Positions 1 to 64,000 of a stretch of DNA of 64,000 nt are shown in pieces. Numbering within the stretch: the first letter of the stretch is position 1; each line of letters opens with the position of its first letter. Made by a program: the position numbers and the translations under genes. Source of the DNA: a bacterium (lineage in GTDB: Bacteria; Pseudomonadota; Alphaproteobacteria; Acetobacterales; Acetobacteraceae); NCBI GenBank assembly GCA_026224825.1, contig JAMFRO010000008.1, positions 1-64,000 on the forward strand, read 5' to 3'. The notes under the pieces are model-generated. The model was not told the origin of the DNA, made no database searches, and saw only the letters and a program-made list of their open reading frames with translations.

Positions 1-1
1 T

Positions 2-112
2 TGCCGACGTCTCGCAAGGGACTACGAACGCCATATCAAAAGCGTGGCTGCTTTCGTCAAACTAGCCATGATCAAGATCATGCTCCGAAGACTCGCAAGG
101 AAGGTCAAATAA
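2..112 (+). pseudogene. C-terminal end of an IS5-family transposase (truncated by window edge)
   Basis: The frame starting at base 2 reads 36 residues to a TAA at 110-112. It contains RRLARDYER and a run ending IMLRRLARKVK. This matches the C-terminal tail of IS5-group DDE transposases, where R-R-L-A-x-D-Y-E-R is the conserved segment around the catalytic glutamate. Only the tail is visible because the window begins inside the gene, so an intact element cannot be told from a remnant. The terminal inverted repeat should lie in about 113-155, but one end alone does not define it. Confidence 0.72.
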
Positions 113-155
113 GAAACTTCTTGGATGCGTTCTTAGGATGGGGGGTGTTCCCACG

Positions 156-349
156 AAAAAGGCTGGGGCTCCGCCCCTGACCCCGCTGGGGCCGCAGGCC
201 CCAGACCCCTGGACTTTTAAGGGTTTGAAAGGGGCCTGCCTCCGTCGTTTGTGGCGACTGGGTGGCAGGCCCCTTTCAAACCCTTAAGTTATGGGATCCA
301 AGGGCCTTTCGGCCCTTGGCGGGTCCAGGGCAGAGCCCTGGCCTTTTTT
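156..349. repeat. Multi-hairpin intergenic repeat, copy 1
   Basis: The block is bounded by an A5 run (156-160) and a T run (344-349). It holds in order a GGGGC/GCCCC hairpin, a CTGGGGCC/GGCCCCAG hairpin, a perfect 23-bp stem (218-240 with 264-286), a CCAAGGGCC/GGCCCTTGG hairpin and a CCAGGGC/GCCCTGG hairpin. The loop of the long stem holds a small GTCG/CGAC hairpin (244-247 with 255-258). The orientation is opposite to copies 2 and 3. It lies between the transposase tail and the convergent stop of the inositol monophosphatase gene, so a bidirectional terminator role is likely. This copy lacks the extra ACGCC/GGCGT module found in the second hairpin of other copies. Confidence 0.9.
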
Positions 350-386
350 CGCAGAACGCCCCAGTCCTCACCCCCCGAAACAGCCC

Positions 387-1205
387 CTAACGGAGCAGCG
401 CGTCGGCCAGGGCTTGCCAGCTCGGTTCGTCGGGGGCGAGCAGCAGGCCGCCGGTGGTGTTGGAGGGGCGGTAGGGGGAGCCGTCGAAGCGTCTGGCGTA
501 GCCGCCGGCTTCGCGGTGCAGGAGCACGCCGGCGGCGTGGTCCCAGGGGAGGAGTTTGCGGAAGAGTTGGAGGTGGCAATGTCCGGCGGCGACCATGCGG
601 TATTGGTGGGCGGCGCAGCGGTAGTCGGTCACTGCCGCCACGCGGTCCAGCCGGTGCAACACATGGGTACGCAACGGCTCTTCCATGAAGCGCCAGGACA
701 TCGAGCCGACCATCTGGTTGACCGGTACGGGTGCGCAAACCTGTAAGCGCCGCTCGGTACCATCGGCCGCGCGCAGAAACGCGCCCTGCCCTGCAAGCGC
801 GTAAGCGCAATCATCGCCGAACGGGTCGTAGATGAATCCGGCCAGAATTTCATCCGCTTCCACCAGCGAGGCCATCACGCCGAACAGCGGCAGTTCGGCG
901 GTAAAATTGGCGGTGCCGTCAATGGGGTCGAGCACCCACACCCGCCCAGGTGCTGCCAGGCGTTCCAGCGAGGCGGTGCCTGCGGAAACCGCTTCCTCGC
1001 CAATCACATCGTCATCGGGAAAGAGTTTTTTCAAGCCCGCATAAAGCGCCTTCTCAGCCGCCTCATCGGCCACCGTCACAGGGTCCAGCGGCCCCGCTTT
1101 GGTGCGTACATCCCCGGCGCGCAGATGCTTGAAGCGCGGCAGAATCTCGGTCCGCGCCACATCGCGCAGCAGCGCAATAACGGCACTAACATCCTCAGCC
1201 TTCAC
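387..1205 (-). CDS. Inositol monophosphatase family protein
   Basis: A 272-residue protein of the Mg-dependent, lithium-sensitive phosphatase family (inositol monophosphatase, histidinol-phosphatase HisN and 3'-phosphoadenosine phosphatase CysQ). Metal-site motifs are visible: GEE at about residues 69-71, DPIDGTANF at about 93-101, and WDHAAG in the C-terminal third. The length is normal. The start is GTG, and its GTGA overlaps the TGA stop of hflX, so the two genes are translationally coupled as the tail of hfq-hflX. The substrate cannot be fixed from sequence; histidinol phosphate or an inositol phosphate are both possible. The stop codon is followed by the copy 1 repeat. Confidence 0.9.
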   Translation of the reverse strand: MKAEDVSAVIALLRDVARTEILPRFKHLRAGDVRTKAGPLDPVTVADEAAEKALYAGLKKLFPDDDVIGEEAVSAGTASLERLAAPGRVWVLDPIDGTANFTAELPLFGVMASLVEADEILAGFIYDPFGDDCAYALAGQGAFLRAADGTERRLQVCAPVPVNQMVGSMSWRFMEEPLRTHVLHRLDRVAAVTDYRCAAHQYRMVAAGHCHLQLFRKLLPWDHAAGVLLHREAGGYARRFDGSPYRPSNTTGGLLLAPDEPSWQALADALLR

Positions 1206-2482
1206 AGCGCCTCGAACCTTGCCCTATCCGCGGCCGAGAGCCGCAATGTTACGCGCACGAAGCTTTCGCCATCCTCGCGGCGCAACACCTCGCCATGCCG
1301 ATACACCCAGGCCAGTTTCGCGCCATCCTCGAAGGGGATTTCCACCTCGATCACATCCAGCCGTGACGCCAGCCGTTCGTCGATCTCGGCCAGCAGCCGT
1401 GGCAGCCCCTCGCCGGTGAGCGCCGACACGGCGATCCCATCGCCCTGCACCACCTGTTCGATGCCGCCCAGCACATCCGCCTTATTCAAAACCTCCAGCG
1501 TGCGCCTGGGCCAATCCTCATCCACCGCACCATCCTTGGCCATGCGGTTGAGCACATTGGCCACATCGCGCGCCTGCGCTCTGCTATCGGGGTGCGAGAT
1601 ATCGCGCACATGCAGCAGCAGATCCGCCTCCGCCACCTCTTCCAGCGTGGCGCGGAAAGCCGCCACCAGCTCGGTCGGCAGTTCGGAGATAAAGCCCACC
1701 GTATCGGACAGGACAATATGCCGCCCGGACGGCAGCGTCAGCCCGCGCATGGTCGGATCCAGCGTCGCAAACAACTGGTCCTCAGCCATCACGGAAGCAC
1801 CGGTCAGCGCGTTGAACAGGGTGGACTTGCCCGCATTGGTATAGCCCACCAGCGCCACAATCGGGTGCGGCACTTTTTTGCGCTGCCCGCGATGTAAGCC
1901 CCGCGTCCGCCGCACCTCATCCAGCTCCGCCTTCAGCCGCACGATACGGTCCACGATGAGCCGCCGATCCGCCTCAATCTGCGTCTCGCCCGGCCCGCCC
2001 ATAAACCCAAAGCCGCCGCGCTGGCGCTCCAAATGCGTCCAGCTCCGCACCAGCCGTGAACGCTGATATTCCAGATGCGCCAGCTCGACCTGCAACGCAC
2101 CTTCCCGCGTACGCGCACGGGCGCCAAAAATATCCAGGATCAACCCCGTCCGGTCGATCACCTTGGCACCCCAGGCCCGCTCCAGATTGCGCTGCTGCAC
2201 CGGCGTAAGTGCTGCATCCACCACCACGACATCAACCCCGGCTTCTTTCAGCAGCGGCACTTCCATCTCCACCTGCCCTTTGCCGAACAGGGTCGCGGAG
2301 GTCATGGCGCGCAGGATAAAAATCCGCTCGCGCACCACCACCAGCCCGATGGAAGCGGCCAACCCCACGGCCTCGGCCAGCCTCGCCTCGGCCGGGCGCA
2401 ATTGCCCAGCCGCGTGTGCGGCCTGCTTGTCCCAGGGAAGTAAAATAGCGGCCCGGCTAGGTGGCGGCGCGGTGTCTTTCAT
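1202..2482 (-). CDS. hflX: GTPase HflX
   Basis: A 426-residue ribosome-associated GTPase of the Obg-HflX family, known to split or rescue stalled 70S ribosomes under stress. The N-terminal HflX domain (about 1-200) contains the glycine-rich stretch GGFGFMGGPGETQIE, typical of the family. The G domain follows with G1 GYTNAGKST (about 213-221), G3 DTVGF (about 260-264) and G4 NKAD. Length is normal. It lies 16 bp downstream of hfq on the same strand, the classic hfq-hflX arrangement, and overlaps the start of the downstream phosphatase gene by 4 bp. Confidence 0.97.
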   Translation of the reverse strand: MKDTAPPPSRAAILLPWDKQAAHAAGQLRPAEARLAEAVGLAASIGLVVVRERIFILRAMTSATLFGKGQVEMEVPLLKEAGVDVVVVDAALTPVQQRNLERAWGAKVIDRTGLILDIFGARARTREGALQVELAHLEYQRSRLVRSWTHLERQRGGFGFMGGPGETQIEADRRLIVDRIVRLKAELDEVRRTRGLHRGQRKKVPHPIVALVGYTNAGKSTLFNALTGASVMAEDQLFATLDPTMRGLTLPSGRHIVLSDTVGFISELPTELVAAFRATLEEVAEADLLLHVRDISHPDSRAQARDVANVLNRMAKDGAVDEDWPRRTLEVLNKADVLGGIEQVVQGDGIAVSALTGEGLPRLLAEIDERLASRLDVIEVEIPFEDGAKLAWVYRHGEVLRREDGESFVRVTLRLSAADRARFEAL

Positions 2483-2498
2483 GCCCGCATAACCAGTC

Positions 2499-2828
2499 TC
2501 AGTCTTCGTTATCCGGGTCGTATTGCGGCTCGGCTTGGCGGCTCAGCGTCAGCTTACCGGCGGTATCCACCGGTGCCGGTGCCCCACCCTCGGCGCGCGA
2601 GGCATCGAACAGCATGATCGGCGCACCTGGCATGACGGTGGAGATGGCATGCTTATACACGAGCTGTGTATGGCCATCGCGGCGCAGCAATACGGAGAAA
2701 TTATCGAACCAGGTGATGACACCCTGCAGCTTCACGCCGTTCACCAGAAACACCGTCACCGGCGTTTTGCTCTTGCGAACATGGTTGAGGAACACGTCCT
2801 GCACATTCTGTGATTTTTCGTTGGCCAC
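2499..2828 (-). CDS. hfq: RNA chaperone Hfq
   Basis: A 109-residue Sm-like protein that pairs small RNAs with mRNA targets as a hexamer. The Sm1 segment runs from [22 protein letters not shown] through the [10 protein letters not shown] strand. The Sm2 motif YKHAIST (KH pair at about 59-60) is intact. A C-terminal tail of about 35 residues, acidic and proline-rich (ends PDNED), is longer than the core and disordered in character. It is the first gene of the hfq-hflX-phosphatase unit; its promoter should lie in 2829-3009. Confidence 0.97.
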
Positions 2829-3009
2829 GGCGGCATCCTTGTTTTTGTCGCCCTTAATGGACGATGTTTAAGTTAATCTAGAGCAAAAATTCCAGTTTCA
2901 AGCGGCTGCGTGGCGCGCGCCGCCTGTTCTTCACGTCCAATCTTCGTACACCAAAATTGTGCAGTGCGGCAAGACGCTTGGGTCTTGCCGCGTAACAAGC
3001 CAGGCTGGC

Positions 3010-4008
3010 TCAGAACGTACCTGAAACGGCGAGCGAGCCGTACTCGTGAATATTCCCATTCTCATCATGGAAACGGCTGGTCTGGAACACCTGGGTATAG
3101 CTGAACCGCAGGCCGCGCCAGATGATGGCCCCGCCGACATCGAACGTGCCGACCACGCGCGTCACCGGCACGCCACGGCTGGACTGGAAATCCGAGCCCT
3201 GCAGCACCTCGTCCCAGGCGACAAATTTGGCCGCCGAGCCTGCGAAAATATACCAGGCGAAAGGCTGCACCACGGTATAGGCATCCGCCCCGGAAGGGCC
3301 GGGGGCGATCAACGGCGGCCCGTAATCGCTAGCCAGCCCACTGCCGATGCGGAACCCCACGGCCGGCTGCACATAATCAGCGGTTAAGCCCGCCTGGCCG
3401 GAAATCTGCGGCAGCACATCCGTCTCCAGCCCGAAGACCGAGCCGGTCGGCAGGCGCCAGGTGCGGGAGGCGAGGAAATCGATGGCGGGCTCGGAGGGGA
3501 GTTGATGCGCCCAGCCATGCGTGCCGGACTGGCCGATGATGGAATGGAAGCCGTTCTGCACGACCTCGCCCCCGGCATCCGCGCCGATGACACCGAGATT
3601 AGCCCCCAGCACCGAGCGCGTATTGGCGCCGTCCTGAATCAAAGCCAGATTCAGCACCAGATACCCGGCATAAGGCTCGTCATTGACCGGCGGATTATCC
3701 GAATCAGTGTCGAACGGGGTGTAGAGTTGCTGCGTCAGCCCCAGGCTGACACGCTGCTCGCCATCCCCGAACAAGGCATGGCCCAGCCCGGCGATGGGCG
3801 CCGGCACCGCACCTTGCGGCCCGGTCCAGCCCACATGAATACCGTTCACATAGAACCGGTCATGTGGATAAGTGCTTGAAATGGATGAGTTCTCATCCTG
3901 CAATGTCCAGATGGAGGATGACGCCCCATCGGCATGAGCCACAGCGGGCAGAGCGAGCAAAGCAGTGGCGCCCAACAGGGCCGCGCGCATCAGATAATTT
4001 GGTTTCAT
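3010..4008 (-). CDS. LpxR-family lipid A deacylase (outer membrane)
   Basis: A 332-residue protein with a signal peptide ending at about AVAHA-DG (residue 26). The mature part shows the hallmarks of the LpxR/DUF2219 family: a DENSS start, DRFYVNGIHVGW, NDEPYAGY, an NLGVIG strand, and NGFHSIIG with a His where LpxR has its catalytic histidine. The last residue is Phe, as in outer-membrane beta-barrels. LpxR removes the 3'-acyloxyacyl chain of lipid A, so a role in outer-membrane remodelling is inferred. It stands alone, 181 bp downstream of the hfq start on the same strand. Enzyme activity is not proved by motifs alone. Confidence 0.85.
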   Translation of the reverse strand: MKPNYLMRAALLGATALLALPAVAHADGASSSIWTLQDENSSISSTYPHDRFYVNGIHVGWTGPQGAVPAPIAGLGHALFGDGEQRVSLGLTQQLYTPFDTDSDNPPVNDEPYAGYLVLNLALIQDGANTRSVLGANLGVIGADAGGEVVQNGFHSIIGQSGTHGWAHQLPSEPAIDFLASRTWRLPTGSVFGLETDVLPQISGQAGLTADYVQPAVGFRIGSGLASDYGPPLIAPGPSGADAYTVVQPFAWYIFAGSAAKFVAWDEVLQGSDFQSSRGVPVTRVVGTFDVGGAIIWRGLRFSYTQVFQTSRFHDENGNIHEYGSLAVSGTF

Positions 4009-4066
4009 AGCCCCGTGACATGCAAGAGTGGCAACATCGCGAGATTACCGAAACCCCGGAAGAAAG

Positions 4067-4735
4067 CTACCGGTCCCGCCCTGTGCAAATGGCGAGATCT
4101 ATCAACCGTTCAAGCACTTCCATCTCCTGCGCCCCGGCAATGGCATGCTCGCCATCGATGAGAAAACACGGCACCCCGTTAATTCCCAGCCTATGCGCAT
4201 GCAAATTCTCGGCGTGAATCACTTCCCCACCCTCTCCTGAGCTCAGAAACTCCTGAATTGCCGCACCGTTCATACCATGCTGCACCGCCAGCATTGCAAG
4301 AACATCATGGCTGCCAATGTCCAGCCCCTCCACAAAATGCGCCGCGAACAGGCGCTGCACCAGCGCATCGGCCACGCCGTGTTTTGCCGCCTCGCGCACC
4401 AGCCGGTGTGCGTCCACGGAATTGGGCGTGCGGCGGATGGCGCCGAAATCGAACTCGATGCCCTCAGCCGCCCCCAGCTCGGAAATGGAGGCATAAAGCC
4501 TACGCGCCCGGTCTTCGGCGCCGAATTTGCGGATCATGTAATCGGCGCGCGCCATGCCGCCCCGCGGCATATCCGGGTTCAGCAGAAACGGGCGCCAGCG
4601 CAAGGCCACATCCAGCTCCCGCCGCCGCGACAGTAAAAAAGAGAGGCGCTTTACCCCCAGGTAGCACCAGGGGCAGACAAAATCGAAGACGACCTCAATG
4701 ACCAGCCGCGCCGGCAGGGGGGCCAAAATGTTCAT
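4067..4735 (-). CDS. DsbA-family oxidoreductase, FrnE-like
   Basis: A 222-residue thioredoxin-fold protein with the redox motif CPWC at about residues 21-24, straight after the first beta strand (FDFVCPWCYLG). The cis-Pro region NGVPCFLIDG and the downstream GAQ match FrnE / 2-hydroxychromene-2-carboxylate isomerase-like DsbA relatives. No signal peptide is seen, so a cytoplasmic location is likely. The TVP-like cis-Pro loop carries an extra Cys (GVPCF), common in FrnE proteins. Substrate unknown. It is divergent from the sulfotransferase-like gene, with a roughly 78-bp intergenic region. Confidence 0.88.
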   Translation of the reverse strand: MNILAPLPARLVIEVVFDFVCPWCYLGVKRLSFLLSRRRELDVALRWRPFLLNPDMPRGGMARADYMIRKFGAEDRARRLYASISELGAAEGIEFDFGAIRRTPNSVDAHRLVREAAKHGVADALVQRLFAAHFVEGLDIGSHDVLAMLAVQHGMNGAAIQEFLSSGEGGEVIHAENLHAHRLGINGVPCFLIDGEHAIAGAQEMEVLERLIDLAICTGRDR

Positions 4736-4813
4736 GGTAATGCAATCTAGTGCAAATTTTCCGGTGTGGCGATACGGGTTGTTGAAGCGTTACCGCGCGG
4801 TCATAAAGAGGCC

Positions 4814-5527
4814 ATGTCCACCCCCCGCATCATCTGCACCATCGGCATGCACGGCAGCGCCTCCACCTGGGTGTTCAACGCCGCGCGCGAGATTCTCGGC
4901 GCCACGCTGGGCGAGGATTCCGTGCTGCACTTCTTTGCCGATAAAATGGAGCATATGCCTGATGAGGGGCAGCGCGCCGGCAAAACCCTGCTCATCAAAT
5001 CCCATGAAGGCAGCCCGGAACTCGAAGATTGGCTGGATGCCAACAACGCGCTGCGCCTGCTCACCATCCGCGACCCGCGCGATGCCACGCTCTCGCAGAT
5101 GCAGCGTTTTCACTCACCCTTGCCGCCCGCCGCCAACGCCATAGCGCGAGACGGCATGCGCCTGCAGCGCCTGGCCGCGCGCGGCATTCCCGTATGGCGC
5201 TATGAGGACGGGTTTTTCGAACGCGAGGCAACGCTGGACGAGCTGGCCGCCCGCCTCTCCTGCCCCCTGTCTCCCGCATTACGAGCCGAGATCTTCGCCC
5301 GCTACGAGACCGAGGCAGTCCGCGCATTCGCCGCCAACCTCACCAGCCTGCCGCCCGAGCGCCTAACCCAGGTCGGCCCCTTCACCATGGATAAAATCAC
5401 CCAGATTCTAACCCCGCATATCGGCGACGGCGCCAGTGGTAAATTCCGCGCCCTGCCGCCGGATCTACAGCCGCAACTGACGCAATTCTTCGCCCCCATC
5501 CTCATACAATTCGGCTACATAGCTTAA
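4814..5527 (+). CDS. Sulfotransferase-like P-loop protein
   Basis: About 237 residues from the ATG at 4814, which is preceded by AAAGAGG. The frame is open further upstream to 4766, but that start lacks a ribosome binding site. IGMHGSASTWVFN near the N terminus resembles the 5'-phosphosulfate-binding loop of PAPS sulfotransferases. The later IRDPRDATLS resembles the 3'-phosphate-binding element. The middle and C-terminal parts are not diagnostic. Function is inferred by fold only; the acceptor is unknown. A larger TPR sulfotransferase lies at 53360-55225, so the organism has several such proteins. Confidence 0.65.
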   Translation: MSTPRIICTIGMHGSASTWVFNAAREILGATLGEDSVLHFFADKMEHMPDEGQRAGKTLLIKSHEGSPELEDWLDANNALRLLTIRDPRDATLSQMQRFHSPLPPAANAIARDGMRLQRLAARGIPVWRYEDGFFEREATLDELAARLSCPLSPALRAEIFARYETEAVRAFAANLTSLPPERLTQVGPFTMDKITQILTPHIGDGASGKFRALPPDLQPQLTQFFAPILIQFGYIA

Positions 5528-5558
5528 CACCCTTGGCATTACCGCCCAGCAGCGCGAT

Positions 5559-5906
5559 ATGAGGGCCATGCCCCATCTCACCCGCATCCTCACCGCCGCC
5601 CTCACGCTCGGCCTCGCCGCCCCCGCCTTCGCGCGGCCGGAGCCCGTGCCGCCGCCCTCGGGCATCGTGTACCATCTGTTCGGGCCAAACTCCCTCTCCT
5701 CACACATATTGCCCAACACGCCGCAGGCCGCGCCTAACGGCACAGCAACCGGCACGCAAGCAAACGGTGCAGCCGCCACCCAGCCCGCCGCCAGCACGCC
5801 AAGCAGCCCCAACTGGGGCGATGTCGCGCATCAGATGTTCGTCACCGGCAACCCGGCGCAGGAAGGTGCGGCAGCCCTGCCCAAGGGCAAAGCCGGCGGT
5901 TTCTAG
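5559..5906 (+). CDS. Small exported protein of unknown function
   Basis: A 115-residue protein with a clear signal peptide (LTRILTAALTLGLAAPAFA, cleavage near residue 26). The mature part is low in complexity and rich in Pro, Ala, Thr and Asn, ending in KGKAGGF. No domain is recognised. A second in-frame ATG at 5568 could be the true start; neither has a strong Shine-Dalgarno sequence. It starts 31 bp after the sulfotransferase-like gene and may be cotranscribed with it. Confidence 0.55.
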   Translation: MRAMPHLTRILTAALTLGLAAPAFARPEPVPPPSGIVYHLFGPNSLSSHILPNTPQAAPNGTATGTQANGAAATQPAASTPSSPNWGDVAHQMFVTGNPAQEGAAALPKGKAGGF

Positions 5907-5972
5907 GAGGCAGCTACTAAAGCCCGGCCAATAAAGCTTGTGCGGCCAGCGCCGCCCTCGTAACAAAGCCGC

Positions 5973-6755
5973 ATGCCCCCGGCCTGGAATGCGCGCAATT
6001 TTATCATCCGGCTGAGCCTGCTGCGCGAACGCGTCGAGGATTGGCGGTGCTACCCCTTCAGCATCCCCGCCATCGCCGCGCTGGACGAGTTGGCGCTGGA
6101 CAGACCCGTCACCTTCCTCATCGGCGAGAACGGCACCGGCAAATCGACCCTGCTGGAAGCCATCGCCATGGGGTGCGGGCTGAACCCTGAAGGCGGGAGC
6201 AAGAACTTCCGCTTCTCCACCCGCGCCTCACATTCCTCTCTCAGCGCCCATCTGCGCCTCACCCGCAGCCCCAAGCGCCCTCGCGACAGTTATTTCCTCC
6301 GCGCCGAAAGCTATTTCAACGTCGCCACCGAAATCGAAGCACTCGACAGAGAGCCCTCTCCTGGCCCGCCCATCATCAATTCCTACGGCGGCCGCTCACT
6401 GCATGAGCAATCGCACGGCGAATCCTTTTTCGCTTTGTTCATGGAACGCTTCGGCGGCAATGGCCTCTATCTGTTGGATGAGCCTGAAGCCGCCCTCTCA
6501 CCCACCCGCCAGCTCGCCTTTCTGGCCCGGCTGCATGATTTGGTGGGCACCGGCGCGCAATTCATCATCGCCACCCACTCACCCATCCTCATGGCCTACC
6601 CGGATGCCGTGATCTTCCAGATGACCCCGGACGGGCCGCAGGAAATCGCCTACACAGAGACCGAGCATTACACAGTCACCCGCAATTTCCTGCTCCGCAC
6701 AGGCCCGATGCTGGACACGCTATTGGCGCCAGCACCGGACCGGGAGGCAAATTAG
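5973..6755 (+). CDS. AAA/ABC-type ATPase
   Basis: A 260-residue ATPase with Walker A GENGTGKST (about residues 50-58), a Walker B-like strand LYLLDEPEAALS (about 165-176), and a downstream H-switch ATHSPILM. The LSPTRQLAFL segment after Walker B and the lack of membrane segments fit the AAA_21/COG3910 group of stand-alone ABC-like ATPases. No partner nuclease or permease lies beside it, so the role is unknown. Its TAG stop overlaps, tail to tail, the stop of the EF-hand gene on the other strand. Confidence 0.85.
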   Translation: MPPAWNARNFIIRLSLLRERVEDWRCYPFSIPAIAALDELALDRPVTFLIGENGTGKSTLLEAIAMGCGLNPEGGSKNFRFSTRASHSSLSAHLRLTRSPKRPRDSYFLRAESYFNVATEIEALDREPSPGPPIINSYGGRSLHEQSHGESFFALFMERFGGNGLYLLDEPEAALSPTRQLAFLARLHDLVGTGAQFIIATHSPILMAYPDAVIFQMTPDGPQEIAYTETEHYTVTRNFLLRTGPMLDTLLAPAPDREAN

Positions 6756-7129
6756 TCCTGTGCACGCAGCGCGGTGGCCTGGGCTTCCAGATGCTTGGCG
6801 ATATCATCCAAATGCCAGGCCTGGATGTCGTAGAATGTGACATAGCCATGCTTGGCGGTGTCGATATCCGTAAAATGATCGGCCACCGGCTGGAACCCGG
6901 CCGCCTTGGCCTGGGCCAGGGTCAGATGCCCGTCATGCGTGGTGTTGGCGGCGTAGAATTTCGTCAGAAATTCGGCCGGATCCCCATCGTGATGCCCGTG
7001 CCGGCCCCAGCCGCCGGGACCGCCAAGCCCGCCATCCACACCGGGCAAAGGTGGAGCTGAATTATCGCTCTGGGCCAGGGCCAGGCCAGGCAGCAGGGCA
7101 ATGCAGGACGCAATCAGTAGACGGCGCAT
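6752..7129 (-). CDS. Exported EF-hand domain protein
   Basis: 125 residues from the ATG at 7127-7129, which has a strong AAGGAGA ribosome binding site; the longer open frame to 7240 is not needed. A signal peptide ends near ALAQ (about residue 20). A Gly/His-rich linker follows, then two EF-hand-like loops (NTTHDGHLTLAQAKAAG and DTAKHGYVTFYDIQAW). The first loop has an Asn instead of Asp at position 1, so calcium binding may be weak. It is probably a periplasmic Ca-binding protein of the short EF-hand type common in alphaproteobacteria. Confidence 0.8.
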   Translation of the reverse strand: MRRLLIASCIALLPGLALAQSDNSAPPLPGVDGGLGGPGGWGRHGHHDGDPAEFLTKFYAANTTHDGHLTLAQAKAAGFQPVADHFTDIDTAKHGYVTFYDIQAWHLDDIAKHLEAQATALRAQD

Positions 7130-7224
7130 AAAACTCTCCTTGAGACAGGTTCGATGCCGCAGTTCTGCATGTTCTTTGTAACGCCAGTATCTCCCACATG
7201 TGACAAGAGAGATCGGCCAGAAAC

Positions 7225-7253
7225 AAAAACGGCGCCCCAAGGGCGCCGTTTCA
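7225..7253. terminator. Bidirectional hairpin terminator after rpsD
   Basis: The arms AAACGGCGCC and GGCGCCGTTT fold around a short CCAAG loop, with an A run on one side and a T run on the other. It lies 20 bp past the rpsD stop on the minus strand and upstream of the EF-hand gene, so it should end rpsD transcripts. Confidence 0.85.
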
Positions 7254-7273
7254 TAGCGATAAGGCTTAAGCCA

Positions 7274-7888
7274 TTAACGCGAGTAGAATTCCACCACGAG
7301 ATGCGGTTCCATCTGCACCGGGTACGGCACATCGGCCAGCTTCGGCGCACGCAGGAACTTGCCCTTCATGGCGCGGTGGTCCACCTCGACATATTCCGGC
7401 ACATCGCGCTCGGAAGACTGCGCCGCATCCAGCACCACGGCCAGTTGCTTGCTCTTCTCACGAACCTCGATCACGTCCTCATCCTTCACCTGATAGGAAG
7501 GAATGTTCAAACGCTTGCCGTTGACCAGCAGATGGCCATGGCTGACAAGCTGACGCGCGGCGAACGGGGTGATCGCGAACTTGAGGCGATAAATCACCGC
7601 ATCCAGGCGGCGCTCCAGCAGCTCGATCAGATTCTCGGAGGTGTCACCCTTACGGCGCACAGCCTCTTCATAATACTTGTAAAAATTCTTCTCGGAGATA
7701 TTGCCGTAATACCCCTTGAGCTTCTGCTTGGCCATCAACTGCGTGCCGTAATCGGTCGGCTTCTTGCGGCGCTGGCCATGCTGGCCCGGGCCGTATTCAC
7801 GCTTGTTAACAGGCGATTTCGCACGGCCCCAAAGGTTTACACCCAGGCGGCGGTTAATCTTATACTTACTTTCGGCGCGCTTGGTCAC
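7274..7888 (-). CDS. rpsD: 30S ribosomal protein S4
   Basis: A 204-residue primary 16S rRNA-binding protein, near the usual 205. It begins [16 protein letters not shown] and carries the S4 RNA-binding domain with [13 protein letters not shown] and [17 protein letters not shown]. The Zn-type Cys ligands are absent, as expected for the non-zinc form. It is monocistronic here, followed by the hairpin at 7225-7253. Upstream 7889-8043 holds its leader, where an S4-binding autoregulatory structure might be expected but was not recognised. Confidence 0.97.
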
Positions 7889-8043
7889 GGCGCTTGCCCT
7901 TTCTTGTTAGAATAACGCCGATAGTCTCTCTTGCAAATGCAAAAGAGCGGGCGCAAGCGACCACCGCCTGTCCACGTTCCCGGCAACGAGGTTGCGCCTC
8001 TAGCCCCCCACCCGCCGCGCGTCAAGCTGGAGCGCGTTGAAGG

Positions 8044-8261
8044 AAAAAGGCCAGGGCTCTGCCCTGGACCCGCCAAGGGCCGAAAGGCCCTTGGATCCCA
8101 TAACTCAAGGGTTTGAAAGGGGCCTGCCACCCAGTCGCCACAAACGACGGAGGCAGGCCCCTTTCAAACCCTTAAAAGTCGAGGGGTCTGGGGCCGTCAC
8201 GCCGGAGGCGTGCTGCGCACGACGGCCCCAGCGGGGTCAGGGGCAGAGCCCCAGCCTTTTT
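8044..8261. repeat. Multi-hairpin intergenic repeat, copy 2 (full length)
   Basis: This is the most complete copy, bounded by A5 (8044-8048) and T5 (8257-8261). In order: CCAGGGC/GCCCTGG, CCAAGGGCC/GGCCCTTGG, a perfect 22-bp stem (8107-8128 with 8152-8173) capped by GTCG/CGAC (8134-8137 with 8145-8148), a CTGGGGCCGTC/GACGGCCCCAG stem enclosing two mini-hairpins (ACGCC/GGCGT and GTGC/GCAC), and a GGGGC/GCCCC hairpin. The right end is 4 bp from the stop codon of the Hint-domain gene. The 7889-8264 interval holds no gene; besides this repeat it only carries the rpsD leader. Confidence 0.93.
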
Positions 8262-8264
8262 CCC

Positions 8265-11200
8265 TCACCGCCCCCAGCTTTGCGCCACGGCGGCTAAGGG
8301 CAGGCTGATCTCGCGCCGGGCTCGTGTAAAGCCGAGTTCGGCGCGGGCACCCATCCAGGTTCCGGCATCGCCCACCGCGCGTGCCTGCCAGCCTGCCCTT
8401 AACTCTACGCCCCGCATCGCGCCCAGGCACACGCCAAGCTCGCGCCGGTCGTCGGATTCGGGGTCGGTATCGGCCGGTGTGGCGGTGGTGGAGAGCAGCA
8501 CCAGCTCCCGCACCGGGCGGGGGAAGACAAACCGCGCCACCTGCCCCTGCGCCGCTTCACTTATTTCGGCCATGGCGCTCTGCCCCTCGGCCATGGCCCG
8601 CAGGCTGAGCTGGTGGCGGGCCATATAACCGGCGGCCAGCGCCTGCTTATGCAACGCGTGCCGCACCGCAGTCACCTTGGCGCCCCCGGTCACCACCGGC
8701 GCATACATCCGCCGCGCCGGGCAGCGCCGGCCCATCTCGCGGTACAAAACAGCCCGGTTGCCGTCGTCGAAATAGGATTCGCACGCCAGCCCCTCGGCCA
8801 GCAGAATATCATGCCGGTCGAGCTCGATATGGAAATAGGTCGCCGCCTGCACCCGCTCGCGCAGCACCGTGGCGCCGTTCACCAGATGCGTCACCGGGAT
8901 CAGCACCCCGCCCATATAAATGCAATGCGAGGGCGAGAGCCGCAGAGCTTTAAGCGGCCGTCCCGGACCAAAGGCATCGGGCATAATCAGCACCGGCCGC
9001 GCATCCCGCGCCGCCACGGGCCCTAAATCCAGCGTACGCCAGCCAATCCAGCGCACCGGCCGGCGCTCACCATTGGCGGTAATCACCGGGTCGTTAGGCC
9101 GCAGCTCTTCCACCTTCCGGTAGCCATTGGGGCTCAAAATCCCGGTGCCACGGGCAAAGCACGGCAGCACCCCATTCACCGTCAGCAGCGACCCGCCATT
9201 GCCGTCGGACACAATGGAGATATTGCCCTGGGCAGTCCCCTCCTGCTCCAACCCAAACGCACTGATGGTATTACCCAGGCTGTCGAGAATGTAGCCGGCC
9301 TGGTTATTGGCGATGGTGACCCGCCCAGGCGCGATGCCTACCAGGTCGATCGCATCGGTCAGCGTCATCTGGAAAACACTGAACTGCGCCGCCCCCGCAT
9401 CATCGAGCACCAGCTCCGCATCCGTGCCCTCGAAATACACCGGCGCGGAGCCAGGGTTCATCGTACCGGCAACTTCCAGTATCGCCCCCGTGCCAATCCC
9501 CAGCACCGAGCCGTTGGTCACATTGCCATTCAGCAGCAGCCTTCCGCCTTCCGCCTCTATCTTGTTGAAAATGTGAATACTGGGCGCATCGATCACGCCA
9601 TAGCCGGTCAGAAAATCATCGGCCGAGAGCGCCGGCGCTTCCAGCGTGCCGCCGGCCAGCACGGCGTCACCTATATCCATGCTCACCGCCGCACTCACCA
9701 GCCCGGCATCGTATAAAGTGCCGTCAGCGGCGTTGAATGTCGCCGCCCTCACCACCGCCCCGGAACCGATGCTTACCGGCTGCACCGTAACGGCGCCGCC
9801 CAGGAATATCTCCCCGGCCACCGCCAGTGTCGCCGTACCGCCGATATCAAGCGCCCCGGCGCCCTGGTAGCTGGCCGCACTCACCACGGCGGTACCGCTG
9901 AGCGCCATGCCGCCGCTATTGTCTATAACGCCGAAACCAGCCTGCCCCGTGCCCAGCACCTGCACATCCCCGCCGGCATCGATATTCAACGTGCCGCTGG
10001 CGCTCATTCTCCCCAGAATATCCAACACACTGCCCACGGCGGCCGCCACCGACGCCAAAGTGGCATTGCCGGTCAGGCTGAAATCATCCGTCAGCAGCAT
10101 CAGCGTACCGGCACCGCCGGCATCGCCCAATGTCACATCACTGCCCAGGCTCACCGTGGCGGCGGCATCGAAAATCGCCTCACCGCCGCCATCCACGATC
10201 AGCCCGGTGCCGGACATGCCGCGCGCATCCAGAATGTTTTCAAATTCGACGGTGCCGTCCACCAGCGCCGCACCAGCCGCCATGGCCTGGACAATCTGCG
10301 GCACACCGCCAGCAAGGCCGAAGGACACCATCTCCGCCCCCGACACACCGAGGCCGGAATAACCCGCCACCGTACCGGCACTTCCAGGGGTGATGAGAAT
10401 ATCGCCCTGCACCCCGCTCAGCAGCCCGTTATTGCTGGTGAACCACACCTGATCCGCCGTACCGCTGCTGAAATAACTAACCGCATCCACCTCGCTGTTC
10501 AGCGCCGCGACATTGGCGGCGGTGAGGGTGATGCTGGCGGCAGCCGCACCGCCATTGCTGCTCAAACTGCCATGCTGGGCGGTAAGGGTAAGGATCAGGC
10601 TCTGGGTATTGCTGCCGGCCAGCTCTATGGCAACGCCGAGCAGCGGCTGCGCCAGCCCCGGTGTGGCAACAATGGGCGCGCCCTGCGTCACCACCGCTTC
10701 ACTCGGGCGCATATACACCTCCCAATCGCCCTGCGCATCCTGCCCCACGGCGGGGGTGAGCCCGGCGGCGATGGAGGCGTACACGGTATAGGTGTCGGTA
10801 CTGCCGGTCCTATCCAGCCCGGCGATGTGGAAGCTGTTATTGCCGACATCATAAACGCTGATGCTGAGCAGATCGGGAAAGATCAGCGCATCGCCCACGC
10901 CGAAATTGGTCACCGTGCCGGTGAAGAATTCCGGATCGGAAATGACGAAGGCACCGCCCATGCCGCCCAAAGTGCTGGCATAGCCGCCGGTCACCCCTTG
11001 CGCTCCCGGTTGCAGAAAACTCAGCGTCACCCCGGTATCGATGGTGAGCGCGATAGTATCGAATATGCCGTACAGCGGCCCCACCGGGCCCAGCACCATC
11101 ACCCCGCCGCCGGCCACCTGCAGCAGCGCATCGCTGGTGATCCACCCGGCATCGATTTCCAGCGTATCGCCGCCCAGCGCCAGCAGCGTGCCGCCGTCGA

Positions 11201-12437
11201 TCACCCCACCCTGGCTGAAATTGCCAACCATCAGCGTGCCGTTGCCCTGCAGCACGGCACCCGAGCCCATGCTCACCCCGACATCGTAATTGCTGGTCGC
11301 CGTGCCATACACCGTCAGCCCATCGCTGAACCCCAAACGCGCGCCTGGCTGGAGCGTCACGGAACCCGCAAAGCTCGCCGTGCCATACACCTGCAACGTG
11401 CCGGAGAGGGTCAGCGCGGGTGAAGCCAGGCTGCCGAAATCGGCCGAGCTGCCGGTCAGCGTCATACTGTCATCCGGCACCTCGAGCGCTGCCCCCGGCG
11501 CGATGTTCACGGCCCCGCCTGAAAAATTCCCAAGCACGCTATCCGTGGCATTCACCGCGAGCGTGCCAGCGATCCCCGTACCGCCAGTGATCAGCGTGTC
11601 CGCCCCCGTGGCGAACACGCCGCCGGCCGCCGCCGTACCGGTGACATCGAGAAAAACATAGCCATAGGTAACAACGCGCGGCAGCACGCCGGACGCATTC
11701 CACAAAGCGTAGTTCAGCAACTGCCCGCCGGCAGGCCCTGCAAATTCCAGCCCCGCCAGCAGTGCGTTCAGCTCGTTTATCTCGGCCGCCGTGCAGCTCA
11801 GCAATATCGTGCCCGTACCCAGCCCAGTGGCGGCCACACCGTTCATCGCGCTCAGGCCAGGCAGCAGCAGCACCCCCTCGGCCACGGACAATGTCAGGCT
11901 CAGCGTTTCCTCACCCCCCAGCCCCATGCCGGCCAGGCCGGCGGCAATCGGGTCGGCCAGCAGCATGCCGGAGAGCGGGCTCAGCGCATCGGGCTGCAAG
12001 GTCACGCTGTGCGGCGGGGCAACAAAGGCCGGGCCGGTCGCGGGCACCACATCCACGGCAAAACCGCTGGACGCCGCCAGCGCCGCCGTATCGGTGGCCG
12101 AGAGGCTCAGCACATCACTGCCCGCATTCGCCGGTTCGGTGAGCAGCAGGCTCGCCAGCGCCAGATTCACCTGCGCCTGCGTGCCCGTCAGGCTCAGCGT
12201 GTTGAGATGTGATGTGACACTGGCCCCGCCGGCACTCCCCACACCGATGGAAGCGGCGGTATCCCCGGCCACAATGGTCACCGCGATCGTATCGGCAACA
12301 CCAGCACCGCTCACCGTGATGCCCGGCCCGCTTTCCAGGGATGACAGGCTGGCCGTGCCGCCCAGCACGGTCAGCGTCGCGGGGACGGAAATGTTCAACC
12401 GGCTGCTCACCAGCCCAAGCCTATACAACCACAACAA
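8265..12437 (-). CDS. Giant Hint-domain surface/extracellular protein
   Basis: About 1390 residues, rich in Gly, Ala, Thr, Ser and Val, with almost no Lys. Residues about 1-1080 are beta-strand repeats resembling cadherin-like and autotransporter-passenger sequence (recurrent VSGAG, GTAT and GSGAVL patterns). CFARGTGI at about residue 1092 starts a Hint_2-type domain (about 1092-1230) with its nucleophilic Cys and SPSHCIYMGG. A roughly 150-residue C-terminal region follows. Hint domains catalyse autoprocessing at that Cys, so self-cleavage or attachment is inferred. No Sec signal is evident; export may need a type I system, and none is in this window. The start is uncertain (TTG at 12437, GTG nine codons later). 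Confidence 0.8.
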   Translation of the reverse strand: MLWLYRLGLVSSRLNISVPATLTVLGGTASLSSLESGPGITVSGAGVADTIAVTIVAGDTAASIGVGSAGGASVTSHLNTLSLTGTQAQVNLALASLLLTEPANAGSDVLSLSATDTAALAASSGFAVDVVPATGPAFVAPPHSVTLQPDALSPLSGMLLADPIAAGLAGMGLGGEETLSLTLSVAEGVLLLPGLSAMNGVAATGLGTGTILLSCTAAEINELNALLAGLEFAGPAGGQLLNYALWNASGVLPRVVTYGYVFLDVTGTAAAGGVFATGADTLITGGTGIAGTLAVNATDSVLGNFSGGAVNIAPGAALEVPDDSMTLTGSSADFGSLASPALTLSGTLQVYGTASFAGSVTLQPGARLGFSDGLTVYGTATSNYDVGVSMGSGAVLQGNGTLMVGNFSQGGVIDGGTLLALGGDTLEIDAGWITSDALLQVAGGGVMVLGPVGPLYGIFDTIALTIDTGVTLSFLQPGAQGVTGGYASTLGGMGGAFVISDPEFFTGTVTNFGVGDALIFPDLLSISVYDVGNNSFHIAGLDRTGSTDTYTVYASIAAGLTPAVGQDAQGDWEVYMRPSEAVVTQGAPIVATPGLAQPLLGVAIELAGSNTQSLILTLTAQHGSLSSNGGAAAASITLTAANVAALNSEVDAVSYFSSGTADQVWFTSNNGLLSGVQGDILITPGSAGTVAGYSGLGVSGAEMVSFGLAGGVPQIVQAMAAGAALVDGTVEFENILDARGMSGTGLIVDGGGEAIFDAAATVSLGSDVTLGDAGGAGTLMLLTDDFSLTGNATLASVAAAVGSVLDILGRMSASGTLNIDAGGDVQVLGTGQAGFGVIDNSGGMALSGTAVVSAASYQGAGALDIGGTATLAVAGEIFLGGAVTVQPVSIGSGAVVRAATFNAADGTLYDAGLVSAAVSMDIGDAVLAGGTLEAPALSADDFLTGYGVIDAPSIHIFNKIEAEGGRLLLNGNVTNGSVLGIGTGAILEVAGTMNPGSAPVYFEGTDAELVLDDAGAAQFSVFQMTLTDAIDLVGIAPGRVTIANNQAGYILDSLGNTISAFGLEQEGTAQGNISIVSDGNGGSLLTVNGVLPCFARGTGILSPNGYRKVEELRPNDPVITANGERRPVRWIGWRTLDLGPVAARDARPVLIMPDAFGPGRPLKALRLSPSHCIYMGGVLIPVTHLVNGATVLRERVQAATYFHIELDRHDILLAEGLACESYFDDGNRAVLYREMGRRCPARRMYAPVVTGGAKVTAVRHALHKQALAAGYMARHQLSLRAMAEGQSAMAEISEAAQGQVARFVFPRPVRELVLLSTTATPADTDPESDDRRELGVCLGAMRGVELRAGWQARAVGDAGTWMGARAELGFTRARREISLPLAAVAQSWGR

Positions 12438-12547
12438 TTAAGCAATGTAGAGTAAGCAACTTTAAGTTTCAAAAAACCGTTACTCTAGCAAAAATCTTAA
12501 GTCACAAGCCATGGCCGTGGCGGCGTTACGGCCCCATACTGTAAGGC

Positions 12548-14818
12548 ATGAAAACCGTGCACAAGAAGCCCAGGATCAAGGCCGAAAAACCTGAAGGTTC
12601 GGCGGCCCCTGCGGCTCTGCCCAGCCGCGACTCCGTGAAGCAGCTCCTCACCGAAGCCGGGCGCAAACTGCATTTCCGTGACGTCGCCCGCGCCTTCTCC
12701 GTCGGCCCTGACGACAAAAAGGGCCTGCGCGGCATCATGAAGAGCCTGGAGGCGAGCGGCGATGCCGAACGTGCCGGGCGGAAAATCTATACCGAGGCCG
12801 GCACCTTGCCTGAAAACGCGCTGGTGGAAGTCACCGGCATCGACCGCAACGGCGAGGCCATCGCCCGCCCGGTGGTGTGGGACGGTCCCGGCCGCCCGCC
12901 CGTCATCTTCATGCAGCCCGAGGCCAAGGGCCAGGCCGCACTCGCCCCCGGCGCCAAGGTGCTGGCCAAGCTCCGGCGCGTCGGCGGCGATAAATACGAG
13001 GGCCGCACCATCAAGCGCGTCGCCGGACAAACCGGCAGCATCGTCGGCCTGTTCCACGCCACCTTACAGGGCGGGCGCATCGAGCCCACGGACCGGCGCC
13101 AGAAAACCGAATGGATCGTGCCCGATACCGAGACGATGGGCGCCACGGAAGGCGAGATCGTGCGCGCCGAGCCGCTTCCGGGGAAGGTTTTCGGCCCCCG
13201 CCCGGCGCGCGTGACCGAAAAGCTCGGCTCCATCAACGACGCCCGCTCAGTCTCCCTCATCGCCATCGCCCAGCACGGCATCCCCATGGATTTTCCCGAA
13301 GCCGCGGTGGCAGAGGCTGAAAAAGCCAAGCCCGTGCCGCTGGGCAAGCGCACGGACCTGCGTGATGTCCCGCTCATCACCATCGACGGCCATGACGCGC
13401 GCGATTTCGACGACGCCGTCTTCGCCGAACCGGTACAGCATGGCTACCGCCTCATCGTCGCCATCGCCGATGTGGCGCATTACGTGCAACCCGGCTCCGC
13501 TCTGGACCGTGCCGCGAAAGAGCGCGGCAATAGCTGCTATTTCCCCGACCGCGTGGTGCCGATGCTGCCGGAGGCCCTCTCCAACGGCCTGTGCTCACTC
13601 AAACCCGATGAGGATCGCGGCTGCCTGTTCGTGGAGATGCATATCAACGTGCACGGCCAGAAACAGAGCCATAAGTTTGGTCGCGGCTTAATGCGCTCCG
13701 CCGCGCGCAAAACCTACGAGCAGATCCAGGCAGAGTTCGAAGCCAACCCGGCCGAATACGAGCATCTCTTCTCCGCCTATGCGGCACTGGCCGAAGCCCG
13801 CCATGCGCGCGGCACGCTGGAGCTGGATTTGCCCGAGCGCAAAGTGGTGCTGAGCAAGGACGGCCAGGTGGAATCCGTCGCCCCGCGCCCGCGCCTGGCC
13901 AGCCACAAGCTCATCGAGGAATTCATGATCCTCGCCAACGTCTGCGCCGCCGAGGAGCTGGAACGCTTGTCGCTGCCCTGCATGTACCGCATCCACGCGC
14001 CGCCGAGCCCTGAGAAACTCGATAATCTCAGGAATTTCCTAAAAACCATGGATATCTCCCTCAAACCCGGCGACCAGCTCCACCCCCGCGACCTCGACCG
14101 CGTGCTGAAACTGGTGGAAGGCACGCCGAGTGCCCCGCTGGTGAACGAGACCATGCTGCGCGCGCAGTCCCAGGCGCAATATTCGGACGAGAACATCGGG
14201 CATTTCGGCCTGGCCCTGTCGCGCTACGCGCATTTCACCTCGCCCATCCGCCGCTATGCCGATCTGCTGGTGCACCGCGCCCTCGTCACCGGCTTGAAAC
14301 TTGGCAAGGACGGGCTCTCCCCTGAGGACATGGCCAGCTTCGCCGACACCGCCGAGCAGATCACCGCCACCGAGCGTAGAGCCACTCTGGCCGAACGCGA
14401 TTCCTCGGACCGCTACCTGGCATTGTTCCTCCAACATCGCATTGGAGAGTTGTTCCAGGGCCGGGTTTCGGGGGTCACGAAGTTCGGTCTATTCGTCACC
14501 TTGAGCGAGAGCGGGGCGAGCGGGTTTTTAAGCATGGCTAATCTACCGGATGATTACTGGGCCCATGACGAAGCCACCCAGACTCTGTCCGGCCGCCGCT
14601 CCCGGGCCGTATTCACGCTCGCACAAAATCTGGAAGTGCGGCTGAACGAAGCCAAGCCCGTCACCGGCGGGCTACTTTTCGGCCTGGGCGAGGCGCTGCC
14701 CTCCACACCCCGGCCGCCGCGCAGCAGAACCAAGCCGGGCAAGGACTCGGACAAAAAGGACTCGGACAACAAGGACGCGGGCAAAAAGCCGAAACACAAG
14801 CAGAAACGGCGCAGGTGA
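12548..14818 (+). CDS. rnr: Ribonuclease R
   Basis: A 756-residue 3'-5' exoribonuclease of the RNB family, acting on structured RNA. Cold-shock-like domains come first. The catalytic domain has DGHDARDFDDAVF (the Mg-binding aspartates, at about 280) and FTSPIRRYADLLVHR (at about 560). An S1 domain (GRVSGVTKFGLFVTL) comes next, then a Lys-rich, low-complexity tail of D/K repeats (about 730-756) typical of RNase R. It is the first gene of an overlapping rnr-S41 protease-LysE unit and is divergent from the Hint gene, with a shared 110-bp promoter region. Confidence 0.96.
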   Translation: MKTVHKKPRIKAEKPEGSAAPAALPSRDSVKQLLTEAGRKLHFRDVARAFSVGPDDKKGLRGIMKSLEASGDAERAGRKIYTEAGTLPENALVEVTGIDRNGEAIARPVVWDGPGRPPVIFMQPEAKGQAALAPGAKVLAKLRRVGGDKYEGRTIKRVAGQTGSIVGLFHATLQGGRIEPTDRRQKTEWIVPDTETMGATEGEIVRAEPLPGKVFGPRPARVTEKLGSINDARSVSLIAIAQHGIPMDFPEAAVAEAEKAKPVPLGKRTDLRDVPLITIDGHDARDFDDAVFAEPVQHGYRLIVAIADVAHYVQPGSALDRAAKERGNSCYFPDRVVPMLPEALSNGLCSLKPDEDRGCLFVEMHINVHGQKQSHKFGRGLMRSAARKTYEQIQAEFEANPAEYEHLFSAYAALAEARHARGTLELDLPERKVVLSKDGQVESVAPRPRLASHKLIEEFMILANVCAAEELERLSLPCMYRIHAPPSPEKLDNLRNFLKTMDISLKPGDQLHPRDLDRVLKLVEGTPSAPLVNETMLRAQSQAQYSDENIGHFGLALSRYAHFTSPIRRYADLLVHRALVTGLKLGKDGLSPEDMASFADTAEQITATERRATLAERDSSDRYLALFLQHRIGELFQGRVSGVTKFGLFVTLSESGASGFLSMANLPDDYWAHDEATQTLSGRRSRAVFTLAQNLEVRLNEAKPVTGGLLFGLGEALPSTPRPPRSRTKPGKDSDKKDSDNKDAGKKPKHKQKRRR

Positions 14819-16356
14819 CGCGCAGCATCGCCATCTTCGTGCTGTGTCTGGTGCTGCAAGCCGGCCTGTTCGGCCGCCCTGCCGATGGCGCCTCCATGTC
14901 CGGTTTCGACACCAACGACGCCGCCCAGGTCTGGGGCGCGGCTTTGGCCTATATCGCGCCGCGTTCGTTGCAAAAACTCAGCGTACCGCAAATGACGCTC
15001 TGGGGCCTGAACGGCCTCGCGGCCCTGGACCCAGACCTCAACACCACATTGCAGAATGGGCAGTTGCGCCTGTACGGGCCGGACGCGCTGATCCTGGCCG
15101 TACCCGCCCCCATGGACCCCAATGATTCCGCCGGCTGGGGCAAGGCCGCGGCCTCCATCGCCGCCGCCGCTTACGCCACCTCACCCGCGCTGCAAGCCGC
15201 CGGCACACAAGGCATCATCGCCAATTTCTTCGATGAATTATTCAACCATTTCGACCCCTATTCCCGCTACGAGCCACCGCAGCAGGCGGCCCAGGACGAG
15301 CTGATGATCATGGGGCTCGGCGGCACCGGGCTCACATTGGCGGTGCAAGGCCCGCACATCATCGTCGCCGCCGTGGCGGCCGACAGCCCAGCCGAGAACA
15401 CCGGCATCACCGCCGGGAGCATCATCACCGCCATCAACGGCGCGCCCGTCTGGCCCGGCCAGCTCGCAGCCCTGAATGACAGTATGAACGGCATCGCCGG
15501 CAGCACCATCACCCTGGCCGTGCTGGACCCGGATGACGATGCCATCCCGCCTACCCCCCAGCAGATCACGCTCACCCGCGGCTATATCCCGCCGCAGACG
15601 GTCTTCGTCCTGCCCGGCCTGGTGCCCGGCATCGCCATCCTGCGCATCACCGGCTTCAACAAGGGCACCGCCGACCAGTTCGGCGGCGCCATGGCCACAC
15701 TCATGAGCCAGACGCCCCCACCCACCGCGCTGGTGCTCGACCTGCGCGGCAATCGCGGCGGGGTGCTGCGCCAGGCCGTGCTGGTGGCCGACTCCCTGCT
15801 GCCCGGCGGCGCCATCGGCCAGGCCCAAGGGCGCGACCCCGATGCGACGCAGAATTTCAAAGCCGAGGGCTCGGACCTCAGCAACGGCGCCCGCCTGGCC
15901 GTGCTGGTGGACGGCCAGACCGCCTCCGCCGCCGAAATCCTCGCCGCCGCCCTGGCCGATAACGGCCGCGCCGTCGTCATCGGCTCCGAAACCCTCGGCA
16001 AAGGCCTGGTCCAAACCATCACCTCCCTGCCCGATGGCGGCGAGCTCTTCATCACCTGGAGCCGCGTGCTCGCCCCGCGCGGCTGGCCGCTGCAAAGCCT
16101 GGGCGTGATGCCCCAGCTCTGTACCAGCTTCGGTCCCACCTCGGTGGAGATGCAGATGGCCTCTCTGGCCAAGGGCCAGGACCAACTGGCCCCCGTACTG
16201 GCCCAGACCCGCGCCATGCGCGCGCCGGTGGGGGTGGATGACGTACTCGCATTGCGCGGCCATTGCCCCGCTAGTATAGGTAGCGATCTGGACCTGACGG
16301 CCGCCGCCTGGGTTTTACAGAACCAAACCGCCTATCAAACCGCGCTGATGCACTGA
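14815..16356 (+). CDS. S41-family C-terminal processing peptidase
   Basis: A 513-residue exported serine protease. The N-terminal hydrophobic segment (about 4-22) is a signal peptide or anchor. A PDZ-like domain lies at about 175-260. The S41 core has DLRGNRGG at about 304-311, the TASAAE segment with the nucleophilic Ser, and GKGLVQ with the general-base Lys. The start is GTG in a GTGA overlap with the rnr stop, so it is coupled to rnr. CtpA-type enzymes trim periplasmic or cell-wall proteins; the substrate here is unknown. Confidence 0.92.
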   Translation: MTRSIAIFVLCLVLQAGLFGRPADGASMSGFDTNDAAQVWGAALAYIAPRSLQKLSVPQMTLWGLNGLAALDPDLNTTLQNGQLRLYGPDALILAVPAPMDPNDSAGWGKAAASIAAAAYATSPALQAAGTQGIIANFFDELFNHFDPYSRYEPPQQAAQDELMIMGLGGTGLTLAVQGPHIIVAAVAADSPAENTGITAGSIITAINGAPVWPGQLAALNDSMNGIAGSTITLAVLDPDDDAIPPTPQQITLTRGYIPPQTVFVLPGLVPGIAILRITGFNKGTADQFGGAMATLMSQTPPPTALVLDLRGNRGGVLRQAVLVADSLLPGGAIGQAQGRDPDATQNFKAEGSDLSNGARLAVLVDGQTASAAEILAAALADNGRAVVIGSETLGKGLVQTITSLPDGGELFITWSRVLAPRGWPLQSLGVMPQLCTSFGPTSVEMQMASLAKGQDQLAPVLAQTRAMRAPVGVDDVLALRGHCPASIGSDLDLTAAAWVLQNQTAYQTALMH

Positions 16357-16970
16357 TGAATATTCTACTCCCCCTCCTCGGCTTCACCGCCGCCGCCACC
16401 ATGCTCACCCTCACGCCGGGGGTGGATACCGCCATGGTGCTGCGCAGCGCCGCCACCGGGGGCCCGAAGCGCGGCATCGCCGCCGCCGCCGGCATCTGCC
16501 TCGGCCTGCTGGTCTGGGGTTTTGGCGCGGCTTCCGGGCTGTCGCTCCTGCTCGCCGCCTCACGCACCGGCTTCATGATTCTCAAATTCTGCGGCGCCGC
16601 CTATCTGCTATGGCTCGGCGCCAACATGTGGCGCCACAAGCCAAAAGCCGTCGTAGTAGAGAATGAGGCAGCAGGAACGCTGGCAGCCTTCCGCCGCGGC
16701 TTCACCAGCAACATGCTCAACCCCAAGGTCGGCGTGTTCTACATCACCTTCCTGCCCCAGTTCATCCCCGCCCATGTCTCCGTCCCCGCCTTCTCGATGC
16801 TCCTCACCAGCATCAACCTGGGACTCGACGTGATCTGGTTCGCCGCATTGATCGCCCTCACCGTCCCCTTGGCCCGCACCCTGGCCCGCCCGGCCGTCAA
16901 ACGCGCCATGGACCGTGTCACCGGCGCCACCCTCATCGGTTTTGGCCTCCGCCTCGGCCTCACCCGGTGA
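16356..16970 (+). CDS. LysE-family amino acid exporter
   Basis: A 204-residue integral membrane protein with about six hydrophobic segments and the LysE/RhtB signature TLTPGVDTAMVLRSAATGG near the N terminus. NMLNPKVGVFYITFLPQF (about 116-133) is the second conserved block. Family members export basic or branched amino acids or homoserine lactones; the substrate is not predictable. The ATG overlaps the previous stop (TGATG). Its own TGA stop lies inside the left arm of the palindrome at 16967-17110. Confidence 0.92.
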   Translation: MNILLPLLGFTAAATMLTLTPGVDTAMVLRSAATGGPKRGIAAAAGICLGLLVWGFGAASGLSLLLAASRTGFMILKFCGAAYLLWLGANMWRHKPKAVVVENEAAGTLAAFRRGFTSNMLNPKVGVFYITFLPQFIPAHVSVPAFSMLLTSINLGLDVIWFAALIALTVPLARTLARPAVKRAMDRVTGATLIGFGLRLGLTR

Positions 16971-17110
16971 GATTGCTTGAAACCGCACTCCGGCGGCCAT
17001 CCACGGCGCTTTTCTGCGCTTCCGGTGCTCACGTACTGAAGTACGCTCCGCTCCGGTTCTCGAAAATCACCGTGGCTGACTCACCGGAGCACGTTTTCAA
17101 ACAATCTCAC
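16967..17110. repeat. 144-bp imperfect palindrome between lysE-type gene and rpmG
   Basis: The two 70-base arms align with each other along most of their length in inverted orientation, with many single-base mismatches. The exact centre is a GTAC-TGAA-GTAC tetraloop (17033-17044). It spans the stop codon of the LysE-type gene and ends 57 bp before rpmG. It can act as a terminator-like structure or be a separate dispersed palindromic element; it shares no obvious sequence with the six multi-hairpin copies. Confidence 0.8.
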
Positions 17111-17167
17111 GCCCAGACTTGACGCAACCTTATATTCTGCGCCATACGGCGCGCCTGGAGATCTATC

Positions 17168-17335
17168 ATGGCAAAGTCTAACGTCGTTCAAATCAAGCTC
17201 ATTTCCACCGCGGACACTGGTTACTTCTACGTGACCAAGAAGAACGCGCGCGCACAGACGCAGAAATTGGAGCTCAACAAATACGATCCGGTCGTGCGCA
17301 AGCACGTCAAGTTCAAGGAAGCCAAGATCAAGTAG
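17168..17335 (+). CDS. rpmG: 50S ribosomal protein L33
   Basis: A 55-residue protein beginning [18 protein letters not shown] and ending KFKEAKIK, a full match to the L33 family with [10 protein letters not shown] in the middle. It is the Cys-free (non-zinc) form, as expected in alphaproteobacteria. A GGAG ribosome binding site lies about 8 bases before the ATG. A strong terminator (17390-17420) follows. Confidence 0.96.
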
Positions 17336-17389
17336 TTTGGTCCTTATGGCGTAATTGTCACGCCATAATCCGCTGCGCCGCACCATATA

Positions 17390-17420
17390 CCCCCCTGGCA
17401 TAGACGCCAGGGGGGTTTTT
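17390..17420 (+). terminator. Intrinsic terminator after rpmG, abutting the next start codon
   Basis: CCCCCTGGC and GCCAGGGGG pair around ATAGAC and are followed by T5. The T run ends at 17419 and the next gene's ATG begins at 17422. The descending arm (AGGGGGG) is also the only Shine-Dalgarno-like sequence for that gene, so the structure may both stop transcription and hide the ribosome binding site. Confidence 0.92.
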
Positions 17421-17421
17421 C

Positions 17422-18525
17422 ATGCGCCTATTCAGGTGCCGGAATTGCGAGCAGACGGTCTTTTTCGAGAATAATCTCTGTGGCAACTGCGGCCACGCCC
17501 TGGGCTATCTGGCGCCGTCGCAGGAAATGGTCACGCTCACGTTGGATGGCGACCGCTTCTTCAGGCTGGAGTCCCAGGACAGCTACCGTTATTGCGACAA
17601 TGCCGCCCACCAGGCCTGCAACTGGCTGATTCCGGAAGGCGCGGAAGACCACTTCTGCACCGCCTGCCGGCATAACAAGCTCATCCCGGACATCACCATC
17701 CCCGAGAATCTGGACCAATGGCAGCTCATGGAGGCCGCCAAGCACAGGCTGTTCTACACGCTCATCGCCCTCGGGCTGCCGTTGCGCAATTATGTAGAGG
17801 ACCCGGAACACGGTCTCGCCTTCGAGTTCAAGCCCGACCCCCCGGCACCCGGCGTACGCACCCTCACCGGGCATGACGAAGGGCTGATCACCATCAACCT
17901 CGACGAAGCCGACGACGCCATCCGCGAGAAATTCCGCCATGAGATGGGCGAGCCCTACCGCACCCTGCTCGGCCATTTCCGCCACGAGGTCGGCCATTAT
18001 TTCTGGGATGTCCTGCTCCGCGACGGCGGCGACCTGGAAGGTTTCCGCGCCGTGTTCGGCGATGAGACAAGCGATTACACCGAAGCCCTGCAGGCGCATT
18101 ACCAGAACGGGCCGCCGCCGGACTGGGCACAAAACTACATCTCCGCCTACGCCGCCTCCCACCCCTGGGAGGATTTCGCCGAAAGCTGGGCCCACTACCT
18201 GCACATCATCGACACGCTGGAAACCGCCAGCGCCTTCGGCCTGCGCATCCACCCCGAGGGGGGCAAACACCGGCTGCTACGCGCCGAAATCGACTTTCAG
18301 CCGCATAAGGACGTGGATTTCGACCGGATCATCTCGTCATGGCTACCGCTGACCGTGGCGCTGAACGCGCTGAACCGCTCCATGGGTCTGAACGATCTAT
18401 ACCCGTTCACTCTGGCGCCGGCTGTGATTGAGAAACTGGGCTACATCCACCGGTTGGTGCATCACCCCCGGAAGGCCGAACAACCCCGGCAGGAGGCTGA
18501 GGCGGCTGCCCAACAGGCGGTCTGA
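17422..18525 (+). CDS. Zinc-binding metallopeptidase-like protein with N-terminal zinc ribbon
   Basis: A 367-residue protein. An N-terminal zinc ribbon (C-x2-C ... C-x2-C, about residues 6-23) is followed by a second Cys pair (about 70-82) and a gluzincin motif HEVGHYFWD (H-E-x-x-H, about 190-198), with a downstream acidic segment. This order matches the putative zinc-binding metallopeptidase family (DUF2248-like). The substrate is unknown. The start follows the family pattern (MRLFRCRNCEQ), so the close overlap with the rpmG terminator is probably real. The C-terminal tail is a charged, low-complexity run. Confidence 0.85.
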   Translation: MRLFRCRNCEQTVFFENNLCGNCGHALGYLAPSQEMVTLTLDGDRFFRLESQDSYRYCDNAAHQACNWLIPEGAEDHFCTACRHNKLIPDITIPENLDQWQLMEAAKHRLFYTLIALGLPLRNYVEDPEHGLAFEFKPDPPAPGVRTLTGHDEGLITINLDEADDAIREKFRHEMGEPYRTLLGHFRHEVGHYFWDVLLRDGGDLEGFRAVFGDETSDYTEALQAHYQNGPPPDWAQNYISAYAASHPWEDFAESWAHYLHIIDTLETASAFGLRIHPEGGKHRLLRAEIDFQPHKDVDFDRIISSWLPLTVALNALNRSMGLNDLYPFTLAPAVIEKLGYIHRLVHHPRKAEQPRQEAEAAAQQAV

Positions 18526-18607
18526 GACTCCGGATCCCGATTGACCATTCCGCAACAAACCGCCAAGACCTGCTGGCTGATAACTGAGAATAACGCAGGA
18601 GCAGAGC

Positions 18608-19189
18608 ATGTCGGGCGCGTGGGGAGCAGGGAACAAACTAACCGCAACGCTTTCAGCCGTTGAGGCCGCCGAACAAGCCGCGAAACGCGCCGAAGACGCC
18701 CGGATGGCGCTCTACCAGGCGGCCCGCACCGCCTTCGTGGCGAAATACAAAATGACACCCGAGGCCTATATCGCCGCTGCCAGGGCCCCCGTCCTCCAGG
18801 CCGCGGCACTCAGCCCGGCATCACGCTCCGTAGCGGGTCTGGCCCACACCAATAATTTATCACCCTCAAGCAGCCCGAGCGCAAAAGTCGTGGAATACCA
18901 CGATAAGGAAGACGCGGGGAAATTAGCCGCTCAATCCGGGCGGTTGCAGGATGCGATCAATCTCTACGACGCGGCCTATGATTTGCGCGTCGCCTATGAG
19001 GTGGAGACCGGCAAACCGCCGGATGCGTCGCACCAGGCGGCGAAGACGATGCTGCGGGCCCGGCGCAATAGCCTCTCAGGCGTCATCGCGGCGTCGGACA
19101 ACAACGCCGGGGTGCTCGCCGCCAAAGCCGCGGTCAAGCTGTTCTTCCAGCAGCAGAAATCACCTTACATACCCGCCTGCGCGGTGTGA
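18608..19189 (+). CDS. Unrecognised 193-residue protein
   Basis: The ATG is preceded by a good AGGAG ribosome binding site. The protein has an Ala-rich helical N terminus (AEQAAKRAEDAR, coiled-coil-like), a Ser/Pro-rich middle (about 80-98) and a helical second half with LYDAAYDLRVAYEVETGK. No signal peptide, membrane segment or known motif is seen. It lies 82 bp after the metallopeptidase on the same strand and converges with thiL. A function cannot be given. Confidence 0.6.
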   Translation: MSGAWGAGNKLTATLSAVEAAEQAAKRAEDARMALYQAARTAFVAKYKMTPEAYIAAARAPVLQAAALSPASRSVAGLAHTNNLSPSSSPSAKVVEYHDKEDAGKLAAQSGRLQDAINLYDAAYDLRVAYEVETGKPPDASHQAAKTMLRARRNSLSGVIAASDNNAGVLAAKAAVKLFFQQQKSPYIPACAV

Positions 19190-19213
19190 TCAGCCGCTGA
19201 ACGCCCCGCCGGC

Positions 19214-20149
19214 TTAAAAATGGCTCCAGCCGGCGGAGCGAAACTCCAGCACCGTCTCGGCGCTGGACAGCACATGCACCCCCTCACCCGGCTGAAACAC
19301 CCCAATCCGTGTCACGGTCAGCTCGCCACAAGCCTCCTTCAGCGCCTCGCCATTGCCCGGCGGCACGGCCAAAATCAGCTCGTAATCATCCCCCCCGGTC
19401 AGCCGCGTCTCCAGAAACGCCTCACCCAAAGCAGCCGCTTCCGGCGAGGCCGGCACCATATCAGCGCGGATCACGGCAGAGAGCCCCGCCCCACGCGCCA
19501 GATGCCCCAGATCCTGCACCAGCCCGTCCGAGACATCGATGGCGGCCGAGGCAATACCGGCGAGGTTCAAGCCTAAGCGCGGCTGCGGTAGCATGGAGCG
19601 GTTGACGAGGTATTTATGCGCCCCCGCGAGATGCCCGCGCCGCTTCTCCAGCCCCAAAGCCGCATCCCCAATGGTCCCCGTCACCCAGATACCATCCCCG
19701 GCCTCAGCCCCATTGCGGCGCAAAGCCGCGCCCGGCGCCACCGTACCCAGCAGCGTCGCGGTAAGCGCGATGCCGTGTTTGGAGGATGAAGAATCCCCCC
19801 CAAACAGTTTGATATTGAATATTTTCTGGTCTTCCTCCAGCCCGCGCACAAACGCCGCCAGCCATTCCTCCGGCTGCTCCACCGGCAAAGCCATGGTGAG
19901 CAGATAGCCCAAAGGTTCCGCCCCCATAGCGGCAAGGTCGGACAAATTCCGCCGCAGCAGCTTGCGGGCAATCAGCGCCGGATCATCGGGTGAGAGAAAA
20001 TGCACCCCCTCCAGCATCTGGTCGGTGGTGATGACCAGCTCCCGCCCTGGCGGCGGGGCAAAAACGGCGGCGTCATCCTTCAGCCCCAGCCCGGCCTCAC
20101 CCGCGAGCGGGGCAAAATATCTCTCTATCCGGGCGAACTCATTTGTCAT
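19214..20149 (-). CDS. thiL: Thiamine-monophosphate kinase
   Basis: A 311-residue ATP-dependent kinase making thiamine diphosphate from the monophosphate. The PurM/ThiL fold is shown by GLKDDAAVF (about 21-29), TTDQMLEGVHF (about 41-51), the NLSDLAAMGAEPLGYL block, FGGDSSS, and the ISDGL-like AIDVSDGLVQDLGHLA segment. Length is usual. It is the last gene of the rib-nusB operon, 87 bp after nusB, as in many alphaproteobacteria. Confidence 0.96.
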   Translation of the reverse strand: MTNEFARIERYFAPLAGEAGLGLKDDAAVFAPPPGRELVITTDQMLEGVHFLSPDDPALIARKLLRRNLSDLAAMGAEPLGYLLTMALPVEQPEEWLAAFVRGLEEDQKIFNIKLFGGDSSSSKHGIALTATLLGTVAPGAALRRNGAEAGDGIWVTGTIGDAALGLEKRRGHLAGAHKYLVNRSMLPQPRLGLNLAGIASAAIDVSDGLVQDLGHLARGAGLSAVIRADMVPASPEAAALGEAFLETRLTGGDDYELILAVPPGNGEALKEACGELTVTRIGVFQPGEGVHVLSSAETVLEFRSAGWSHF

Positions 20150-20236
20150 GCAGTGGTATCGCTCAGAGTTGGCGCCAGAAAGCCAGCGCGCAGTGTGGGT
20201 CTGCCTGTTGCGTAACAGACAGACCTTTCCGGATTA

Positions 20237-20761
20237 TCACTCTTCGGCGGCACCGGCGTTGCCGGGGGCCACACCAGCGCCCGCGTTGGCGGGTTGGGCA
20301 AATTCAGCCGGGCGCAGCAGATGCGCCAGCCGGTCCAGCACCCCATTCACCATGCGCGGCTCATCGCCCGAGAAAAACCCATGCGCCACGTTCAGATATT
20401 CATTGATGATGACCTTCGCCGGCGCCCCGCCAGCGGTCCACAACTCCGCGCCACCGGCCCGGAAAATAGCGCGCAGCACCGGGTCCAGCCGCGCTATCGG
20501 CCAGCTCTCCGGCAGTGCCTGGACAATCATCCCGTCGATCACATCCTGCTGCAGCGTGGCACTGCGCACGATGCGGCTGAACAAAGGCACATCGGCCTCG
20601 CGCAGATGCCCCTCCTCCAGCCCGCCACGCCCCGGCAACTCGCCGATGCGGTGGCGCACGAACTGGTCGATGACGACCTCGGACGAAATCTCGCCCTGCT
20701 CGGCCTGGTAGAGGGCTTGGACAGCAGCAACGCGCGAGAGGGTGCGGGGACGCGGGCTCAT
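20237..20761 (-). CDS. nusB: Transcription antitermination protein NusB
   Basis: 174 residues of the NusB fold, which binds boxA RNA with NusE in rRNA antitermination. ARVAAVQALYQAEQ at the start, LDPVLRAIFRAGGAEL in the middle and VIINEYLNVAHGFFSGDEPRMVNGVLDRL near the end are the family signatures. A 20-residue Ala/Pro tail (AGAGVAPGNAGAAEE) is lineage-specific. The ATGA overlap with the ribH stop shows coupling. Confidence 0.95.
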   Translation of the reverse strand: MSPRPRTLSRVAAVQALYQAEQGEISSEVVIDQFVRHRIGELPGRGGLEEGHLREADVPLFSRIVRSATLQQDVIDGMIVQALPESWPIARLDPVLRAIFRAGGAELWTAGGAPAKVIINEYLNVAHGFFSGDEPRMVNGVLDRLAHLLRPAEFAQPANAGAGVAPGNAGAAEE

Positions 20762-21234
20762 ACTAAAGCCCGCTTCAGCGCGATCTGTTTCAAGCAGGCC
20801 ACGGCCGCCTCGGCGCCCTTATTGGAGCCGGTCTCATGGCTGCGGGCCACGGCCTGGGCCAGCGTGTCCACGGTGAGCACGGCGGTGCCCAGGCACAGCG
20901 CCTGGCCGGTTGCCACATTCAGCAGCCCGTCCAAAGTGGAAGTACAGATGAACTCATAATGGTCGGTCTCACCGCGCACCACGCAGCCGAGCACGATATA
21001 ACCGTCGAACAATTTGCCCGAGGCCACCGCGATGCTGAGCGCCTGCGGCAGCTCGAAGGCACCGGACACTTCCACCACCGTCACCTCGGCCTTCACCTGG
21101 GCCAGCAGTTGCTGGGCGGAGTCCAGCATGCCATCCACCACCTGCTTGTAATAAGGCGCGCTTATGGCGAGGATTTTCGGCGCCGGGCCCTTCAGTTCGG
21201 GGGCGCGGGCTGCGGGCGCGTCGGCGGTGCTCAT
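20758..21234 (-). CDS. ribH: 6,7-dimethyl-8-ribityllumazine synthase
   Basis: A 158-residue enzyme condensing 5-amino-6-ribitylaminouracil with dihydroxybutanone phosphate. Conserved segments: VSGAFELPQAL (substrate loop), GCVVRGETDHYEF with the catalytic His, and GTAVLTVDTLAQA. Length is standard for the capsid-forming type. It overlaps both the ribBX stop (ATGA) and the nusB start, so the three genes are translationally linked. Confidence 0.96.
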   Translation of the reverse strand: MSTADAPAARAPELKGPAPKILAISAPYYKQVVDGMLDSAQQLLAQVKAEVTVVEVSGAFELPQALSIAVASGKLFDGYIVLGCVVRGETDHYEFICTSTLDGLLNVATGQALCLGTAVLTVDTLAQAVARSHETGSNKGAEAAVACLKQIALKRALV

Positions 21235-22415
21235 GTGTTTTCTCCCACGTTGTCTCTCGCGCTGTCTCCAGCGATATCCCCAATTTGGCGCTGCTCGACC
21301 ACATTAAGCCCATAGCCATCAAGCCCGACGATGGTGCGCTTGTGGTTGGACAGCAAAATCATGTTTTTCACCCCGAGGTCGACCAGGATCTGCGCGCCGA
21401 TGCCGTAATCGCGCAAAGCCGGCGTGGGCGGGGCACCGTCCTTCAAAGCGCGGATACCGTCGGACATCGGGGTTTTACGGAATTCACGCAACACCACCAC
21501 CACGCCGCGCCCGGCCTGCTCTATCTGCGCGATGGCGCCGTGCAGCGCCTTGAAATGCTCACCGCCGAGAACCTCGGAGATGATGTCCATGCTGTGCATG
21601 CGCACCAGCACCGGCTCAGTGCCGGAAACATCGCCCTTCACCATGGCGAGATATTCAAGCCCGTCGACCTTGCTCTCGAAAGCATACATCTTCCAATTGC
21701 TGCCATTGGCGGCGGTGACCACGCCCTGCTCCACCCGCTTCACCAGTTTTTCATTGGTGCGGCGGTAGGCGATGAGATCGGCGATGGTGCCAAGTTTCAA
21801 ATTATGGCGCTGGGCGAAGCTCACAAGATCCGGCAAGCGCGACATGGTGCCGTCGTCATTGATGATCTCGCAGATCACCCCGGCCGGGATCAGCCCCGCC
21901 AGACGCGCGATATCCACCGCGGCCTCGGTATGCCCGGCGCGCACCAAAGTGCCGCCCTCGCGCGCCATCAGCGGGAAAATATGCCCGGGCGAGACGATGT
22001 CCTGCCGCCCCATCTCGGAATTAATGGCAACGGACACGGTCCGCGCCCGGTCAGCGGCGGAGATGCCCGTGGTCACACCCTCCTTCGCCTCGATGGAGAT
22101 GGTGAAAGCAGTCTCATGCCGCGTCCCGTTGGCCTGGGTCATCAGCGGCAGGCCGAGGTTCTCGCAGCGCTGCTTGGTCATGGCCAGGCACACCAGCCCA
22201 CGCGCGTGCTTGATCATGAAATTGATCGCATCCGGTGTCGCGAATTGCGCCGGGATGATCAGATCGCCCTCATTCTCGCGGTCCTCGTCATCCACCAGGA
22301 TGAAAATGCGTCCCGCCCGTGCTTCCTCGATAATCTCGGCGGCGGAGGAGATGTAGTCATGCAACCCGGCGGATTTTACCTCGCTTTTGAGGTGGGGGGT
22401 TTTAAGCGTGTCCAT
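21231..22415 (-). CDS. ribB: RibB (DHBP synthase) with degenerate RibA-like C-terminal domain
   Basis: 394 residues. The N-terminal domain (about 20-220) is 3,4-dihydroxy-2-butanone-4-phosphate synthase, with DDEDRENEGDL, the TQANGTRHETAF segment and RAGHTEAAVD. The C-terminal half aligns with GTP cyclohydrolase II, but the zinc Cys ligands of the C-x2-G-x8-C-x-C site are all missing: the region after VRMHS has no Cys, and the YHRQEGR motif is replaced by LREFRKT. It is therefore probably the RibBX type with no cyclohydrolase activity, and a true RibA should be encoded elsewhere. It lies in the rib operon between ribE and ribH. Confidence 0.93.
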   Translation of the reverse strand: MDTLKTPHLKSEVKSAGLHDYISSAAEIIEEARAGRIFILVDDEDRENEGDLIIPAQFATPDAINFMIKHARGLVCLAMTKQRCENLGLPLMTQANGTRHETAFTISIEAKEGVTTGISAADRARTVSVAINSEMGRQDIVSPGHIFPLMAREGGTLVRAGHTEAAVDIARLAGLIPAGVICEIINDDGTMSRLPDLVSFAQRHNLKLGTIADLIAYRRTNEKLVKRVEQGVVTAANGSNWKMYAFESKVDGLEYLAMVKGDVSGTEPVLVRMHSMDIISEVLGGEHFKALHGAIAQIEQAGRGVVVVLREFRKTPMSDGIRALKDGAPPTPALRDYGIGAQILVDLGVKNMILLSNHKRTIVGLDGYGLNVVEQRQIGDIAGDSARDNVGENT

Positions 22416-22475
22416 GGAGTCTTTCTTTCACGGCCGGGGTCGGCCGGGGCCGGGTAGCATAGTGCTGGATAGGGT

Positions 22476-23102
22476 TTACGAATTCTTAAAAGCAAGCTGC
22501 CGCGCGACATAACGCGCCAGCATGTCAATTTCTATATTCACCCTATCGCCTACAGAGAGATAGATGAAATTCGTATGTTCCGCCGTGTGCGGGATGATAT
22601 TGACACCGAATTCAGCCCCGTAATTGGTATTTTGAACCTCGTTCACGGTGAGAGACACACCGTTGATGGAAATGCTGCCCTTGGGGGCGACAAAAGGCGC
22701 CAGATCCTGCGGCAAACGGAATACCCAGCGGGTTGAACCATGTTCAGGCGTGGCGGAGACCACCTCGGCCAGCCCATCCACATGGCCGGAGACGATATGC
22801 CCGCCCAGCTCATCGCCCAGACGCAGGGAGCCTTCCAGATTGATCCTGCTGCCCACAGCCCAAAGACCAAGGCTCGATTTGGCCAAAGTCTCGGCCGAAA
22901 CCTCCACCGCAAACCAGTCCACACCGGATTCCACCACAGTGAGGCAAACGCCAGAACAAGCGATCGAGGCGCCCAGCGCCTTTTTCGCACCAACCCAAGC
23001 CGCATTATCCGGCGTCTGGATGACAAAACGCGCATCCCGCCCTTCGCCCAGGAGCGAAATAGCGGTGATTGTACCGACGCCGGTGATGAGACCCGTAAAC
23101 AT
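22476..23102 (-). CDS. ribE: Riboflavin synthase, alpha chain
   Basis: A 208-residue trimeric enzyme dismutating two ribityllumazines to riboflavin. It shows the family N terminus MFTGLIT and the internal duplication of two lumazine-binding barrels. The first has IACSGVCLTV and the second SINGVSLTVNEV; HIVSGHVDG is the conserved middle. It follows ribD with a 2-bp gap. Confidence 0.96.
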   Translation of the reverse strand: MFTGLITGVGTITAISLLGEGRDARFVIQTPDNAAWVGAKKALGASIACSGVCLTVVESGVDWFAVEVSAETLAKSSLGLWAVGSRINLEGSLRLGDELGGHIVSGHVDGLAEVVSATPEHGSTRWVFRLPQDLAPFVAPKGSISINGVSLTVNEVQNTNYGAEFGVNIIPHTAEHTNFIYLSVGDRVNIEIDMLARYVARQLAFKNS

Positions 23103-23104
23103 GC

Positions 23105-24196
23105 CTACGCCTTCTTAAATTCGCTTAATATATCGGCACCCAGGCGCTGTTGTGCCAGGGGCAAAAACCGCGGCATCTGCGCCAATGTGCCAACCCCAAA
23201 CCCCTGCGCCGCCGGCCAGCCATCCGCACCTATAACGCAAGGCGCATGGAACCAGGCCAGCCGGTCCACCAGCCCGGCCCGCAGCAGCCCGGCGGCAATC
23301 GTGCCCCCGCCCTCTGCCAGCACGCGCGTCAAGCCGTTCTTGGCCAGCGCCTTCAGCCCCGCCGCCAGATCCACCCCGGCGGCGGCCGCCGGCAGCTCGA
23401 TGAGTTTTACCCCGGCACTTTCCAGCGCCTTTATACGCAATTTATCGGCCCCGTTGCGATGCAAAATCCACAACGGGTGCTTGGCCGCCCCGCGCACCAG
23501 TTGCGAGAGGAGCGACGTGCGCAAATGCGAGTCGATGACGATTCGCACCAGCGGTGCCGTACGGAACCCCTCGATGCGGCAGGTCAGCTCCGGGTCATCG
23601 GCCAACACCGTGCCCACCCCCACCAGCACCGCATCATGCCGGCCGCGCAGGGCATGAGCTGCACGGCGGGCCGGCTCGCCGGTAATCCATTGCGATTCGC
23701 CCTTGGACGTGGCGATCTTGCCATCCAGCGAGGAGGCCAGCTTCAGCGTGATGAGCGGGCGGCCCTCGGCGATCGTCAAGGCGTAGCCGGCAAGCAGCTC
23801 CTCGCACTCTTCGCGCAGGATATTTTCTACAATCTCAATACCTTGCGCACGGAGCTGGGTGATTCCGTCACCATTCACCCGAGGTGTCGGGTCGGTGCAG
23901 CCAATCACCACCCGGGCGATCCCGGCTTGCGTCAACGCCTTCGTGCAAGGGCCTGATTTACCAGTAAAACTGCACGGCTCCAGCGTGACATAAGCGGTCG
24001 CCCCGCGCGCCAGCCCGCCGGCCATGGCCAGCGCCTGCACCTCGGCATGCGGCCGCCCGCCGGCAGAAGTAACCCCGCGCCCCACCACCTGGCCGTTTTT
24101 AACAATCACGCAGCCGACCGAGGGGTTAGGCGCCGTCTGCCCCAGCCCACGCCGGGCCAGATTGACAGCCGCGCGCATGAAAACCTCGTGACTCAC
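23105..24196 (-). CDS. ribD: Bifunctional riboflavin deaminase/reductase RibD
   Basis: A 363-residue two-domain enzyme. The N-terminal cytidine-deaminase-like domain has its zinc site: [11 protein letters not shown] with the His and catalytic Glu, then the Cys pair of [17 protein letters not shown]. The C-terminal reductase domain (about 150-360) starts at [16 protein letters not shown] and includes [13 protein letters not shown]. Both activities look intact. The ATG overlaps the nrdR stop. Confidence 0.96.
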
Positions 24197-24663
24197 TCGG
24201 GCGTGGCCAGCGGCGCACCATCCATGCCGCCCAAAAATTCTTGAAAATCCTTGGCTTCGCCGAAATCGCGATAGACCGAGGCGAAGCGCACATAGGCCAC
24301 GGCATCGACCGCCTTCAGCGCATCCATCACCGCTTCGCCGATCTGGTCGCTCCTGATCTCGCTATCACCGCTGGCTTCCAGCTTGCGCACAATGCCGTTG
24401 ACGATGCGCTCCTGCCGCTCTTCATCCACCGGACGCTTGTTCAGCGCCAAACGGATGGAGCGGGCCAATTTGTCGCGGTCAAACGCCACCCGGCGGCTGT
24501 CGTTCTTCAGCACCACCAGCTCGCGCAACTGCACGCGCTCCACGGTGGTAAACCTCTGGCCGCACCCGGCGCAGAACCGCCGGCGGCGGATGGCGCTGCC
24601 ATCATCGGTGGGACGGCTGTCTTTTACTTGCGTATCGGACTCACCACAGAAGGGGCAGCGCAT
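24193..24663 (-). CDS. nrdR: Transcriptional repressor NrdR
   Basis: A 156-residue repressor of ribonucleotide reductase genes. A Cys4 zinc ribbon ([15 protein letters not shown] ... [11 protein letters not shown]) is followed by an ATP-cone domain with [17 protein letters not shown]. Length is typical. It lies 6 bp after glyA and overlaps ribD, the usual alphaproteobacterial glyA-nrdR-ribD order. The target NrdR boxes are not in this window. Confidence 0.96.
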
Positions 24664-24669
24664 GCGCGA

Positions 24670-25968
24670 TTACCGGTAGATCGGGAAGCGGGCGCAGAGC
24701 GCTTTCACGCGCTTGCCCACCGCTTCCTCGGCTGCCGTATTGCCACCGTCATTGGAGGCCGCCAGACCATCCAGCACTTCGCCGATCATCAGCCCGATCT
24801 CCTTGAACTCGACCGTGCCGAAACCGCGCGTGGTGGCGGCGGGGGTGCCGAGGCGGATGCCGGAGGTGATGGCGGGTTTGGCGGGGTCGAACGGAATGGC
24901 GTTCTTATTGGCGGTGATGTGGGCCCGCTCCAGGCTCGCCTCGGCCGCTTTGCCGGTGGTGTTCTTGGGGCGTAGATCCACCAGCATCAGGTGGGAATCC
25001 GTGCCGCCGGTCACAATCGCCAGCCCCTGCTCAACCAGCGTCTGCGCCAGCATCTTGGCGTTGGCGACCACGGATTTCTGGTAGGAGACGAAATCCGGCG
25101 TCAGCGCCTCACCAAACGCCACGGCCTTGGCGGCGATGACATGCATCAACGGCCCGCCCTGCAGCCCGGGGAAAGTCGCGGAATTGATCTTCTTGGCAAT
25201 CGCCTCATCATTGGTCAACACCATGCCGCCACGCGGGCCGCGCAGGGTTTTATGTGTGGTGGTGGTAACCACATGCGCATGCGGGATGGGGCTGGGGTAG
25301 ATACCCGCCGCCACGAGCCCGGCGAAATGCGCCATATCCACCATGAAATAGGCGCCCACCTCGTCGGCAATGGCGCGGAAACGCGGGAAATCGATAAATC
25401 GCGGATACGCAGACCCACCGGCGATGATCAGCTTCGGTCTATGCTCGCGCGCCAGCCGCTCCAGCTCCTCGTAATCCAGCAGCCCGTCATCCGCCCGCAC
25501 ACCGTATTGCACGGCCTTGAACCATTTACCGGACAGATTAGGCGCGGCGCCATGGGTGAGATGCCCACCGGCGGCCAGCGACATGCCCAGAATCGTGTCC
25601 CCCGGCTGGATGAGCGCCAGAAACACCGACTGATTGGCCTGGCTGCCGGAATTGGCCTGCACATTGGCAAACCCCGCGCCAAAAATCTTGCGCGCCCGCT
25701 CAATCGCCAGGTTCTCCACCAGGTCCGACGGGAAACACCCGCCGTAGTAGCGCTTGCCCGGATACCCCTCGGCATATTTATTCGTAAACACCGAGCCCTG
25801 CGCCGCCAGCACCGCAGCGGACACAATATTCTCGGAGGCAATCAGCTCGATACCATCCTGCTCGCGCTTCAGCTCCTCACCTATGATCGCCGCGATCTCG
25901 GGATCGATCTCGGCCAGCGGGGCGTTGAAAAACCGCTCCAGGCGGGGGGCAATCGTCTGGTCATTCAT
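24670..25968 (-). CDS. glyA: Serine hydroxymethyltransferase
   Basis: A 432-residue PLP enzyme converting serine and tetrahydrofolate to glycine and methylene-THF. [10 protein letters not shown] and [15 protein letters not shown] near the N terminus are the substrate and PLP-binding motifs. [16 protein letters not shown] carries the Schiff-base Lys (about residue 235). [13 protein letters not shown] is near the end. The ATG overlaps the rpiB stop, so it is coupled to rpiB. Confidence 0.97.
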
Positions 25969-26438
25969 GGCGTGGTCTCCGGCACGGTTGAGAGTTTGGC
26001 GATGCGGCCGATATGCCGCCCACCTTCAAATTCGGTGGTGAGGAAGCTGCGCAAAATATCCAGCGCCACCTCCTCGCCGATGATGCGCGCGCCCAAAGCC
26101 AGCACATTGGCGTCGTTATGCGCGCGGGTGAGGCGCGTGGTGGTAACATCATGCACCAGGGCACAGCGAATGCCGGGGTTGCGGTTGGCGGCGATGCTCA
26201 TGCCGATGCCGGTACCACACACCAATATGCCGTAATCGGCCCGCTTACCGGTTACAGCGGCACAGACGGCATGGGCGAAATCCGGATAATCGACGCTGGC
26301 GGGTCCATCCGTGCCGAAATCCAGCACCTGATGCCCGGCCTCGATAAGCGCCGCGGCAAGACGGTTTTTGAGCGCAACGCCGCCATGGTCAGCACCCAGG
26401 GCAATGATCAAAGAACGAGGTGACAAAGTATTAGTCAT
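25965..26438 (-). CDS. rpiB: Ribose-5-phosphate isomerase B
   Basis: A 157-residue RpiB/LacAB-family sugar isomerase. [13 protein letters not shown] at the N terminus, the catalytic [13 protein letters not shown] in the middle and [13 protein letters not shown] match the family. It is the first gene of the operon running to thiL. Its promoter must lie in the 26439-26687 region shared with the divergent outer-membrane protein gene. Confidence 0.95.
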
Positions 26439-26500
26439 GGCGCCCCCTTATCATGCAGGCGAGGCCTTTGAAATGACCCAAAGCGCGATGATTTTCAGAT

Positions 26501-26539
26501 GCACCCATGCGGCGCACCCATGCAGCGGACCCATGCGGC
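26501..26539. repeat. Three tandem 13-bp repeats upstream of rpiB
   Basis: Three head-to-tail 13-bp units (26501-26513, 26514-26526, 26527-26539) share the core ACCCATGC and differ at one or two positions. They lie between the divergent rpiB and outer-membrane protein genes, about 60 bp from the rpiB start, so operator or slippage-repeat roles are both possible. Confidence 0.75.
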
Positions 26540-26594
26540 GGACGGGCGCGGAATGGCCAAACTGTTGCGGCACCGTGGCGAATATGCCGCACCC

Positions 26595-26607
26595 GTGCAA
26601 ATTGCAC
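26595..26607. promoter_or_regulatory. GTGCAA-A-TTGCAC palindrome, possible operator
   Basis: A perfect 6-bp inverted repeat around a single base, 20 bp upstream of the -35 element of the promoter at 26628. Its place suits a dimeric regulator site, but no regulator can be named. Confidence 0.4.
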
Positions 26608-26627
26608 CGCCGGGGTGCCGGTGATGA

Positions 26628-26655
26628 TTGCAGCCGGGGCAGAGCTCTCTATAAA
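26628..26655 (+). promoter_or_regulatory. Sigma-70-like promoter for the outer-membrane protein gene
   Basis: TTGCAG (26628-26633) and TATAAA (26650-26655) are separated by 16 bp and lie about 33 bp before the ATG at 26688. This is the best promoter match seen in the window. Confidence 0.55.
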
Positions 26656-26687
26656 TATGAACAACTTGTCATGGATATGGTGTGAGT

Positions 26688-27563
26688 ATGGTTGATCTTC
26701 GCGTTGGCTTCGCAGCCCTGGGTATCTCGCTTCTGGCGGCAGCCCCGGCGCTGGCGCAGGAAGCACCAAACTTTTCACATGCCGAGATTGCGGCTGCTGA
26801 AACCAACCTCAACCTCTCGCTCGGCTTCATACACCAGCAATATCATGAAAACCTGGCCCCCGGCGACGATGAGGACGGCTTCGCCCCCGGCTTCGGCGTG
26901 GGCGCCAGCGTGCTGCTGCCCTCCGCCTTTCGCAACATCGATCTCTACAGCGCGCTGTTCTACCAGTTCAACGCTGGCAATCTGAATTATAACGGGCATT
27001 ACGTTAATTATCTAACCGGCGAGACCCGGCCCGGCACCGCCACCGACCGCGCCGTGTTCAACCATATCGAAGGGCGCCTCGGCCTCGGCTTTCCGCTCGA
27101 CAACGGGCAGTTGGAGGTCATCCCCTATTTCACCGCCGGCTACATGGCCTGGAACCGTAATATCGATAACCCCGGCGCCATCGGCACGGATGAATTCTAT
27201 CGCACAGCACTGGTCGGCGTGGGCACGAAGCTGGACGCGACCCTGACCGACAATCTGATCGTCTCGATCAGCGCCCAATGGTCCGCGCTGGTGGCCAGCA
27301 ACATCACCTTCGATACTTTTGGCTTAAGCCATACGATGGGTGATTCCGGCGATGCCCGCATCCAGCTCGGGCTGGACCAGCACGTATCCGGCCCCCTGCA
27401 TGTGTTCGCCACCGCCAGCCTGGAACATTTCAACTATGCGGGCGACCGGTTTAACGCCTCGAACCAGATCCCCATCAGCAGCACCGAATCCCTCTATGTT
27501 CGCGAGCCGCTGAGCACCACTACGCAGCTTGGGGTGAATCTGGGCGTTTCTTATAGCTTCTGA
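26688..27563 (+). CDS. Outer-membrane beta-barrel protein, function unknown
   Basis: About 291 residues from the ATG at 26688; a GTG two codons earlier is an alternative. The signal peptide ends near PALAQ (about 24). The rest alternates polar and hydrophobic residues in beta-strand fashion and ends LGVNLGVSYSF with a terminal Phe, the barrel signature recognised by the BAM complex. No specific family is recognised. A sigma-70-like promoter lies upstream, and a hairpin follows 8 bp after the stop. Confidence 0.75.
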   Translation: MVDLRVGFAALGISLLAAAPALAQEAPNFSHAEIAAAETNLNLSLGFIHQQYHENLAPGDDEDGFAPGFGVGASVLLPSAFRNIDLYSALFYQFNAGNLNYNGHYVNYLTGETRPGTATDRAVFNHIEGRLGLGFPLDNGQLEVIPYFTAGYMAWNRNIDNPGAIGTDEFYRTALVGVGTKLDATLTDNLIVSISAQWSALVASNITFDTFGLSHTMGDSGDARIQLGLDQHVSGPLHVFATASLEHFNYAGDRFNASNQIPISSTESLYVREPLSTTTQLGVNLGVSYSF

Positions 27564-27570
27564 GCAAGCG

Positions 27571-27592
27571 GCAGCTTTTTGAAAAAAGCTGC
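27571..27592 (+). terminator. Hairpin after outer-membrane protein gene
   Basis: GCAGCTTTTT and AAAAAGCTGC form a self-complementary block with a tiny loop, followed by an A-rich stretch (CACAAAAACTTTTG). It lies 8 bp past the stop. The lack of a clean T run makes this a probable, not certain, terminator. Confidence 0.55.
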
Positions 27593-27705
27593 ACAAAAAC
27601 TTTTGTAACTTGGGCCACGGGCTTTGACGCCATGGGACGCCTCCCGTCTGGCCCCCACCTCTGGCCCGAGCGGCTGCTTTTACAAAACAAGCCACGAAGA
27701 GCTAG

Positions 27706-28707
<1,002 letters not shown>

Positions 28708-28709
28708 AA

Positions 28710-29636
28710 ATGAGCCTATGGCCCGGGGCAAAACTGCCCGATCTGAGCGGTAAAACCATCATCATCACCGGGGCCAACAGCGGCATCGGCTATTATGCGG
28801 CACTCGAGCTGGCCAAAGCCGGGGCGCAGGTAACCCTGGCCTGCCGCAGCGCCGAAAAGGGCCAGGCCGCCGCCGCCCGGGTGAATGCCGAGGCCCCCGG
28901 CCGGGCCGTGTTCGCAGCCCTGGATCTGGCGGATCTGAATTCCGTGCGGTCCTTCGCCGCATCCTTCAAGGAGGCGCATGGCAGCCTCGACCTGCTCATC
29001 AACAATGCCGGTGTCATGGCCCTGCCCCAGCGCCATGTCACCGCGCAGGGCTTCGAGCAGCAATTCGGCGTGAATTTTCTGGGGCATTTTCTGCTCACCT
29101 CGCTGCTGCTCACCACGCTGATGAACGCAGCAGCACCCCGCCTTGTGCAGATCTCCTCCATCGCGCACCGCCAGGGCAAAATCGCCTTTGACGATCTGCA
29201 ATACGAGCGCAATTACAAACCCTGGCCGGTGTATCAGCAATCCAAGCTGGCCATGCTGATCTTCGCCGAGGAGCTGCAACGCCGCTCGGATGCCGGCGGC
29301 TGGGGGCTGCTGAGCCTCGCCGCCCACCCCGGCATTGCCGCCACCGAGCTGGTGGCCAACGGGCCGGGCAATAAGAGCCTGCTGGCCATCGCCATGAACA
29401 TCGGCAAGGCGTTTGTGCTGCAACCCGGCGATGCCGGGGCCTGGCCGACCATTCTGGCGGCGGTGGATGCGGCGGCCCAGCCCGGCGCCTATTACGGCCC
29501 GGCGGGGTTCGGCGAGTTCCGCGGCCCGCCGACGCTGGCGAAGATCAAGCCCCAGGCGCTGGATAAAGCCACCGGCGCAAGGCTCTGGGACGTGGCTGAG
29601 CAGCTCACCGGCGCGGAATTCAAACCCGCCCCATAA
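28710..29636 (+). CDS. Short-chain dehydrogenase (retinol dehydrogenase-like)
   Basis: 308 residues from the ATG at 28710, preceded by GGAGGA at the end of hemB. The Rossmann motif TGANSGIG lies at about 20-27, NNAGVM at about 90-95, a conserved ISS Ser, and the catalytic YQQSK. It belongs to the extended WW-oxidoreductase/retinol-dehydrogenase-like SDR group. The substrate is unknown. It may be cotranscribed with hemB and converges with the NDUFAF6-like gene, overlapping it by 17 bp. Confidence 0.88.
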   Translation: MSLWPGAKLPDLSGKTIIITGANSGIGYYAALELAKAGAQVTLACRSAEKGQAAAARVNAEAPGRAVFAALDLADLNSVRSFAASFKEAHGSLDLLINNAGVMALPQRHVTAQGFEQQFGVNFLGHFLLTSLLLTTLMNAAAPRLVQISSIAHRQGKIAFDDLQYERNYKPWPVYQQSKLAMLIFAEELQRRSDAGGWGLLSLAAHPGIAATELVANGPGNKSLLAIAMNIGKAFVLQPGDAGAWPTILAAVDAAAQPGAYYGPAGFGEFRGPPTLAKIKPQALDKATGARLWDVAEQLTGAEFKPAP

Positions 29637-30333
29637 GCCCAGCCCGCAGCACGGCGAGTCTGTCCCACACATTACGCTCAAGCGGGCGCTCATGCGGGCG
29701 TGAGAGATCACGCCTGGTGAAGGCCGCCGGGAGAGCCGCCGCGAGCGCGATGCGAGGCGGCTTGGCACGGAGCAGCTTACGCGCGTGTTCAGCCAGATAG
29801 GCGGGCTCGGTGCCATCCACCGGCAGAAGCGAGCGGTTCTGCCGGGCAAGATAGGGCACCGCGCGCAGAATGCCGGAAATGGCATAGGCCGTGCCCAGAT
29901 CCTCCAGCTCCGGCGAATCGGCACCCAGAAGCTTGCCGGCAATGCGCGCCAGCCGCCCGCCCGTACCGCGCGCATAGGCCAGAAACGCGGGGAAATCGGC
30001 AATCTCATCGGCCTCCGCCTCGCGCGCCGTGATGAGGCAAGCGAGATCCTCAGCGTCGAAAACCCCAGCCTCCAACGCAATCCTCAGGGGCGTCGCGATG
30101 TCATGTTTCCTGGCACTCCCCTCCACCACCTCGCGCCACCATTGCAGCCGGATGAGCGCCAGCATGGGCTCGGATGCCACCTCCCGCGCCCGCGCCAGCT
30201 CGTTATTAAACAAATAGAGAATTGCAAGTAATTCTCGTTTGCATGCAGGCGCGAACAAGGTGCAAAAAAAACGGTCCGGATCCGCATGGCGCAGGCGTGA
30301 AAGAAAGGTTGGGTCGCTTGACGAGGGCATCAA
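29620..30333 (-). CDS. NDUFAF6-like squalene/phytoene-synthase-fold protein
   Basis: 237 residues, shorter than squalene or phytoene synthases (about 280-300). The sequence FNNELARAREVASEP ... IRLQWWREVVEG and the later GTAYAISGILRAVPYLARQ ... LLPVD follow the mitochondrial complex I assembly factor NDUFAF6 pattern. Neither Asp-rich motif of the catalytic enzymes (DDxxD-type) is present at the expected places, so prenyl-diphosphate catalysis is unlikely. A role in respiratory complex assembly is inferred from family resemblance only. Confidence 0.75.
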   Translation of the reverse strand: MMPSSSDPTFLSRLRHADPDRFFCTLFAPACKRELLAILYLFNNELARAREVASEPMLALIRLQWWREVVEGSARKHDIATPLRIALEAGVFDAEDLACLITAREAEADEIADFPAFLAYARGTGGRLARIAGKLLGADSPELEDLGTAYAISGILRAVPYLARQNRSLLPVDGTEPAYLAEHARKLLRAKPPRIALAAALPAAFTRRDLSRPHERPLERNVWDRLAVLRAGLMGRV

Positions 30334-30384
30334 CGCACCATAGCTAATTCTCTACTTATAAACAAAGCTATTGGAGCAAGTCAC

Positions 30385-30993
30385 ATGGCATTTGAACTAC
30401 CCAAGCTGCCCTATTCCACCGATGCGTTCGCCAATCTGGGCGTGTCCCCGGAAACCTTCGAATACCATTACGGCAAGCACCACAATGCCTATGTGGTGGC
30501 GCTGAACGGGCTGGTCGAGAAGAACCCCGACCTGCAAGGCAAATCGCTCGAAGAGCTGATCAAGCTCTCCTACAACAAGCCGGAGCTGGTCCCGGTGTTC
30601 AACAATGCCGGCCAGATCCTCAACCACAACCAGTTCTGGGAAAGCATCAGCCCCACCGGCGGCAAAATCCCGGCCAAGCTGGAAGCCAAGATCATCGCGG
30701 ATTTCGGCTCCGTGGAGGCGTTCAAGGAGCAGTTCAAGCAGGCCGGCGTCACGCAGTTCGGCTCCGGCTGGGCCTGGCTGATCCTGACCCCCGAAGGCAA
30801 GCTCAAAGTCACCAAAACCGCCAATGCGGTTACACCCGTCGCCACCGGCGAGGGCAAGGTGCTGCTGGTGTATGATGTGTGGGAACACGCCTATTACATC
30901 GACTTCCGCAACCGCCGCCCGGATTATATTTCCAACTTCCTGGATAAGATCGCCAATTACGAATACGCCGAGGCGAACTTGCTCTCCGCGTAA
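30385..30993 (+). CDS. sodB: Superoxide dismutase (Fe/Mn family)
   Basis: A 202-residue enzyme with the family start FELPKLPYSTDAF. Metal ligands are HHNAYVVALN (N-terminal His), NHNQFWES, and DVWEHAYYIDFRNRRPDYI (Asp and His). GSGWAWLI is typical. The choice between Fe and Mn is not settled by these motifs, although alphaproteobacterial homologues are usually Fe-type. A strong terminator follows at 31014-31042. Confidence 0.95.
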   Translation: MAFELPKLPYSTDAFANLGVSPETFEYHYGKHHNAYVVALNGLVEKNPDLQGKSLEELIKLSYNKPELVPVFNNAGQILNHNQFWESISPTGGKIPAKLEAKIIADFGSVEAFKEQFKQAGVTQFGSGWAWLILTPEGKLKVTKTANAVTPVATGEGKVLLVYDVWEHAYYIDFRNRRPDYISNFLDKIANYEYAEANLLSA

Positions 30994-31013
30994 TTTTTCG
31001 CGCGCGAAGTGAA

Positions 31014-31042
31014 CCCCCTGGCGGCAACGCCAGGGGGTTTTT
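31014..31042. terminator. Intrinsic terminator between sodB and a GNAT gene
   Basis: CCCCCTGGC and GCCAGGGGG pair around GGCAAC, followed by TTTTTT. It serves sodB and, with its reverse reading, the convergent GNAT gene whose stop is 31045-31047. It shares its stem sequence with the rpmG terminator at 17390. Confidence 0.93.
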
Positions 31043-31044
31043 TG

Positions 31045-31512
31045 TTACAAACTCTTGGCGAAATAGCCGACGGTTTTGCCGTTGGGCAATGTTGCACTGC
31101 CGATGGGCGCAAACCCCATTTTGGCATGAAACGCATCCGAGGCCGGATTCGGCGGATCGGCATTCACCTCGCAGGTGATGCGCTCATGCCCGGCGGCCCG
31201 GGCAGCCTCAAACAGCGCATTGTAAAGTGTGGCGGCACACCCCTGCCCGCGCGCCGCAGCGGCGGTGACGACGCGGTCCACATAGACGAAGCGGGCAAAA
31301 CGGGCGCGGAACCAGAGATAGTTCGGAGAGTCGTAATCGGCCGTCTCATCAAAAGCGATGATGAAGGCGGATGTGCCGATATGCCGGGCGAAGAAAGCCT
31401 GGGCCACGAGATGGGCGAAGCGGGGGGCGTCAGCAAAGGAGAGTTCCTGGGCATACTCGTTGTTGAGGGCGCGCAGGGGCTCCAAAGAGGTGTTAAAATC
31501 AAGAACTTTCAT
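31045..31512 (-). CDS. GNAT-family acetyltransferase
   Basis: A 155-residue predicted acyl-CoA N-acyltransferase. RGQGCAATLYNALFEAARAAG is the acetyl-CoA pyrophosphate-binding block, followed by ITCEVN and an NPASDAFHAKMGFAPIG end that fits the COG3818 subgroup. The substrate is unknown. It converges with sodB and shares its terminator; the gmaS-type gene lies 19 bp upstream. Confidence 0.88.
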   Translation of the reverse strand: MKVLDFNTSLEPLRALNNEYAQELSFADAPRFAHLVAQAFFARHIGTSAFIIAFDETADYDSPNYLWFRARFARFVYVDRVVTAAAARGQGCAATLYNALFEAARAAGHERITCEVNADPPNPASDAFHAKMGFAPIGSATLPNGKTVGYFAKSL

Positions 31513-31531
31513 GAAGGAAGGATGCTACTTT

Positions 31532-32833
31532 TTAACAATCCAGCGTAGCCTTCCGTTCCCACTCAGAAAGATGCGCCGCATACTCATCCCATTCCGCATG
31601 CTTCAATTTCGCATAGGATTTCACGAAGCCTTCGCCAAGTGCCGCGCCGATGGTGGGCGAGGCCTCAAACGCACGCAGAGCATCGAGCAGGTTGAGCGGC
31701 AGGCGTTTGGGGTTTTTGGCGAGATGCCCATCGGTATACATATTGATATCCAGCCGCGGGCCCGGATCGGTTTTTTTGGCGATGCCGTCGAGCCCGGCGG
31801 CGAGCAGCCCGGCCTGCAGGAGGTAGGGGTTGGCAGCACCATCGGCCAGGCGCATCTCGAAGCGGCCGGGCTCGGGGATGCGGATCATATGGGTACGGTT
31901 ATTGCCTGAATAGGTCACGGTATTGGGCGCCCAGGTGGCACCGGAGATGGTGCGCGGCGCGTTGATGCGCTTGTAGGAATTAACAGTCGGGTTGAGCAGA
32001 GCGGCGATGGCGCCGGCATGTTCGATAGCACCGCCGATGAAATGATAGCCGAGCTGTGAAACACCCAACTCACCCGTTTCGTCCTCAAACAGGTTTTTAT
32101 CCCCATCCCACATCGACACATGGGAGTGGCAGCCGGAGCCCGTCAGCCCCAGGAAAGGCTTGGGCATAAAAGTGGCGCGCAGCCCATGCTTCTCGGCAAT
32201 CGACTTGGCCATGAATTTAAAGAACACATGGCGGTCGGCGGTAAGCAGCGCGTCGTCGTAATGCCAGTTCATCTCGAACTGGCCGTTGGCGTCCTCATGG
32301 TCGTTCTGATAAGCACCCCAACCCAAGGCCAGCATCGCATCGCAGATTTCCGTAATAACATCGTAACGGCGCAACAGAGCCGCGGCATCATAACAGGGCT
32401 TGGCGGCAATATCGGCGGGGTCTGAAATCGCGGAACCATCAGGCGTGGTCAGGAAGAATTCGCACTCGACCCCACTCTTCATCTGGTAGCCCATGGCCTT
32501 GGACTGCGCCATCACCTTCTGCAGCACGATGCGCGGCCCCTGTTCCACCGGCTTACCATCCATCCAGATATCGGAGGCAAGCCAGCCCACCTCCGGCTTC
32601 CACGGCAACGGTGTCAGCGTCGTGGGATCGGGGATGGCGAACATATCGGAATCCGCCGGCGAGAGATCCAGCCACGTGGCAAACCCGGCAAAACCCGCGC
32701 CGTTTTTCTGCATACCGGCAATGGCGGCGGCCGGAACCAATTTGGCGCGCTGGGCACCGAACAGATCGGTGTAAGAGATAAGGAAATATTTCAGCCCGAG
32801 TTCTTTGGCTTTTTCAGCCAGGTCGATCGTCAT
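31532..32833 (-). CDS. Glutamine-synthetase-like enzyme, GmaS/GlnT type
   Basis: A 433-residue protein of the glutamine synthetase superfamily. The start KYFLISYTDLFGAQRAKLVP is the GlnT/gamma-glutamylmethylamide synthetase form rather than GlnA. The ligand-binding segments include SGVECEFFL (metal-binding Glu), NGQFEMNW, GSGCHSHVSMW and NRTHMIRIPEPGRFEMR. GmaS ligates methylamine to glutamate; GlnT makes glutamine. The choice is not decidable from sequence, but the mgsABC-like neighbours favour GmaS. It is the last gene of the four-gene unit. Confidence 0.88.
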   Translation of the reverse strand: MTIDLAEKAKELGLKYFLISYTDLFGAQRAKLVPAAAIAGMQKNGAGFAGFATWLDLSPADSDMFAIPDPTTLTPLPWKPEVGWLASDIWMDGKPVEQGPRIVLQKVMAQSKAMGYQMKSGVECEFFLTTPDGSAISDPADIAAKPCYDAAALLRRYDVITEICDAMLALGWGAYQNDHEDANGQFEMNWHYDDALLTADRHVFFKFMAKSIAEKHGLRATFMPKPFLGLTGSGCHSHVSMWDGDKNLFEDETGELGVSQLGYHFIGGAIEHAGAIAALLNPTVNSYKRINAPRTISGATWAPNTVTYSGNNRTHMIRIPEPGRFEMRLADGAANPYLLQAGLLAAGLDGIAKKTDPGPRLDINMYTDGHLAKNPKRLPLNLLDALRAFEASPTIGAALGEGFVKSYAKLKHAEWDEYAAHLSEWERKATLDC

Positions 32834-32849
32834 GTTGCTAATGCCCCGC

Positions 32850-34187
32850 TTAAAAGTTTCTGCCCGGTATCCAATTCGTGCCCGCCAGAGGCACCTGCGC
32901 CATGGCGGCGGCCTCCATCGTCAGCGCCACGAGATCTTCCGGCTCCAGATTATGCACATGGCTCTTGCCGCAAGCCCGCGCGATGGTCTGCGCCTCCAGC
33001 GTGAGCACCGAGAGGTAATTGGCAAGCCGCCGCGCCGCCTTCACGGGGTCGAGCCTTGCTGCCAGGACTGGGTCCTGCGTGGTAATACCAGCCGGGTCGC
33101 GCCCCTCATGCCAATCATCATAAGCCCCTGCTGTGGTGCCGAGTTTCTGGTATTCGGCCTCCAGCTCCGGTGCATTGTCACCCAGCGCAATAAGTGCTGC
33201 CGTACCTATCGCTACAGCATCCGCACCCAACGCCAGCGCCTTCGCCACATCGGCCCCAGTGCGAATCCCACCCGAAACAATCAACTGTACTTTCCGGTGC
33301 ATCCCCATATCCTGCAACGACTGCACGGCCGGGCGAATAGCGGCGAGAATGGGAATCCCGACATGTTCGATGAACACATCCTGTGTGGCCGCCGTGCCGC
33401 CCTGCATCCCGTCCAGCACCACCACATCGGCACCCGCCTTCACAGCCAATGCAATATCGTAATAAGGACGCGAGGCACCAATTTTCACATAAATCGGCTT
33501 CTCCCAGCCGGTCAGCTCGCGCAGCTCCAGAATTTTAATCTCAAGATCATCCGGCCCGGTCCAATCGGGATGTCTGCAGGCAGAGCGCTGATCAATCCCC
33601 TCCGGCAGATTGCGCATCCGTGCCACACGCGGCGAGATCTTCTGCCCCAGCAGCATGCCGCCACCGCCCGGCTTGGCACCCTGCCCCACAACCACCTCAA
33701 TCGCATCGGCCCTGCGCAGGTCAGTCAGGTTCATGCCATAACGCGATGGCAAATACTGGTACACAAGCGTCTGCGAATGCCCGCGCTCCTCCGGCGTCAT
33801 CCCGCCATCGCCCGTGGTGGTGGATGTACCAACCGCCGTAGCCCCGCGCCCCAGCGCCTCCTTGGCATTGCCCGAGAGCGCGCCGAAGGACATGCCGGCA
33901 ATGGTCACCGGTATCTTCAAATGGATCGGCTTCTTGGCAAACCTTGTGCCCAGCACAACATCGGTGCCGCAGCGCTCACGATACCCCTCCAGCGGATAAC
34001 GCGAAACAGACGCACCAAGAAACAGCAGATCATCAAAATGCGGCAGCTTGCGTTTGGCCCCGCCACCGCGAATATCATAAATGCCCGTAGCCGCAGCGCG
34101 CTGAATTTCAGAAATGGTGCCGGGGTCAAAAGTCGCGGAATAACGCGGGCGGGTTTGCGGAATATGCGGCGAAGAATCTTCAGTCAT
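32850..34187 (-). CDS. FMN-dependent glutamate-synthase-like subunit (MgsC/GlxD type)
   Basis: A 445-residue protein of the GltB FMN-binding domain family. SFGALSGNAKEALGRGA near residue 100, GQGAKPGGGGML, the LDGMQGGTAAT segment and SGGIRTGADVAKALALGADAV are phosphate/FMN site motifs. The Cys cluster that binds [3Fe-4S] in archaeal and other GltB-type proteins is missing from the GDNAPELEAEY...GRDPAGITTQDP region. An ARACGKSHVHNLEPEDL motif follows. In the N-methylglutamate pathway the subunit transfers the glutamyl nitrogen to make N-methylglutamate. It lies between the GmaS- and GlxC-type genes. Confidence 0.85.
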   Translation of the reverse strand: MTEDSSPHIPQTRPRYSATFDPGTISEIQRAAATGIYDIRGGGAKRKLPHFDDLLFLGASVSRYPLEGYRERCGTDVVLGTRFAKKPIHLKIPVTIAGMSFGALSGNAKEALGRGATAVGTSTTTGDGGMTPEERGHSQTLVYQYLPSRYGMNLTDLRRADAIEVVVGQGAKPGGGGMLLGQKISPRVARMRNLPEGIDQRSACRHPDWTGPDDLEIKILELRELTGWEKPIYVKIGASRPYYDIALAVKAGADVVVLDGMQGGTAATQDVFIEHVGIPILAAIRPAVQSLQDMGMHRKVQLIVSGGIRTGADVAKALALGADAVAIGTAALIALGDNAPELEAEYQKLGTTAGAYDDWHEGRDPAGITTQDPVLAARLDPVKAARRLANYLSVLTLEAQTIARACGKSHVHNLEPEDLVALTMEAAAMAQVPLAGTNWIPGRNF

Positions 34188-34189
34188 GT

Positions 34190-34903
34190 CTAATAGGCCC
34201 CGGCATTATCAACATGGAAATGATACAATTTGCGCGCCGAGCCATAGCGGGTGAACTCTTCCGGCTTTTCAGAACAACCGGCCTGCTCCAAAAGCCCCGC
34301 AAGAATCTCCTTGTCCTCAGCGCTCATCTCCTTAACTTCGCAGTCCGCACCAAGGCTTTTTACTTCGCCCTTCACAAACAACCGTGCCTCATACAGCGAA
34401 TCCCCCAGCGCCTCCCCGGCATCGCCGCAGATCACCAGATTGCCGGATTGCGCCATGAACGCGCTCATATGCCCGGCATTGCCCTTCACCACGATATCGA
34501 CCCCTTTCATGGAAATCCCACACCGCGCCGCCGCATTGCCGTCGATAATAAGAAGCCCGCCATGCGCCGTGGCACCGGCCGATTGGCTGGCATCGCCCTT
34601 CACATGCACCAGCCCGGACATCATATTCTCCGCCACCCCCGTGCCGGCATTGCCCTGAATGGTGATGGACGCGCCATCATTCATCCCTGCGCAATAATAC
34701 CCAGCATGGCCCGCGATGGTGATGGACACGGTCGCCGTAACCCCCACCGCAATGGCATGCGCACCGCGCGGATTGAGCACATTCCATTCCGTGCGGTTGG
34801 TTTTATCCTCCAGCCCCTGCAAGGCCGCATTCAAACTGCGCAGCTCCTCCTGGGCGAGATCAAAAATTACAGCATCCAGCAGCGTCTTCTGCAAGGCACT
34901 CAT
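34190..34903 (-). CDS. Glutamate-synthase GXGXG-motif subunit (MgsB/GlxC type)
   Basis: A 237-residue protein made of a right-handed beta-helix with repeated G-x-x-G-x-x-G turns (ITIQGNAGTGVAE, VHVKGDASQSAG, LIIDGNAAARCG, IVVKGNAGHMSA, LVICGDAGEALGDS). This is the C-terminal domain of glutamate synthase as a separate subunit. It overlaps the amidotransferase gene by 4 bp upstream and is 2 bp from the FMN subunit, showing an operon. Confidence 0.88.
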   Translation of the reverse strand: MSALQKTLLDAVIFDLAQEELRSLNAALQGLEDKTNRTEWNVLNPRGAHAIAVGVTATVSITIAGHAGYYCAGMNDGASITIQGNAGTGVAENMMSGLVHVKGDASQSAGATAHGGLLIIDGNAAARCGISMKGVDIVVKGNAGHMSAFMAQSGNLVICGDAGEALGDSLYEARLFVKGEVKSLGADCEVKEMSAEDKEILAGLLEQAGCSEKPEEFTRYGSARKLYHFHVDNAGAY

Positions 34904-35778
34904 GCCGCGCGCTCCCAGAAATAAACCTGCCCCGGCTCGGGCTCGAACAGTTTCGCACCCTCGATGCCGGGCAGGTCTGCCAAAGCCCGGTACTCCGAAC
35001 CAAAGGCGACATAATCATCCGTCTCCGCCATCACCGCGGGCTTGCAGGCCACCGGGTCGCGCAGCACGCCAAAACCGTTCTCGGTACCCACAACAAACGT
35101 ATAAAACCCATCAAGCCTGTCCAGCGCATTATGCAGCGCCTCGTCGAGCTTTTTGCCCTCGCGCAACTGGTGCGAGAGAAAACCCGCAGCCACCTCGGTA
35201 TCATTCTGCGTGGCAAAACTGATACCTTCCCGTATCAAAATCCGGCGTACATCGTTATGGTTTGAGAGCGAACCATTATGCACCAGGCATTGGTCCGCAC
35301 CAGTGGAAAACGGATGCGCGCCCTCGGTCGTCACAGCGGATTCCGTCGCCATGCGCGTATGCCCGATGGCATGGCTGCCGGACATTCCCGCCAAACCAAA
35401 ACGCTTGGCCACATCCTCGGGCAGACCCGTGCCCTTGAACAATTCCATCCGCGCCCCGGAGGCGACGATGGTGATCTCCGCATGCTGCGCCAACGCCGCC
35501 CGCACCTCCGCCTCGCGCTCAGCGGCAAAGGAAACAACGGCATGGTCGTCATGCGCCACGCAAACCAACCCCAGCCCGGCGGCCAGTGCCTGCACATCAA
35601 ACCCGGGCTTGGCGCGCAGCGTAAACTTGCGCTGCCCCGCCACACCCTGGCCGTAAATGGCAAAACCGGCGGAGTCCGGCCCACGGTCGGTGAGCACGGT
35701 GAGCATGCCGCTCAACAGCCGCCCGAGTTCGGGTTCCAATCTGGCGTTCTTCAGGAACAGTCCGGCAATGCCACACAT
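34900..35778 (-). CDS. Class II glutamine amidotransferase (MgsA/GlxB type)
   Basis: A 292-residue Ntn-type amidotransferase beginning MCGIAGLF, where Cys2 is the nucleophile after Met removal. RGPDSAGFAIYG (about 34-45) and GHTRMATES (about 140-148) match GltB/PurF-type glutaminase sites; HNGSLSNHNDVRR follows. As the first gene of the quartet it would supply ammonia or glutamyl nitrogen to the MgsBC-like subunits. The start follows TCCTGCAAGGAG-like sequence in the leader. Confidence 0.9.
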   Translation of the reverse strand: MCGIAGLFLKNARLEPELGRLLSGMLTVLTDRGPDSAGFAIYGQGVAGQRKFTLRAKPGFDVQALAAGLGLVCVAHDDHAVVSFAAEREAEVRAALAQHAEITIVASGARMELFKGTGLPEDVAKRFGLAGMSGSHAIGHTRMATESAVTTEGAHPFSTGADQCLVHNGSLSNHNDVRRILIREGISFATQNDTEVAAGFLSHQLREGKKLDEALHNALDRLDGFYTFVVGTENGFGVLRDPVACKPAVMAETDDYVAFGSEYRALADLPGIEGAKLFEPEPGQVYFWERAA

Positions 35779-35879
35779 GGTCTAGTCTACTCCTCTGTCC
35801 TGCAAGGAGAATAACCGGGCCGGGCGGGAGCGTCAACTGGAAAGAATAAACAATTCTTGATAGGAAATTTTAGCGGCCC

Positions 35880-36806
35880 TTACGCCTGGTGCACCAGTTT
35901 CAGCCCCGGGCGCGGCCATTTCACCTCCAGCAGCGTGCCATAGCCCGACAGGGTGATATAGGCCGTACGCATATCATCCCCGCCGAAGCATATATTGGTG
36001 CAATAGCCTTCCGGCGCCTCATGGAATTCGAGCAGCTCGCCTTCAGGTGAAAACACCGTGATGCCGCCTTTAACAAGTGTGGCGACACAAATATTGCCAT
36101 TCTCCTCCACCGCCATGGAATCAAAACGGCAATACCCGCTGCCACCGCCTAAAAACTTTCCGCCATTGGGTGAAGGCCAAGGCGCCTTGGCCAGCTCACC
36201 GGGGCCGATCACGGGGTAGGACCATAACCGCCCTGTTTCCGTCTCCGAAACATAAAGCGTGCCGCCATCCGGCGAGAGGCCAACACCATTCGGCGTGATC
36301 ACCGGAAACGCCACCTCTTTAATGAAGGAGCCATCCAATTTCGCATAGAACACGGCACCGCGGTCCATCAGCCGGCCATAGCTCTTGCCATGATCGGTGA
36401 ACCAGAATCCGCCGCGACTGTCGAACACGATGTCATTCGGCCCTTTGAGCGTCACGCCGTCACATTTGGTGTAAAGCGTCACCACCGCCCCGGTGGCGAG
36501 GTCCACACGCTGGATGCTGCCGCTCTCATAATCATCGGCGCGGCCATGCGGGCGGGCAAGGCCATCCTTCGCATGCAGCCAGTTGAATCCACCGTTATTG
36601 CAAACGTAGCAGCTCCCATCCGGCCCTATGGCAGCCCCATTCGGCCCGCCGCCCAATGTCGCCACAACCGATTTCACGCCATCAGCCGCCACACGGATCA
36701 GCCGCGCCCCCTCGATCTCCACCACCAGCACCGAACCATCGCGCATGGCGATCGGGCCTTCCGGAAATTTCAACCCTTGCGTGACATCGCGCCCAGTGAG
36801 CTTCAT
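35880..36806 (-). CDS. SMP-30/gluconolactonase-type beta-propeller
   Basis: A 308-residue six-bladed beta-propeller of the SMP-30/gluconolactonase family, usually Ca-dependent lactone hydrolases. KFPEGPIAM at the N terminus holds the metal Glu. GPNDIVFDSRGGFWFTDHG and ITPNGVGLSPDGGTLYVSETETG have the Asn and Asp ligands. The substrate lactone is unknown. It lies next to, and is in the same orientation as, an SDR and a SnoaL-type gene, suggesting a small catabolic group. Confidence 0.88.
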   Translation of the reverse strand: MKLTGRDVTQGLKFPEGPIAMRDGSVLVVEIEGARLIRVAADGVKSVVATLGGGPNGAAIGPDGSCYVCNNGGFNWLHAKDGLARPHGRADDYESGSIQRVDLATGAVVTLYTKCDGVTLKGPNDIVFDSRGGFWFTDHGKSYGRLMDRGAVFYAKLDGSFIKEVAFPVITPNGVGLSPDGGTLYVSETETGRLWSYPVIGPGELAKAPWPSPNGGKFLGGGSGYCRFDSMAVEENGNICVATLVKGGITVFSPEGELLEFHEAPEGYCTNICFGGDDMRTAYITLSGYGTLLEVKWPRPGLKLVHQA

Positions 36807-36868
36807 GGTGTTTCCCCTTGCCTATGCGCTCAATAATAGCAGGCGATGGCCCGCGCCACCATCACCCT

Positions 36869-37723
36869 CTAAACCGGCTGCCAGATCGGCGCGCCGCGTT
36901 CCTCGCGCAGTGAGGGGATCACCCGGCCGTCGATATCGGTAATCCCATATTCCTGCGCCAGCTCGGCATTGATGAAGGTGCCGCCTGTCTTTTCCATAAT
37001 CTTCGGGTCTGCCAGCAGCGCCGCCATAACACGCCCGGGAAATTCCGGTGAGCTGCCGGCACCACTGTTCAGCGTGCTGGCCATGCCCGGAATCGTCTTC
37101 AGATTTTCCGTTGCGCGCTCGGTATAGGTAAACCCCTGCCACAGCGAAACCGACGCCACATTATGCGGCTTCAGCTCAATCGCCATATCCCGCGCCATAC
37201 GGTCCACCGCCGTTTTCGCCACACCGAAAATCGTATTGTAAGTGTAGCGAACCCCGACATAGCCGGAAAGCCCGATGATCAGCCCTGATTTTTGCGCCAC
37301 CATCATCCGCGCCGCATGCCAGGCCGCCACAAACCCCGCGCGCACACCAATATCGAAAATCTCCCAGTTGGAGATTGGCTTTTCCCAAAACGAGCCTGCT
37401 TGCGTCATCTCAAACGGCAGCGCAATCGCATTGTTCACCAGCAGATCAAGCCGCCCCTGCTCACTACGTATCCGCTCGAACAACGCCGCCACCTGCGCGT
37501 CATCACCATGGTCAACCGCCACGGCAATGCCCTTGCCGCCGCGCTTATCCACCTCAGCCGCCGTCTCGCCCACCGTGCCAGGCAGCGGATGCACACCAGC
37601 ACTCACCGTGCGCCCGGTTACATAAACCGTAGCGCCCTGCTCGCCCAAAACACACGCAATGCCCTTGCCAATGCCCCGGCTAGCCCCGGTTACAAGTGCT
37701 ACCTTGCCATCAAGCCTGCCCAT
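36869..37723 (-). CDS. SDR-family protein (DHRS1-like) with Phe at the catalytic Tyr site
   Basis: A 284-residue protein with the Rossmann motif VTGASRGIGKG near residues 12-22 and LLVNNAI at about 95. The catalytic segment reads YTYNTIFGVAKTAVDR: relatives have a Tyr four residues before the Lys, and here that position is Phe (TTC, read directly). A Tyr five residues before the Phe cannot substitute by the normal spacing. It may be an inactive, altered or non-classical reductase. It lies 3 bp from the SnoaL-like gene. Confidence 0.82.
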   Translation of the reverse strand: MGRLDGKVALVTGASRGIGKGIACVLGEQGATVYVTGRTVSAGVHPLPGTVGETAAEVDKRGGKGIAVAVDHGDDAQVAALFERIRSEQGRLDLLVNNAIALPFEMTQAGSFWEKPISNWEIFDIGVRAGFVAAWHAARMMVAQKSGLIIGLSGYVGVRYTYNTIFGVAKTAVDRMARDMAIELKPHNVASVSLWQGFTYTERATENLKTIPGMASTLNSGAGSSPEFPGRVMAALLADPKIMEKTGGTFINAELAQEYGITDIDGRVIPSLREERGAPIWQPV

Positions 37724-37725
37724 GC

Positions 37726-38250
37726 TCAGGCCTTGCCGAAGAATTTCACGCTGTAATCGCCATGCGCCCGGCCGGAAAAATGCTCGGCACTGAACGGCAG
37801 CCCCATAACACCCTTGGACCAGTCAATCGCCACACCAAAATCCTGGTACCAATCATAAAGCATCACACGGCTGGCAATCCGCCACGCCCCATCGCGCTTT
37901 TCCAGCACATCCAGATACCGCCCGCCCACAACAGTATCGCGCTCCTCCGTGCCAAAGTTCACGCGGTGGTACGAAATCACCTGCGTCTCAACCTTGGCAC
38001 TCTCGCCCTCAACCTCGATAAAACTCTGCCCCAGCACATGCTGCGTGCAGGGAATCGCCTCCGCCCCAGGCACCACCCAGGCCAGATATTCCGCGAATGT
38101 CCCGGCAAACACCCCATAGTCGGTCACCGAATCCGGCCAGTAAGCCCCCGAAATCAGCCCCGCATCCCGCCGGTCCTCACCGCGCGCCAGACGCACCAGA
38201 CAATCCCGTATCTTATCGCGCTCAACCAGCGCCCGCAGCTCCGCATCCAT
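37726..38250 (-). CDS. SnoaL/NTF2-like protein
   Basis: About 174 residues from the ATG at 38248-38250, which has GGAGG eight bases upstream. The frame remains open to 38445, but that extension would run through the copy 3 repeat. The core (VERDKIRDCLVRLARGEDRRD ... DYGVFAGTFAEYLAWV ... RYLDVLEKRDGAWRIASRVMLYDW) matches the SnoaL_4 fold of cyclases, dehydratases and ring-hydroxylating-enzyme small subunits. It is probably an isomerase, dehydratase or carrier in the adjacent SDR/SMP-30 group. Confidence 0.8.
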   Translation of the reverse strand: MDAELRALVERDKIRDCLVRLARGEDRRDAGLISGAYWPDSVTDYGVFAGTFAEYLAWVVPGAEAIPCTQHVLGQSFIEVEGESAKVETQVISYHRVNFGTEERDTVVGGRYLDVLEKRDGAWRIASRVMLYDWYQDFGVAIDWSKGVMGLPFSAEHFSGRAHGDYSVKFFGKA

Positions 38251-38338
38251 CCCATTTTCCTCCAATTTTGCCATAAGCCTACCCCCCACCCGCCGCAAGG
38301 GACTTGACCAATGCAGACAAAGGCACTGCCCGCAAAGT

Positions 38339-38558
38339 AAAAAGGCCAGGGCTCTGCCCTGGACCCGCCAAGGGCCATTGGCCCTTGGATCCCGTAACTT
38401 AAGACTTAAAAAAGAGGCCTGCCACCTAGCTGTTTCAAACAGCATGGAGGCAGGCCTCTTTTTTAAGTCTTAAAGCTAATGGGGGTCTGGGGCCGTCACG
38501 CCAAAGGCGTGCTTCGCACGACGGCCCCAGCGGGTCCAGGGCAGAGCCCTGGCCTTTT
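38339..38558. repeat. Multi-hairpin intergenic repeat, copy 3 (rewritten stem)
   Basis: Same architecture and orientation as copy 2. The outer hairpins CCAGGGC/GCCCTGG and GGGCC/GGCCC are kept. The central perfect 23-bp stem (38401-38423 with 38449-38471) has a quite different lower half, and the apical hairpin is GCTG/CAGC (38429-38432 with 38440-38443) instead of GTCG/CGAC. The T run at 38555-38558 overlaps the hpnJ stop codon. The 38251-38556 interval has no gene apart from this repeat. Confidence 0.93.
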
Positions 38559-39999
38559 ACTCAGCCGGCTGCACCTTCGTATTGCGTTCCTTCAGGAAGG
38601 CAAAGAACTCCACGCCTTCGCGCAGGCGGCGGACCAGCATTTGGCGCGAGGTGAGCATTTCCCCGAGGATGGAGCCGATCTTCGACCAGCGGAAATAGAA
38701 TTTCCGGTAGATGGTCTCGACTGAGTCAAAGATTTCCTGATGGCTCAGATGCGGGTAGTGCAGCGGGGCGATCTGCACGCCGTGCTCGTCGATCAGCTCG
38801 GCATGTTCGATATCGAGCCAGCCTTCCTTCACCGCCTGGTTGTACAGGAAGGTGCCGGGGTACGGAGCGGCCAGCGACACCTGGATGGTGTGCGGGTTGA
38901 TCTCCTTGGCGAAGGCGATGGTCTCTTTCAACGTCTCGCGCGTCTCGCCGGGCAGGCCGACGATGAAGGTGCCGTGGATTTTCACCCCGAGCTTATGGCA
39001 ATCCTTGGTGAACTGTTTCGCCACCTCAATGCGCATACCTTTTTTGATATTGTGCAGGATCTGCTGGTTGCCGGATTCGTAGCCCACCAGCAGCAGGCGC
39101 AGCCCGTTTTCCTTCAGCACTTTCAAGGTTTTATAGGGCACGTTGGCTTTGGCGTTGCAGGACCACGTAACACCCAACTTGCCCAGCTCGATGGCGATTT
39201 CCTCGGCGCGCGGCAGGTTGTCCGTAAACGTATCGTCGTCAAACATGAACTCCTGCACCTGCGGGAAGAGTTCCTTGGCGCGCTTGATCTCGGCAATGAC
39301 GTTTTCCACCGAGCGGGTGCGGTAGGTATGCCCACCCACCGTCTGCGGCCACAGGCAGAAGGTGCAGTGCGATTTACAGCCGCGCCCGGTGTAGATGGAA
39401 ACATAAGGGTGCTTGAGGTAGCCGATGAAGTAATCCTCGATGCGCAGATGCTTGGCGTAGACATCCACGACGAAGGGCAGCTCATCCATATTCAGCAGCA
39501 GCGGCCGGTCTTCATTCTTGATCAACTGACCATCGGCGGCGCGCCACCAGATGCCCTGAACCTCGGCCATCGGCTTGCCTTCGGCAATCTCCTTGATGGT
39601 GAAATCGAACTCATTGCCGCACACAAAATCCAGCACTTTCGCCCGCGCCAGCGATTCTTCCGGCTGCACGGCGACTTTCGCACCAATGAAGCCGACCAGC
39701 AGCGACGGGTTCAATTTCTTGAACTCCTCGGCCACTTTCACGTCATTGGAGAAGGACGGCGTGGAGGTATGGATCACCAGCAACTGATGTGTCGTGGCAT
39801 GCGGCAGCACATCCGCCATGCCCAACCGCGCCGGGGGCGCGTCGATCAGCGTGCTATCCGGCAGCAATGCCGCTGGCTGGGCCAGCCAGGTGGGGAACCA
39901 GAAGCTCTTGATCTCGCGCCGCGCCTGATAGCGCGATCCGGCGCCACCGTCGAAACCATCGAAGGAGGGGGGCTGCAGGAACAGGGTTTTCAGGGTCAT
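38557..39999 (-). CDS. hpnJ: Hopanoid biosynthesis radical SAM protein HpnJ
   Basis: 480 residues from the ATG at 39997-39999 (MTLKTLFLQPPS). The longer frame to 40134 overlaps hpnI and is unlikely. An N-terminal B12-binding-like domain (about 20-180) precedes a radical SAM core with CKSHCTFC (C-x3-C-x2-C, about 213). HpnJ acts in formation of the cyclitol-ether head of bacteriohopanetetrol. It is the last gene of the dxs-hpnM-hpnI-hpnJ run. Its stop TAA lies inside the T run of repeat copy 3. Confidence 0.92.
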   Translation of the reverse strand: MTLKTLFLQPPSFDGFDGGAGSRYQARREIKSFWFPTWLAQPAALLPDSTLIDAPPARLGMADVLPHATTHQLLVIHTSTPSFSNDVKVAEEFKKLNPSLLVGFIGAKVAVQPEESLARAKVLDFVCGNEFDFTIKEIAEGKPMAEVQGIWWRAADGQLIKNEDRPLLLNMDELPFVVDVYAKHLRIEDYFIGYLKHPYVSIYTGRGCKSHCTFCLWPQTVGGHTYRTRSVENVIAEIKRAKELFPQVQEFMFDDDTFTDNLPRAEEIAIELGKLGVTWSCNAKANVPYKTLKVLKENGLRLLLVGYESGNQQILHNIKKGMRIEVAKQFTKDCHKLGVKIHGTFIVGLPGETRETLKETIAFAKEINPHTIQVSLAAPYPGTFLYNQAVKEGWLDIEHAELIDEHGVQIAPLHYPHLSHQEIFDSVETIYRKFYFRWSKIGSILGEMLTSRQMLVRRLREGVEFFAFLKERNTKVQPAE

Positions 40000-40016
40000 C
40001 TGATCTCTCTCAACAA

Positions 40017-41138
40017 CTAACGGAGTTTTCCGGGGTCGGCTTGCATCATCTGGCCACGCCAGTCCACCCGGCTGCCAGTAAAACTTGCAACATAGATGAG
40101 GGTGGAAAGCGAATCGCGCAACAGAAAAAGCCACGGGCCGCTGGAGGGCGGCATGCGCAATGCTGTATCAATCCGCCTGGCCGCCAGCGTTCGGACGGTA
40201 AGCACCGCCAGCAGCAGCGCCCAGGCCCATGCCGCCCCGCCCGCGAACAGCACGGCGAGGGCTGCCCAGAGCAGCGAGGTCTGCAGTACCGAGGCCGCGT
40301 AAGGAATGGGCACCAGCGCCCGGATGGTCCGGGCCCAGCGCAGCTCATGGCGGAACAGCGCCTCGAAATCCGCCTCCGGCACGGTGGTGGCCGGCACCAG
40401 TTGGGCCAGGGTGAGCTTATACCCGCGCGCCACCACCAGCCGCCCCAGCACCTGGTCATCCGCCAGATTATTGGCCACCGCCTGCAACCCGCCCACATCC
40501 GCCAGCACCGTCTTGGTCAGCGCCATGGTCACGCCCAGGCAATCCTGCCGCCCCAATTTACGGGCCAGCAACGCACCCGGCAGGAAGCTGTAGTTAATCT
40601 GATTGGCCCCCAGCATGGTGGCCAGAGCCGGCGTGCCGGGCAGTGCGGTATAGAGAGAGGTGACAAGCCCCACCCCCGGCGCCTCAAGTGCCGCCACCAC
40701 ACGGTCCAAAAAATATGGCGGCACATGGATATCGGCATCCGAGATGCACAGAAGCTCATGCCGTGCCTGAGCCTGCATATTGATGAGGTTGGAAATCTTG
40801 CGGTTGGTGCCATGCTGCGTGGCATCCACCACCAGCGCCACCTCCCGCGCCGGGTGCCGCGCGCGCAAGGCTGCCAGCAAGGGCAGCACCGGGTCCGCCT
40901 CATTCTGCACGCCGAACACCAGTTGGTATTCCGGATAATCGAGCAAAAAGAAGGATTCCAGCGCCTGCTCCGTGAGCGGCTCCACCCCGCACAGCGGCTT
41001 GAGCACGGACACCGGCGCCCGCGCCTGCGGCGGCGCCACCGGCGCGCTGACAAAGCGCTGCACCAGCACGGTACCGAGCCATTGCTGCACCACGCCAATA
41101 ACCGCGCATCCCGTGGCAATGCCGGCAAGCACCAACAT
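40017..41138 (-). CDS. hpnI: Hopanoid biosynthesis glycosyltransferase HpnI
   Basis: A 373-residue GT2/GT21-type membrane glycosyltransferase similar to ceramide glucosyltransferase. It has an N-terminal membrane segment, VLKPLCGVEPL at about residue 45, the DxD site SDADIHV at about 132, the Q/RxxRW-like HELRWAR at about 270, and C-terminal hydrophobic helices. HpnI adds an N-acetylglucosaminyl group to the hopanoid polyol in the model pathway. It is followed by hpnJ (a 17-bp gap to the likely hpnJ start). Confidence 0.9.
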   Translation of the reverse strand: MLVLAGIATGCAVIGVVQQWLGTVLVQRFVSAPVAPPQARAPVSVLKPLCGVEPLTEQALESFFLLDYPEYQLVFGVQNEADPVLPLLAALRARHPAREVALVVDATQHGTNRKISNLINMQAQARHELLCISDADIHVPPYFLDRVVAALEAPGVGLVTSLYTALPGTPALATMLGANQINYSFLPGALLARKLGRQDCLGVTMALTKTVLADVGGLQAVANNLADDQVLGRLVVARGYKLTLAQLVPATTVPEADFEALFRHELRWARTIRALVPIPYAASVLQTSLLWAALAVLFAGGAAWAWALLLAVLTVRTLAARRIDTALRMPPSSGPWLFLLRDSLSTLIYVASFTGSRVDWRGQMMQADPGKLR

Positions 41139-41160
41139 CAGCCCTGCCCTTTACAACACA

Positions 41161-41787
41161 TTACTTGGCGGCCGAGCCGCTCTGCAGTGCCGCAATCTTG
41201 GTCTGCAGCGCGGTGATCAGCCGGGACGCATCGCCCGCGCTGACCAGCGAGGCGAAATCGGATTCATGCAGCGCCACCTGGCTGATGGAACCACCCAGCA
41301 GCACATCGGTAATGCGCCATCCCTGGGCTGTGTTATGCACCACATAATCCAGCTCCACCGGATCGCCGCCACCGCCGGGGGTGAGCGTACTATGCACGAT
41401 GAACCCCTGCCCCAGCGGCTTTTCCGTGGAGGACACCGCAAAGCTCTCGCCACCGAAGCTGGTGAACTGGCTGGCATAAGAGGCGACCGTAAACTGGCCG
41501 ATCAGATCGATCAGTTGTTTCTGCTGCGCCGCCGGCAGGGTGGCCCAGAGAAAGCCCACGGAATTCTGCGTCACAATAGGCAAGTCGTAACTCTGCGCCA
41601 CCACCGGAGCGACGACGGCAGCCCGCGCCTTGAAATCGCTCCCGGCCTTCATGGTGGCGATCAGCCCGTCATCCAGCGTGTTCACGGTCGCGGCTTCGGG
41701 TGTTGCCGCATAGGCGACGCCTGCCACGCCAAAATTGGCGCCGCCCAGCGCCAGGCTGAAAAGGGCGATGAGGATCTTACGTGTCAT
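41161..41787 (-). CDS. hpnM: Hopanoid-associated MlaC/Ttg2D-like protein HpnM
   Basis: 208 residues from the ATG at 41785-41787. A signal peptide runs from MTRKILIALFSLAL to about VAYAATPEA. The mature part has the toluene-tolerance (MlaC) family shape: LIDLIGQFTVASYASQF, YVVHNTAQGWRITDVLLGGSISQVALHESDF. MlaC proteins carry phospholipids across the periplasm; HpnM is thought to serve hopanoid transport. It lies between dxs and hpnI on the same strand. Confidence 0.85.
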   Translation of the reverse strand: MTRKILIALFSLALGGANFGVAGVAYAATPEAATVNTLDDGLIATMKAGSDFKARAAVVAPVVAQSYDLPIVTQNSVGFLWATLPAAQQKQLIDLIGQFTVASYASQFTSFGGESFAVSSTEKPLGQGFIVHSTLTPGGGGDPVELDYVVHNTAQGWRITDVLLGGSISQVALHESDFASLVSAGDASRLITALQTKIAALQSGSAAK

Positions 41788-41804
41788 ACGCCCTTGATAA
41801 CCCC

Positions 41805-43745
41805 TCACTGTGCCGGAATTGCGACCAAGCCCAACTGCGGATCGAGGCCCAGCGCCGCGATGGCATTGGTCACGATATGGCTCGCCGTGAGCCCGGCTTC
41901 AATAAGCTGGGCCGCCGGCGTGTTATGGTCGATCAGCCGGTCCGGCAGCGTCATCGGGCGGAATTTCAGCCCCTTATCGAACGCCCCGGTCCAGGCCAGG
42001 TGATGCGCCACGGCCGCGCCAAACCCGCCGGCAGCACCTTCTTCAATCGTAATCAGCACCTCATGGTGCCGCGCCAACTGGTCGATAAGACCGGTATCCA
42101 GCGGCTTCATGAAGCGCGCATCGGCGATGGTGCATGGAAAACCATGCGCCGCCAGCTCGGCTGCCGCCTGCTGGGCATCGGCCAGACGCGGGCCGAGCGC
42201 CAGAATGGCAATCTTGCCGCCCTCCTGCAGGATGCGGCCCTTGCCGATCTCCCACACCGTGCCGCGCGCCGGCAGGATCACACCCGTGCCCTCGCCGCGC
42301 GGATAGCGGAAGGCGGACGGCCGGTCGTCGATGGCGACCGCCGTGGCGACCGCATGCATCAGCTCCAGCTCGTCGGAGGGCGCCATGATGACCATATTCG
42401 GCATCGGCCCGAGATAGCAGAGGTCGAACGAGCCGGCATGGGTGGCGCCGTCAGCGCCCACCAGCCCGGCGCGGTCCATGGCGAAGCGCACGGGCAGTTT
42501 CTGCAGCACCACATCATGCACAAGCTGGTCGTAACCGCGCTGCAGGAAGGTGGAGTAGATGGCACAGAAGGGTTTCAACCCCTCGGTCGCCATGCCGGCC
42601 GCGAAGGTGACAGCATGCTGCTCGGCAATGCCGACATCGAACATGCGCTCGGGGAATTTGGCCTCGAACTTGTCGAGACTGGTGCCGGGGGACATCGCGG
42701 CGGTGACGGCCACGATGGACGAGTCGAGCTCAGCCTCGGCGATCAGCGCCTTGGCGAACACACTCTGATAGGTCGGCGGGCCCGGCGGGTCTTTCTTCTG
42801 CTCGCCGGTGATGACGTTGAATTTCTTCACGCCATGGTATTTATCCGCTGCCGCCTCGGCCGGGGCGTAACCCTTGCCCTTCTGTGTCACCACATGCAGC
42901 AGCACCGGCTCGCTCGCCTCCGAGTCGCGCAAATTGCGCAGCACCGGCAGCAGATGGTCCAGATTATGCCCATCGATGGGCCCGACATAATAGAAGCCCA
43001 GCTCCTCGAACAGCGTACCGCCGGTGAGGATACCGCGCGCGTATTCCTCGGCCCGGCGCGCCGTGCGCTCCACGGGGCGGGGCAGACGCTTGGCCATTTT
43101 GGCGGCAAAATCCCGCAAACTCAGGAAGCTGCGTGACGATATGAGCTTGGACAGATATGCGCTCATCGCCCCCACGGGCGGGGCGATCGACATATCATTA
43201 TCGTTCAGGACCACGATCATGCGCGACCGGATGGCGCCGGCATTGTTCATCGCCTCATAGGCCATGCCGGCACTCATCGAGCCATCGCCGATCACGGCGA
43301 TCACGTTGCGCGGGTTCTCCTCATGCTTGAGGTCGCGCGCCACGGCCATGCCCAACCCGGCCGAAATCGAGGTCGAGGAATGCGCCGCCCCGAACGGGTC
43401 GTATTCACTCTCCGAACGCCGGGTAAAGCCGGACAAGCCGCCCGGCTGGCGCAAGGTGCGAATCCGGTCACGCCGTCCCGTAAGTATCTTATGCGGATAG
43501 GTCTGATGCCCGACATCCCAGATCACCCGGTCGCGCGGCGTCTCGAACACGGCATGGATCGCCACGGTCAGCTCCACGACTCCAAGCGAGGAGCCCAGAT
43601 GCCCGCCGGTGGTGGAGACCGTGTCGATGGTCTCGGCCCGCAGCTCATCGGCCACCTGCTTCAACTGGTCCGTGGAGAAATTACGCAGATCGGCTGGAAT
43701 GGTAACCCGGTCCAGGAGCGGGGTCCGCGGCGCCATCAGTGACAT
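41805..43745 (-). CDS. dxs: 1-deoxy-D-xylulose-5-phosphate synthase
   Basis: A 646-residue thiamine-diphosphate enzyme of the MEP isoprenoid pathway, joining pyruvate and glyceraldehyde-3-phosphate. TPP motif [18 protein letters not shown] (about 152-169), [11 protein letters not shown], and [18 protein letters not shown] in the pyrimidine domain are intact, and the C-terminal domain is complete. It is the first gene of the hopanoid gene run and is divergent from ispH across a 307-bp region. Confidence 0.97.
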
Positions 43746-44052
43746 CCCCCAGAGCGCGGCGGCAGTCTCATACGCATCAAATCCCGTCCTTTACTCAACA
43801 GCTTTATAAACAATCTGCTACCCACTCTTCGGTACAACCGGCCCCACCAAAGCGAATCGGCGGGGGTATTCATCCTGAGAACCTTCATCCCTTACGAGAA
43901 GGTAAACGGAAAAGCCAGCTACCCTCAACCCTCCCCATCCCTGAGAAATGGCCACGGCAGAAGGTTAATGTAAGCTCATGCTTGCGGAATGTGGAGGCAA
44001 TGACCTAATGCTGGGCGGAGAAAGCGCGACAGCGTGACACAGCGGCAACAGG
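43746..44052. promoter_or_regulatory. Divergent dxs / ispH intergenic region
   Basis: 307 bp with no ORF of merit. It should hold the promoters of both isoprenoid genes. TTGCGG at 43982 followed after 17 bp by CTAATG is a weak candidate for ispH. No conserved palindrome or riboswitch was seen. Confidence 0.5.
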
Positions 44053-45027
44053 ATGGCTAAAATGGACGGCATGACCAATAGCGTAGCTGGCGCAAAAACG
44101 ATGCGCGTAATCCTGGCACAGCCGCGCGGCTTCTGCGCCGGGGTGGAGCGCGCTATCGACATCGTCGAGCGTGCCCTGCAGAAATTCGGCCCGCCCATCT
44201 ATGTCCGCCATGAAATCGTGCATAATCGGCATGTTGTGGAGGATCTGCGCGCCCGCGGCGCTGTGTTCGTGGATGAGCTGGACGAGGTGCCGGAAGGCGC
44301 CTGGACCGTGTTCTCCGCCCATGGCGTGGCCCGCAAAGTGGTCCAGGCCGCGGCCGACCGCACCCTGCCGGTCATCGACGCCACCTGCCCGCTGGTCGCC
44401 AAAGTCCATGCCGAGGGCCGCCGCTACGCCGGCCAGGGCCGCGAAATTGTGCTCATCGGCCATGCTGGCCACGCAGAGGTTGAAGGCACCATCGGCCAGA
44501 TCGACGGCACCGTGTACCTGGTCCAGACCGTCGAGGACGCCGAGAAGCTCGAAGTGCAGAACAAGAGCAAGCTCGCCTACATCACCCAGACCACCCTCTC
44601 GGTCGATGACACACGCCACATCATCGCCGCCCTCAAAGCCCGCTTCCCCGCCATCGTCGGCCCGGATGTGAAGGATATTTGCTACGCCACCCAGAACCGC
44701 CAGGAGGCCGTGCACCAGCTCGCCGGCCAGGTGGAACTCATCCTCGTCGTGGGCAGCAAAAACTCCTCCAACTCCAACCGCCTGCGCGAGATCGGCACCG
44801 AGCTCGGCCACCCCGCATATCTGATCGACGACGCCTCCGCCTTGCGCGCCGAATGGTTCGAGGGCATCTCAACGGTTGGCCTCACCGCCGGGGCCTCAGC
44901 GCCGGAAGTCCTGGTGCAGGGCGTCATCGAGGGGCTGAAACAGTTCGGCCAGGTCAAGGTCGAGCTGCTGGCGGGCACGCCGGAAGACGTTAAATTCAAG
45001 CTGCCGGCCGAAGTGGCCAGCATCTAA
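44053..45027 (+). CDS. ispH: 4-hydroxy-3-methylbut-2-enyl diphosphate reductase
   Basis: A 324-residue [4Fe-4S] enzyme, the last step of the MEP pathway. Three cluster Cys sites are seen: [25 protein letters not shown] and [10 protein letters not shown]. The ligand-pocket NSSN-type segment lies at about residue 240. Several in-frame ATG codons (44053, 44062, 44071) precede [10 protein letters not shown], so the N-terminal extension is uncertain. It is followed 13 bp later by hpnH. Confidence 0.96.
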
Positions 45028-45040
45028 GGAGCGGACAAGT

Positions 45041-46201
45041 ATGGTACCGTTAAACCAGGCTGTTACTGTAGCCACCTACATCTTGAAGCAGAAGCTGAAG
45101 GGCAATAAGCGCTACCCGCTGGTGCTCATGCTGGAACCTCTGTTCCGCTGTAACCTGGCCTGCTCCGGCTGCGGCAAAATCGACTACCCCTCCGAAATCC
45201 TGAACCAGCGCATCTCCGTGGCCGATGCCATCCTCGCCGCCGAGGAATGCGGCGCGCCGATGGTGGCGATTGCCGGCGGCGAGCCGCTCCTGCACAAGGA
45301 ACTGCCGCAAATCGTCGAAGCCTACCTCAAAATGGGCAAATACGTCATCCTCTGCACCAACGCGCTGCTGCTGGAAAAGAAGATCGACCTGTTCAAGCCG
45401 CACCCGAATTTCTGCTGGGACATCCATCTCGACGGCGACAAGGAGATGCATGACAAGGCCGTGGACCAGGAAGGCGTGTACGAACGCGCCGTGGACGCCA
45501 TCAAGCTCTCCAAGGCCAAAGGCTTCCGCACCAGCATCAACTGCACCCTCTTCGAAGGCGCCGACCCGGACCGCGTCGCCGGGTTCCTCGACACAATCGC
45601 CGATATGGACATCGAAGGCGTGATGACCTCGCCCGGCTACGCCTATGAGCGCGCCCCGGACCAGCAGCACTTCCTCAACCGCACCCGCACCAAGGAGCTG
45701 TTCCGCGACATCTTCCGCCGCGGCAAAGAGAGCGCGAAGCGCGGCAAGCACTGGAAATTCACCCAGTCCCCGCTGTTCCTGGACTTCCTCGCCGGCAACC
45801 AGACCTACGCCTGCACCCCCTGGGGCAACCCCACCCGCAACGTGTTCGGCTGGCAGCGCCCCTGCTACCTGCTCGGCGAAGGCTACGCCAAGACGTATAA
45901 AGAGCTGATGGACACCACCGATTGGGATGCCTACGGCGTCGGCAATTACGAAAAATGCGCCGATTGCATGGTCCACTCGGGTTTTGAGGCCAGCGCCGTG
46001 ATCGACTCATTCAAATCCCCCTGGAAAATGGCGAAATTCGCCCGCGGCATGATCAAAGGCATCAAAACCGAAGGTGCCATGACCAAAGACATCCCCCTGG
46101 ACAAAGCCCGCAAAGCCGATTTCGGCGTGTTCTCCAAACACGTCGAAACCAAAATGGCCGAAATCCACGCCAAGAAGAACGCGGCTCTGCCGGCGGAGTA
46201 A
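45041..46201 (+). CDS. hpnH: Hopanoid biosynthesis radical SAM protein HpnH
   Basis: A 386-residue radical SAM enzyme that joins adenosine to diploptene as the first step of side-chain formation. The iron-sulfur motif is CNLACSGC (about 36-43), preceded by LMLEPLFR. GGEPLLHKELPQIV (the SAM-binding GGE) lies at about 75, and a SPASM-like Cys-rich end is present (YEKCADCMVHSGFE). A 13-bp gap separates it from ispH, which suggests an ispH-hpnH operon. The TAA stop overlaps the edge of repeat copy 4. Confidence 0.95.
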   Translation: MVPLNQAVTVATYILKQKLKGNKRYPLVLMLEPLFRCNLACSGCGKIDYPSEILNQRISVADAILAAEECGAPMVAIAGGEPLLHKELPQIVEAYLKMGKYVILCTNALLLEKKIDLFKPHPNFCWDIHLDGDKEMHDKAVDQEGVYERAVDAIKLSKAKGFRTSINCTLFEGADPDRVAGFLDTIADMDIEGVMTSPGYAYERAPDQQHFLNRTRTKELFRDIFRRGKESAKRGKHWKFTQSPLFLDFLAGNQTYACTPWGNPTRNVFGWQRPCYLLGEGYAKTYKELMDTTDWDAYGVGNYEKCADCMVHSGFEASAVIDSFKSPWKMAKFARGMIKGIKTEGAMTKDIPLDKARKADFGVFSKHVETKMAEIHAKKNAALPAE

Positions 46202-46300
46202 GGCCAGGGCTCTGCCCTGGACCCGCCAGGGGCCGAAAGGCTCCTGGACCCCACCCGGATTAAAAAAGGGGCCCTAAGCAGGGCCCCTTTTTTAATCCGA
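46199..46300. repeat. Multi-hairpin intergenic repeat, copy 4 (short)
   Basis: Starts at the stop codon of hpnH with AGGCCAGGGC...GCCCTGG and CCAGGGGCC/GGCTCCTGG hairpins. It then has a perfect 19-bp stem (46256-46274 with 46281-46299) around a six-base loop TAAGCA, with yet another sequence. It lacks the apical hairpin and the second half of the element. Acting as a terminator for ispH-hpnH is likely; the dienelactone hydrolase gene begins 62 bp later. Confidence 0.88.
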
Positions 46301-46361
46301 AGAGCCCGGGAGCTACTGGCCCTCGAAGAAGACCAAGAACAAAGCCACAGGAGCCAATCCA

Positions 46362-47084
46362 ATGACCCGCCTGCAAACCATCCCCCTCTACCACGAGGGC
46401 GCCGACCTCCAGGGCCAACTCGCCCTCCCCTCTGGACCAGGCCCACACCCCGCCATACTGGTGATGCACAACGCCCTCGGCCTCGGCCACCACATGAAAG
46501 ACGTCGCCCGCCGCCTCGGCGCCCAAGGCTACATCGCCCTCGCCTCAGACATGTACGGCGGCGGCATCGTGCATAAGGATTCGGCCGGTGCCGCCACCTC
46601 CATCGTACCCCTCATGCAAAACCCCACTTTGCTACGCGCGCGTATCGTCGCCTGGTACGAACACCTGAAAACCCTGCCCGGTGTAGACCCCATCCGCACC
46701 GGCGCCATCGGCTACTGCTTCGGCGGCCAATGCGTGCTGGAACTGGCCCGCAGCGGGGCCGACGCAAAAGCCGTCGTCAGCTACCACGGCCTGCTCACCA
46801 CCGCCCAAAAAGCCGAACCCGGCCAGGTAAAAGCCTACGTCGCCGCCTACACCGGCGCCAAAGACCCCTACGCCCCCTACGACCAAGTCCAAGCCCTACG
46901 CGAAGAACTAATCACCGGCGGCGCCCTCTGGCAGATCACCGAATTCGGCGAAGTCTACCACGCCTTCACGGACCCAGACGCCAACACCACCCCCATCCCC
47001 GGCTTGGCCTACGACCCGCTGGCCGATAAAATCTCCTGGGCCGGCACACTGGCCCTGCTGGAAACCCTGGTAAAACAAGCGTAG
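46362..47084 (+). CDS. Dienelactone hydrolase family protein
   Basis: A 240-residue alpha/beta hydrolase. The nucleophile elbow is GYCFGGQ with Cys (about 111-117), as in dienelactone hydrolases, and the acid and His lie in TGAKDPYAP and EVYHAFTDP. The ATG has AGGAG upstream. Family members open lactone rings in chlorocatechol degradation, but no other genes of that pathway are here, so the substrate is unknown. It stands alone between repeat copy 4 and a lipoprotein gene. Confidence 0.88.
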   Translation: MTRLQTIPLYHEGADLQGQLALPSGPGPHPAILVMHNALGLGHHMKDVARRLGAQGYIALASDMYGGGIVHKDSAGAATSIVPLMQNPTLLRARIVAWYEHLKTLPGVDPIRTGAIGYCFGGQCVLELARSGADAKAVVSYHGLLTTAQKAEPGQVKAYVAAYTGAKDPYAPYDQVQALREELITGGALWQITEFGEVYHAFTDPDANTTPIPGLAYDPLADKISWAGTLALLETLVKQA

Positions 47085-47128
47085 GGCGGGCTTATTGTGT
47101 TTTGTCGCCACCACATTAAATTGTGGCC

Positions 47129-47341
47129 ATGAGACACACACGTACCCTCCGCACCGCTGCCCTGTCCGTAATCCTGGCCGTGTCCTTATCTGGCTGTGTC
47201 GCGCAAATGGTTCTGAACTCACAGGATCGTCAGCATTACTCAGATTACGTCACCCAGACCAATCAGCTCAATTTCCAGCGCGAGAAAGCAGGCCTAGCAC
47301 CTGACCCGGTAATGACGTTTGATCAGTGGAAGGGCCATTGA
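47129..47341 (+). CDS. Small lipoprotein, unknown function
   Basis: 70 residues from the ATG at 47129. The N terminus (basic, then TAALSVILAVSLSGC) is a lipobox with Cys at about residue 23. The mature peptide is short and polar and ends FDQWKGH. No family is recognised. It is 44 bp after the dienelactone hydrolase gene. Confidence 0.65.
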   Translation: MRHTRTLRTAALSVILAVSLSGCVAQMVLNSQDRQHYSDYVTQTNQLNFQREKAGLAPDPVMTFDQWKGH

Positions 47342-47426
47342 GCGCCTGGACGTTCCTGCTGTTCATACCCATCACGTCCACCTTGTAGGGCCGTCGAGGA
47401 CCGATGCGTGGCGTGAGTGCAAGTAG

Positions 47427-47444
47427 GGCGGGCTTCAGCCCGCC
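47427..47444. repeat. GGCGGGCT/AGCCCGCC hairpin
   Basis: A short perfect palindrome in the GTAGGGCGGGCTTCAGCCC form that resembles REP-like elements. It lies just past the stop of the RelE-type toxin gene on the minus strand. A second GTAGGGCGGGCTT half occurs near 47083. Confidence 0.6.
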
Positions 47445-47449
47445 ACCCC

Positions 47450-47743
47450 TCACAATATCCGGTCAACTGCCAGGGTATAAATCTCATCATCCGCCCGGCG
47501 CCCGACCGCGATGACGAAAATCACGATCTCCCGGTCGATCACCTGATAGACCAGCCGATACCCATCCTTGCGCAGTTTGATCTTGTAGAACCCCGCAAGA
47601 TCACCGTGCAATTCACTGCCCGGCACATGTGGATCCTGCACCAACTTGGCCAGCTTCTTCACGAATTTCTGGCGAACACTCCCATCCAGAGCATCCCATT
47701 CCTTCAACGCCCGCTCGTCAAACGCGAGCGCGTATTCAGTCAT
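47450..47743 (-). CDS. RelE/StbE-family toxin
   Basis: A 97-residue ribosome-dependent mRNA interferase-like protein. YALAFDERALKEWDALDGSVRQKFVKKL, LAGFYKIKLRKDGYRLVYQV and IVIFVIAVGRR are the RelE core, with basic residues in the second half as in active toxins. The ATG overlaps the antitoxin gene by 8 bp, a typical antitoxin-first operon. Confidence 0.9.
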   Translation of the reverse strand: MTEYALAFDERALKEWDALDGSVRQKFVKKLAKLVQDPHVPGSELHGDLAGFYKIKLRKDGYRLVYQVIDREIVIFVIAVGRRADDEIYTLAVDRIL

Positions 47744-47999
47744 CCTTATGCCGGGCCTGCAACTCCGCCAGCGTCATGCGGTGCAGCGCCGCCGGGTTGG
47801 CCAGCCTTTCACGGACAATTTCGATCAGCCGTGCGTCCCCATCCGTCACCAACTGGCGCCGTACAGGAGGCCGGCCCGTCTCCGCGATATAGGCAAGCGT
47901 ATCCCGCAACACATCCGCCAAAGACATGCCCTGCGCCGACAGTTTCTCCTGCACCGCCGCCTTCAACGCCTCATCCACCCGAAATGTAACAGCAGACAT
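47736..47999 (-). CDS. RelB/DinJ-family antitoxin
   Basis: 87 residues from the ATG at 47997-47999 (MSAVTFRVDEALK). The N-terminal ribbon-helix-helix form and the SLADVLRDTLAYIAETGRPP stretch match RelB/DinJ. The C-terminal LAELQARHKDD is the toxin-binding tail. The frame remains open 16 codons upstream, but those residues do not fit the family. Confidence 0.88.
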   Translation of the reverse strand: MSAVTFRVDEALKAAVQEKLSAQGMSLADVLRDTLAYIAETGRPPVRRQLVTDGDARLIEIVRERLANPAALHRMTLAELQARHKDD

Positions 48000-48069
48000 C
48001 GCCCATCTCCAAGAATGTACTACAAACGTAATACATTCGTCCCACAAAAGGCAAGCACTACCGGCGTAA

Positions 48070-48807
48070 CTAGCCGCCAGGCTCCCGCGTATGCGTAATA
48101 ATGGACAAATACGTCATCGGCTTCACCAGCAGCTTCTCCGGCCCATGCGGCGCTGCCGAGTCAAACAGCAAAGCGTCTCCCGGCGTCAGGTGATAAGACT
48201 GATCCCCATGCCGGTACACCACCTCACCGGTCAGCATATAAATAAACTCCGTCCCCTCATGCTGAAACGCCGGATAAGGTGCGGCATCCTTGCTCAGCGA
48301 GATAAGATACGGCTCCACCACCACATTGCCACCCAGCGCATGCCCCAGCAGCGAATATTGATGCCCGGATTTGGTGCCGCGCCGCTCGATGATCACCCCG
48401 GTCCCGCCCTTAACAAAAGAGCAATCCCGCTTTTCCTCAAACGTGGAAAAAAACGTGGTAATCGGCACATTCAGCGCGGAAGCCAGCGCCTGCAGCGAGG
48501 CCAGCGAGGGCGATATCTGCCCGTTCTCGATCTTGGAGAGCATGCCCCCCGAAAGCCCGGCCGAGGTCGCGAGTTCCGACACGGTAATCCCCACCCGGCG
48601 GCGCAACTGGCGCACCTGCACGCCTATGGCCTGCTCCAGCGTAAGGTCGGACACCGCAGCCGCACTACTCCCGGTGGTGTAGGGCTCGGCGATGCCTTCC
48701 GGTAATCCGGCCTCCGCCAAGGCGTCGGGGAGGCTGGCTTTGATCATTCGGGCCTGTTGCCCCAGTTTACCCTGCGCTCGCATCGGCTCTATCAGCCCTC
48801 CTGGCAT
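48070..48807 (-). CDS. XRE-family transcriptional regulator with cupin domain
   Basis: 245 residues. The helix-turn-helix (about 60-117) reads QVRQLRRRVGITVSELATSAGLSGGMLSKIENGQISPSL in outline, the PuuR/SutR type. The C-terminal cupin (about 150-235) has FQHEGTEFIYMLTGEVVYRHG. Such regulators respond to small metabolites such as polyamines or amino acids. The target is not evident: neither the folD nor the relBE neighbour is a classic partner. Confidence 0.85.
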   Translation of the reverse strand: MPGGLIEPMRAQGKLGQQARMIKASLPDALAEAGLPEGIAEPYTTGSSAAAVSDLTLEQAIGVQVRQLRRRVGITVSELATSAGLSGGMLSKIENGQISPSLASLQALASALNVPITTFFSTFEEKRDCSFVKGGTGVIIERRGTKSGHQYSLLGHALGGNVVVEPYLISLSKDAAPYPAFQHEGTEFIYMLTGEVVYRHGDQSYHLTPGDALLFDSAAPHGPEKLLVKPMTYLSIITHTREPGG

Positions 48808-48904
48808 AAACCTTATGCCGCGCGGAAGTTGAAAATTCCAGCCTTGTTTACAGACTCACGACAATGTTTGCCCCCGCCGCCGCGCAATTGCGCAAGGTCG
48901 CGCG

Positions 48905-49768
48905 CTATTGCGCAGATTCCAGGCGTTTGGCCGCCGTTAACGTATTACGCAACAGGCAGGCGATGGTCATAGGCCCCACCCCGCCCGGCACCGGCGTGAT
49001 TTTGCCTGCGATTTGGGCGGCCTCCGCATAGGCCACATCCCCCACCAGCCTGGTCTTCCCCGGATTTTTCAGGGAGGCCACGCGGTTAATCCCCACATCG
49101 ATCACCACCGCCCCCGGCTTGATCCAATCCCCCTTCACCATCTCCGGCCGGCCAACGGCGGGGATCAAAATATCCGCCGTCCGGCACAAACCCGCCAGAT
49201 CGCGCGTTTTGGAATGCGCCATGGTCACGGTGCAGTTCTGCTGGAGCAAAAGCTGCGCCACCGGCTTGCCCACCAGATTGGACCGCCCGATGACCACCGC
49301 ATGCAGCCCCGTGAGATCGGGGATGACATCCTGCAAGAGCAGCAAACACCCCAGCGGCGTGCAGGACACCAGCCCCGGCAGCCCGCCGGCCAGCCGCCCC
49401 GCACTCACCACGGTCAGCCCATCCACATCCTTATCCGGGTTGATGGTATTGATGATCTCATCCGCATCCAAATGCTTCGGCAGCGGCAGTTGCACCAGAA
49501 TCCCATGCACCGCCGGGTTGGCATTCAGCGCCCGCACCAGCGCCAGCAGCTCGCCTTGCGTGGTCTCGGCCGGCAGCGCGTGATGGAACGACTCCATCCC
49601 CAGCTCCACCGTGGTTTTTACCTTGGCGCCCACATAAACCTGAGATGCCGCATCCTCCCCCACCAGCACCACCGCCAGCCCGGGCTTATAGGCCAGGGTT
49701 TTCACCTCATCCGCGATGCTGGAGAGAAGTTTCGCCGCAAAGGCTTTGCCGTCGATGATGTCAGCCAA
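48905..49768 (-). CDS. folD: Bifunctional methylenetetrahydrofolate dehydrogenase/cyclohydrolase
   Basis: A 287-residue folate one-carbon enzyme. The N-terminal domain has [13 protein letters not shown] and [15 protein letters not shown]. The NADP domain has [14 protein letters not shown], and [13 protein letters not shown] is near the end. Length is standard. It stands between the XRE-cupin gene and the ParDE-like pair. Confidence 0.96.
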
Positions 49769-49849
49769 ATTTTGGTCCTCAATTTCTCAAAGAGAAAATA
49801 AAGTGCTTTTTAGGAACGCACAAGATGCCGCCGGGAACGTGCCGCCTGA

Positions 49850-50143
49850 CTATTGCAAATGCGCCAAAAAATCCATGCGCTCATGCAGAATACGGCTGAT
49901 GAGGATACCGCCCGCTTGCTTCTGATAGAAGATGACATGGCTTGCGCTGGCTAAACGTAGGTAGCCCGACCGGATGTGATGCGCCATCCTGCCGAGATCC
50001 GAAAAATCCGCAAGCTTCTGCAGGCTGGCATGCAGCGCTTGAACATAGGTTTTGGCGCGGGCCATTCCCGATTCGTCGGCAGAGATTCTGGCTATATGAT
50101 TGATATCGTCTTGCGCGGCCTGCGACAGGACATAGCTAGCCAT
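49850..50143 (-). CDS. ParE-family toxin
   Basis: 97 residues from the ATG at 50141-50143 ([21 protein letters not shown]). The RelE/ParE fold is shown by the N-terminal helices and the [27 protein letters not shown] end. ParE toxins poison gyrase. The start overlaps the antitoxin gene, as usual for ParDE. Confidence 0.88.
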
Positions 50144-50396
50144 TTGGTTTCGCTTGCCGTTCCCTCTTTTCGAACGCATCCCAAATATCGAGCACGTTCA
50201 TATCGCTAACCCCGCTCTCCTCACCCTCAATAAGTGCCGCCCGAAGTGCCGCCAACTGCGCCTCCTGCTGCTCCAGCAGCCGCAACCCGGCACGCACCAC
50301 CTCAGAGGCACTGGCATAGCGCCCCTGCCCGACCTGTTCCTCGATAAAACCGGCAAAATGCTTGCCAACGGAGAAGGAGGTGTTTTTGGCTTCCAT
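50136..50396 (-). CDS. ParD-family antitoxin
   Basis: 86 residues from the ATG at 50394-50396 ([17 protein letters not shown]). The ribbon-helix-helix N terminus and the block [21 protein letters not shown] are diagnostic for ParD. The middle binds ParE. Longer open sequence upstream to 50531 is not part of the family. Confidence 0.9.
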
Positions 50397-50534
50397 GCCA
50401 GGCACCATACCAAATTCTGGTATCACGGCAAAGCAAATATCCCCGGCGGGGCAGATAACATAGCTGCCACTGCTCATTGGCGGTTCAGCCCGGCGCGCCA
50501 GTTTGTATACTCGGCTACGCATCAGGAGCACGCC

Positions 50535-51002
50535 ATGTCAGACCGCCCGCCTCTGCCCCCTTTTTCCCCCGAAACCGCCGCCCAGAAAGCCCGCCTGGCC
50601 GAAGACGCCTGGAACAGCCGCGACCCGGCGCGCGTGGTGCTGGCCTATACCGAGGACACAATCTGGCGTAACCGCACGGATTTTTTCACCGGCAGAGCGG
50701 CGGCACAGGAATTTTTGACGCGCAAATGGGCAGGCGAGCTGGAATACCGGCTGATCAAAGAAGTCTGGGCCTTCCACGGCAACCGCATCGCCGTGCGCTT
50801 CGCCTATGAATGGCACAATGAGGACGCAAACTGGTTCCGCTCCTACGGCAATGAGCAATGGGAATTCGACACCCACGGTCTGATGCGCAAACGCCAGGCC
50901 AGCATCAACGATCTGGCGATCAAAGCCTCGGACCGCCTCTTCCACTGGCCCCCCGGCCCCCGCCCGGCCGAGCATCCGGGATTGAGCGAGCTGGGGCTCT
51001 AA
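50535..51002 (+). CDS. NTF2-like protein (DUF1348 family)
   Basis: 155 residues from the ATG at 50535, with a CAGGAG ribosome binding site. The core [38 protein letters not shown], the YGNEQWEFD segment and [13 protein letters not shown] match the DUF1348 NTF2-like proteins. No enzymatic function is established. It follows the ParDE pair, divergent from it. Confidence 0.85.
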
Positions 51003-51006
51003 CCGG

Positions 51007-51123
51007 TAGGGCGGATAAGCGCAGCGCAATCCGCCACCTTTACGCCGTACGCGGCGGTTGGCCGAATGGACTTCGTGTGTTGTCCCTAAAGATGGCGGAA
51101 GGCGCTGCGCTTTTCCGCCCTAC
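51007..51123. repeat. Imperfect REP-like inverted repeat
   Basis: Left arm 51007-51037 (GTAGGGCGGATAAGCGCAGC...) and right arm 51093-51123 are near inverse copies, with four mismatches over 31 bases. It resembles the GTAGGGTGGAT-type REP elements common in many Proteobacteria. The arms flank about 55 bp of spacer, and the right arm ends 15 bp before the HNH endonuclease stop. Confidence 0.8.
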
Positions 51124-51137
51124 GCTTTGCTGGTTAC

Positions 51138-51806
51138 TCACAGCACGTTGCTTTTGCCCAGGTTGCATGGTTCGCACAGGGTTTGTAGGTTTTCCTCGAC
51201 CGTTTCGCCACCCAGGCTCCAAGCCTTGATGTGATCAACGTGTAAAGTGAGTCCTAGCCGCAATGCGGGGCTAGCCCCACAAGCCCGACACGAGAAGTTA
51301 TCCTGTTTCATTACGCGGAAGCGTAGTCTGTCAGATGGGTTGCGACCTGTTTTATGACCGCTTGCTACTTCGACCGGCGCCGGCGGTCGTACATCCTGAG
51401 CATTGGCATACATGACGAATTGTTCGAGCGCATTCATCCAAGAGCGGAATCGCCGTTGGTAGGGACCAGCGGAAATCACGGAAGGCTGCTGCGCGAGTTC
51501 CCGGAAACGGGGTTGCCGGCCATAATATTCCCAAAGGCGCATAAGGTTTTCGAATAATCGTTCGTCAGTTATGTCGCGTTCGCTTGCTATTTCCAGACCA
51601 GCAGTTCGGAGCGCGTGATTCCATGTACCAAATCGAAGGGCTACAGTCGATGGATGGTAATTTCCAAACTCCGAGTACAGTCTGAAAGAAACTGCATTCG
51701 TACCGGCAAGCTTAGCAACTCGCTGAAGGTCGGATATCAGTTCTTCGTTGGTAACCGGTGCTCGGACACGCTCAAGCTGGAATTTGGAATTGTTCATCTC
51801 AGCCAT
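51138..51806 (-). CDS. HNH endonuclease with homing-associated repeats
   Basis: About 222 residues from the ATG at 51804-51806; the next Met at 51797 is an alternative. The N-terminal part (about 10-130) has two copies of the HNH-associated repeat, with FGTWNHALRTAGLEI and FRSWMNALEQF. The C terminus has a canonical HNH: CRACGASPALRLGLTLHVDHI ... NLQTLCEPCNLGKSN, including the C-x2-C zinc pairs. The DNA is less GC-rich than its neighbours, which suggests transfer. It is bordered by a REP-like repeat and by repeat copy 5. Confidence 0.85.
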   Translation of the reverse strand: MAEMNNSKFQLERVRAPVTNEELISDLQRVAKLAGTNAVSFRLYSEFGNYHPSTVALRFGTWNHALRTAGLEIASERDITDERLFENLMRLWEYYGRQPRFRELAQQPSVISAGPYQRRFRSWMNALEQFVMYANAQDVRPPAPVEVASGHKTGRNPSDRLRFRVMKQDNFSCRACGASPALRLGLTLHVDHIKAWSLGGETVEENLQTLCEPCNLGKSNVL

Positions 51807-51894
51807 TTCGAAAAAGGGGCATTGGAATACGTTACTCTCCCTCCACCCCAAAATAAATCTTAGGATGGGGGACGCGTGGCACGATCAAAAACTA

Positions 51895-51974
51895 ACGGGG
51901 GTCGGGGGCCGTCACGCCGGAGGCGTGCTGCGCACGACGGCCCCAGCGGGTCCAGCGCAGAGCCCTGGCCCTCC
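51895..51974. repeat. Multi-hairpin intergenic repeat, copy 5 (decayed)
   Basis: Only the GGGGTC...GGGGCCGTC/GACGGCCCCAG cruciform module (about 51897-51944) and a damaged terminal hairpin (CCAGCGCAGAGCCCTGG) remain. The long central stem and the flanking A/T runs are gone. It lies between the HNH gene start and the TPR glycosyltransferase stop. Confidence 0.85.
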
Positions 51975-53363
51975 CTAAAGCTCCGCCGCCACGCGCTCGA
52001 TCACCCCGCTCCAATCATAGGCCGTCTGCTGCCGAAACAATTTGATCGAAGGATACCACGGCGTATCTTCCCGATCCAACAGCCAGCGCCAATCCGGCGC
52101 CTTCGGCAGCACCAGCGAGGCCGGTGCCCCGATCGCCCCGGCCACATGCGCCACGGAGGTATCGATCGTCACCAGATGGTGCACATTCTTCAAAATCGCC
52201 ATCGTATCGATAAAATCGCCGATCTCAGGCCCAAGGTTGATCAGCGGCGCGCGCCCGTAATATGCGCCCGCCTGAGAAATCTGCTCACCTTTTTGCACGG
52301 TGACGATACAAATATCCTCCCGCGCAAACAGCGGCGCAAACTGCTTCAGCTTCAGCGTCCGTTTTTTATCATTCTTATGCGTCGGCCGCCCGGCCCACAC
52401 CAGCGCAATCCGTTTCTTTCCCTTAGGGCACAGCAGATCCAGCTTCTGCCGCCATTCCTCCACCAGCGCATCAGGCGGTGCCAGATACCCCGCCGGCGGC
52501 ACGTTCTCGGTGCCAATCCCCGCCAGGCGCGGCAGGCCGGAGAGCGGGATATAGGCATCATACTCGCCTGTATCTTCCCATTTCGTAACAAATTTACCAA
52601 CGCCCGGAATCTGCCGCAAAATCGGCGTCAACTCGCCCGAGCAGGCCACAATCGGCTGCGGGCACAGCAGCGCCGCCCAGGGGATCAACCGCCCGAACTG
52701 AATACAATCACCAAACCCCTGGTCGCCGATGATCAGCAGCCTGCCTGGCGGCAATGGTTGCCCGTCCCATTGCGGCTTGTCGGTTTTGGGCAGCATGCCC
52801 TCGGCCTGTTTCAGCTTGAAGCGCCATTCATAGCTCTCCCAGCCTTCCTTCATGCGCCCGGCCAGCAGCAGCGCCTCGGCCTTCTCGAAATGGGCCTCGG
52901 GGTAATTCGGCTCCAGCTCAATCGCCTGTTCGGCCACCCGCACGGATTCTTCCAAATCCAGTTTCTCATAGAGAATCAGAGCAAGATTGAAATATGCCCT
53001 GGCATCCTTCGGCGCCAGCTCAATCGCCCGCCGCCCGGCGCGCACCGCATCCTCCAGCCGTCCGGCACCGCGATACACCTCGCACATATTGCGCGGGTAA
53101 AGTGCCACCTCAGGTGCGATCACCTGCGATCTCTCCATCCGCTCGATGGCCTCGGCGATCCGCCTGTTGCGGTAGGAAACAATGCCCGCCAGATGCAGAA
53201 TATGCGGATGCTCCGGCATGGCCGCCAGCATGCGCCCCGCCAGATCATCAGCCTCCACCAGCTTATTATCCTGCTCCAGCTTGGAGAGTTTCTCCAACGC
53301 CTCCGAGAGCGGAATAACCTGCTTGCCCGGCTGCGCGGTTGGTGCCTTTACCTGCTCGCTCAT
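51975..53363 (-). CDS. TPR-containing glycosyltransferase-like protein
   Basis: 462 residues. Repeats of tetratricopeptide type cover about 20-170 (YPRNMCEVYRGAGRLEDAVRAGRRAIELAPKDARAYFNL in outline). The C-terminal part has GDQGFGDCIQFGRLIPW (about 210) and VTIDTSVAHVAGAIG (about 390), patterns of GT9 and related O-GlcNAc-transferase-like folds. The acceptor is unknown; flagellin, an exported protein or a polysaccharide are possibilities. Its ATG overlaps the stop of the TPR sulfotransferase gene, so the two are coupled. Confidence 0.82.
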   Translation of the reverse strand: MSEQVKAPTAQPGKQVIPLSEALEKLSKLEQDNKLVEADDLAGRMLAAMPEHPHILHLAGIVSYRNRRIAEAIERMERSQVIAPEVALYPRNMCEVYRGAGRLEDAVRAGRRAIELAPKDARAYFNLALILYEKLDLEESVRVAEQAIELEPNYPEAHFEKAEALLLAGRMKEGWESYEWRFKLKQAEGMLPKTDKPQWDGQPLPPGRLLIIGDQGFGDCIQFGRLIPWAALLCPQPIVACSGELTPILRQIPGVGKFVTKWEDTGEYDAYIPLSGLPRLAGIGTENVPPAGYLAPPDALVEEWRQKLDLLCPKGKKRIALVWAGRPTHKNDKKRTLKLKQFAPLFAREDICIVTVQKGEQISQAGAYYGRAPLINLGPEIGDFIDTMAILKNVHHLVTIDTSVAHVAGAIGAPASLVLPKAPDWRWLLDREDTPWYPSIKLFRQQTAYDWSGVIERVAAEL

Positions 53364-55225
53364 GCCACGTCTCCCTCTGCATAGCCAAGCTCATCGATCA
53401 ACGGTGCCAGCGCGTCTTTCACCTCATCAAACAGATGCGGCATGACACCAAGAAATTCGCGGTGCTTATAGGCGGCCTTGCCATGCACCGCCTCGCGCCC
53501 CGCGAAATGCGCCGGCAGCGGGTCCGGCACAATCTCGTTATTCGCCCCAATACCGGGCGGCACAGCCCCCTCGGCACCGATGAAATCCAGCACCTCGCGC
53601 AAAATCTTCGCCGGCTCCGCCACAAGATTTTCATACCGCACCGGCAGATACCGCAAGGTGAGCTGGCCCCGGAAATGCCGGATCATATCCGCATGAATCC
53701 CGTAATAATTCGCCAGCGCCGGCAGCCCCGCCTGAGCATTGCCCTCGAATTTTCGGTCCTGCGCCATATTGGCGAGCATCAGATCATACGGGTGGCGCAG
53801 CACATGAATGATCGGCGCCTCAGGGTACAACAGCTTGATCAGCCCGATATGCCAGAAATTGGACAAAGCACGATCGGTGATGAAACGCACACCAGGGCGC
53901 AACAGCCCGAGTTTCTCGCGCTTGCCCTCATAAAGTGCGCGCAGCCGCCCCGGCAGTTCCTGGTTCTCGCCCACCAGCAGCTCATCCAGCGCCTCCGGGT
54001 AGGGCGCCTGCGTACCCACCAGCCGCGGCACCGCGCCGGCCAGCTCGCCTATGGGCGCGAATTCATCGCCGATGGCAAAGCCGGGAAGCTGGCCCAGTAA
54101 TTGTTCCAGCACCGCACTGCCAGACCGGGCAAAACCCAGCAGAAACACCGGGGTGAACGCCCCCGGCTTGGCGCGCGGTAAAACCTGCACCCGGTCCGCC
54201 GTAAAATACGCCTTATACGCCGTGGCGCGCGCCTGCAGCGGCTCCGGCCGGTACACCAGCCCGCTGCGCTCACGCTGCATGCGCCGCGCGTTAGACCAGG
54301 CGCTCACCGCCTCCGGCAATTGCCCGAGTTGCTCAAACGCCTGGGCGCGGGCCAGAATTTCCGGTGCCAATAGCGCCTCGGTGGGCGTCAGCCGGTCCAG
54401 TGCTGCCTGCGGCTGGTGCATGGCCAGATCCGCCATCGCGCGCAGCAGGCGCAAGGTGCGGTCCTCCCCCCATTGCACCAGTGCCGCATCCAGCACCGCA
54501 ACGGCTTTGCCGCGCTTACCGCGCCCAAACTCCACCTGCGCCTGGCCGCCCACGCCGCGCTTATTATCCGCGCGCTGCGCCAGCGCCTTCTCATACAGTC
54601 CAGCAGCTTCTTCGAGCCGGCCTTGCAGTTTCAAATTCCAGGCGAGGTTCGCCACCACCAGCCCATCCTCGCGCCCCAGCAGTTTCAGCGCCCGGCGGTA
54701 ATGCGTCTCGCCCTCCAGCACCGCGCCGGTTTCCGTCAGCACCACGCCCATCACATGCTGCACGGTGGCGTCCTTGGGTGTCGCTTTCAGCGCGGCGGCG
54801 GCTATCGGCAGTGCATCCACATGCCGCCCCTGCCCCACCAGATATTGCGCGAATTGCGTATTGGCCTGCGCCCGCAAACCGGGGAGCCCCGGCAGGCCCG
54901 CCAGCCGCGTGCCCAGCACCGTCGCGGCCTCATGCTTATTCTGCGCCTTGCGTATCTCGAACATCACCCGCAATGCGGTGCGCTGGTTCGGCGCCAGATC
55001 CAGCACCTGCAACGCCAGCGCCTCGGCCTCGGCATATTTCTTCTCGTTGAAAAACTTGGTCGCCTCGGTGCTCTGGGTCTCCAGCAGGCTGGTATTGTCC
55101 TGCAACGGCAAGGTGGCGGCATCCAGCGCGCAACACCTGATTTCGCGCAACCCGCTCCCGCACGGGCATGGTTTTGTTTTCAGTTTCAGCTCAGTCACTG
55201 TTTTACCCGTTCGTTGCCGGGCCAT
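53360..55225 (-). CDS. TPR-sulfotransferase fusion with N-terminal SEC-C motif
   Basis: 621 residues. PCPCGSGLREIRCC (about 18-31) is a SEC-C zinc motif, rare at the N terminus. TPR repeats fill about 50-330. A sulfotransferase domain (about 358-600) has FLLGFARSGSAVLEQLLG (5'-PSB-like), HVLRHPYDLMLAN and RYENLVAEPAKILREVLDFIG. The protein probably sulfates a protein or glycan bound by its TPRs; that is inference. It is the upstream partner of the TPR glycosyltransferase. Confidence 0.82.
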   Translation of the reverse strand: MARQRTGKTVTELKLKTKPCPCGSGLREIRCCALDAATLPLQDNTSLLETQSTEATKFFNEKKYAEAEALALQVLDLAPNQRTALRVMFEIRKAQNKHEAATVLGTRLAGLPGLPGLRAQANTQFAQYLVGQGRHVDALPIAAAALKATPKDATVQHVMGVVLTETGAVLEGETHYRRALKLLGREDGLVVANLAWNLKLQGRLEEAAGLYEKALAQRADNKRGVGGQAQVEFGRGKRGKAVAVLDAALVQWGEDRTLRLLRAMADLAMHQPQAALDRLTPTEALLAPEILARAQAFEQLGQLPEAVSAWSNARRMQRERSGLVYRPEPLQARATAYKAYFTADRVQVLPRAKPGAFTPVFLLGFARSGSAVLEQLLGQLPGFAIGDEFAPIGELAGAVPRLVGTQAPYPEALDELLVGENQELPGRLRALYEGKREKLGLLRPGVRFITDRALSNFWHIGLIKLLYPEAPIIHVLRHPYDLMLANMAQDRKFEGNAQAGLPALANYYGIHADMIRHFRGQLTLRYLPVRYENLVAEPAKILREVLDFIGAEGAVPPGIGANNEIVPDPLPAHFAGREAVHGKAAYKHREFLGVMPHLFDEVKDALAPLIDELGYAEGDVA

Positions 55226-55385
55226 AATACAGGCTTTGCGCCCTCCGGCAACGCAGCCAACCCCCTGTAATCAATAGGTATGATTCAGGGCCTTGCCGCA
55301 ACTCCCTCTCATTCTCACAACGCTATGATTCCCTTGACCCCAGCGCCCCACGGCGCCAAAATAATCGGCCCCGGGGGTTGCCGCC

Positions 55386-56342
55386 ATGCGAGATTTTTCC
55401 GAATTATCCGAGCGTGAAGTGCTGGCCCTGGCCATCGGCGCGGAGGAGGAGGATTTCCGCATCTATATGGACCTGGCCGAGCGGCTGCGCGAGGAGTTCC
55501 CCGCCTCCTCCCAGATGTTCACGGAAATGGCCGAGGAGGAGACCGAGCACCGGCACAAGCTGCTGGAGCTTTACCGCGGCAAATTCGGCGAGCACATCCC
55601 GCTCATCCGCCGGCACGACGTGCGCGGCTTCCTCAACCGCAAACCCATCTGGCAGCTCCCCCGGCCCAGCATCGAGGATGTGCGCATACTGGCCGAAAGC
55701 ATGGAAACCGAGACCAAGCGCTTCTACCGCCTGGCCGCCTCACGCGCGACCGACGTTTCCATCCGCAAGCTCTTAGGGGACCTCGCCGAGGCCGAGCAGG
55801 CGCATGAGATGCGCGCCGACGCCATCGTCACCAAAAACCTCTCCGCCGACGTGCGCCATGGCGAAGACGTCCACGCCCGCCAGCTCTTCCTGCTGCAATA
55901 CATCCAGCCCGGGCTGGTCGGCCTCATGGACGGCTCGGTCTCCACCCTCGCCCCCATCTTCGCCGCCGCCTTCTCCACCCACAGCACCCACGCCGCCTTC
56001 CTGGTGGGTGCCGCCGCCGCTCTGGGTGCGGGCATCTCCATGGGTTTCGCCGAAGCCCTCTCCGATGACGGCTCGCTCACCGGCCGTGGCACACCCTATG
56101 TAAGAGGGCTGGTCACCGGCGCCATGACCACGCTGGGCGGCCTCGGCCACACCATCCCCTTCCTCATCCCCCATTTCCGCACCGCCATGATCGTCGCCGT
56201 CCTCGTCGTGGCCGTCGAACTCGGCATCATCTCCTGGGTCCGCTGGCGGTTTATGGACACGTCTCCTATCCGCGCCACATTACAGGTGGCTTTGGGCGGG
56301 GCGCTGGTATTTGCGACGGGGATTTTGATCGGGGCGGGGTAA
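55386..56342 (+). CDS. mbfA: Ferritin-like/VIT1 fusion, MbfA type iron exporter
   Basis: 318 residues. The N-terminal four-helix ferritin-like domain (about 1-150) has [44 protein letters not shown] and [11 protein letters not shown], giving the diiron Glu/His ligands. The C-terminal VIT1-like membrane domain (about 165-318) has several hydrophobic helices. MbfA of rhizobia exports iron and is repressed by Irr. No ICE box was identified with confidence. A weak hairpin follows at 56356-56372. Confidence 0.9.
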
Positions 56343-56355
56343 AGGGTTCGCCCGG

Positions 56356-56372
56356 CCGTGGCAATGCCACGG
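56356..56372 (+). terminator. Possible hairpin after mbfA
   Basis: CCGTGGC and GCCACGG pair around AAT. There is no T run, so terminator function is only suggested. The rest of 56373-56527 is AT-richer with no feature. Confidence 0.35.
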
Positions 56373-56527
56373 ATGTTGCGTAAGTTTAATACAAATGCGG
56401 GCACCCATTAGCCAAAGATGCGGCGAATAGGCACAAGAAACACCAATGGAGAGGCTCAGTTTTTCATTGCAAATCCAACAATATCTGCTTAATGGAATAT
56501 ATCGTGATCTTAAAATAAGGTGCGAAT

Positions 56528-57661
56528 TTGTCCACGGCATCCAAACAATATTTTTATCTGCTTTCAGCCATTAGAGGCGTGGCCGCGATTTTGGTGGTCA
56601 TGCGGCACACCAAGCCGATTTTCGCCCCTATAAACTTTCCAATGAGCTTCATGGCGGTCGATATCTTCTTCATACTCAGCGGTGTCGTTATCGATGCCAG
56701 CTACCAAAAGAAATTGCGCGCCGGCCTGACGCCGCTTCAGTTTACCTGGCTGCGCGTTATCCGCATTTACCCGCTTTACATTTTAGGCTGCGGCCTGACA
56801 GTTCTGACAATTTTCCTGATGCCCGGCCATCATATTTGGAACGGCACAGACATCTATCCCATCCGGCACCTGGCGCTCTCCTGGCTGTTTACCCTGTTCC
56901 TCTTACCCACCCCCATCCCCCACACGCCGGAATTCCCATTTGATCACCCGGCATGGTCCCTGTTTTTTGAGCTCGCGATAAATATATTCTATGCATTGAT
57001 CGTTACCAGGCTTTCGACCCGCCGCCTTATCGGCCTGATCGCTATATGTGGCTTGGGTCTATTGGCCTGTCTGGCATTCTATCATCAAAGCCAAACGATT
57101 GATTTGGGATGGAAGGAAAGCACCTTTATCGGTGGTTTTTTCCGGACAGGCGTATCTTTTTTTCTTGGCGTACTGATCTACCGAATCTATCTCACGCGGC
57201 CTCTGCCGTTCATCACACGGCATTCAGGAATTACCTCTATTGCAATCGTGCTGGCTGTGATCGGGGCACTTGTGATGCCGATATCCGGTGGCACTTCTGG
57301 TGGGATATATTACGTACTCTGCGTATTTATCCTCTTCCCAGCCATTATTTACGCTGCTCTCGCCGTCCAGCCCGGGAAACGCAGCCTGCCTTTCTGGGCG
57401 TTTTTAGGGGATGTGTCTTACCCTGTTTATACATTTCATGTTCCGATTTATTTTGTGCTCTGTTCTGTATTATTTGGCATATTCGGCCTGCCCATCACCG
57501 CTCATGCGCCCTGGGCCGGGATCAGTTTTCTCACCGTCGTGGTCATTGCCGCAGCCATTCTGGACAAGACGTATGACCGGCCCCTGCAGAAAAGGCTGCG
57601 GATGCTTTCAGGACAAAAACCTGTGCCGGCAGATCTACAACCTGAATTCCATACGCCTTAG
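56528..57661 (+). CDS. Acyltransferase 3 family membrane protein
   Basis: A 377-residue multi-span membrane protein. The TTG start is preceded by TAAGGTG. The family motif is LLSAIRGVAAILVVMRHT with the essential His (about 25), then PMSFMAVDIFFILSGVVIDASYQKK. About ten hydrophobic helices follow. Members O-acylate exopolysaccharides, lipid A or membrane glycans. Base composition is lower in G+C than that of the flanking genes, suggesting horizontal acquisition. The acceptor is unknown. Confidence 0.85.
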   Translation: MSTASKQYFYLLSAIRGVAAILVVMRHTKPIFAPINFPMSFMAVDIFFILSGVVIDASYQKKLRAGLTPLQFTWLRVIRIYPLYILGCGLTVLTIFLMPGHHIWNGTDIYPIRHLALSWLFTLFLLPTPIPHTPEFPFDHPAWSLFFELAINIFYALIVTRLSTRRLIGLIAICGLGLLACLAFYHQSQTIDLGWKESTFIGGFFRTGVSFFLGVLIYRIYLTRPLPFITRHSGITSIAIVLAVIGALVMPISGGTSGGIYYVLCVFILFPAIIYAALAVQPGKRSLPFWAFLGDVSYPVYTFHVPIYFVLCSVLFGIFGLPITAHAPWAGISFLTVVVIAAAILDKTYDRPLQKRLRMLSGQKPVPADLQPEFHTP

Positions 57662-57780
57662 CGGAATAGCCTCTGCACGCTGGAGCCCCCACAAAAACCC
57701 ATGCTATTGATTTCGCTCACCCATTGGCGCAGCGTTCATGCATCGCGCAGGCCTTGAACGACTGAACAGGAGCTTATCAA

Positions 57781-58584
57781 GTGTGGCAACAACCATTCAT
57801 TGAAAACATAAGCGGCGCGCTGAAGGACGAGCCCCGGCTCATCGGCCTGTTTCTGGGCGGGAGTTTCGGCAAGGGCGAGGCGGATGCCTACAGCGATGTC
57901 GATCTTTTGGCGATCGTCGCGCATGACGATCAGGAGGATTTCGCCAGCATATGGAAGCAACGGCTTGAGTCGCTCATCCCGATCATCTTCTGGTACGAAC
58001 TTGCCAAAGGCGCGCGGATCTTGAATGCCATCGGCGAGGGGTGGCAGCGGATCGATCTGGTATTGGCGGACAAGGCGATTCTGGCGAAATATAGCAAGGA
58101 TAGTCTCCGGCCCCTGATCGACGGGCAAGGATTGTATGGCAATTTGCCGGATACTATCCCTTGGCCAGGCCCGAACAGGGGCCAGATTTCCAGTCTCATC
58201 AACGAGTTTATACGCATCCTCGGCCTGCTCCCAGTCGGCCTCCGCCGTGAGGAATACCAGACCTGCCTCATGGGTCAGGATTTGCTGCGCACAAGCCTGT
58301 TCCACCTTCTCACCGAGGAGATCGAACGGGTGGACAAGGGCGGCATGCTGGCCTGGAGCCGCCGGTTTTCGCCGGAGCAATTAGCCCTCCTCGGGTCCAT
58401 TCCTTATGCAAGCCCAACACGGCAATCCATCATCGACGCGCAACTGGCCGCCGCAACCGTCTTTCTGCCACGCGCCCGCAGCCTGGCCGATAAATGGAAC
58501 ATCGAATGGCCGCAAGCTTTTGAAGACGCCACCTGGAAGAATCTCAAGGCCACGCTGGGTATTGAAAAGCCCCAGGGTATTTGA
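57781..58584 (+). CDS. Nucleotidyltransferase-domain protein
   Basis: A 267-residue protein with a GTG start. GGSFGKGEADAYSDVDL (about 26-42) is the nucleotidyltransferase catalytic motif with both Asp ligands, followed by a third acidic position. The C-terminal helical part resembles aminoglycoside-nucleotidyltransferase-type enzymes. The substrate cannot be named from sequence; drug modification is one possibility. It follows the acyltransferase by about 120 bp. Confidence 0.8.
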   Translation: MWQQPFIENISGALKDEPRLIGLFLGGSFGKGEADAYSDVDLLAIVAHDDQEDFASIWKQRLESLIPIIFWYELAKGARILNAIGEGWQRIDLVLADKAILAKYSKDSLRPLIDGQGLYGNLPDTIPWPGPNRGQISSLINEFIRILGLLPVGLRREEYQTCLMGQDLLRTSLFHLLTEEIERVDKGGMLAWSRRFSPEQLALLGSIPYASPTRQSIIDAQLAAATVFLPRARSLADKWNIEWPQAFEDATWKNLKATLGIEKPQGI

Positions 58585-58667
58585 TGGGCCGACAAGGATG
58601 GGGGCAGCATAGCGCAACCCATCCTACGTTTACTAAACACGCGGAAGATCGTGGAATACCACCCCAG

Positions 58668-59132
58668 ATGAATCCAGCATTTTACATTACCCCCGTGACA
58701 GCCCTGCATCCCGATATGCAAGCGCTTCAAGCAGAGGCCGCAGCCGAAGGGTTTCATATTGTCGACCGGCTGATGAAGGACTGGCTATCCACCGCCAACA
58801 TATTTGACCGGCCCAGCGAGCTATTTCTAGGCGGCTTCTTGGACAACAAGCTTCTGGGATTTTGCGGCCTCAACGTCGATCCGTATATGGTTCAAGACGG
58901 AGTAGCCCGATTACGCCATCTTTATGTCAGACGAGATGCCCGTCGTAACGGTGTGGCCACCGCACTCGTCAAGTTCATTCTTAATGAAGCCAAAGGCAAT
59001 TTTCACCTGGTCCGGCTTCGGACGGATACCCGAGAGGCAGCAGAGTTCTACGTCCGTCTCGGATTCGAATCAGTGAATGATGCGACCGCCTCCCACATTG
59101 TGCTTCTTCGTGAGGCGGCACAAAACATTTGA
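58668..59132 (+). CDS. GNAT-family acetyltransferase
   Basis: 154 residues from the ATG at 58668. LRHLYVRRDARRNGVATALVKFILNEA is the acetyl-CoA-binding block (V-R-R-x-x-R-x-x-G-V/I-A), and VRLRTDTREAAEFYVRLGFESV completes the fold. The substrate is unknown. It converges with the PLP-fold gene with adjoining stop codons (59130-59132 and 59133-59135). Confidence 0.85.
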   Translation: MNPAFYITPVTALHPDMQALQAEAAAEGFHIVDRLMKDWLSTANIFDRPSELFLGGFLDNKLLGFCGLNVDPYMVQDGVARLRHLYVRRDARRNGVATALVKFILNEAKGNFHLVRLRTDTREAAEFYVRLGFESVNDATASHIVLLREAAQNI

Positions 59133-61166
59133 TTACTTTACAGAAACTTTATCTCTAACCCGCACAGGCCGATACGCCGGCGCAGGATTAGCCGCCACCA
59201 GCCGTTCCCAATGCCGCAGGATCAGCCCGATCTTCTCAAACACCAAGGCCAGATCAGCAAACTCCCGGCCTAGCCGCGCCTTCGGCCCGAGTGCCCGGTG
59301 CGAGGGCTCGCCGGAGATCAGCCGCGCCCCGGCGGACACGCGCAGCGCCCCCATCTGACCCTCGCCGCGTGGCTGGGCCAGCGGCACCGGCTGGCCGATG
59401 TGGCAGATGCGCGCCGCTATGGCGGCATCTTCCGGCAACAAAGCGGAGAGATCGGTATTCAGCCACATATACACATTGCGGGCTTCCGCCGGCGTCAGGC
59501 AGCGCGCGGGCTCATGCGGCGCCTGGAGGGAGAAGGTAAAAATACTGCGCAGGCGTTCCCATTCCTCATCACCATCCGTGCGGGCAATCGGCGGGGCCTC
59601 AAGCAAACCAAGCCCCGGCTGGGCGGCGATGGCTTTACGCGCAGCAGAACCAAACCCCTGGATGATGGCAGCACGCCGGGCCGGGATGATGCGCAGCAGC
59701 GCCTTGATCTCGGCCAAAGCCGCCTGCCAGCGCAAAGCCAGGCCGTAATTGCCGCCGGTGGGCAGGTTTTCAGCACAAGCGGCATCGGCGGGAAATTCGG
59801 CACGGTTGAAATAAGCCGCCAGCCCTTCCGGCAACAGCCCGGTCTGCAACCGCGCCGCCACGGCTTGCGGCAGCAGCGCCGCCCCGGCGAAAGGCGGGCC
59901 GGTGAAAAACTTGGAGCCAGTGATCAGCACCACCGCCCGCAAGTTCAAATACGCGCGGATGGCGTTGGCCGAGAGCCGCCCCTGGCAGGCATCCACCACG
60001 ATATCGAACGCATCGCCATAAACAGCCCGCAGATGCGCCAGAAACCCCGGCGAAGGCGCCAGCAGCCCGGTTTTCGAGAGGTCCAGCCCGTGCAAAATAA
60101 CAAACCACCCGGCGGCAATGCCCGCCGCCAGCGCCGCCTCGATCTCCGCCTCCACCACAGCCAGCGGCCGTACGGCTCCAGAAGGCTCGCGGAGCAATAT
60201 ACTGGTCACATCCGTATCCGGCCGGAACCCGGCCACCGGCGCCTCGAAGGTCACATCATGCCCCAGCGCGGTATCCACGGCGAAATGCCGCCCCCTTGCC
60301 GCCAGCGGCACGCCGCGCCCGGTCTCCTCCGGGGCAATGAGAATGTTCAGCACCGGCTGGTCCCGCCCGGCCAGATGCGTTAGCGCCAGCGCCAACAGCT
60401 CCGTATCCGTACCCGAGGCCGCGAGAATCACCCGCTCGCCAGCGGTAATCCCAAACGCCTTGGCGATGCCGCGCCGCGCCACCTCCACGCAAGACACCAC
60501 CACCCGCCCCGGCGCGGTACCGCGCAGCAGCGCCGCCGTAGCACTCAGCCGGGCTGTATCCGCCGCCATATACCCGCGCTCGGAACAGGAGGAGGCGGTG
60601 GAGGAGGCAAAAGTGATGGCCCAGGGGCGTGGCCGGTGGCTACAGCCATAGCCGTTCAGCGCGCTCATCGGGTCGCGCGCCAGGCGGATGTCACCCCCTG
60701 TTTCCAGCAGCGCCTCGGCCGTGCCGAGATACGGCCAGCACGCATGCAACAGCTCGGCCTGCCCCGGTGTGATGCTGAAATTTTGGGCAATTGTAACCGG
60801 GCCTGGCGAAATTTCCGCGCCCATCACCCGCACCCAGCCGGGCAACGCCGCTTTGTCATCCGCACTCAGCATGCCCGCCTCGGCCAGCACGAATTGCGCC
60901 GCCACCCGCGCCGCCGCGGCCTCCGCCAAAGCCGGACGCACCCCGCGCGCCGCCAGAAACCGTGCTTCCAGCACATAGCGGAGATGAAACCCCAGCAAGG
61001 CCGGCCGGGCGTAGGCCGCCACCGGCAACTCAACCGCAAGCCTGCGAAACACCGCGAATTCAGGCGCCTGGCGGATGGCCGCTTCCTGCATGGCCCAAGA
61101 AGCGTGTTGGGGGACAAGTTGCGTGGCAACGCGTGAATCTGCGGTAGTCATTTCGTCTTCGGGCAT
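59133..61166 (-). CDS. Large PLP-dependent fold-type-I-like protein, unknown function
   Basis: 677 residues, far longer than typical aminotransferase-fold enzymes (about 400). A central part (about 180-500) looks like fold type I. VVDACQGRLS holds the expected pyridine-N-binding Asp. ITGSKFFTGPPFAGAA holds a Lys at about 415 in the SK-F/F-GPPF context seen in PLP-fold transferases. An N-terminal region (about 1-180, Ala-rich) and a C-terminal region (about 520-677) have no recognised domains. Substrate and pathway are unknown. It lies between a GNAT gene and glnB. Confidence 0.72.
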   Translation of the reverse strand: MPEDEMTTADSRVATQLVPQHASWAMQEAAIRQAPEFAVFRRLAVELPVAAYARPALLGFHLRYVLEARFLAARGVRPALAEAAAARVAAQFVLAEAGMLSADDKAALPGWVRVMGAEISPGPVTIAQNFSITPGQAELLHACWPYLGTAEALLETGGDIRLARDPMSALNGYGCSHRPRPWAITFASSTASSCSERGYMAADTARLSATAALLRGTAPGRVVVSCVEVARRGIAKAFGITAGERVILAASGTDTELLALALTHLAGRDQPVLNILIAPEETGRGVPLAARGRHFAVDTALGHDVTFEAPVAGFRPDTDVTSILLREPSGAVRPLAVVEAEIEAALAAGIAAGWFVILHGLDLSKTGLLAPSPGFLAHLRAVYGDAFDIVVDACQGRLSANAIRAYLNLRAVVLITGSKFFTGPPFAGAALLPQAVAARLQTGLLPEGLAAYFNRAEFPADAACAENLPTGGNYGLALRWQAALAEIKALLRIIPARRAAIIQGFGSAARKAIAAQPGLGLLEAPPIARTDGDEEWERLRSIFTFSLQAPHEPARCLTPAEARNVYMWLNTDLSALLPEDAAIAARICHIGQPVPLAQPRGEGQMGALRVSAGARLISGEPSHRALGPKARLGREFADLALVFEKIGLILRHWERLVAANPAPAYRPVRVRDKVSVK

Positions 61167-61845
<679 letters not shown>

Positions 61846-61865
61846 ACCCGCTCCCTGCGTATCGG

Positions 61866-61895
61866 CCATCCCAGCCGCCAGCCGGCCGGGATGGT
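61866..61895 (+). terminator. Hairpin terminator after glnB
   Basis: CCATCCC and GGGATGG pair around a GC-rich loop, with a weak T-rich tail (TCTTTATT) past the second arm. It lies 20 bp past the glnB stop. Confidence 0.6.
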
Positions 61896-61991
61896 CTTTA
61901 TTATCTGCATTGCACAAAAACCCGATTAACATTTCGCGGCGCAACGTCTAAGCACACCCAGCCTTCAATGACCTGAGTGGAGCAAGACACC

Positions 61992-62765
61992 TTGGCGACG
62001 ATTTATACCGAGACGGTTCAAACCGTCCGGCACTGGACGGACCGGCTCTTCAGCTTCACAGCCACCCGCAACCCAGGCTTCCGCTTCATCAGCGGCCAAT
62101 TCACCATGATCGGCATCAAGATCAACGGTAAGCCGCTCCTGCGCGCCTACTCCATGGCCAGCGCACACCACGAGGAGAACCTGGAATTCTTCTCCATCAA
62201 AGTGCAGGACGGCCCGCTCACCCAGCACCTGCAAAAGCTCCAGCCCGGCGATGAACTGCTCGTAGGCGCCAAAGCCACCGGCACGCTCATCCAGCATAAC
62301 CTGCTGCCCGGCAAAACCCTGTACCTGCTCGGCACCGGCACCGGCCTCGCCCCCTTCGCCTCCATCATCAAAGACCCCGATACCTACGAAATCTACGACC
62401 ACGTCGTCCTCGCCCACGGCTGCCGCGAAATCGCCGAACTCGGCTACGGCGAAATGGTCGTCAACCGCGTCCTCGAAGACGAATTCCTCGGCGAATACGC
62501 CCAAGGCAAATTACTGTATTATCCTACAGTTACCCGCGAACCCTTCCGCAACATGGGCCGCCTGACCAACCTCTTCGACTCCGGCAAACTGGAATCAGAC
62601 CTCAACCTGCCCGCCCTCAACAAAGACTCAGACCGCGTCATGCTCTGCGGCTCCCCCGATATGCTGTCAGACCTGCAAAACATGCTGGAAACCCGCGGCT
62701 TCGTCGAAGGCAACCACACCCACGCCGGCCACTTCGTCATCGAAAAAGCATTCGTCGAGAAATAA
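61992..62765 (+). CDS. fpr: Ferredoxin-NADP+ reductase
   Basis: 257 residues from the TTG at 61992, which has GTGGAG about 9 bases upstream; a GTG at 61977 is an alternative. FAD-binding RAYSMASAHH, NADP-binding GTGTGLAPFASI and the CGSPDMLSDL segment are present, and it ends FVIEKAFVEK. The enzyme passes electrons between ferredoxin or flavodoxin and NADP(H). Length and start agree with the bacterial FprA group. It is followed by repeat copy 6. Confidence 0.93.
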   Translation: MATIYTETVQTVRHWTDRLFSFTATRNPGFRFISGQFTMIGIKINGKPLLRAYSMASAHHEENLEFFSIKVQDGPLTQHLQKLQPGDELLVGAKATGTLIQHNLLPGKTLYLLGTGTGLAPFASIIKDPDTYEIYDHVVLAHGCREIAELGYGEMVVNRVLEDEFLGEYAQGKLLYYPTVTREPFRNMGRLTNLFDSGKLESDLNLPALNKDSDRVMLCGSPDMLSDLQNMLETRGFVEGNHTHAGHFVIEKAFVEK

Positions 62766-62782
62766 GCATGGGCTGGGGTTTG

Positions 62783-63030
62783 GGTGAGGAAAAGGCCAGG
62801 GCTCTGCCCTAGACCCGCTGGGGCCGTCGTGCGAAGCACGCCTTTGGCGTGACGGCCCCAGACCCCCATTAGCTTTAAGAATTGAAAAGGGCCGGCCTCC
62901 CCGGTGTTTCAACACCTCGGAGGCAGGCCCTTTTCAATTCTTAAGTTACGGGATCCAAGGGCCTTTCGGCCCTTGGCGGGTCGTCACGCCGGAGGCGTGC
63001 TGCGCACGACGGCAGAGCCCTGGCCTTTTT
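62783..63030. repeat. Multi-hairpin intergenic repeat, copy 6 (rearranged)
   Basis: Opposite orientation to copies 2 and 3. The central stem (62877-62900 with 62919-62942, one mismatch) has a third lower sequence, and its apical hairpin is GGTGTT/AACACC (62903-62908 with 62911-62916). The cruciform module occurs once inside the GGGGCC hairpin and again at about 62982-63011, in place of the left arm of the last CCAGGGC/GCCCTGG hairpin. A T5 run ends the element. It lies between the convergent fpr and membrane protein genes. Confidence 0.92.
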
Positions 63031-63054
63031 CCTCACCCACACCCCAGCCCGTGC

Positions 63055-64000
63055 TTATGGCCCGCCGTATTGCGCTATTACGATGCGGGTGCCGGCGTTC
63101 TGGATGGATTTTGGGGTGCCGAGGCGTTTTTGGTTGTCGTGGTAGTCCTGGTTTTCGGCTTTGCCGTTGCCCTGGCCGGCCAGGCCGTACACGGCCCATA
63201 CACGTTTGCCCTGGCTTTCGGCGGCTGCGGCCTGGTCCAGCGTGGTGCTGTTATTGGTCACCACCAGGCCCTGCTTGTCGGGCGGCAGATAGATTTGCAG
63301 GAGTTTGCCGGCGTAGAAATCATGCAGGTAGACGACATCGCCGGGTTCCACGTCCTGGGCCAGCATTTGCGCGGCTATATCCCAGCGCGGCTTGGTTTCC
63401 GCATGATAGTAGGGGAGCATATTGCCCAGCAGCAGTGCGGCCACGGCGGTGACGGCGAGGATCTGCGTGCGGCGGGCCAGGTGTTCCAGAAGTGTGGCGG
63501 TGCCGATGCCGGTGAGAATGGCGAAGGGGGCGGCGCTCCACAGGATGTAGCGGGGCAGGAGGATGGGCTGCCAGAGCGAGATGCCGGTGAGTGCCAGGGG
63601 TAGGAAGAGGATGGAGATGCCGAGCACGGCGAGTATGGCCGGGCGGCCGCGCAGGCGGCGCACGGCGGCGACGATGGCGACGACGATGGCGGCATCGATA
63701 ACCCAGACCAGAACGGCGCCGGGGCGGTCTAACACGTGGAAGGTCACCGAATCGGCCAGATGCATCAGATACACCGAGCCAAGGCTGTACCACAGCCTTG
63801 TGGCATCGAGCGGGGGTATCCAGGCCAGGGTCTGGACGAAGGCTTTTTCCTGATAGATTTCCAGCAGCAGATAGAGCGGCGCGGCGAGCGCCAGGATGAT
63901 GGCATCGGCCTTCAGCATATTGCGCATGAAGCCGGCCCGGCCCGGCCCGGTGAGGGTGAGGACGATGCCGATGATGTTGGCGGTGAAGAGCCAGGGCACG
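63055..64000 (-). CDS. Polytopic membrane protein, glycosyltransferase-39-like (partial, N terminus outside window)
   Basis: At least 314 residues of the C-terminal part. Several hydrophobic helices (about 30-200 of the visible part) are followed by a soluble tail with YYHAETKPRWDIAAQML, QDVEPGDVVYLHD and a C-terminal RIVIAQYG. This tail resembles the periplasmic part of ArnT/PMT-type glycosyltransferases of family 39. The start lies beyond 64000, so the first Met here is probably internal. Function is only suggested. Confidence 0.68.
   Translation of the reverse strand, partial: VPWLFTANIIGIVLTLTGPGRAGFMRNMLKADAIILALAAPLYLLLEIYQEKAFVQTLAWIPPLDATRLWYSLGSVYLMHLADSVTFHVLDRPGAVLVWVIDAAIVVAIVAAVRRLRGRPAILAVLGISILFLPLALTGISLWQPILLPRYILWSAAPFAILTGIGTATLLEHLARRTQILAVTAVAALLLGNMLPYYHAETKPRWDIAAQMLAQDVEPGDVVYLHDFYAGKLLQIYLPPDKQGLVVTNNSTTLDQAAAAESQGKRVWAVYGLAGQGNGKAENQDYHDNQKRLGTPKSIQNAGTRIVIAQYGGP

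Follow-up and report, generated by a model that had tools for sequence, protein, structure and literature searches.

Mirrored arms of hairpin elements at gene ends spill into the genes and are probably kept alike by replication copying errors, not by RNA selection alone

Hairpin elements in the window

The window, the whole stretch of 64,000 nucleotides that was analysed, carries six related multi-hairpin loci, and all six places hold the modules that the initial annotation had described. It had also placed them at gene 3' ends, and for each of the six a codon-usage script calls one or more genes whose 3' end lies there, though one spurious call overlaps the third copy. A complete copy has the layout A-B1-C-B2-A', in which two outer palindromes (A and A', made of AAGGCCAGGGCTCTGCCCTGGACCCGC and its complement) enclose one inner hairpin on each side (B1, B2) and, between these, the long central stem, C. 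The nested elements are 184-245 bp in length and, like the modules below, are listed without a strand. In what follows, the genome that bears the window (4.27 Mb) is called the source genome, G-numbers are other genomes and L-numbers are loci.

Copy 3 (38339..38558) consists of A, B1, C, B2 with a D unit, and A'. Its outer module A (AAGGCCAGGGCTCTGCCCTGGACCCG, 38342..38367) is a hairpin with an inward ACCC tag and pairs with A' (GCGGGTCCAGGGCAGAGCCCTGGCCTTTT, 38530..38558; terminator-like on the plus strand) to form the outermost stem. In the module census the inner module B1 (CCAAGGGCC-ATT-GGCCCTTGG followed by ATCCC) occupies 38368..38393, and the central stem C (38399..38473) has perfect arms of 25 bp, A6/T6 tracts and an apical hairpin. 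In the loop of the inner module B2 (TGGGGCC...GGCCCCA, 38488..38529) lies a D unit of 28 nt (38495-38522).

Three other copies are complete. Copy 1 (154..347) has a central stem of a different subtype (GGGTTTGAAAGGGG) at 217-287 with 24 perfect bp, and copy 2 (8042..8262) has a perfect stem of 22 bp; at the site of copy 2 in the relative G050 the aligned flanks lie just 32 bp apart. Copy 6 (62783..63035) has the reversed frame, one mismatch in the 23 positions of its C stem and a D unit within A' too. Copy 4 (46195..46303) is partial, with A, B1 and a short C-like stem (46256-46299, 20 bp perfect) that is shorter and of a different type, and G014 has a copy at its orthologous site as well. Copy 5 (51888..51970) is a right half in which B2 with D is followed by A'. 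The long central stem that had been ascribed to the family is thus seen in copies 1, 2, 3 and 6, while copy 4 has a short one and copy 5 has none. Of the stem lengths first given, the 22 bp of copy 2 stands; copy 1 has 24 bp, copy 3 has 25 bp rather than 23, copy 4 has 20 bp rather than 19, and the single mismatch of copy 6 lies in 23 rather than 24 positions.

The position of the D unit (GTCACGCC..GCACGAC; window 38495-38522 and 62978-63013, L028, L153 and the G014 site of copy 3) varies within the A and B2 hairpins among copies, and its placement looks like independent insertion. For its resemblance to a CGTC REP the D unit was considered as one, a reading not adopted, since its layout differs from the description in the available part of PMC3733652, which reports none in Acetobacteraceae.

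Distribution of the family

The initial annotation had proposed a covariance search of the genome and its relatives, and 36 copies of C from the source genome were used to build the model for it. It finds 63 central-stem places in the source genome after the strands of 120 rows were merged (of 1440 candidates from the first look, 150 received a score); some of these are cut at contig ends, and the halves of one copy may count twice. Of 38 genomes in the genus, 14 have matches to the C model; of 150 in the order, 25 carry the A unit (at most one mismatch), and they belong to 8 of the 41 genera in that sample. Both counts of genomes include the source genome. At least 113 stretches from other genomes contain the exact 27-mer of module A of copy 3, and the names attached to them suggest that the source genome probably belongs to the Acetobacteraceae or to a group close by. 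A scan for A at up to two mismatches, single units included, gives 108 places in the source genome, 48 in G014 and 7 in G050, and the reversed control pattern was not found in the same scan. Rfam gives no match at its gathering score within the window. Among 50 elements of the source genome, 45 have both neighbouring genes called, and these sites are convergent in 27 cases, tandem in 17 and divergent in one.

The 63 central-stem places and the occurrence of the family at many loci support the earlier suggestion that the element spreads as a unit. Elements are also found at a junction: in G014 (L300, C95:19.7k) one element joins the right flanks of window copy 6 and of source-genome C63:114k, which lie far apart in the source genome. 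The left flanks of these two regions are on contigs that end in elements. The G014 junction is read as a rearrangement whose ends lie in two copies of the element.

Paired changes in the stem arms

The arms of the central stem change in step, as had been claimed. Within one copy the two arms differ on average by 0.17 of 22 positions and are identical in 30 of 36 copies, whereas between copies the left arms differ by 3.56 and the right arms by 3.51 of 22 positions, with a correlation of 0.98. The covariation test used the 34 distinct rows among the 36 genome copies and 500 shuffles. Standard pairs make up 95.0% of the cells compared with 88.4% after shuffling, and double-change cells number 78 compared with 27.5; neither value was reached in any shuffle (0/500 each). 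Pairs with change on both sides number 12 of 32 compared with 8.0 (reached in 2/500), but further pair types are no more numerous than in the shuffles (reached in 362/500). The paired variation of the arms is real. It is in part the replacement of whole stems: at 10 of 12 source-genome sites paired by at least one flank G014 carries another C subtype, so that interiors are either replaced as units or fast-changing.

Paired stem changes are usually taken as proof of a selected RNA structure. In that reading the stems would end transcripts or protect their 3' ends, and the paired changes would be compensatory substitutions kept by selection. The covariation, the position at gene 3' ends, the terminator-like matches and, in this genus, the A/T tracts of both arms are in keeping with it. 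Judged against the results that follow, we consider this reading unlikely as the explanation of the arms.

Terminator-like features

Copy 3 has terminator-like matches in A' on the plus strand, in A on the minus strand and in a short sub-hairpin of C (38446-38459) on the plus strand only. The 1-kb region around it holds four such matches, one of which is outside the element, compared with 0.9 (sd 1.1) in shuffled sequence. The initial annotation's bidirectional terminator thus finds a sequence match on both strands in the outward-facing A and A' tails of copy 3. Additionally, an A6 run is present at the base of the stem in 22 of 36 left C arms of the source genome. With bidirectional intrinsic terminators the elements share a GC stem, an A run before it, a T run after it and a place between convergent genes; unlike them, the elements are nested and reach 184-245 bp.

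It is likely, from these matches, that the elements serve as bidirectional terminators in this genus, where transcripts would stop at C and at those A hairpins that face outwards. In G072, a genome of another genus (g31), the C stem has T on its 5' arm and A on its 3' arm, the opposite of terminator polarity. Termination by C is therefore not general, and a central stem of this kind also speaks against RNA selection as the reason for the paired arms.

Mirrored flanks outside the element

The likeness of the two sides continues beyond the hairpins. Locus-specific sequences flanking the elements are inverted copies of one another on the two sides, with a mean local score of 21.4 compared with 9.5 for mismatched partners (0/5000 permutations) in 72 of 77 elements, five having been dropped for flanks under 60 nt. 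The own partner ranks first in 46 of the 72 (three genomes). An outer motif (TTCCGTGGAACACCCC) is common to some copies, and the permuted partners control for it. In the window, the flanks of copy 6 are mirrored with a score of 32.5. Among 68 elements at least 400 nt from the ends of their loci (9 of 77 dropped), mirror identity in the first three 10-nt bins is 0.82, 0.76 and 0.72, compared with 0.65, 0.62 and 0.60 for mismatched partners, and it falls to background by about 70 nt from the element.

The mirror includes genes. At 37 convergent sites the stop codons lie at matching distances from the element, with a mean difference of 6.8 nt compared with 14.0 (0/20000), and at 17 of these sites the distances agree within 3 nt, where 7.7 are expected. 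From the stop codon inward, the coding ends of the same number of sites are themselves mirrored (13.7 compared with 9.8; 0/10000), which pairing within a terminator does not require and which weighs against RNA selection. Flanks in tandem context are mirrored as well (28 elements; 20.7 compared with 9.7; 0/10000). A general mirror at convergent gene ends was considered and rejected, as none is seen in the coding ends of the 36 convergent pairs without an A unit that served as controls (9.1 compared with 9.2); these pairs come mostly from stretches of G050, with some from the window, and 4 of 40 were excluded for an A-type unit.

The same signal is found at 12 simple hairpins (20.0 compared with 10.8; 0/10000; own partner first in 7) and at 52 elements on loci from other genomes (15.4 compared with 10.1; 0/10000; own partner first in 16), a set that is partly non-independent, as the L114 flanks equal the G014 L192 flanks and L063 and L086 seem to be one locus in two assemblies. 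In other genera, 4 of 20 loci score at least 14 (L359, L375, L377 and L378, of which L377 and L378 share flanks) and 16 score at most 10.5, several of the 20 having no proper right end. In L377 and L378 (G163 and G126), the central stem is present in one genome and mostly missing in the other, as if deleted within the palindrome.

Most of the assemblies used are drafts, and short-read assemblers may fold back at palindromes and so produce mirrored flanks. In the source genome a known contig end is no more than 300 nt away at 13 of the 63 C places, and one strong case (L183) starts 75 nt from a contig start. The arms carry scattered mismatches, the signal persists in the 68 elements away from locus ends, and simple hairpins of 23 bp show it too. 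Furthermore, one of four loci in G072, a genome in four contigs, has a clear 17-nt mirror on a contig of 3.9 Mb. An assembly artefact is, in view of these, highly improbable.

Orthologous loci and an inverted copy in G014

In 5 of 13 comparisons of orthologous loci (L028, L249, L014, L342 and L004), the two near-flank arms of one genome resemble each other more than either resembles its counterpart in the other species; the 13 represent 12 source-genome loci, with mis-set edges at L001 and L342 and a marginal result at L004. Far from the element, none of the 13 shows likeness within a genome above that between species. These 5 of 13, like the 4 of 20 loci in other genera, make the mirror signal uneven and speak against the template-switch reading. 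In L028/L264 the flanks differ between species (0.65 and 0.65) and mirror each other within each (0.85 and 0.88).

A direction can be given at one locus. At C103:27.9k of the source genome the neighbouring protein ends in LPMAGMAMRAA, and its counterpart in G014 ends in LPMAGESQARWVARGTGQGSALDPLRATGP because the reading frame continues into the element. The best matches in three outgroups have the short tails GGAALAA (G021), GGAALAA (G018) and AAAQAA (G050), with no A unit within the 67 nt examined past the stop; in G021 and G018 CTCTCCCGCC directly follows it. The stop-plus-downstream sequence CTTGACTCTCCC lies beyond the element in both the source genome and G014, and in G014 an inverted copy of it (GGGAGAGTCAAG) sits in place of the coding end. 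The source genome, G021, G018 and G050 retain an ordinary gene end and G014 has lost the stop codon, a loss that counts against RNA selection. From these alignments the change is most simply read as an inverted copy that would have arisen in G014 and altered the C-terminus of the protein; the outgroups are best matches of 68-72% identity, and the gene has 39 matches in the source genome (many paralogues). A derived inverted copy placed by outgroups, as is described for template-switch loci, is thus found at one locus (G014).

The initial annotation had argued that repair or drift would not easily rewrite both arms in step. This argument is not supported: the flanks and the coding ends are mirrored too, and an inverted copy placed by outgroups has been seen. 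Taken together, the flanking mirror and the inverted copy mean that template switching from arm to arm suffices, so the covariation cannot be read as clean evidence that RNA pairing is under selection. The mirrored flanks are explained by template switching during replication and not by RNA selection alone.

Simple and nested forms

The basic unit of the family is a 23-bp hairpin (AAGGCCAGGGC-NNN-GCCCTGGCCTT) with A/T runs outside, which lies beside stop codons and looks like a bidirectional terminator. Module A occurs alone as a perfect simple hairpin, often near stop codons, at 11 places in the source genome, 5 in G014 and 1 in G050. Other forms include a short nested one of 75 bp (A-B-A') and, in the source genome, one element with three hairpins on each side.

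Simple and nested forms replace each other at six orthologous sites where both flanks match, and at two more with one matched flank; these sites are not a random sample, the loci having been chosen for carrying elements. In the source genome L144 and L014 (the left flank of the latter being about 470 nt from its expected place) are nested and simple in G014, L337, L340 and L342 are simple and nested in G014, and L004 is nested and simple in G050. L340, L341 and L342 were classed as simple hairpins by their coordinates. At the G050 sites of window copies 2, 3 and 6 neither form is present. With the direction taken from parsimony, these comparisons indicate that the nested elements are simple 23-bp hairpins that appear to have been opened up.

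The interiors vary. In the source genome the tip of C reads A..A in 12 and T..T in 5 elements with B1 on the left, and in 5 and 5 with B1 on the right, counting elements with a C match by regular expression (10 in the source genome, 10 in G014 and 2 in G050 are excluded by this). For source-genome elements with B1 on one side, the orientation of the tip agrees with that of the frame in 17 and disagrees in 10, and three have mixed tips. The C tip is thus present in both orientations, a spacer inversion between arms as seen at template-switch loci; in the available part of PMC8604942, spacer inversion is a known by-product of template switching. Among 40 source-genome elements with a C match, B1 is confined to one side in 30 and never occupies both, whereas 10 carry B2 on each side. 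Since the two sides usually differ in B1 and B2, simple folding and copying of the whole element does not account for it.

Relation to known repeat families

What defines a REP sequence is a palindrome with GTAG or CGTC as the tag on one of its ends, and repeats of the CGTC type are reported missing from Acetobacteraceae (PMC3733652, available part, for both). As in the GTAG and CGTC superfamilies of REP/BIME elements described there, the present elements are short palindromes with an unpaired tag, often in inverted pairs that can fold together, beside convergent or tandem and seldom divergent gene 3' ends, as in 44 of the 45 sites classed above. They differ in that the tag is ACCC/GGGT rather than GTAG or CGTC, that no RAYT, the Y1 transposase expected in or near families of the GTAG superfamily, was found in the source genome, and that up to three hairpins are nested on each side around a long central stem. 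With another tag and no RAYT found in the source genome, the family is not classed as GTAG or CGTC REP. Mobilisation by a RAYT/REPIN system was rejected: the Y1 transposase domain PF01797 has no match in the source genome (94% complete), and of 12 genomes tested three have one match each, with no A unit at those three loci.

MITEs have terminal inverted repeats, no coding capacity and many copies. The elements share the terminal inverted repeats, the non-coding nature and the copy number, and they differ from MITEs in that no clean target duplication was found, nor a cognate transposase in a search for Y1. As regards target duplication, the doubled 17-nt core is part of the palindrome where a simple A hairpin lies at the orthologous site. 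It may be proposed that a transposase acting in trans moved MITE- or REPIN-like units into the loops of terminator hairpins that existed before, and that the mirrored flanks are what is left of these hairpins. The unit-like spread, the conserved A ends and the G050 sites that are empty or simple agree with this, as does the mirror at simple hairpins. It is, nevertheless, quite unlikely: PF01797 was not found in the source genome, G014 or G050 (the search being limited to Y1), control convergent pairs without an A unit have unmirrored coding ends, and the L028/L264 flanks mirror within each species although they differ between them.

The upkeep of the arms resembles template switching in quasipalindromes, by which one arm is copied onto the other and spacers are inverted (PMC7202029, PMC8604942 and PMC8794818, available parts), and mutation alone can keep stems matched in this way (available parts of PMC8604942 and PMC8794818). 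The available parts of these sources deal with coding genes of yeast and with the stems of rRNA or microRNA, unlike the present bacterial family at gene 3' ends with overflow into coding ends. A search of the open PMC literature found neither this family nor any other set of 3'-end elements described as spilling into genes.

Proposed mechanism and its meaning

We regard as fairly probable, as a whole, a family of nested 3'-end palindromes whose arms are kept up by template switching, whose interiors are exchanged and which has a terminator-like role. A simple hairpin would be opened, with its core doubled and facing inwards, around B1, B2 and the stem C. The arms would then be kept alike mainly by DNA polymerase switching template between them, and ectopic recombination at the A hairpins that the copies have in common would carry whole interiors from one locus to another. 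Because A and A' also repeat each other in direct orientation, deletion between them may remove the interior and leave a simple hairpin again. A bolder form of the mechanism, which we hold to be doubtful, is that these are self-extending elements free of any transposase: template switching at a simple terminator hairpin would grow the arms outwards into genes, recombination through the shared hairpin would load the interiors, and the family would spread and rearrange genomes across the bacterial family without a dedicated enzyme.

Because the mirrored flanks include coding sequence, they serve as an internal control and indicate that copying at the DNA level can yield paired changes at many loci of one genome. 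This is a caution against claims for REP-like repeats that are made from covariation only. The elements also offer a natural system for measuring template switching and what it does to the C-termini of proteins.

Other observations near the elements

Three further stretches of the window were noted next to or between the elements. A stretch of about 130 bp (8-137) that stops just before copy 1 is 92% alike in G014 C41 and is partly found in C24 and C131; it is probably another repeat. To the left of copy 3, a block of about 2.4 kb (35880-38307) is missing at the orthologous place in G014, with the breakpoint at the element. Finally, a small region at 47060-47480 lies between two GTAGGGCGGGCTT motifs and is possibly another short repeat.
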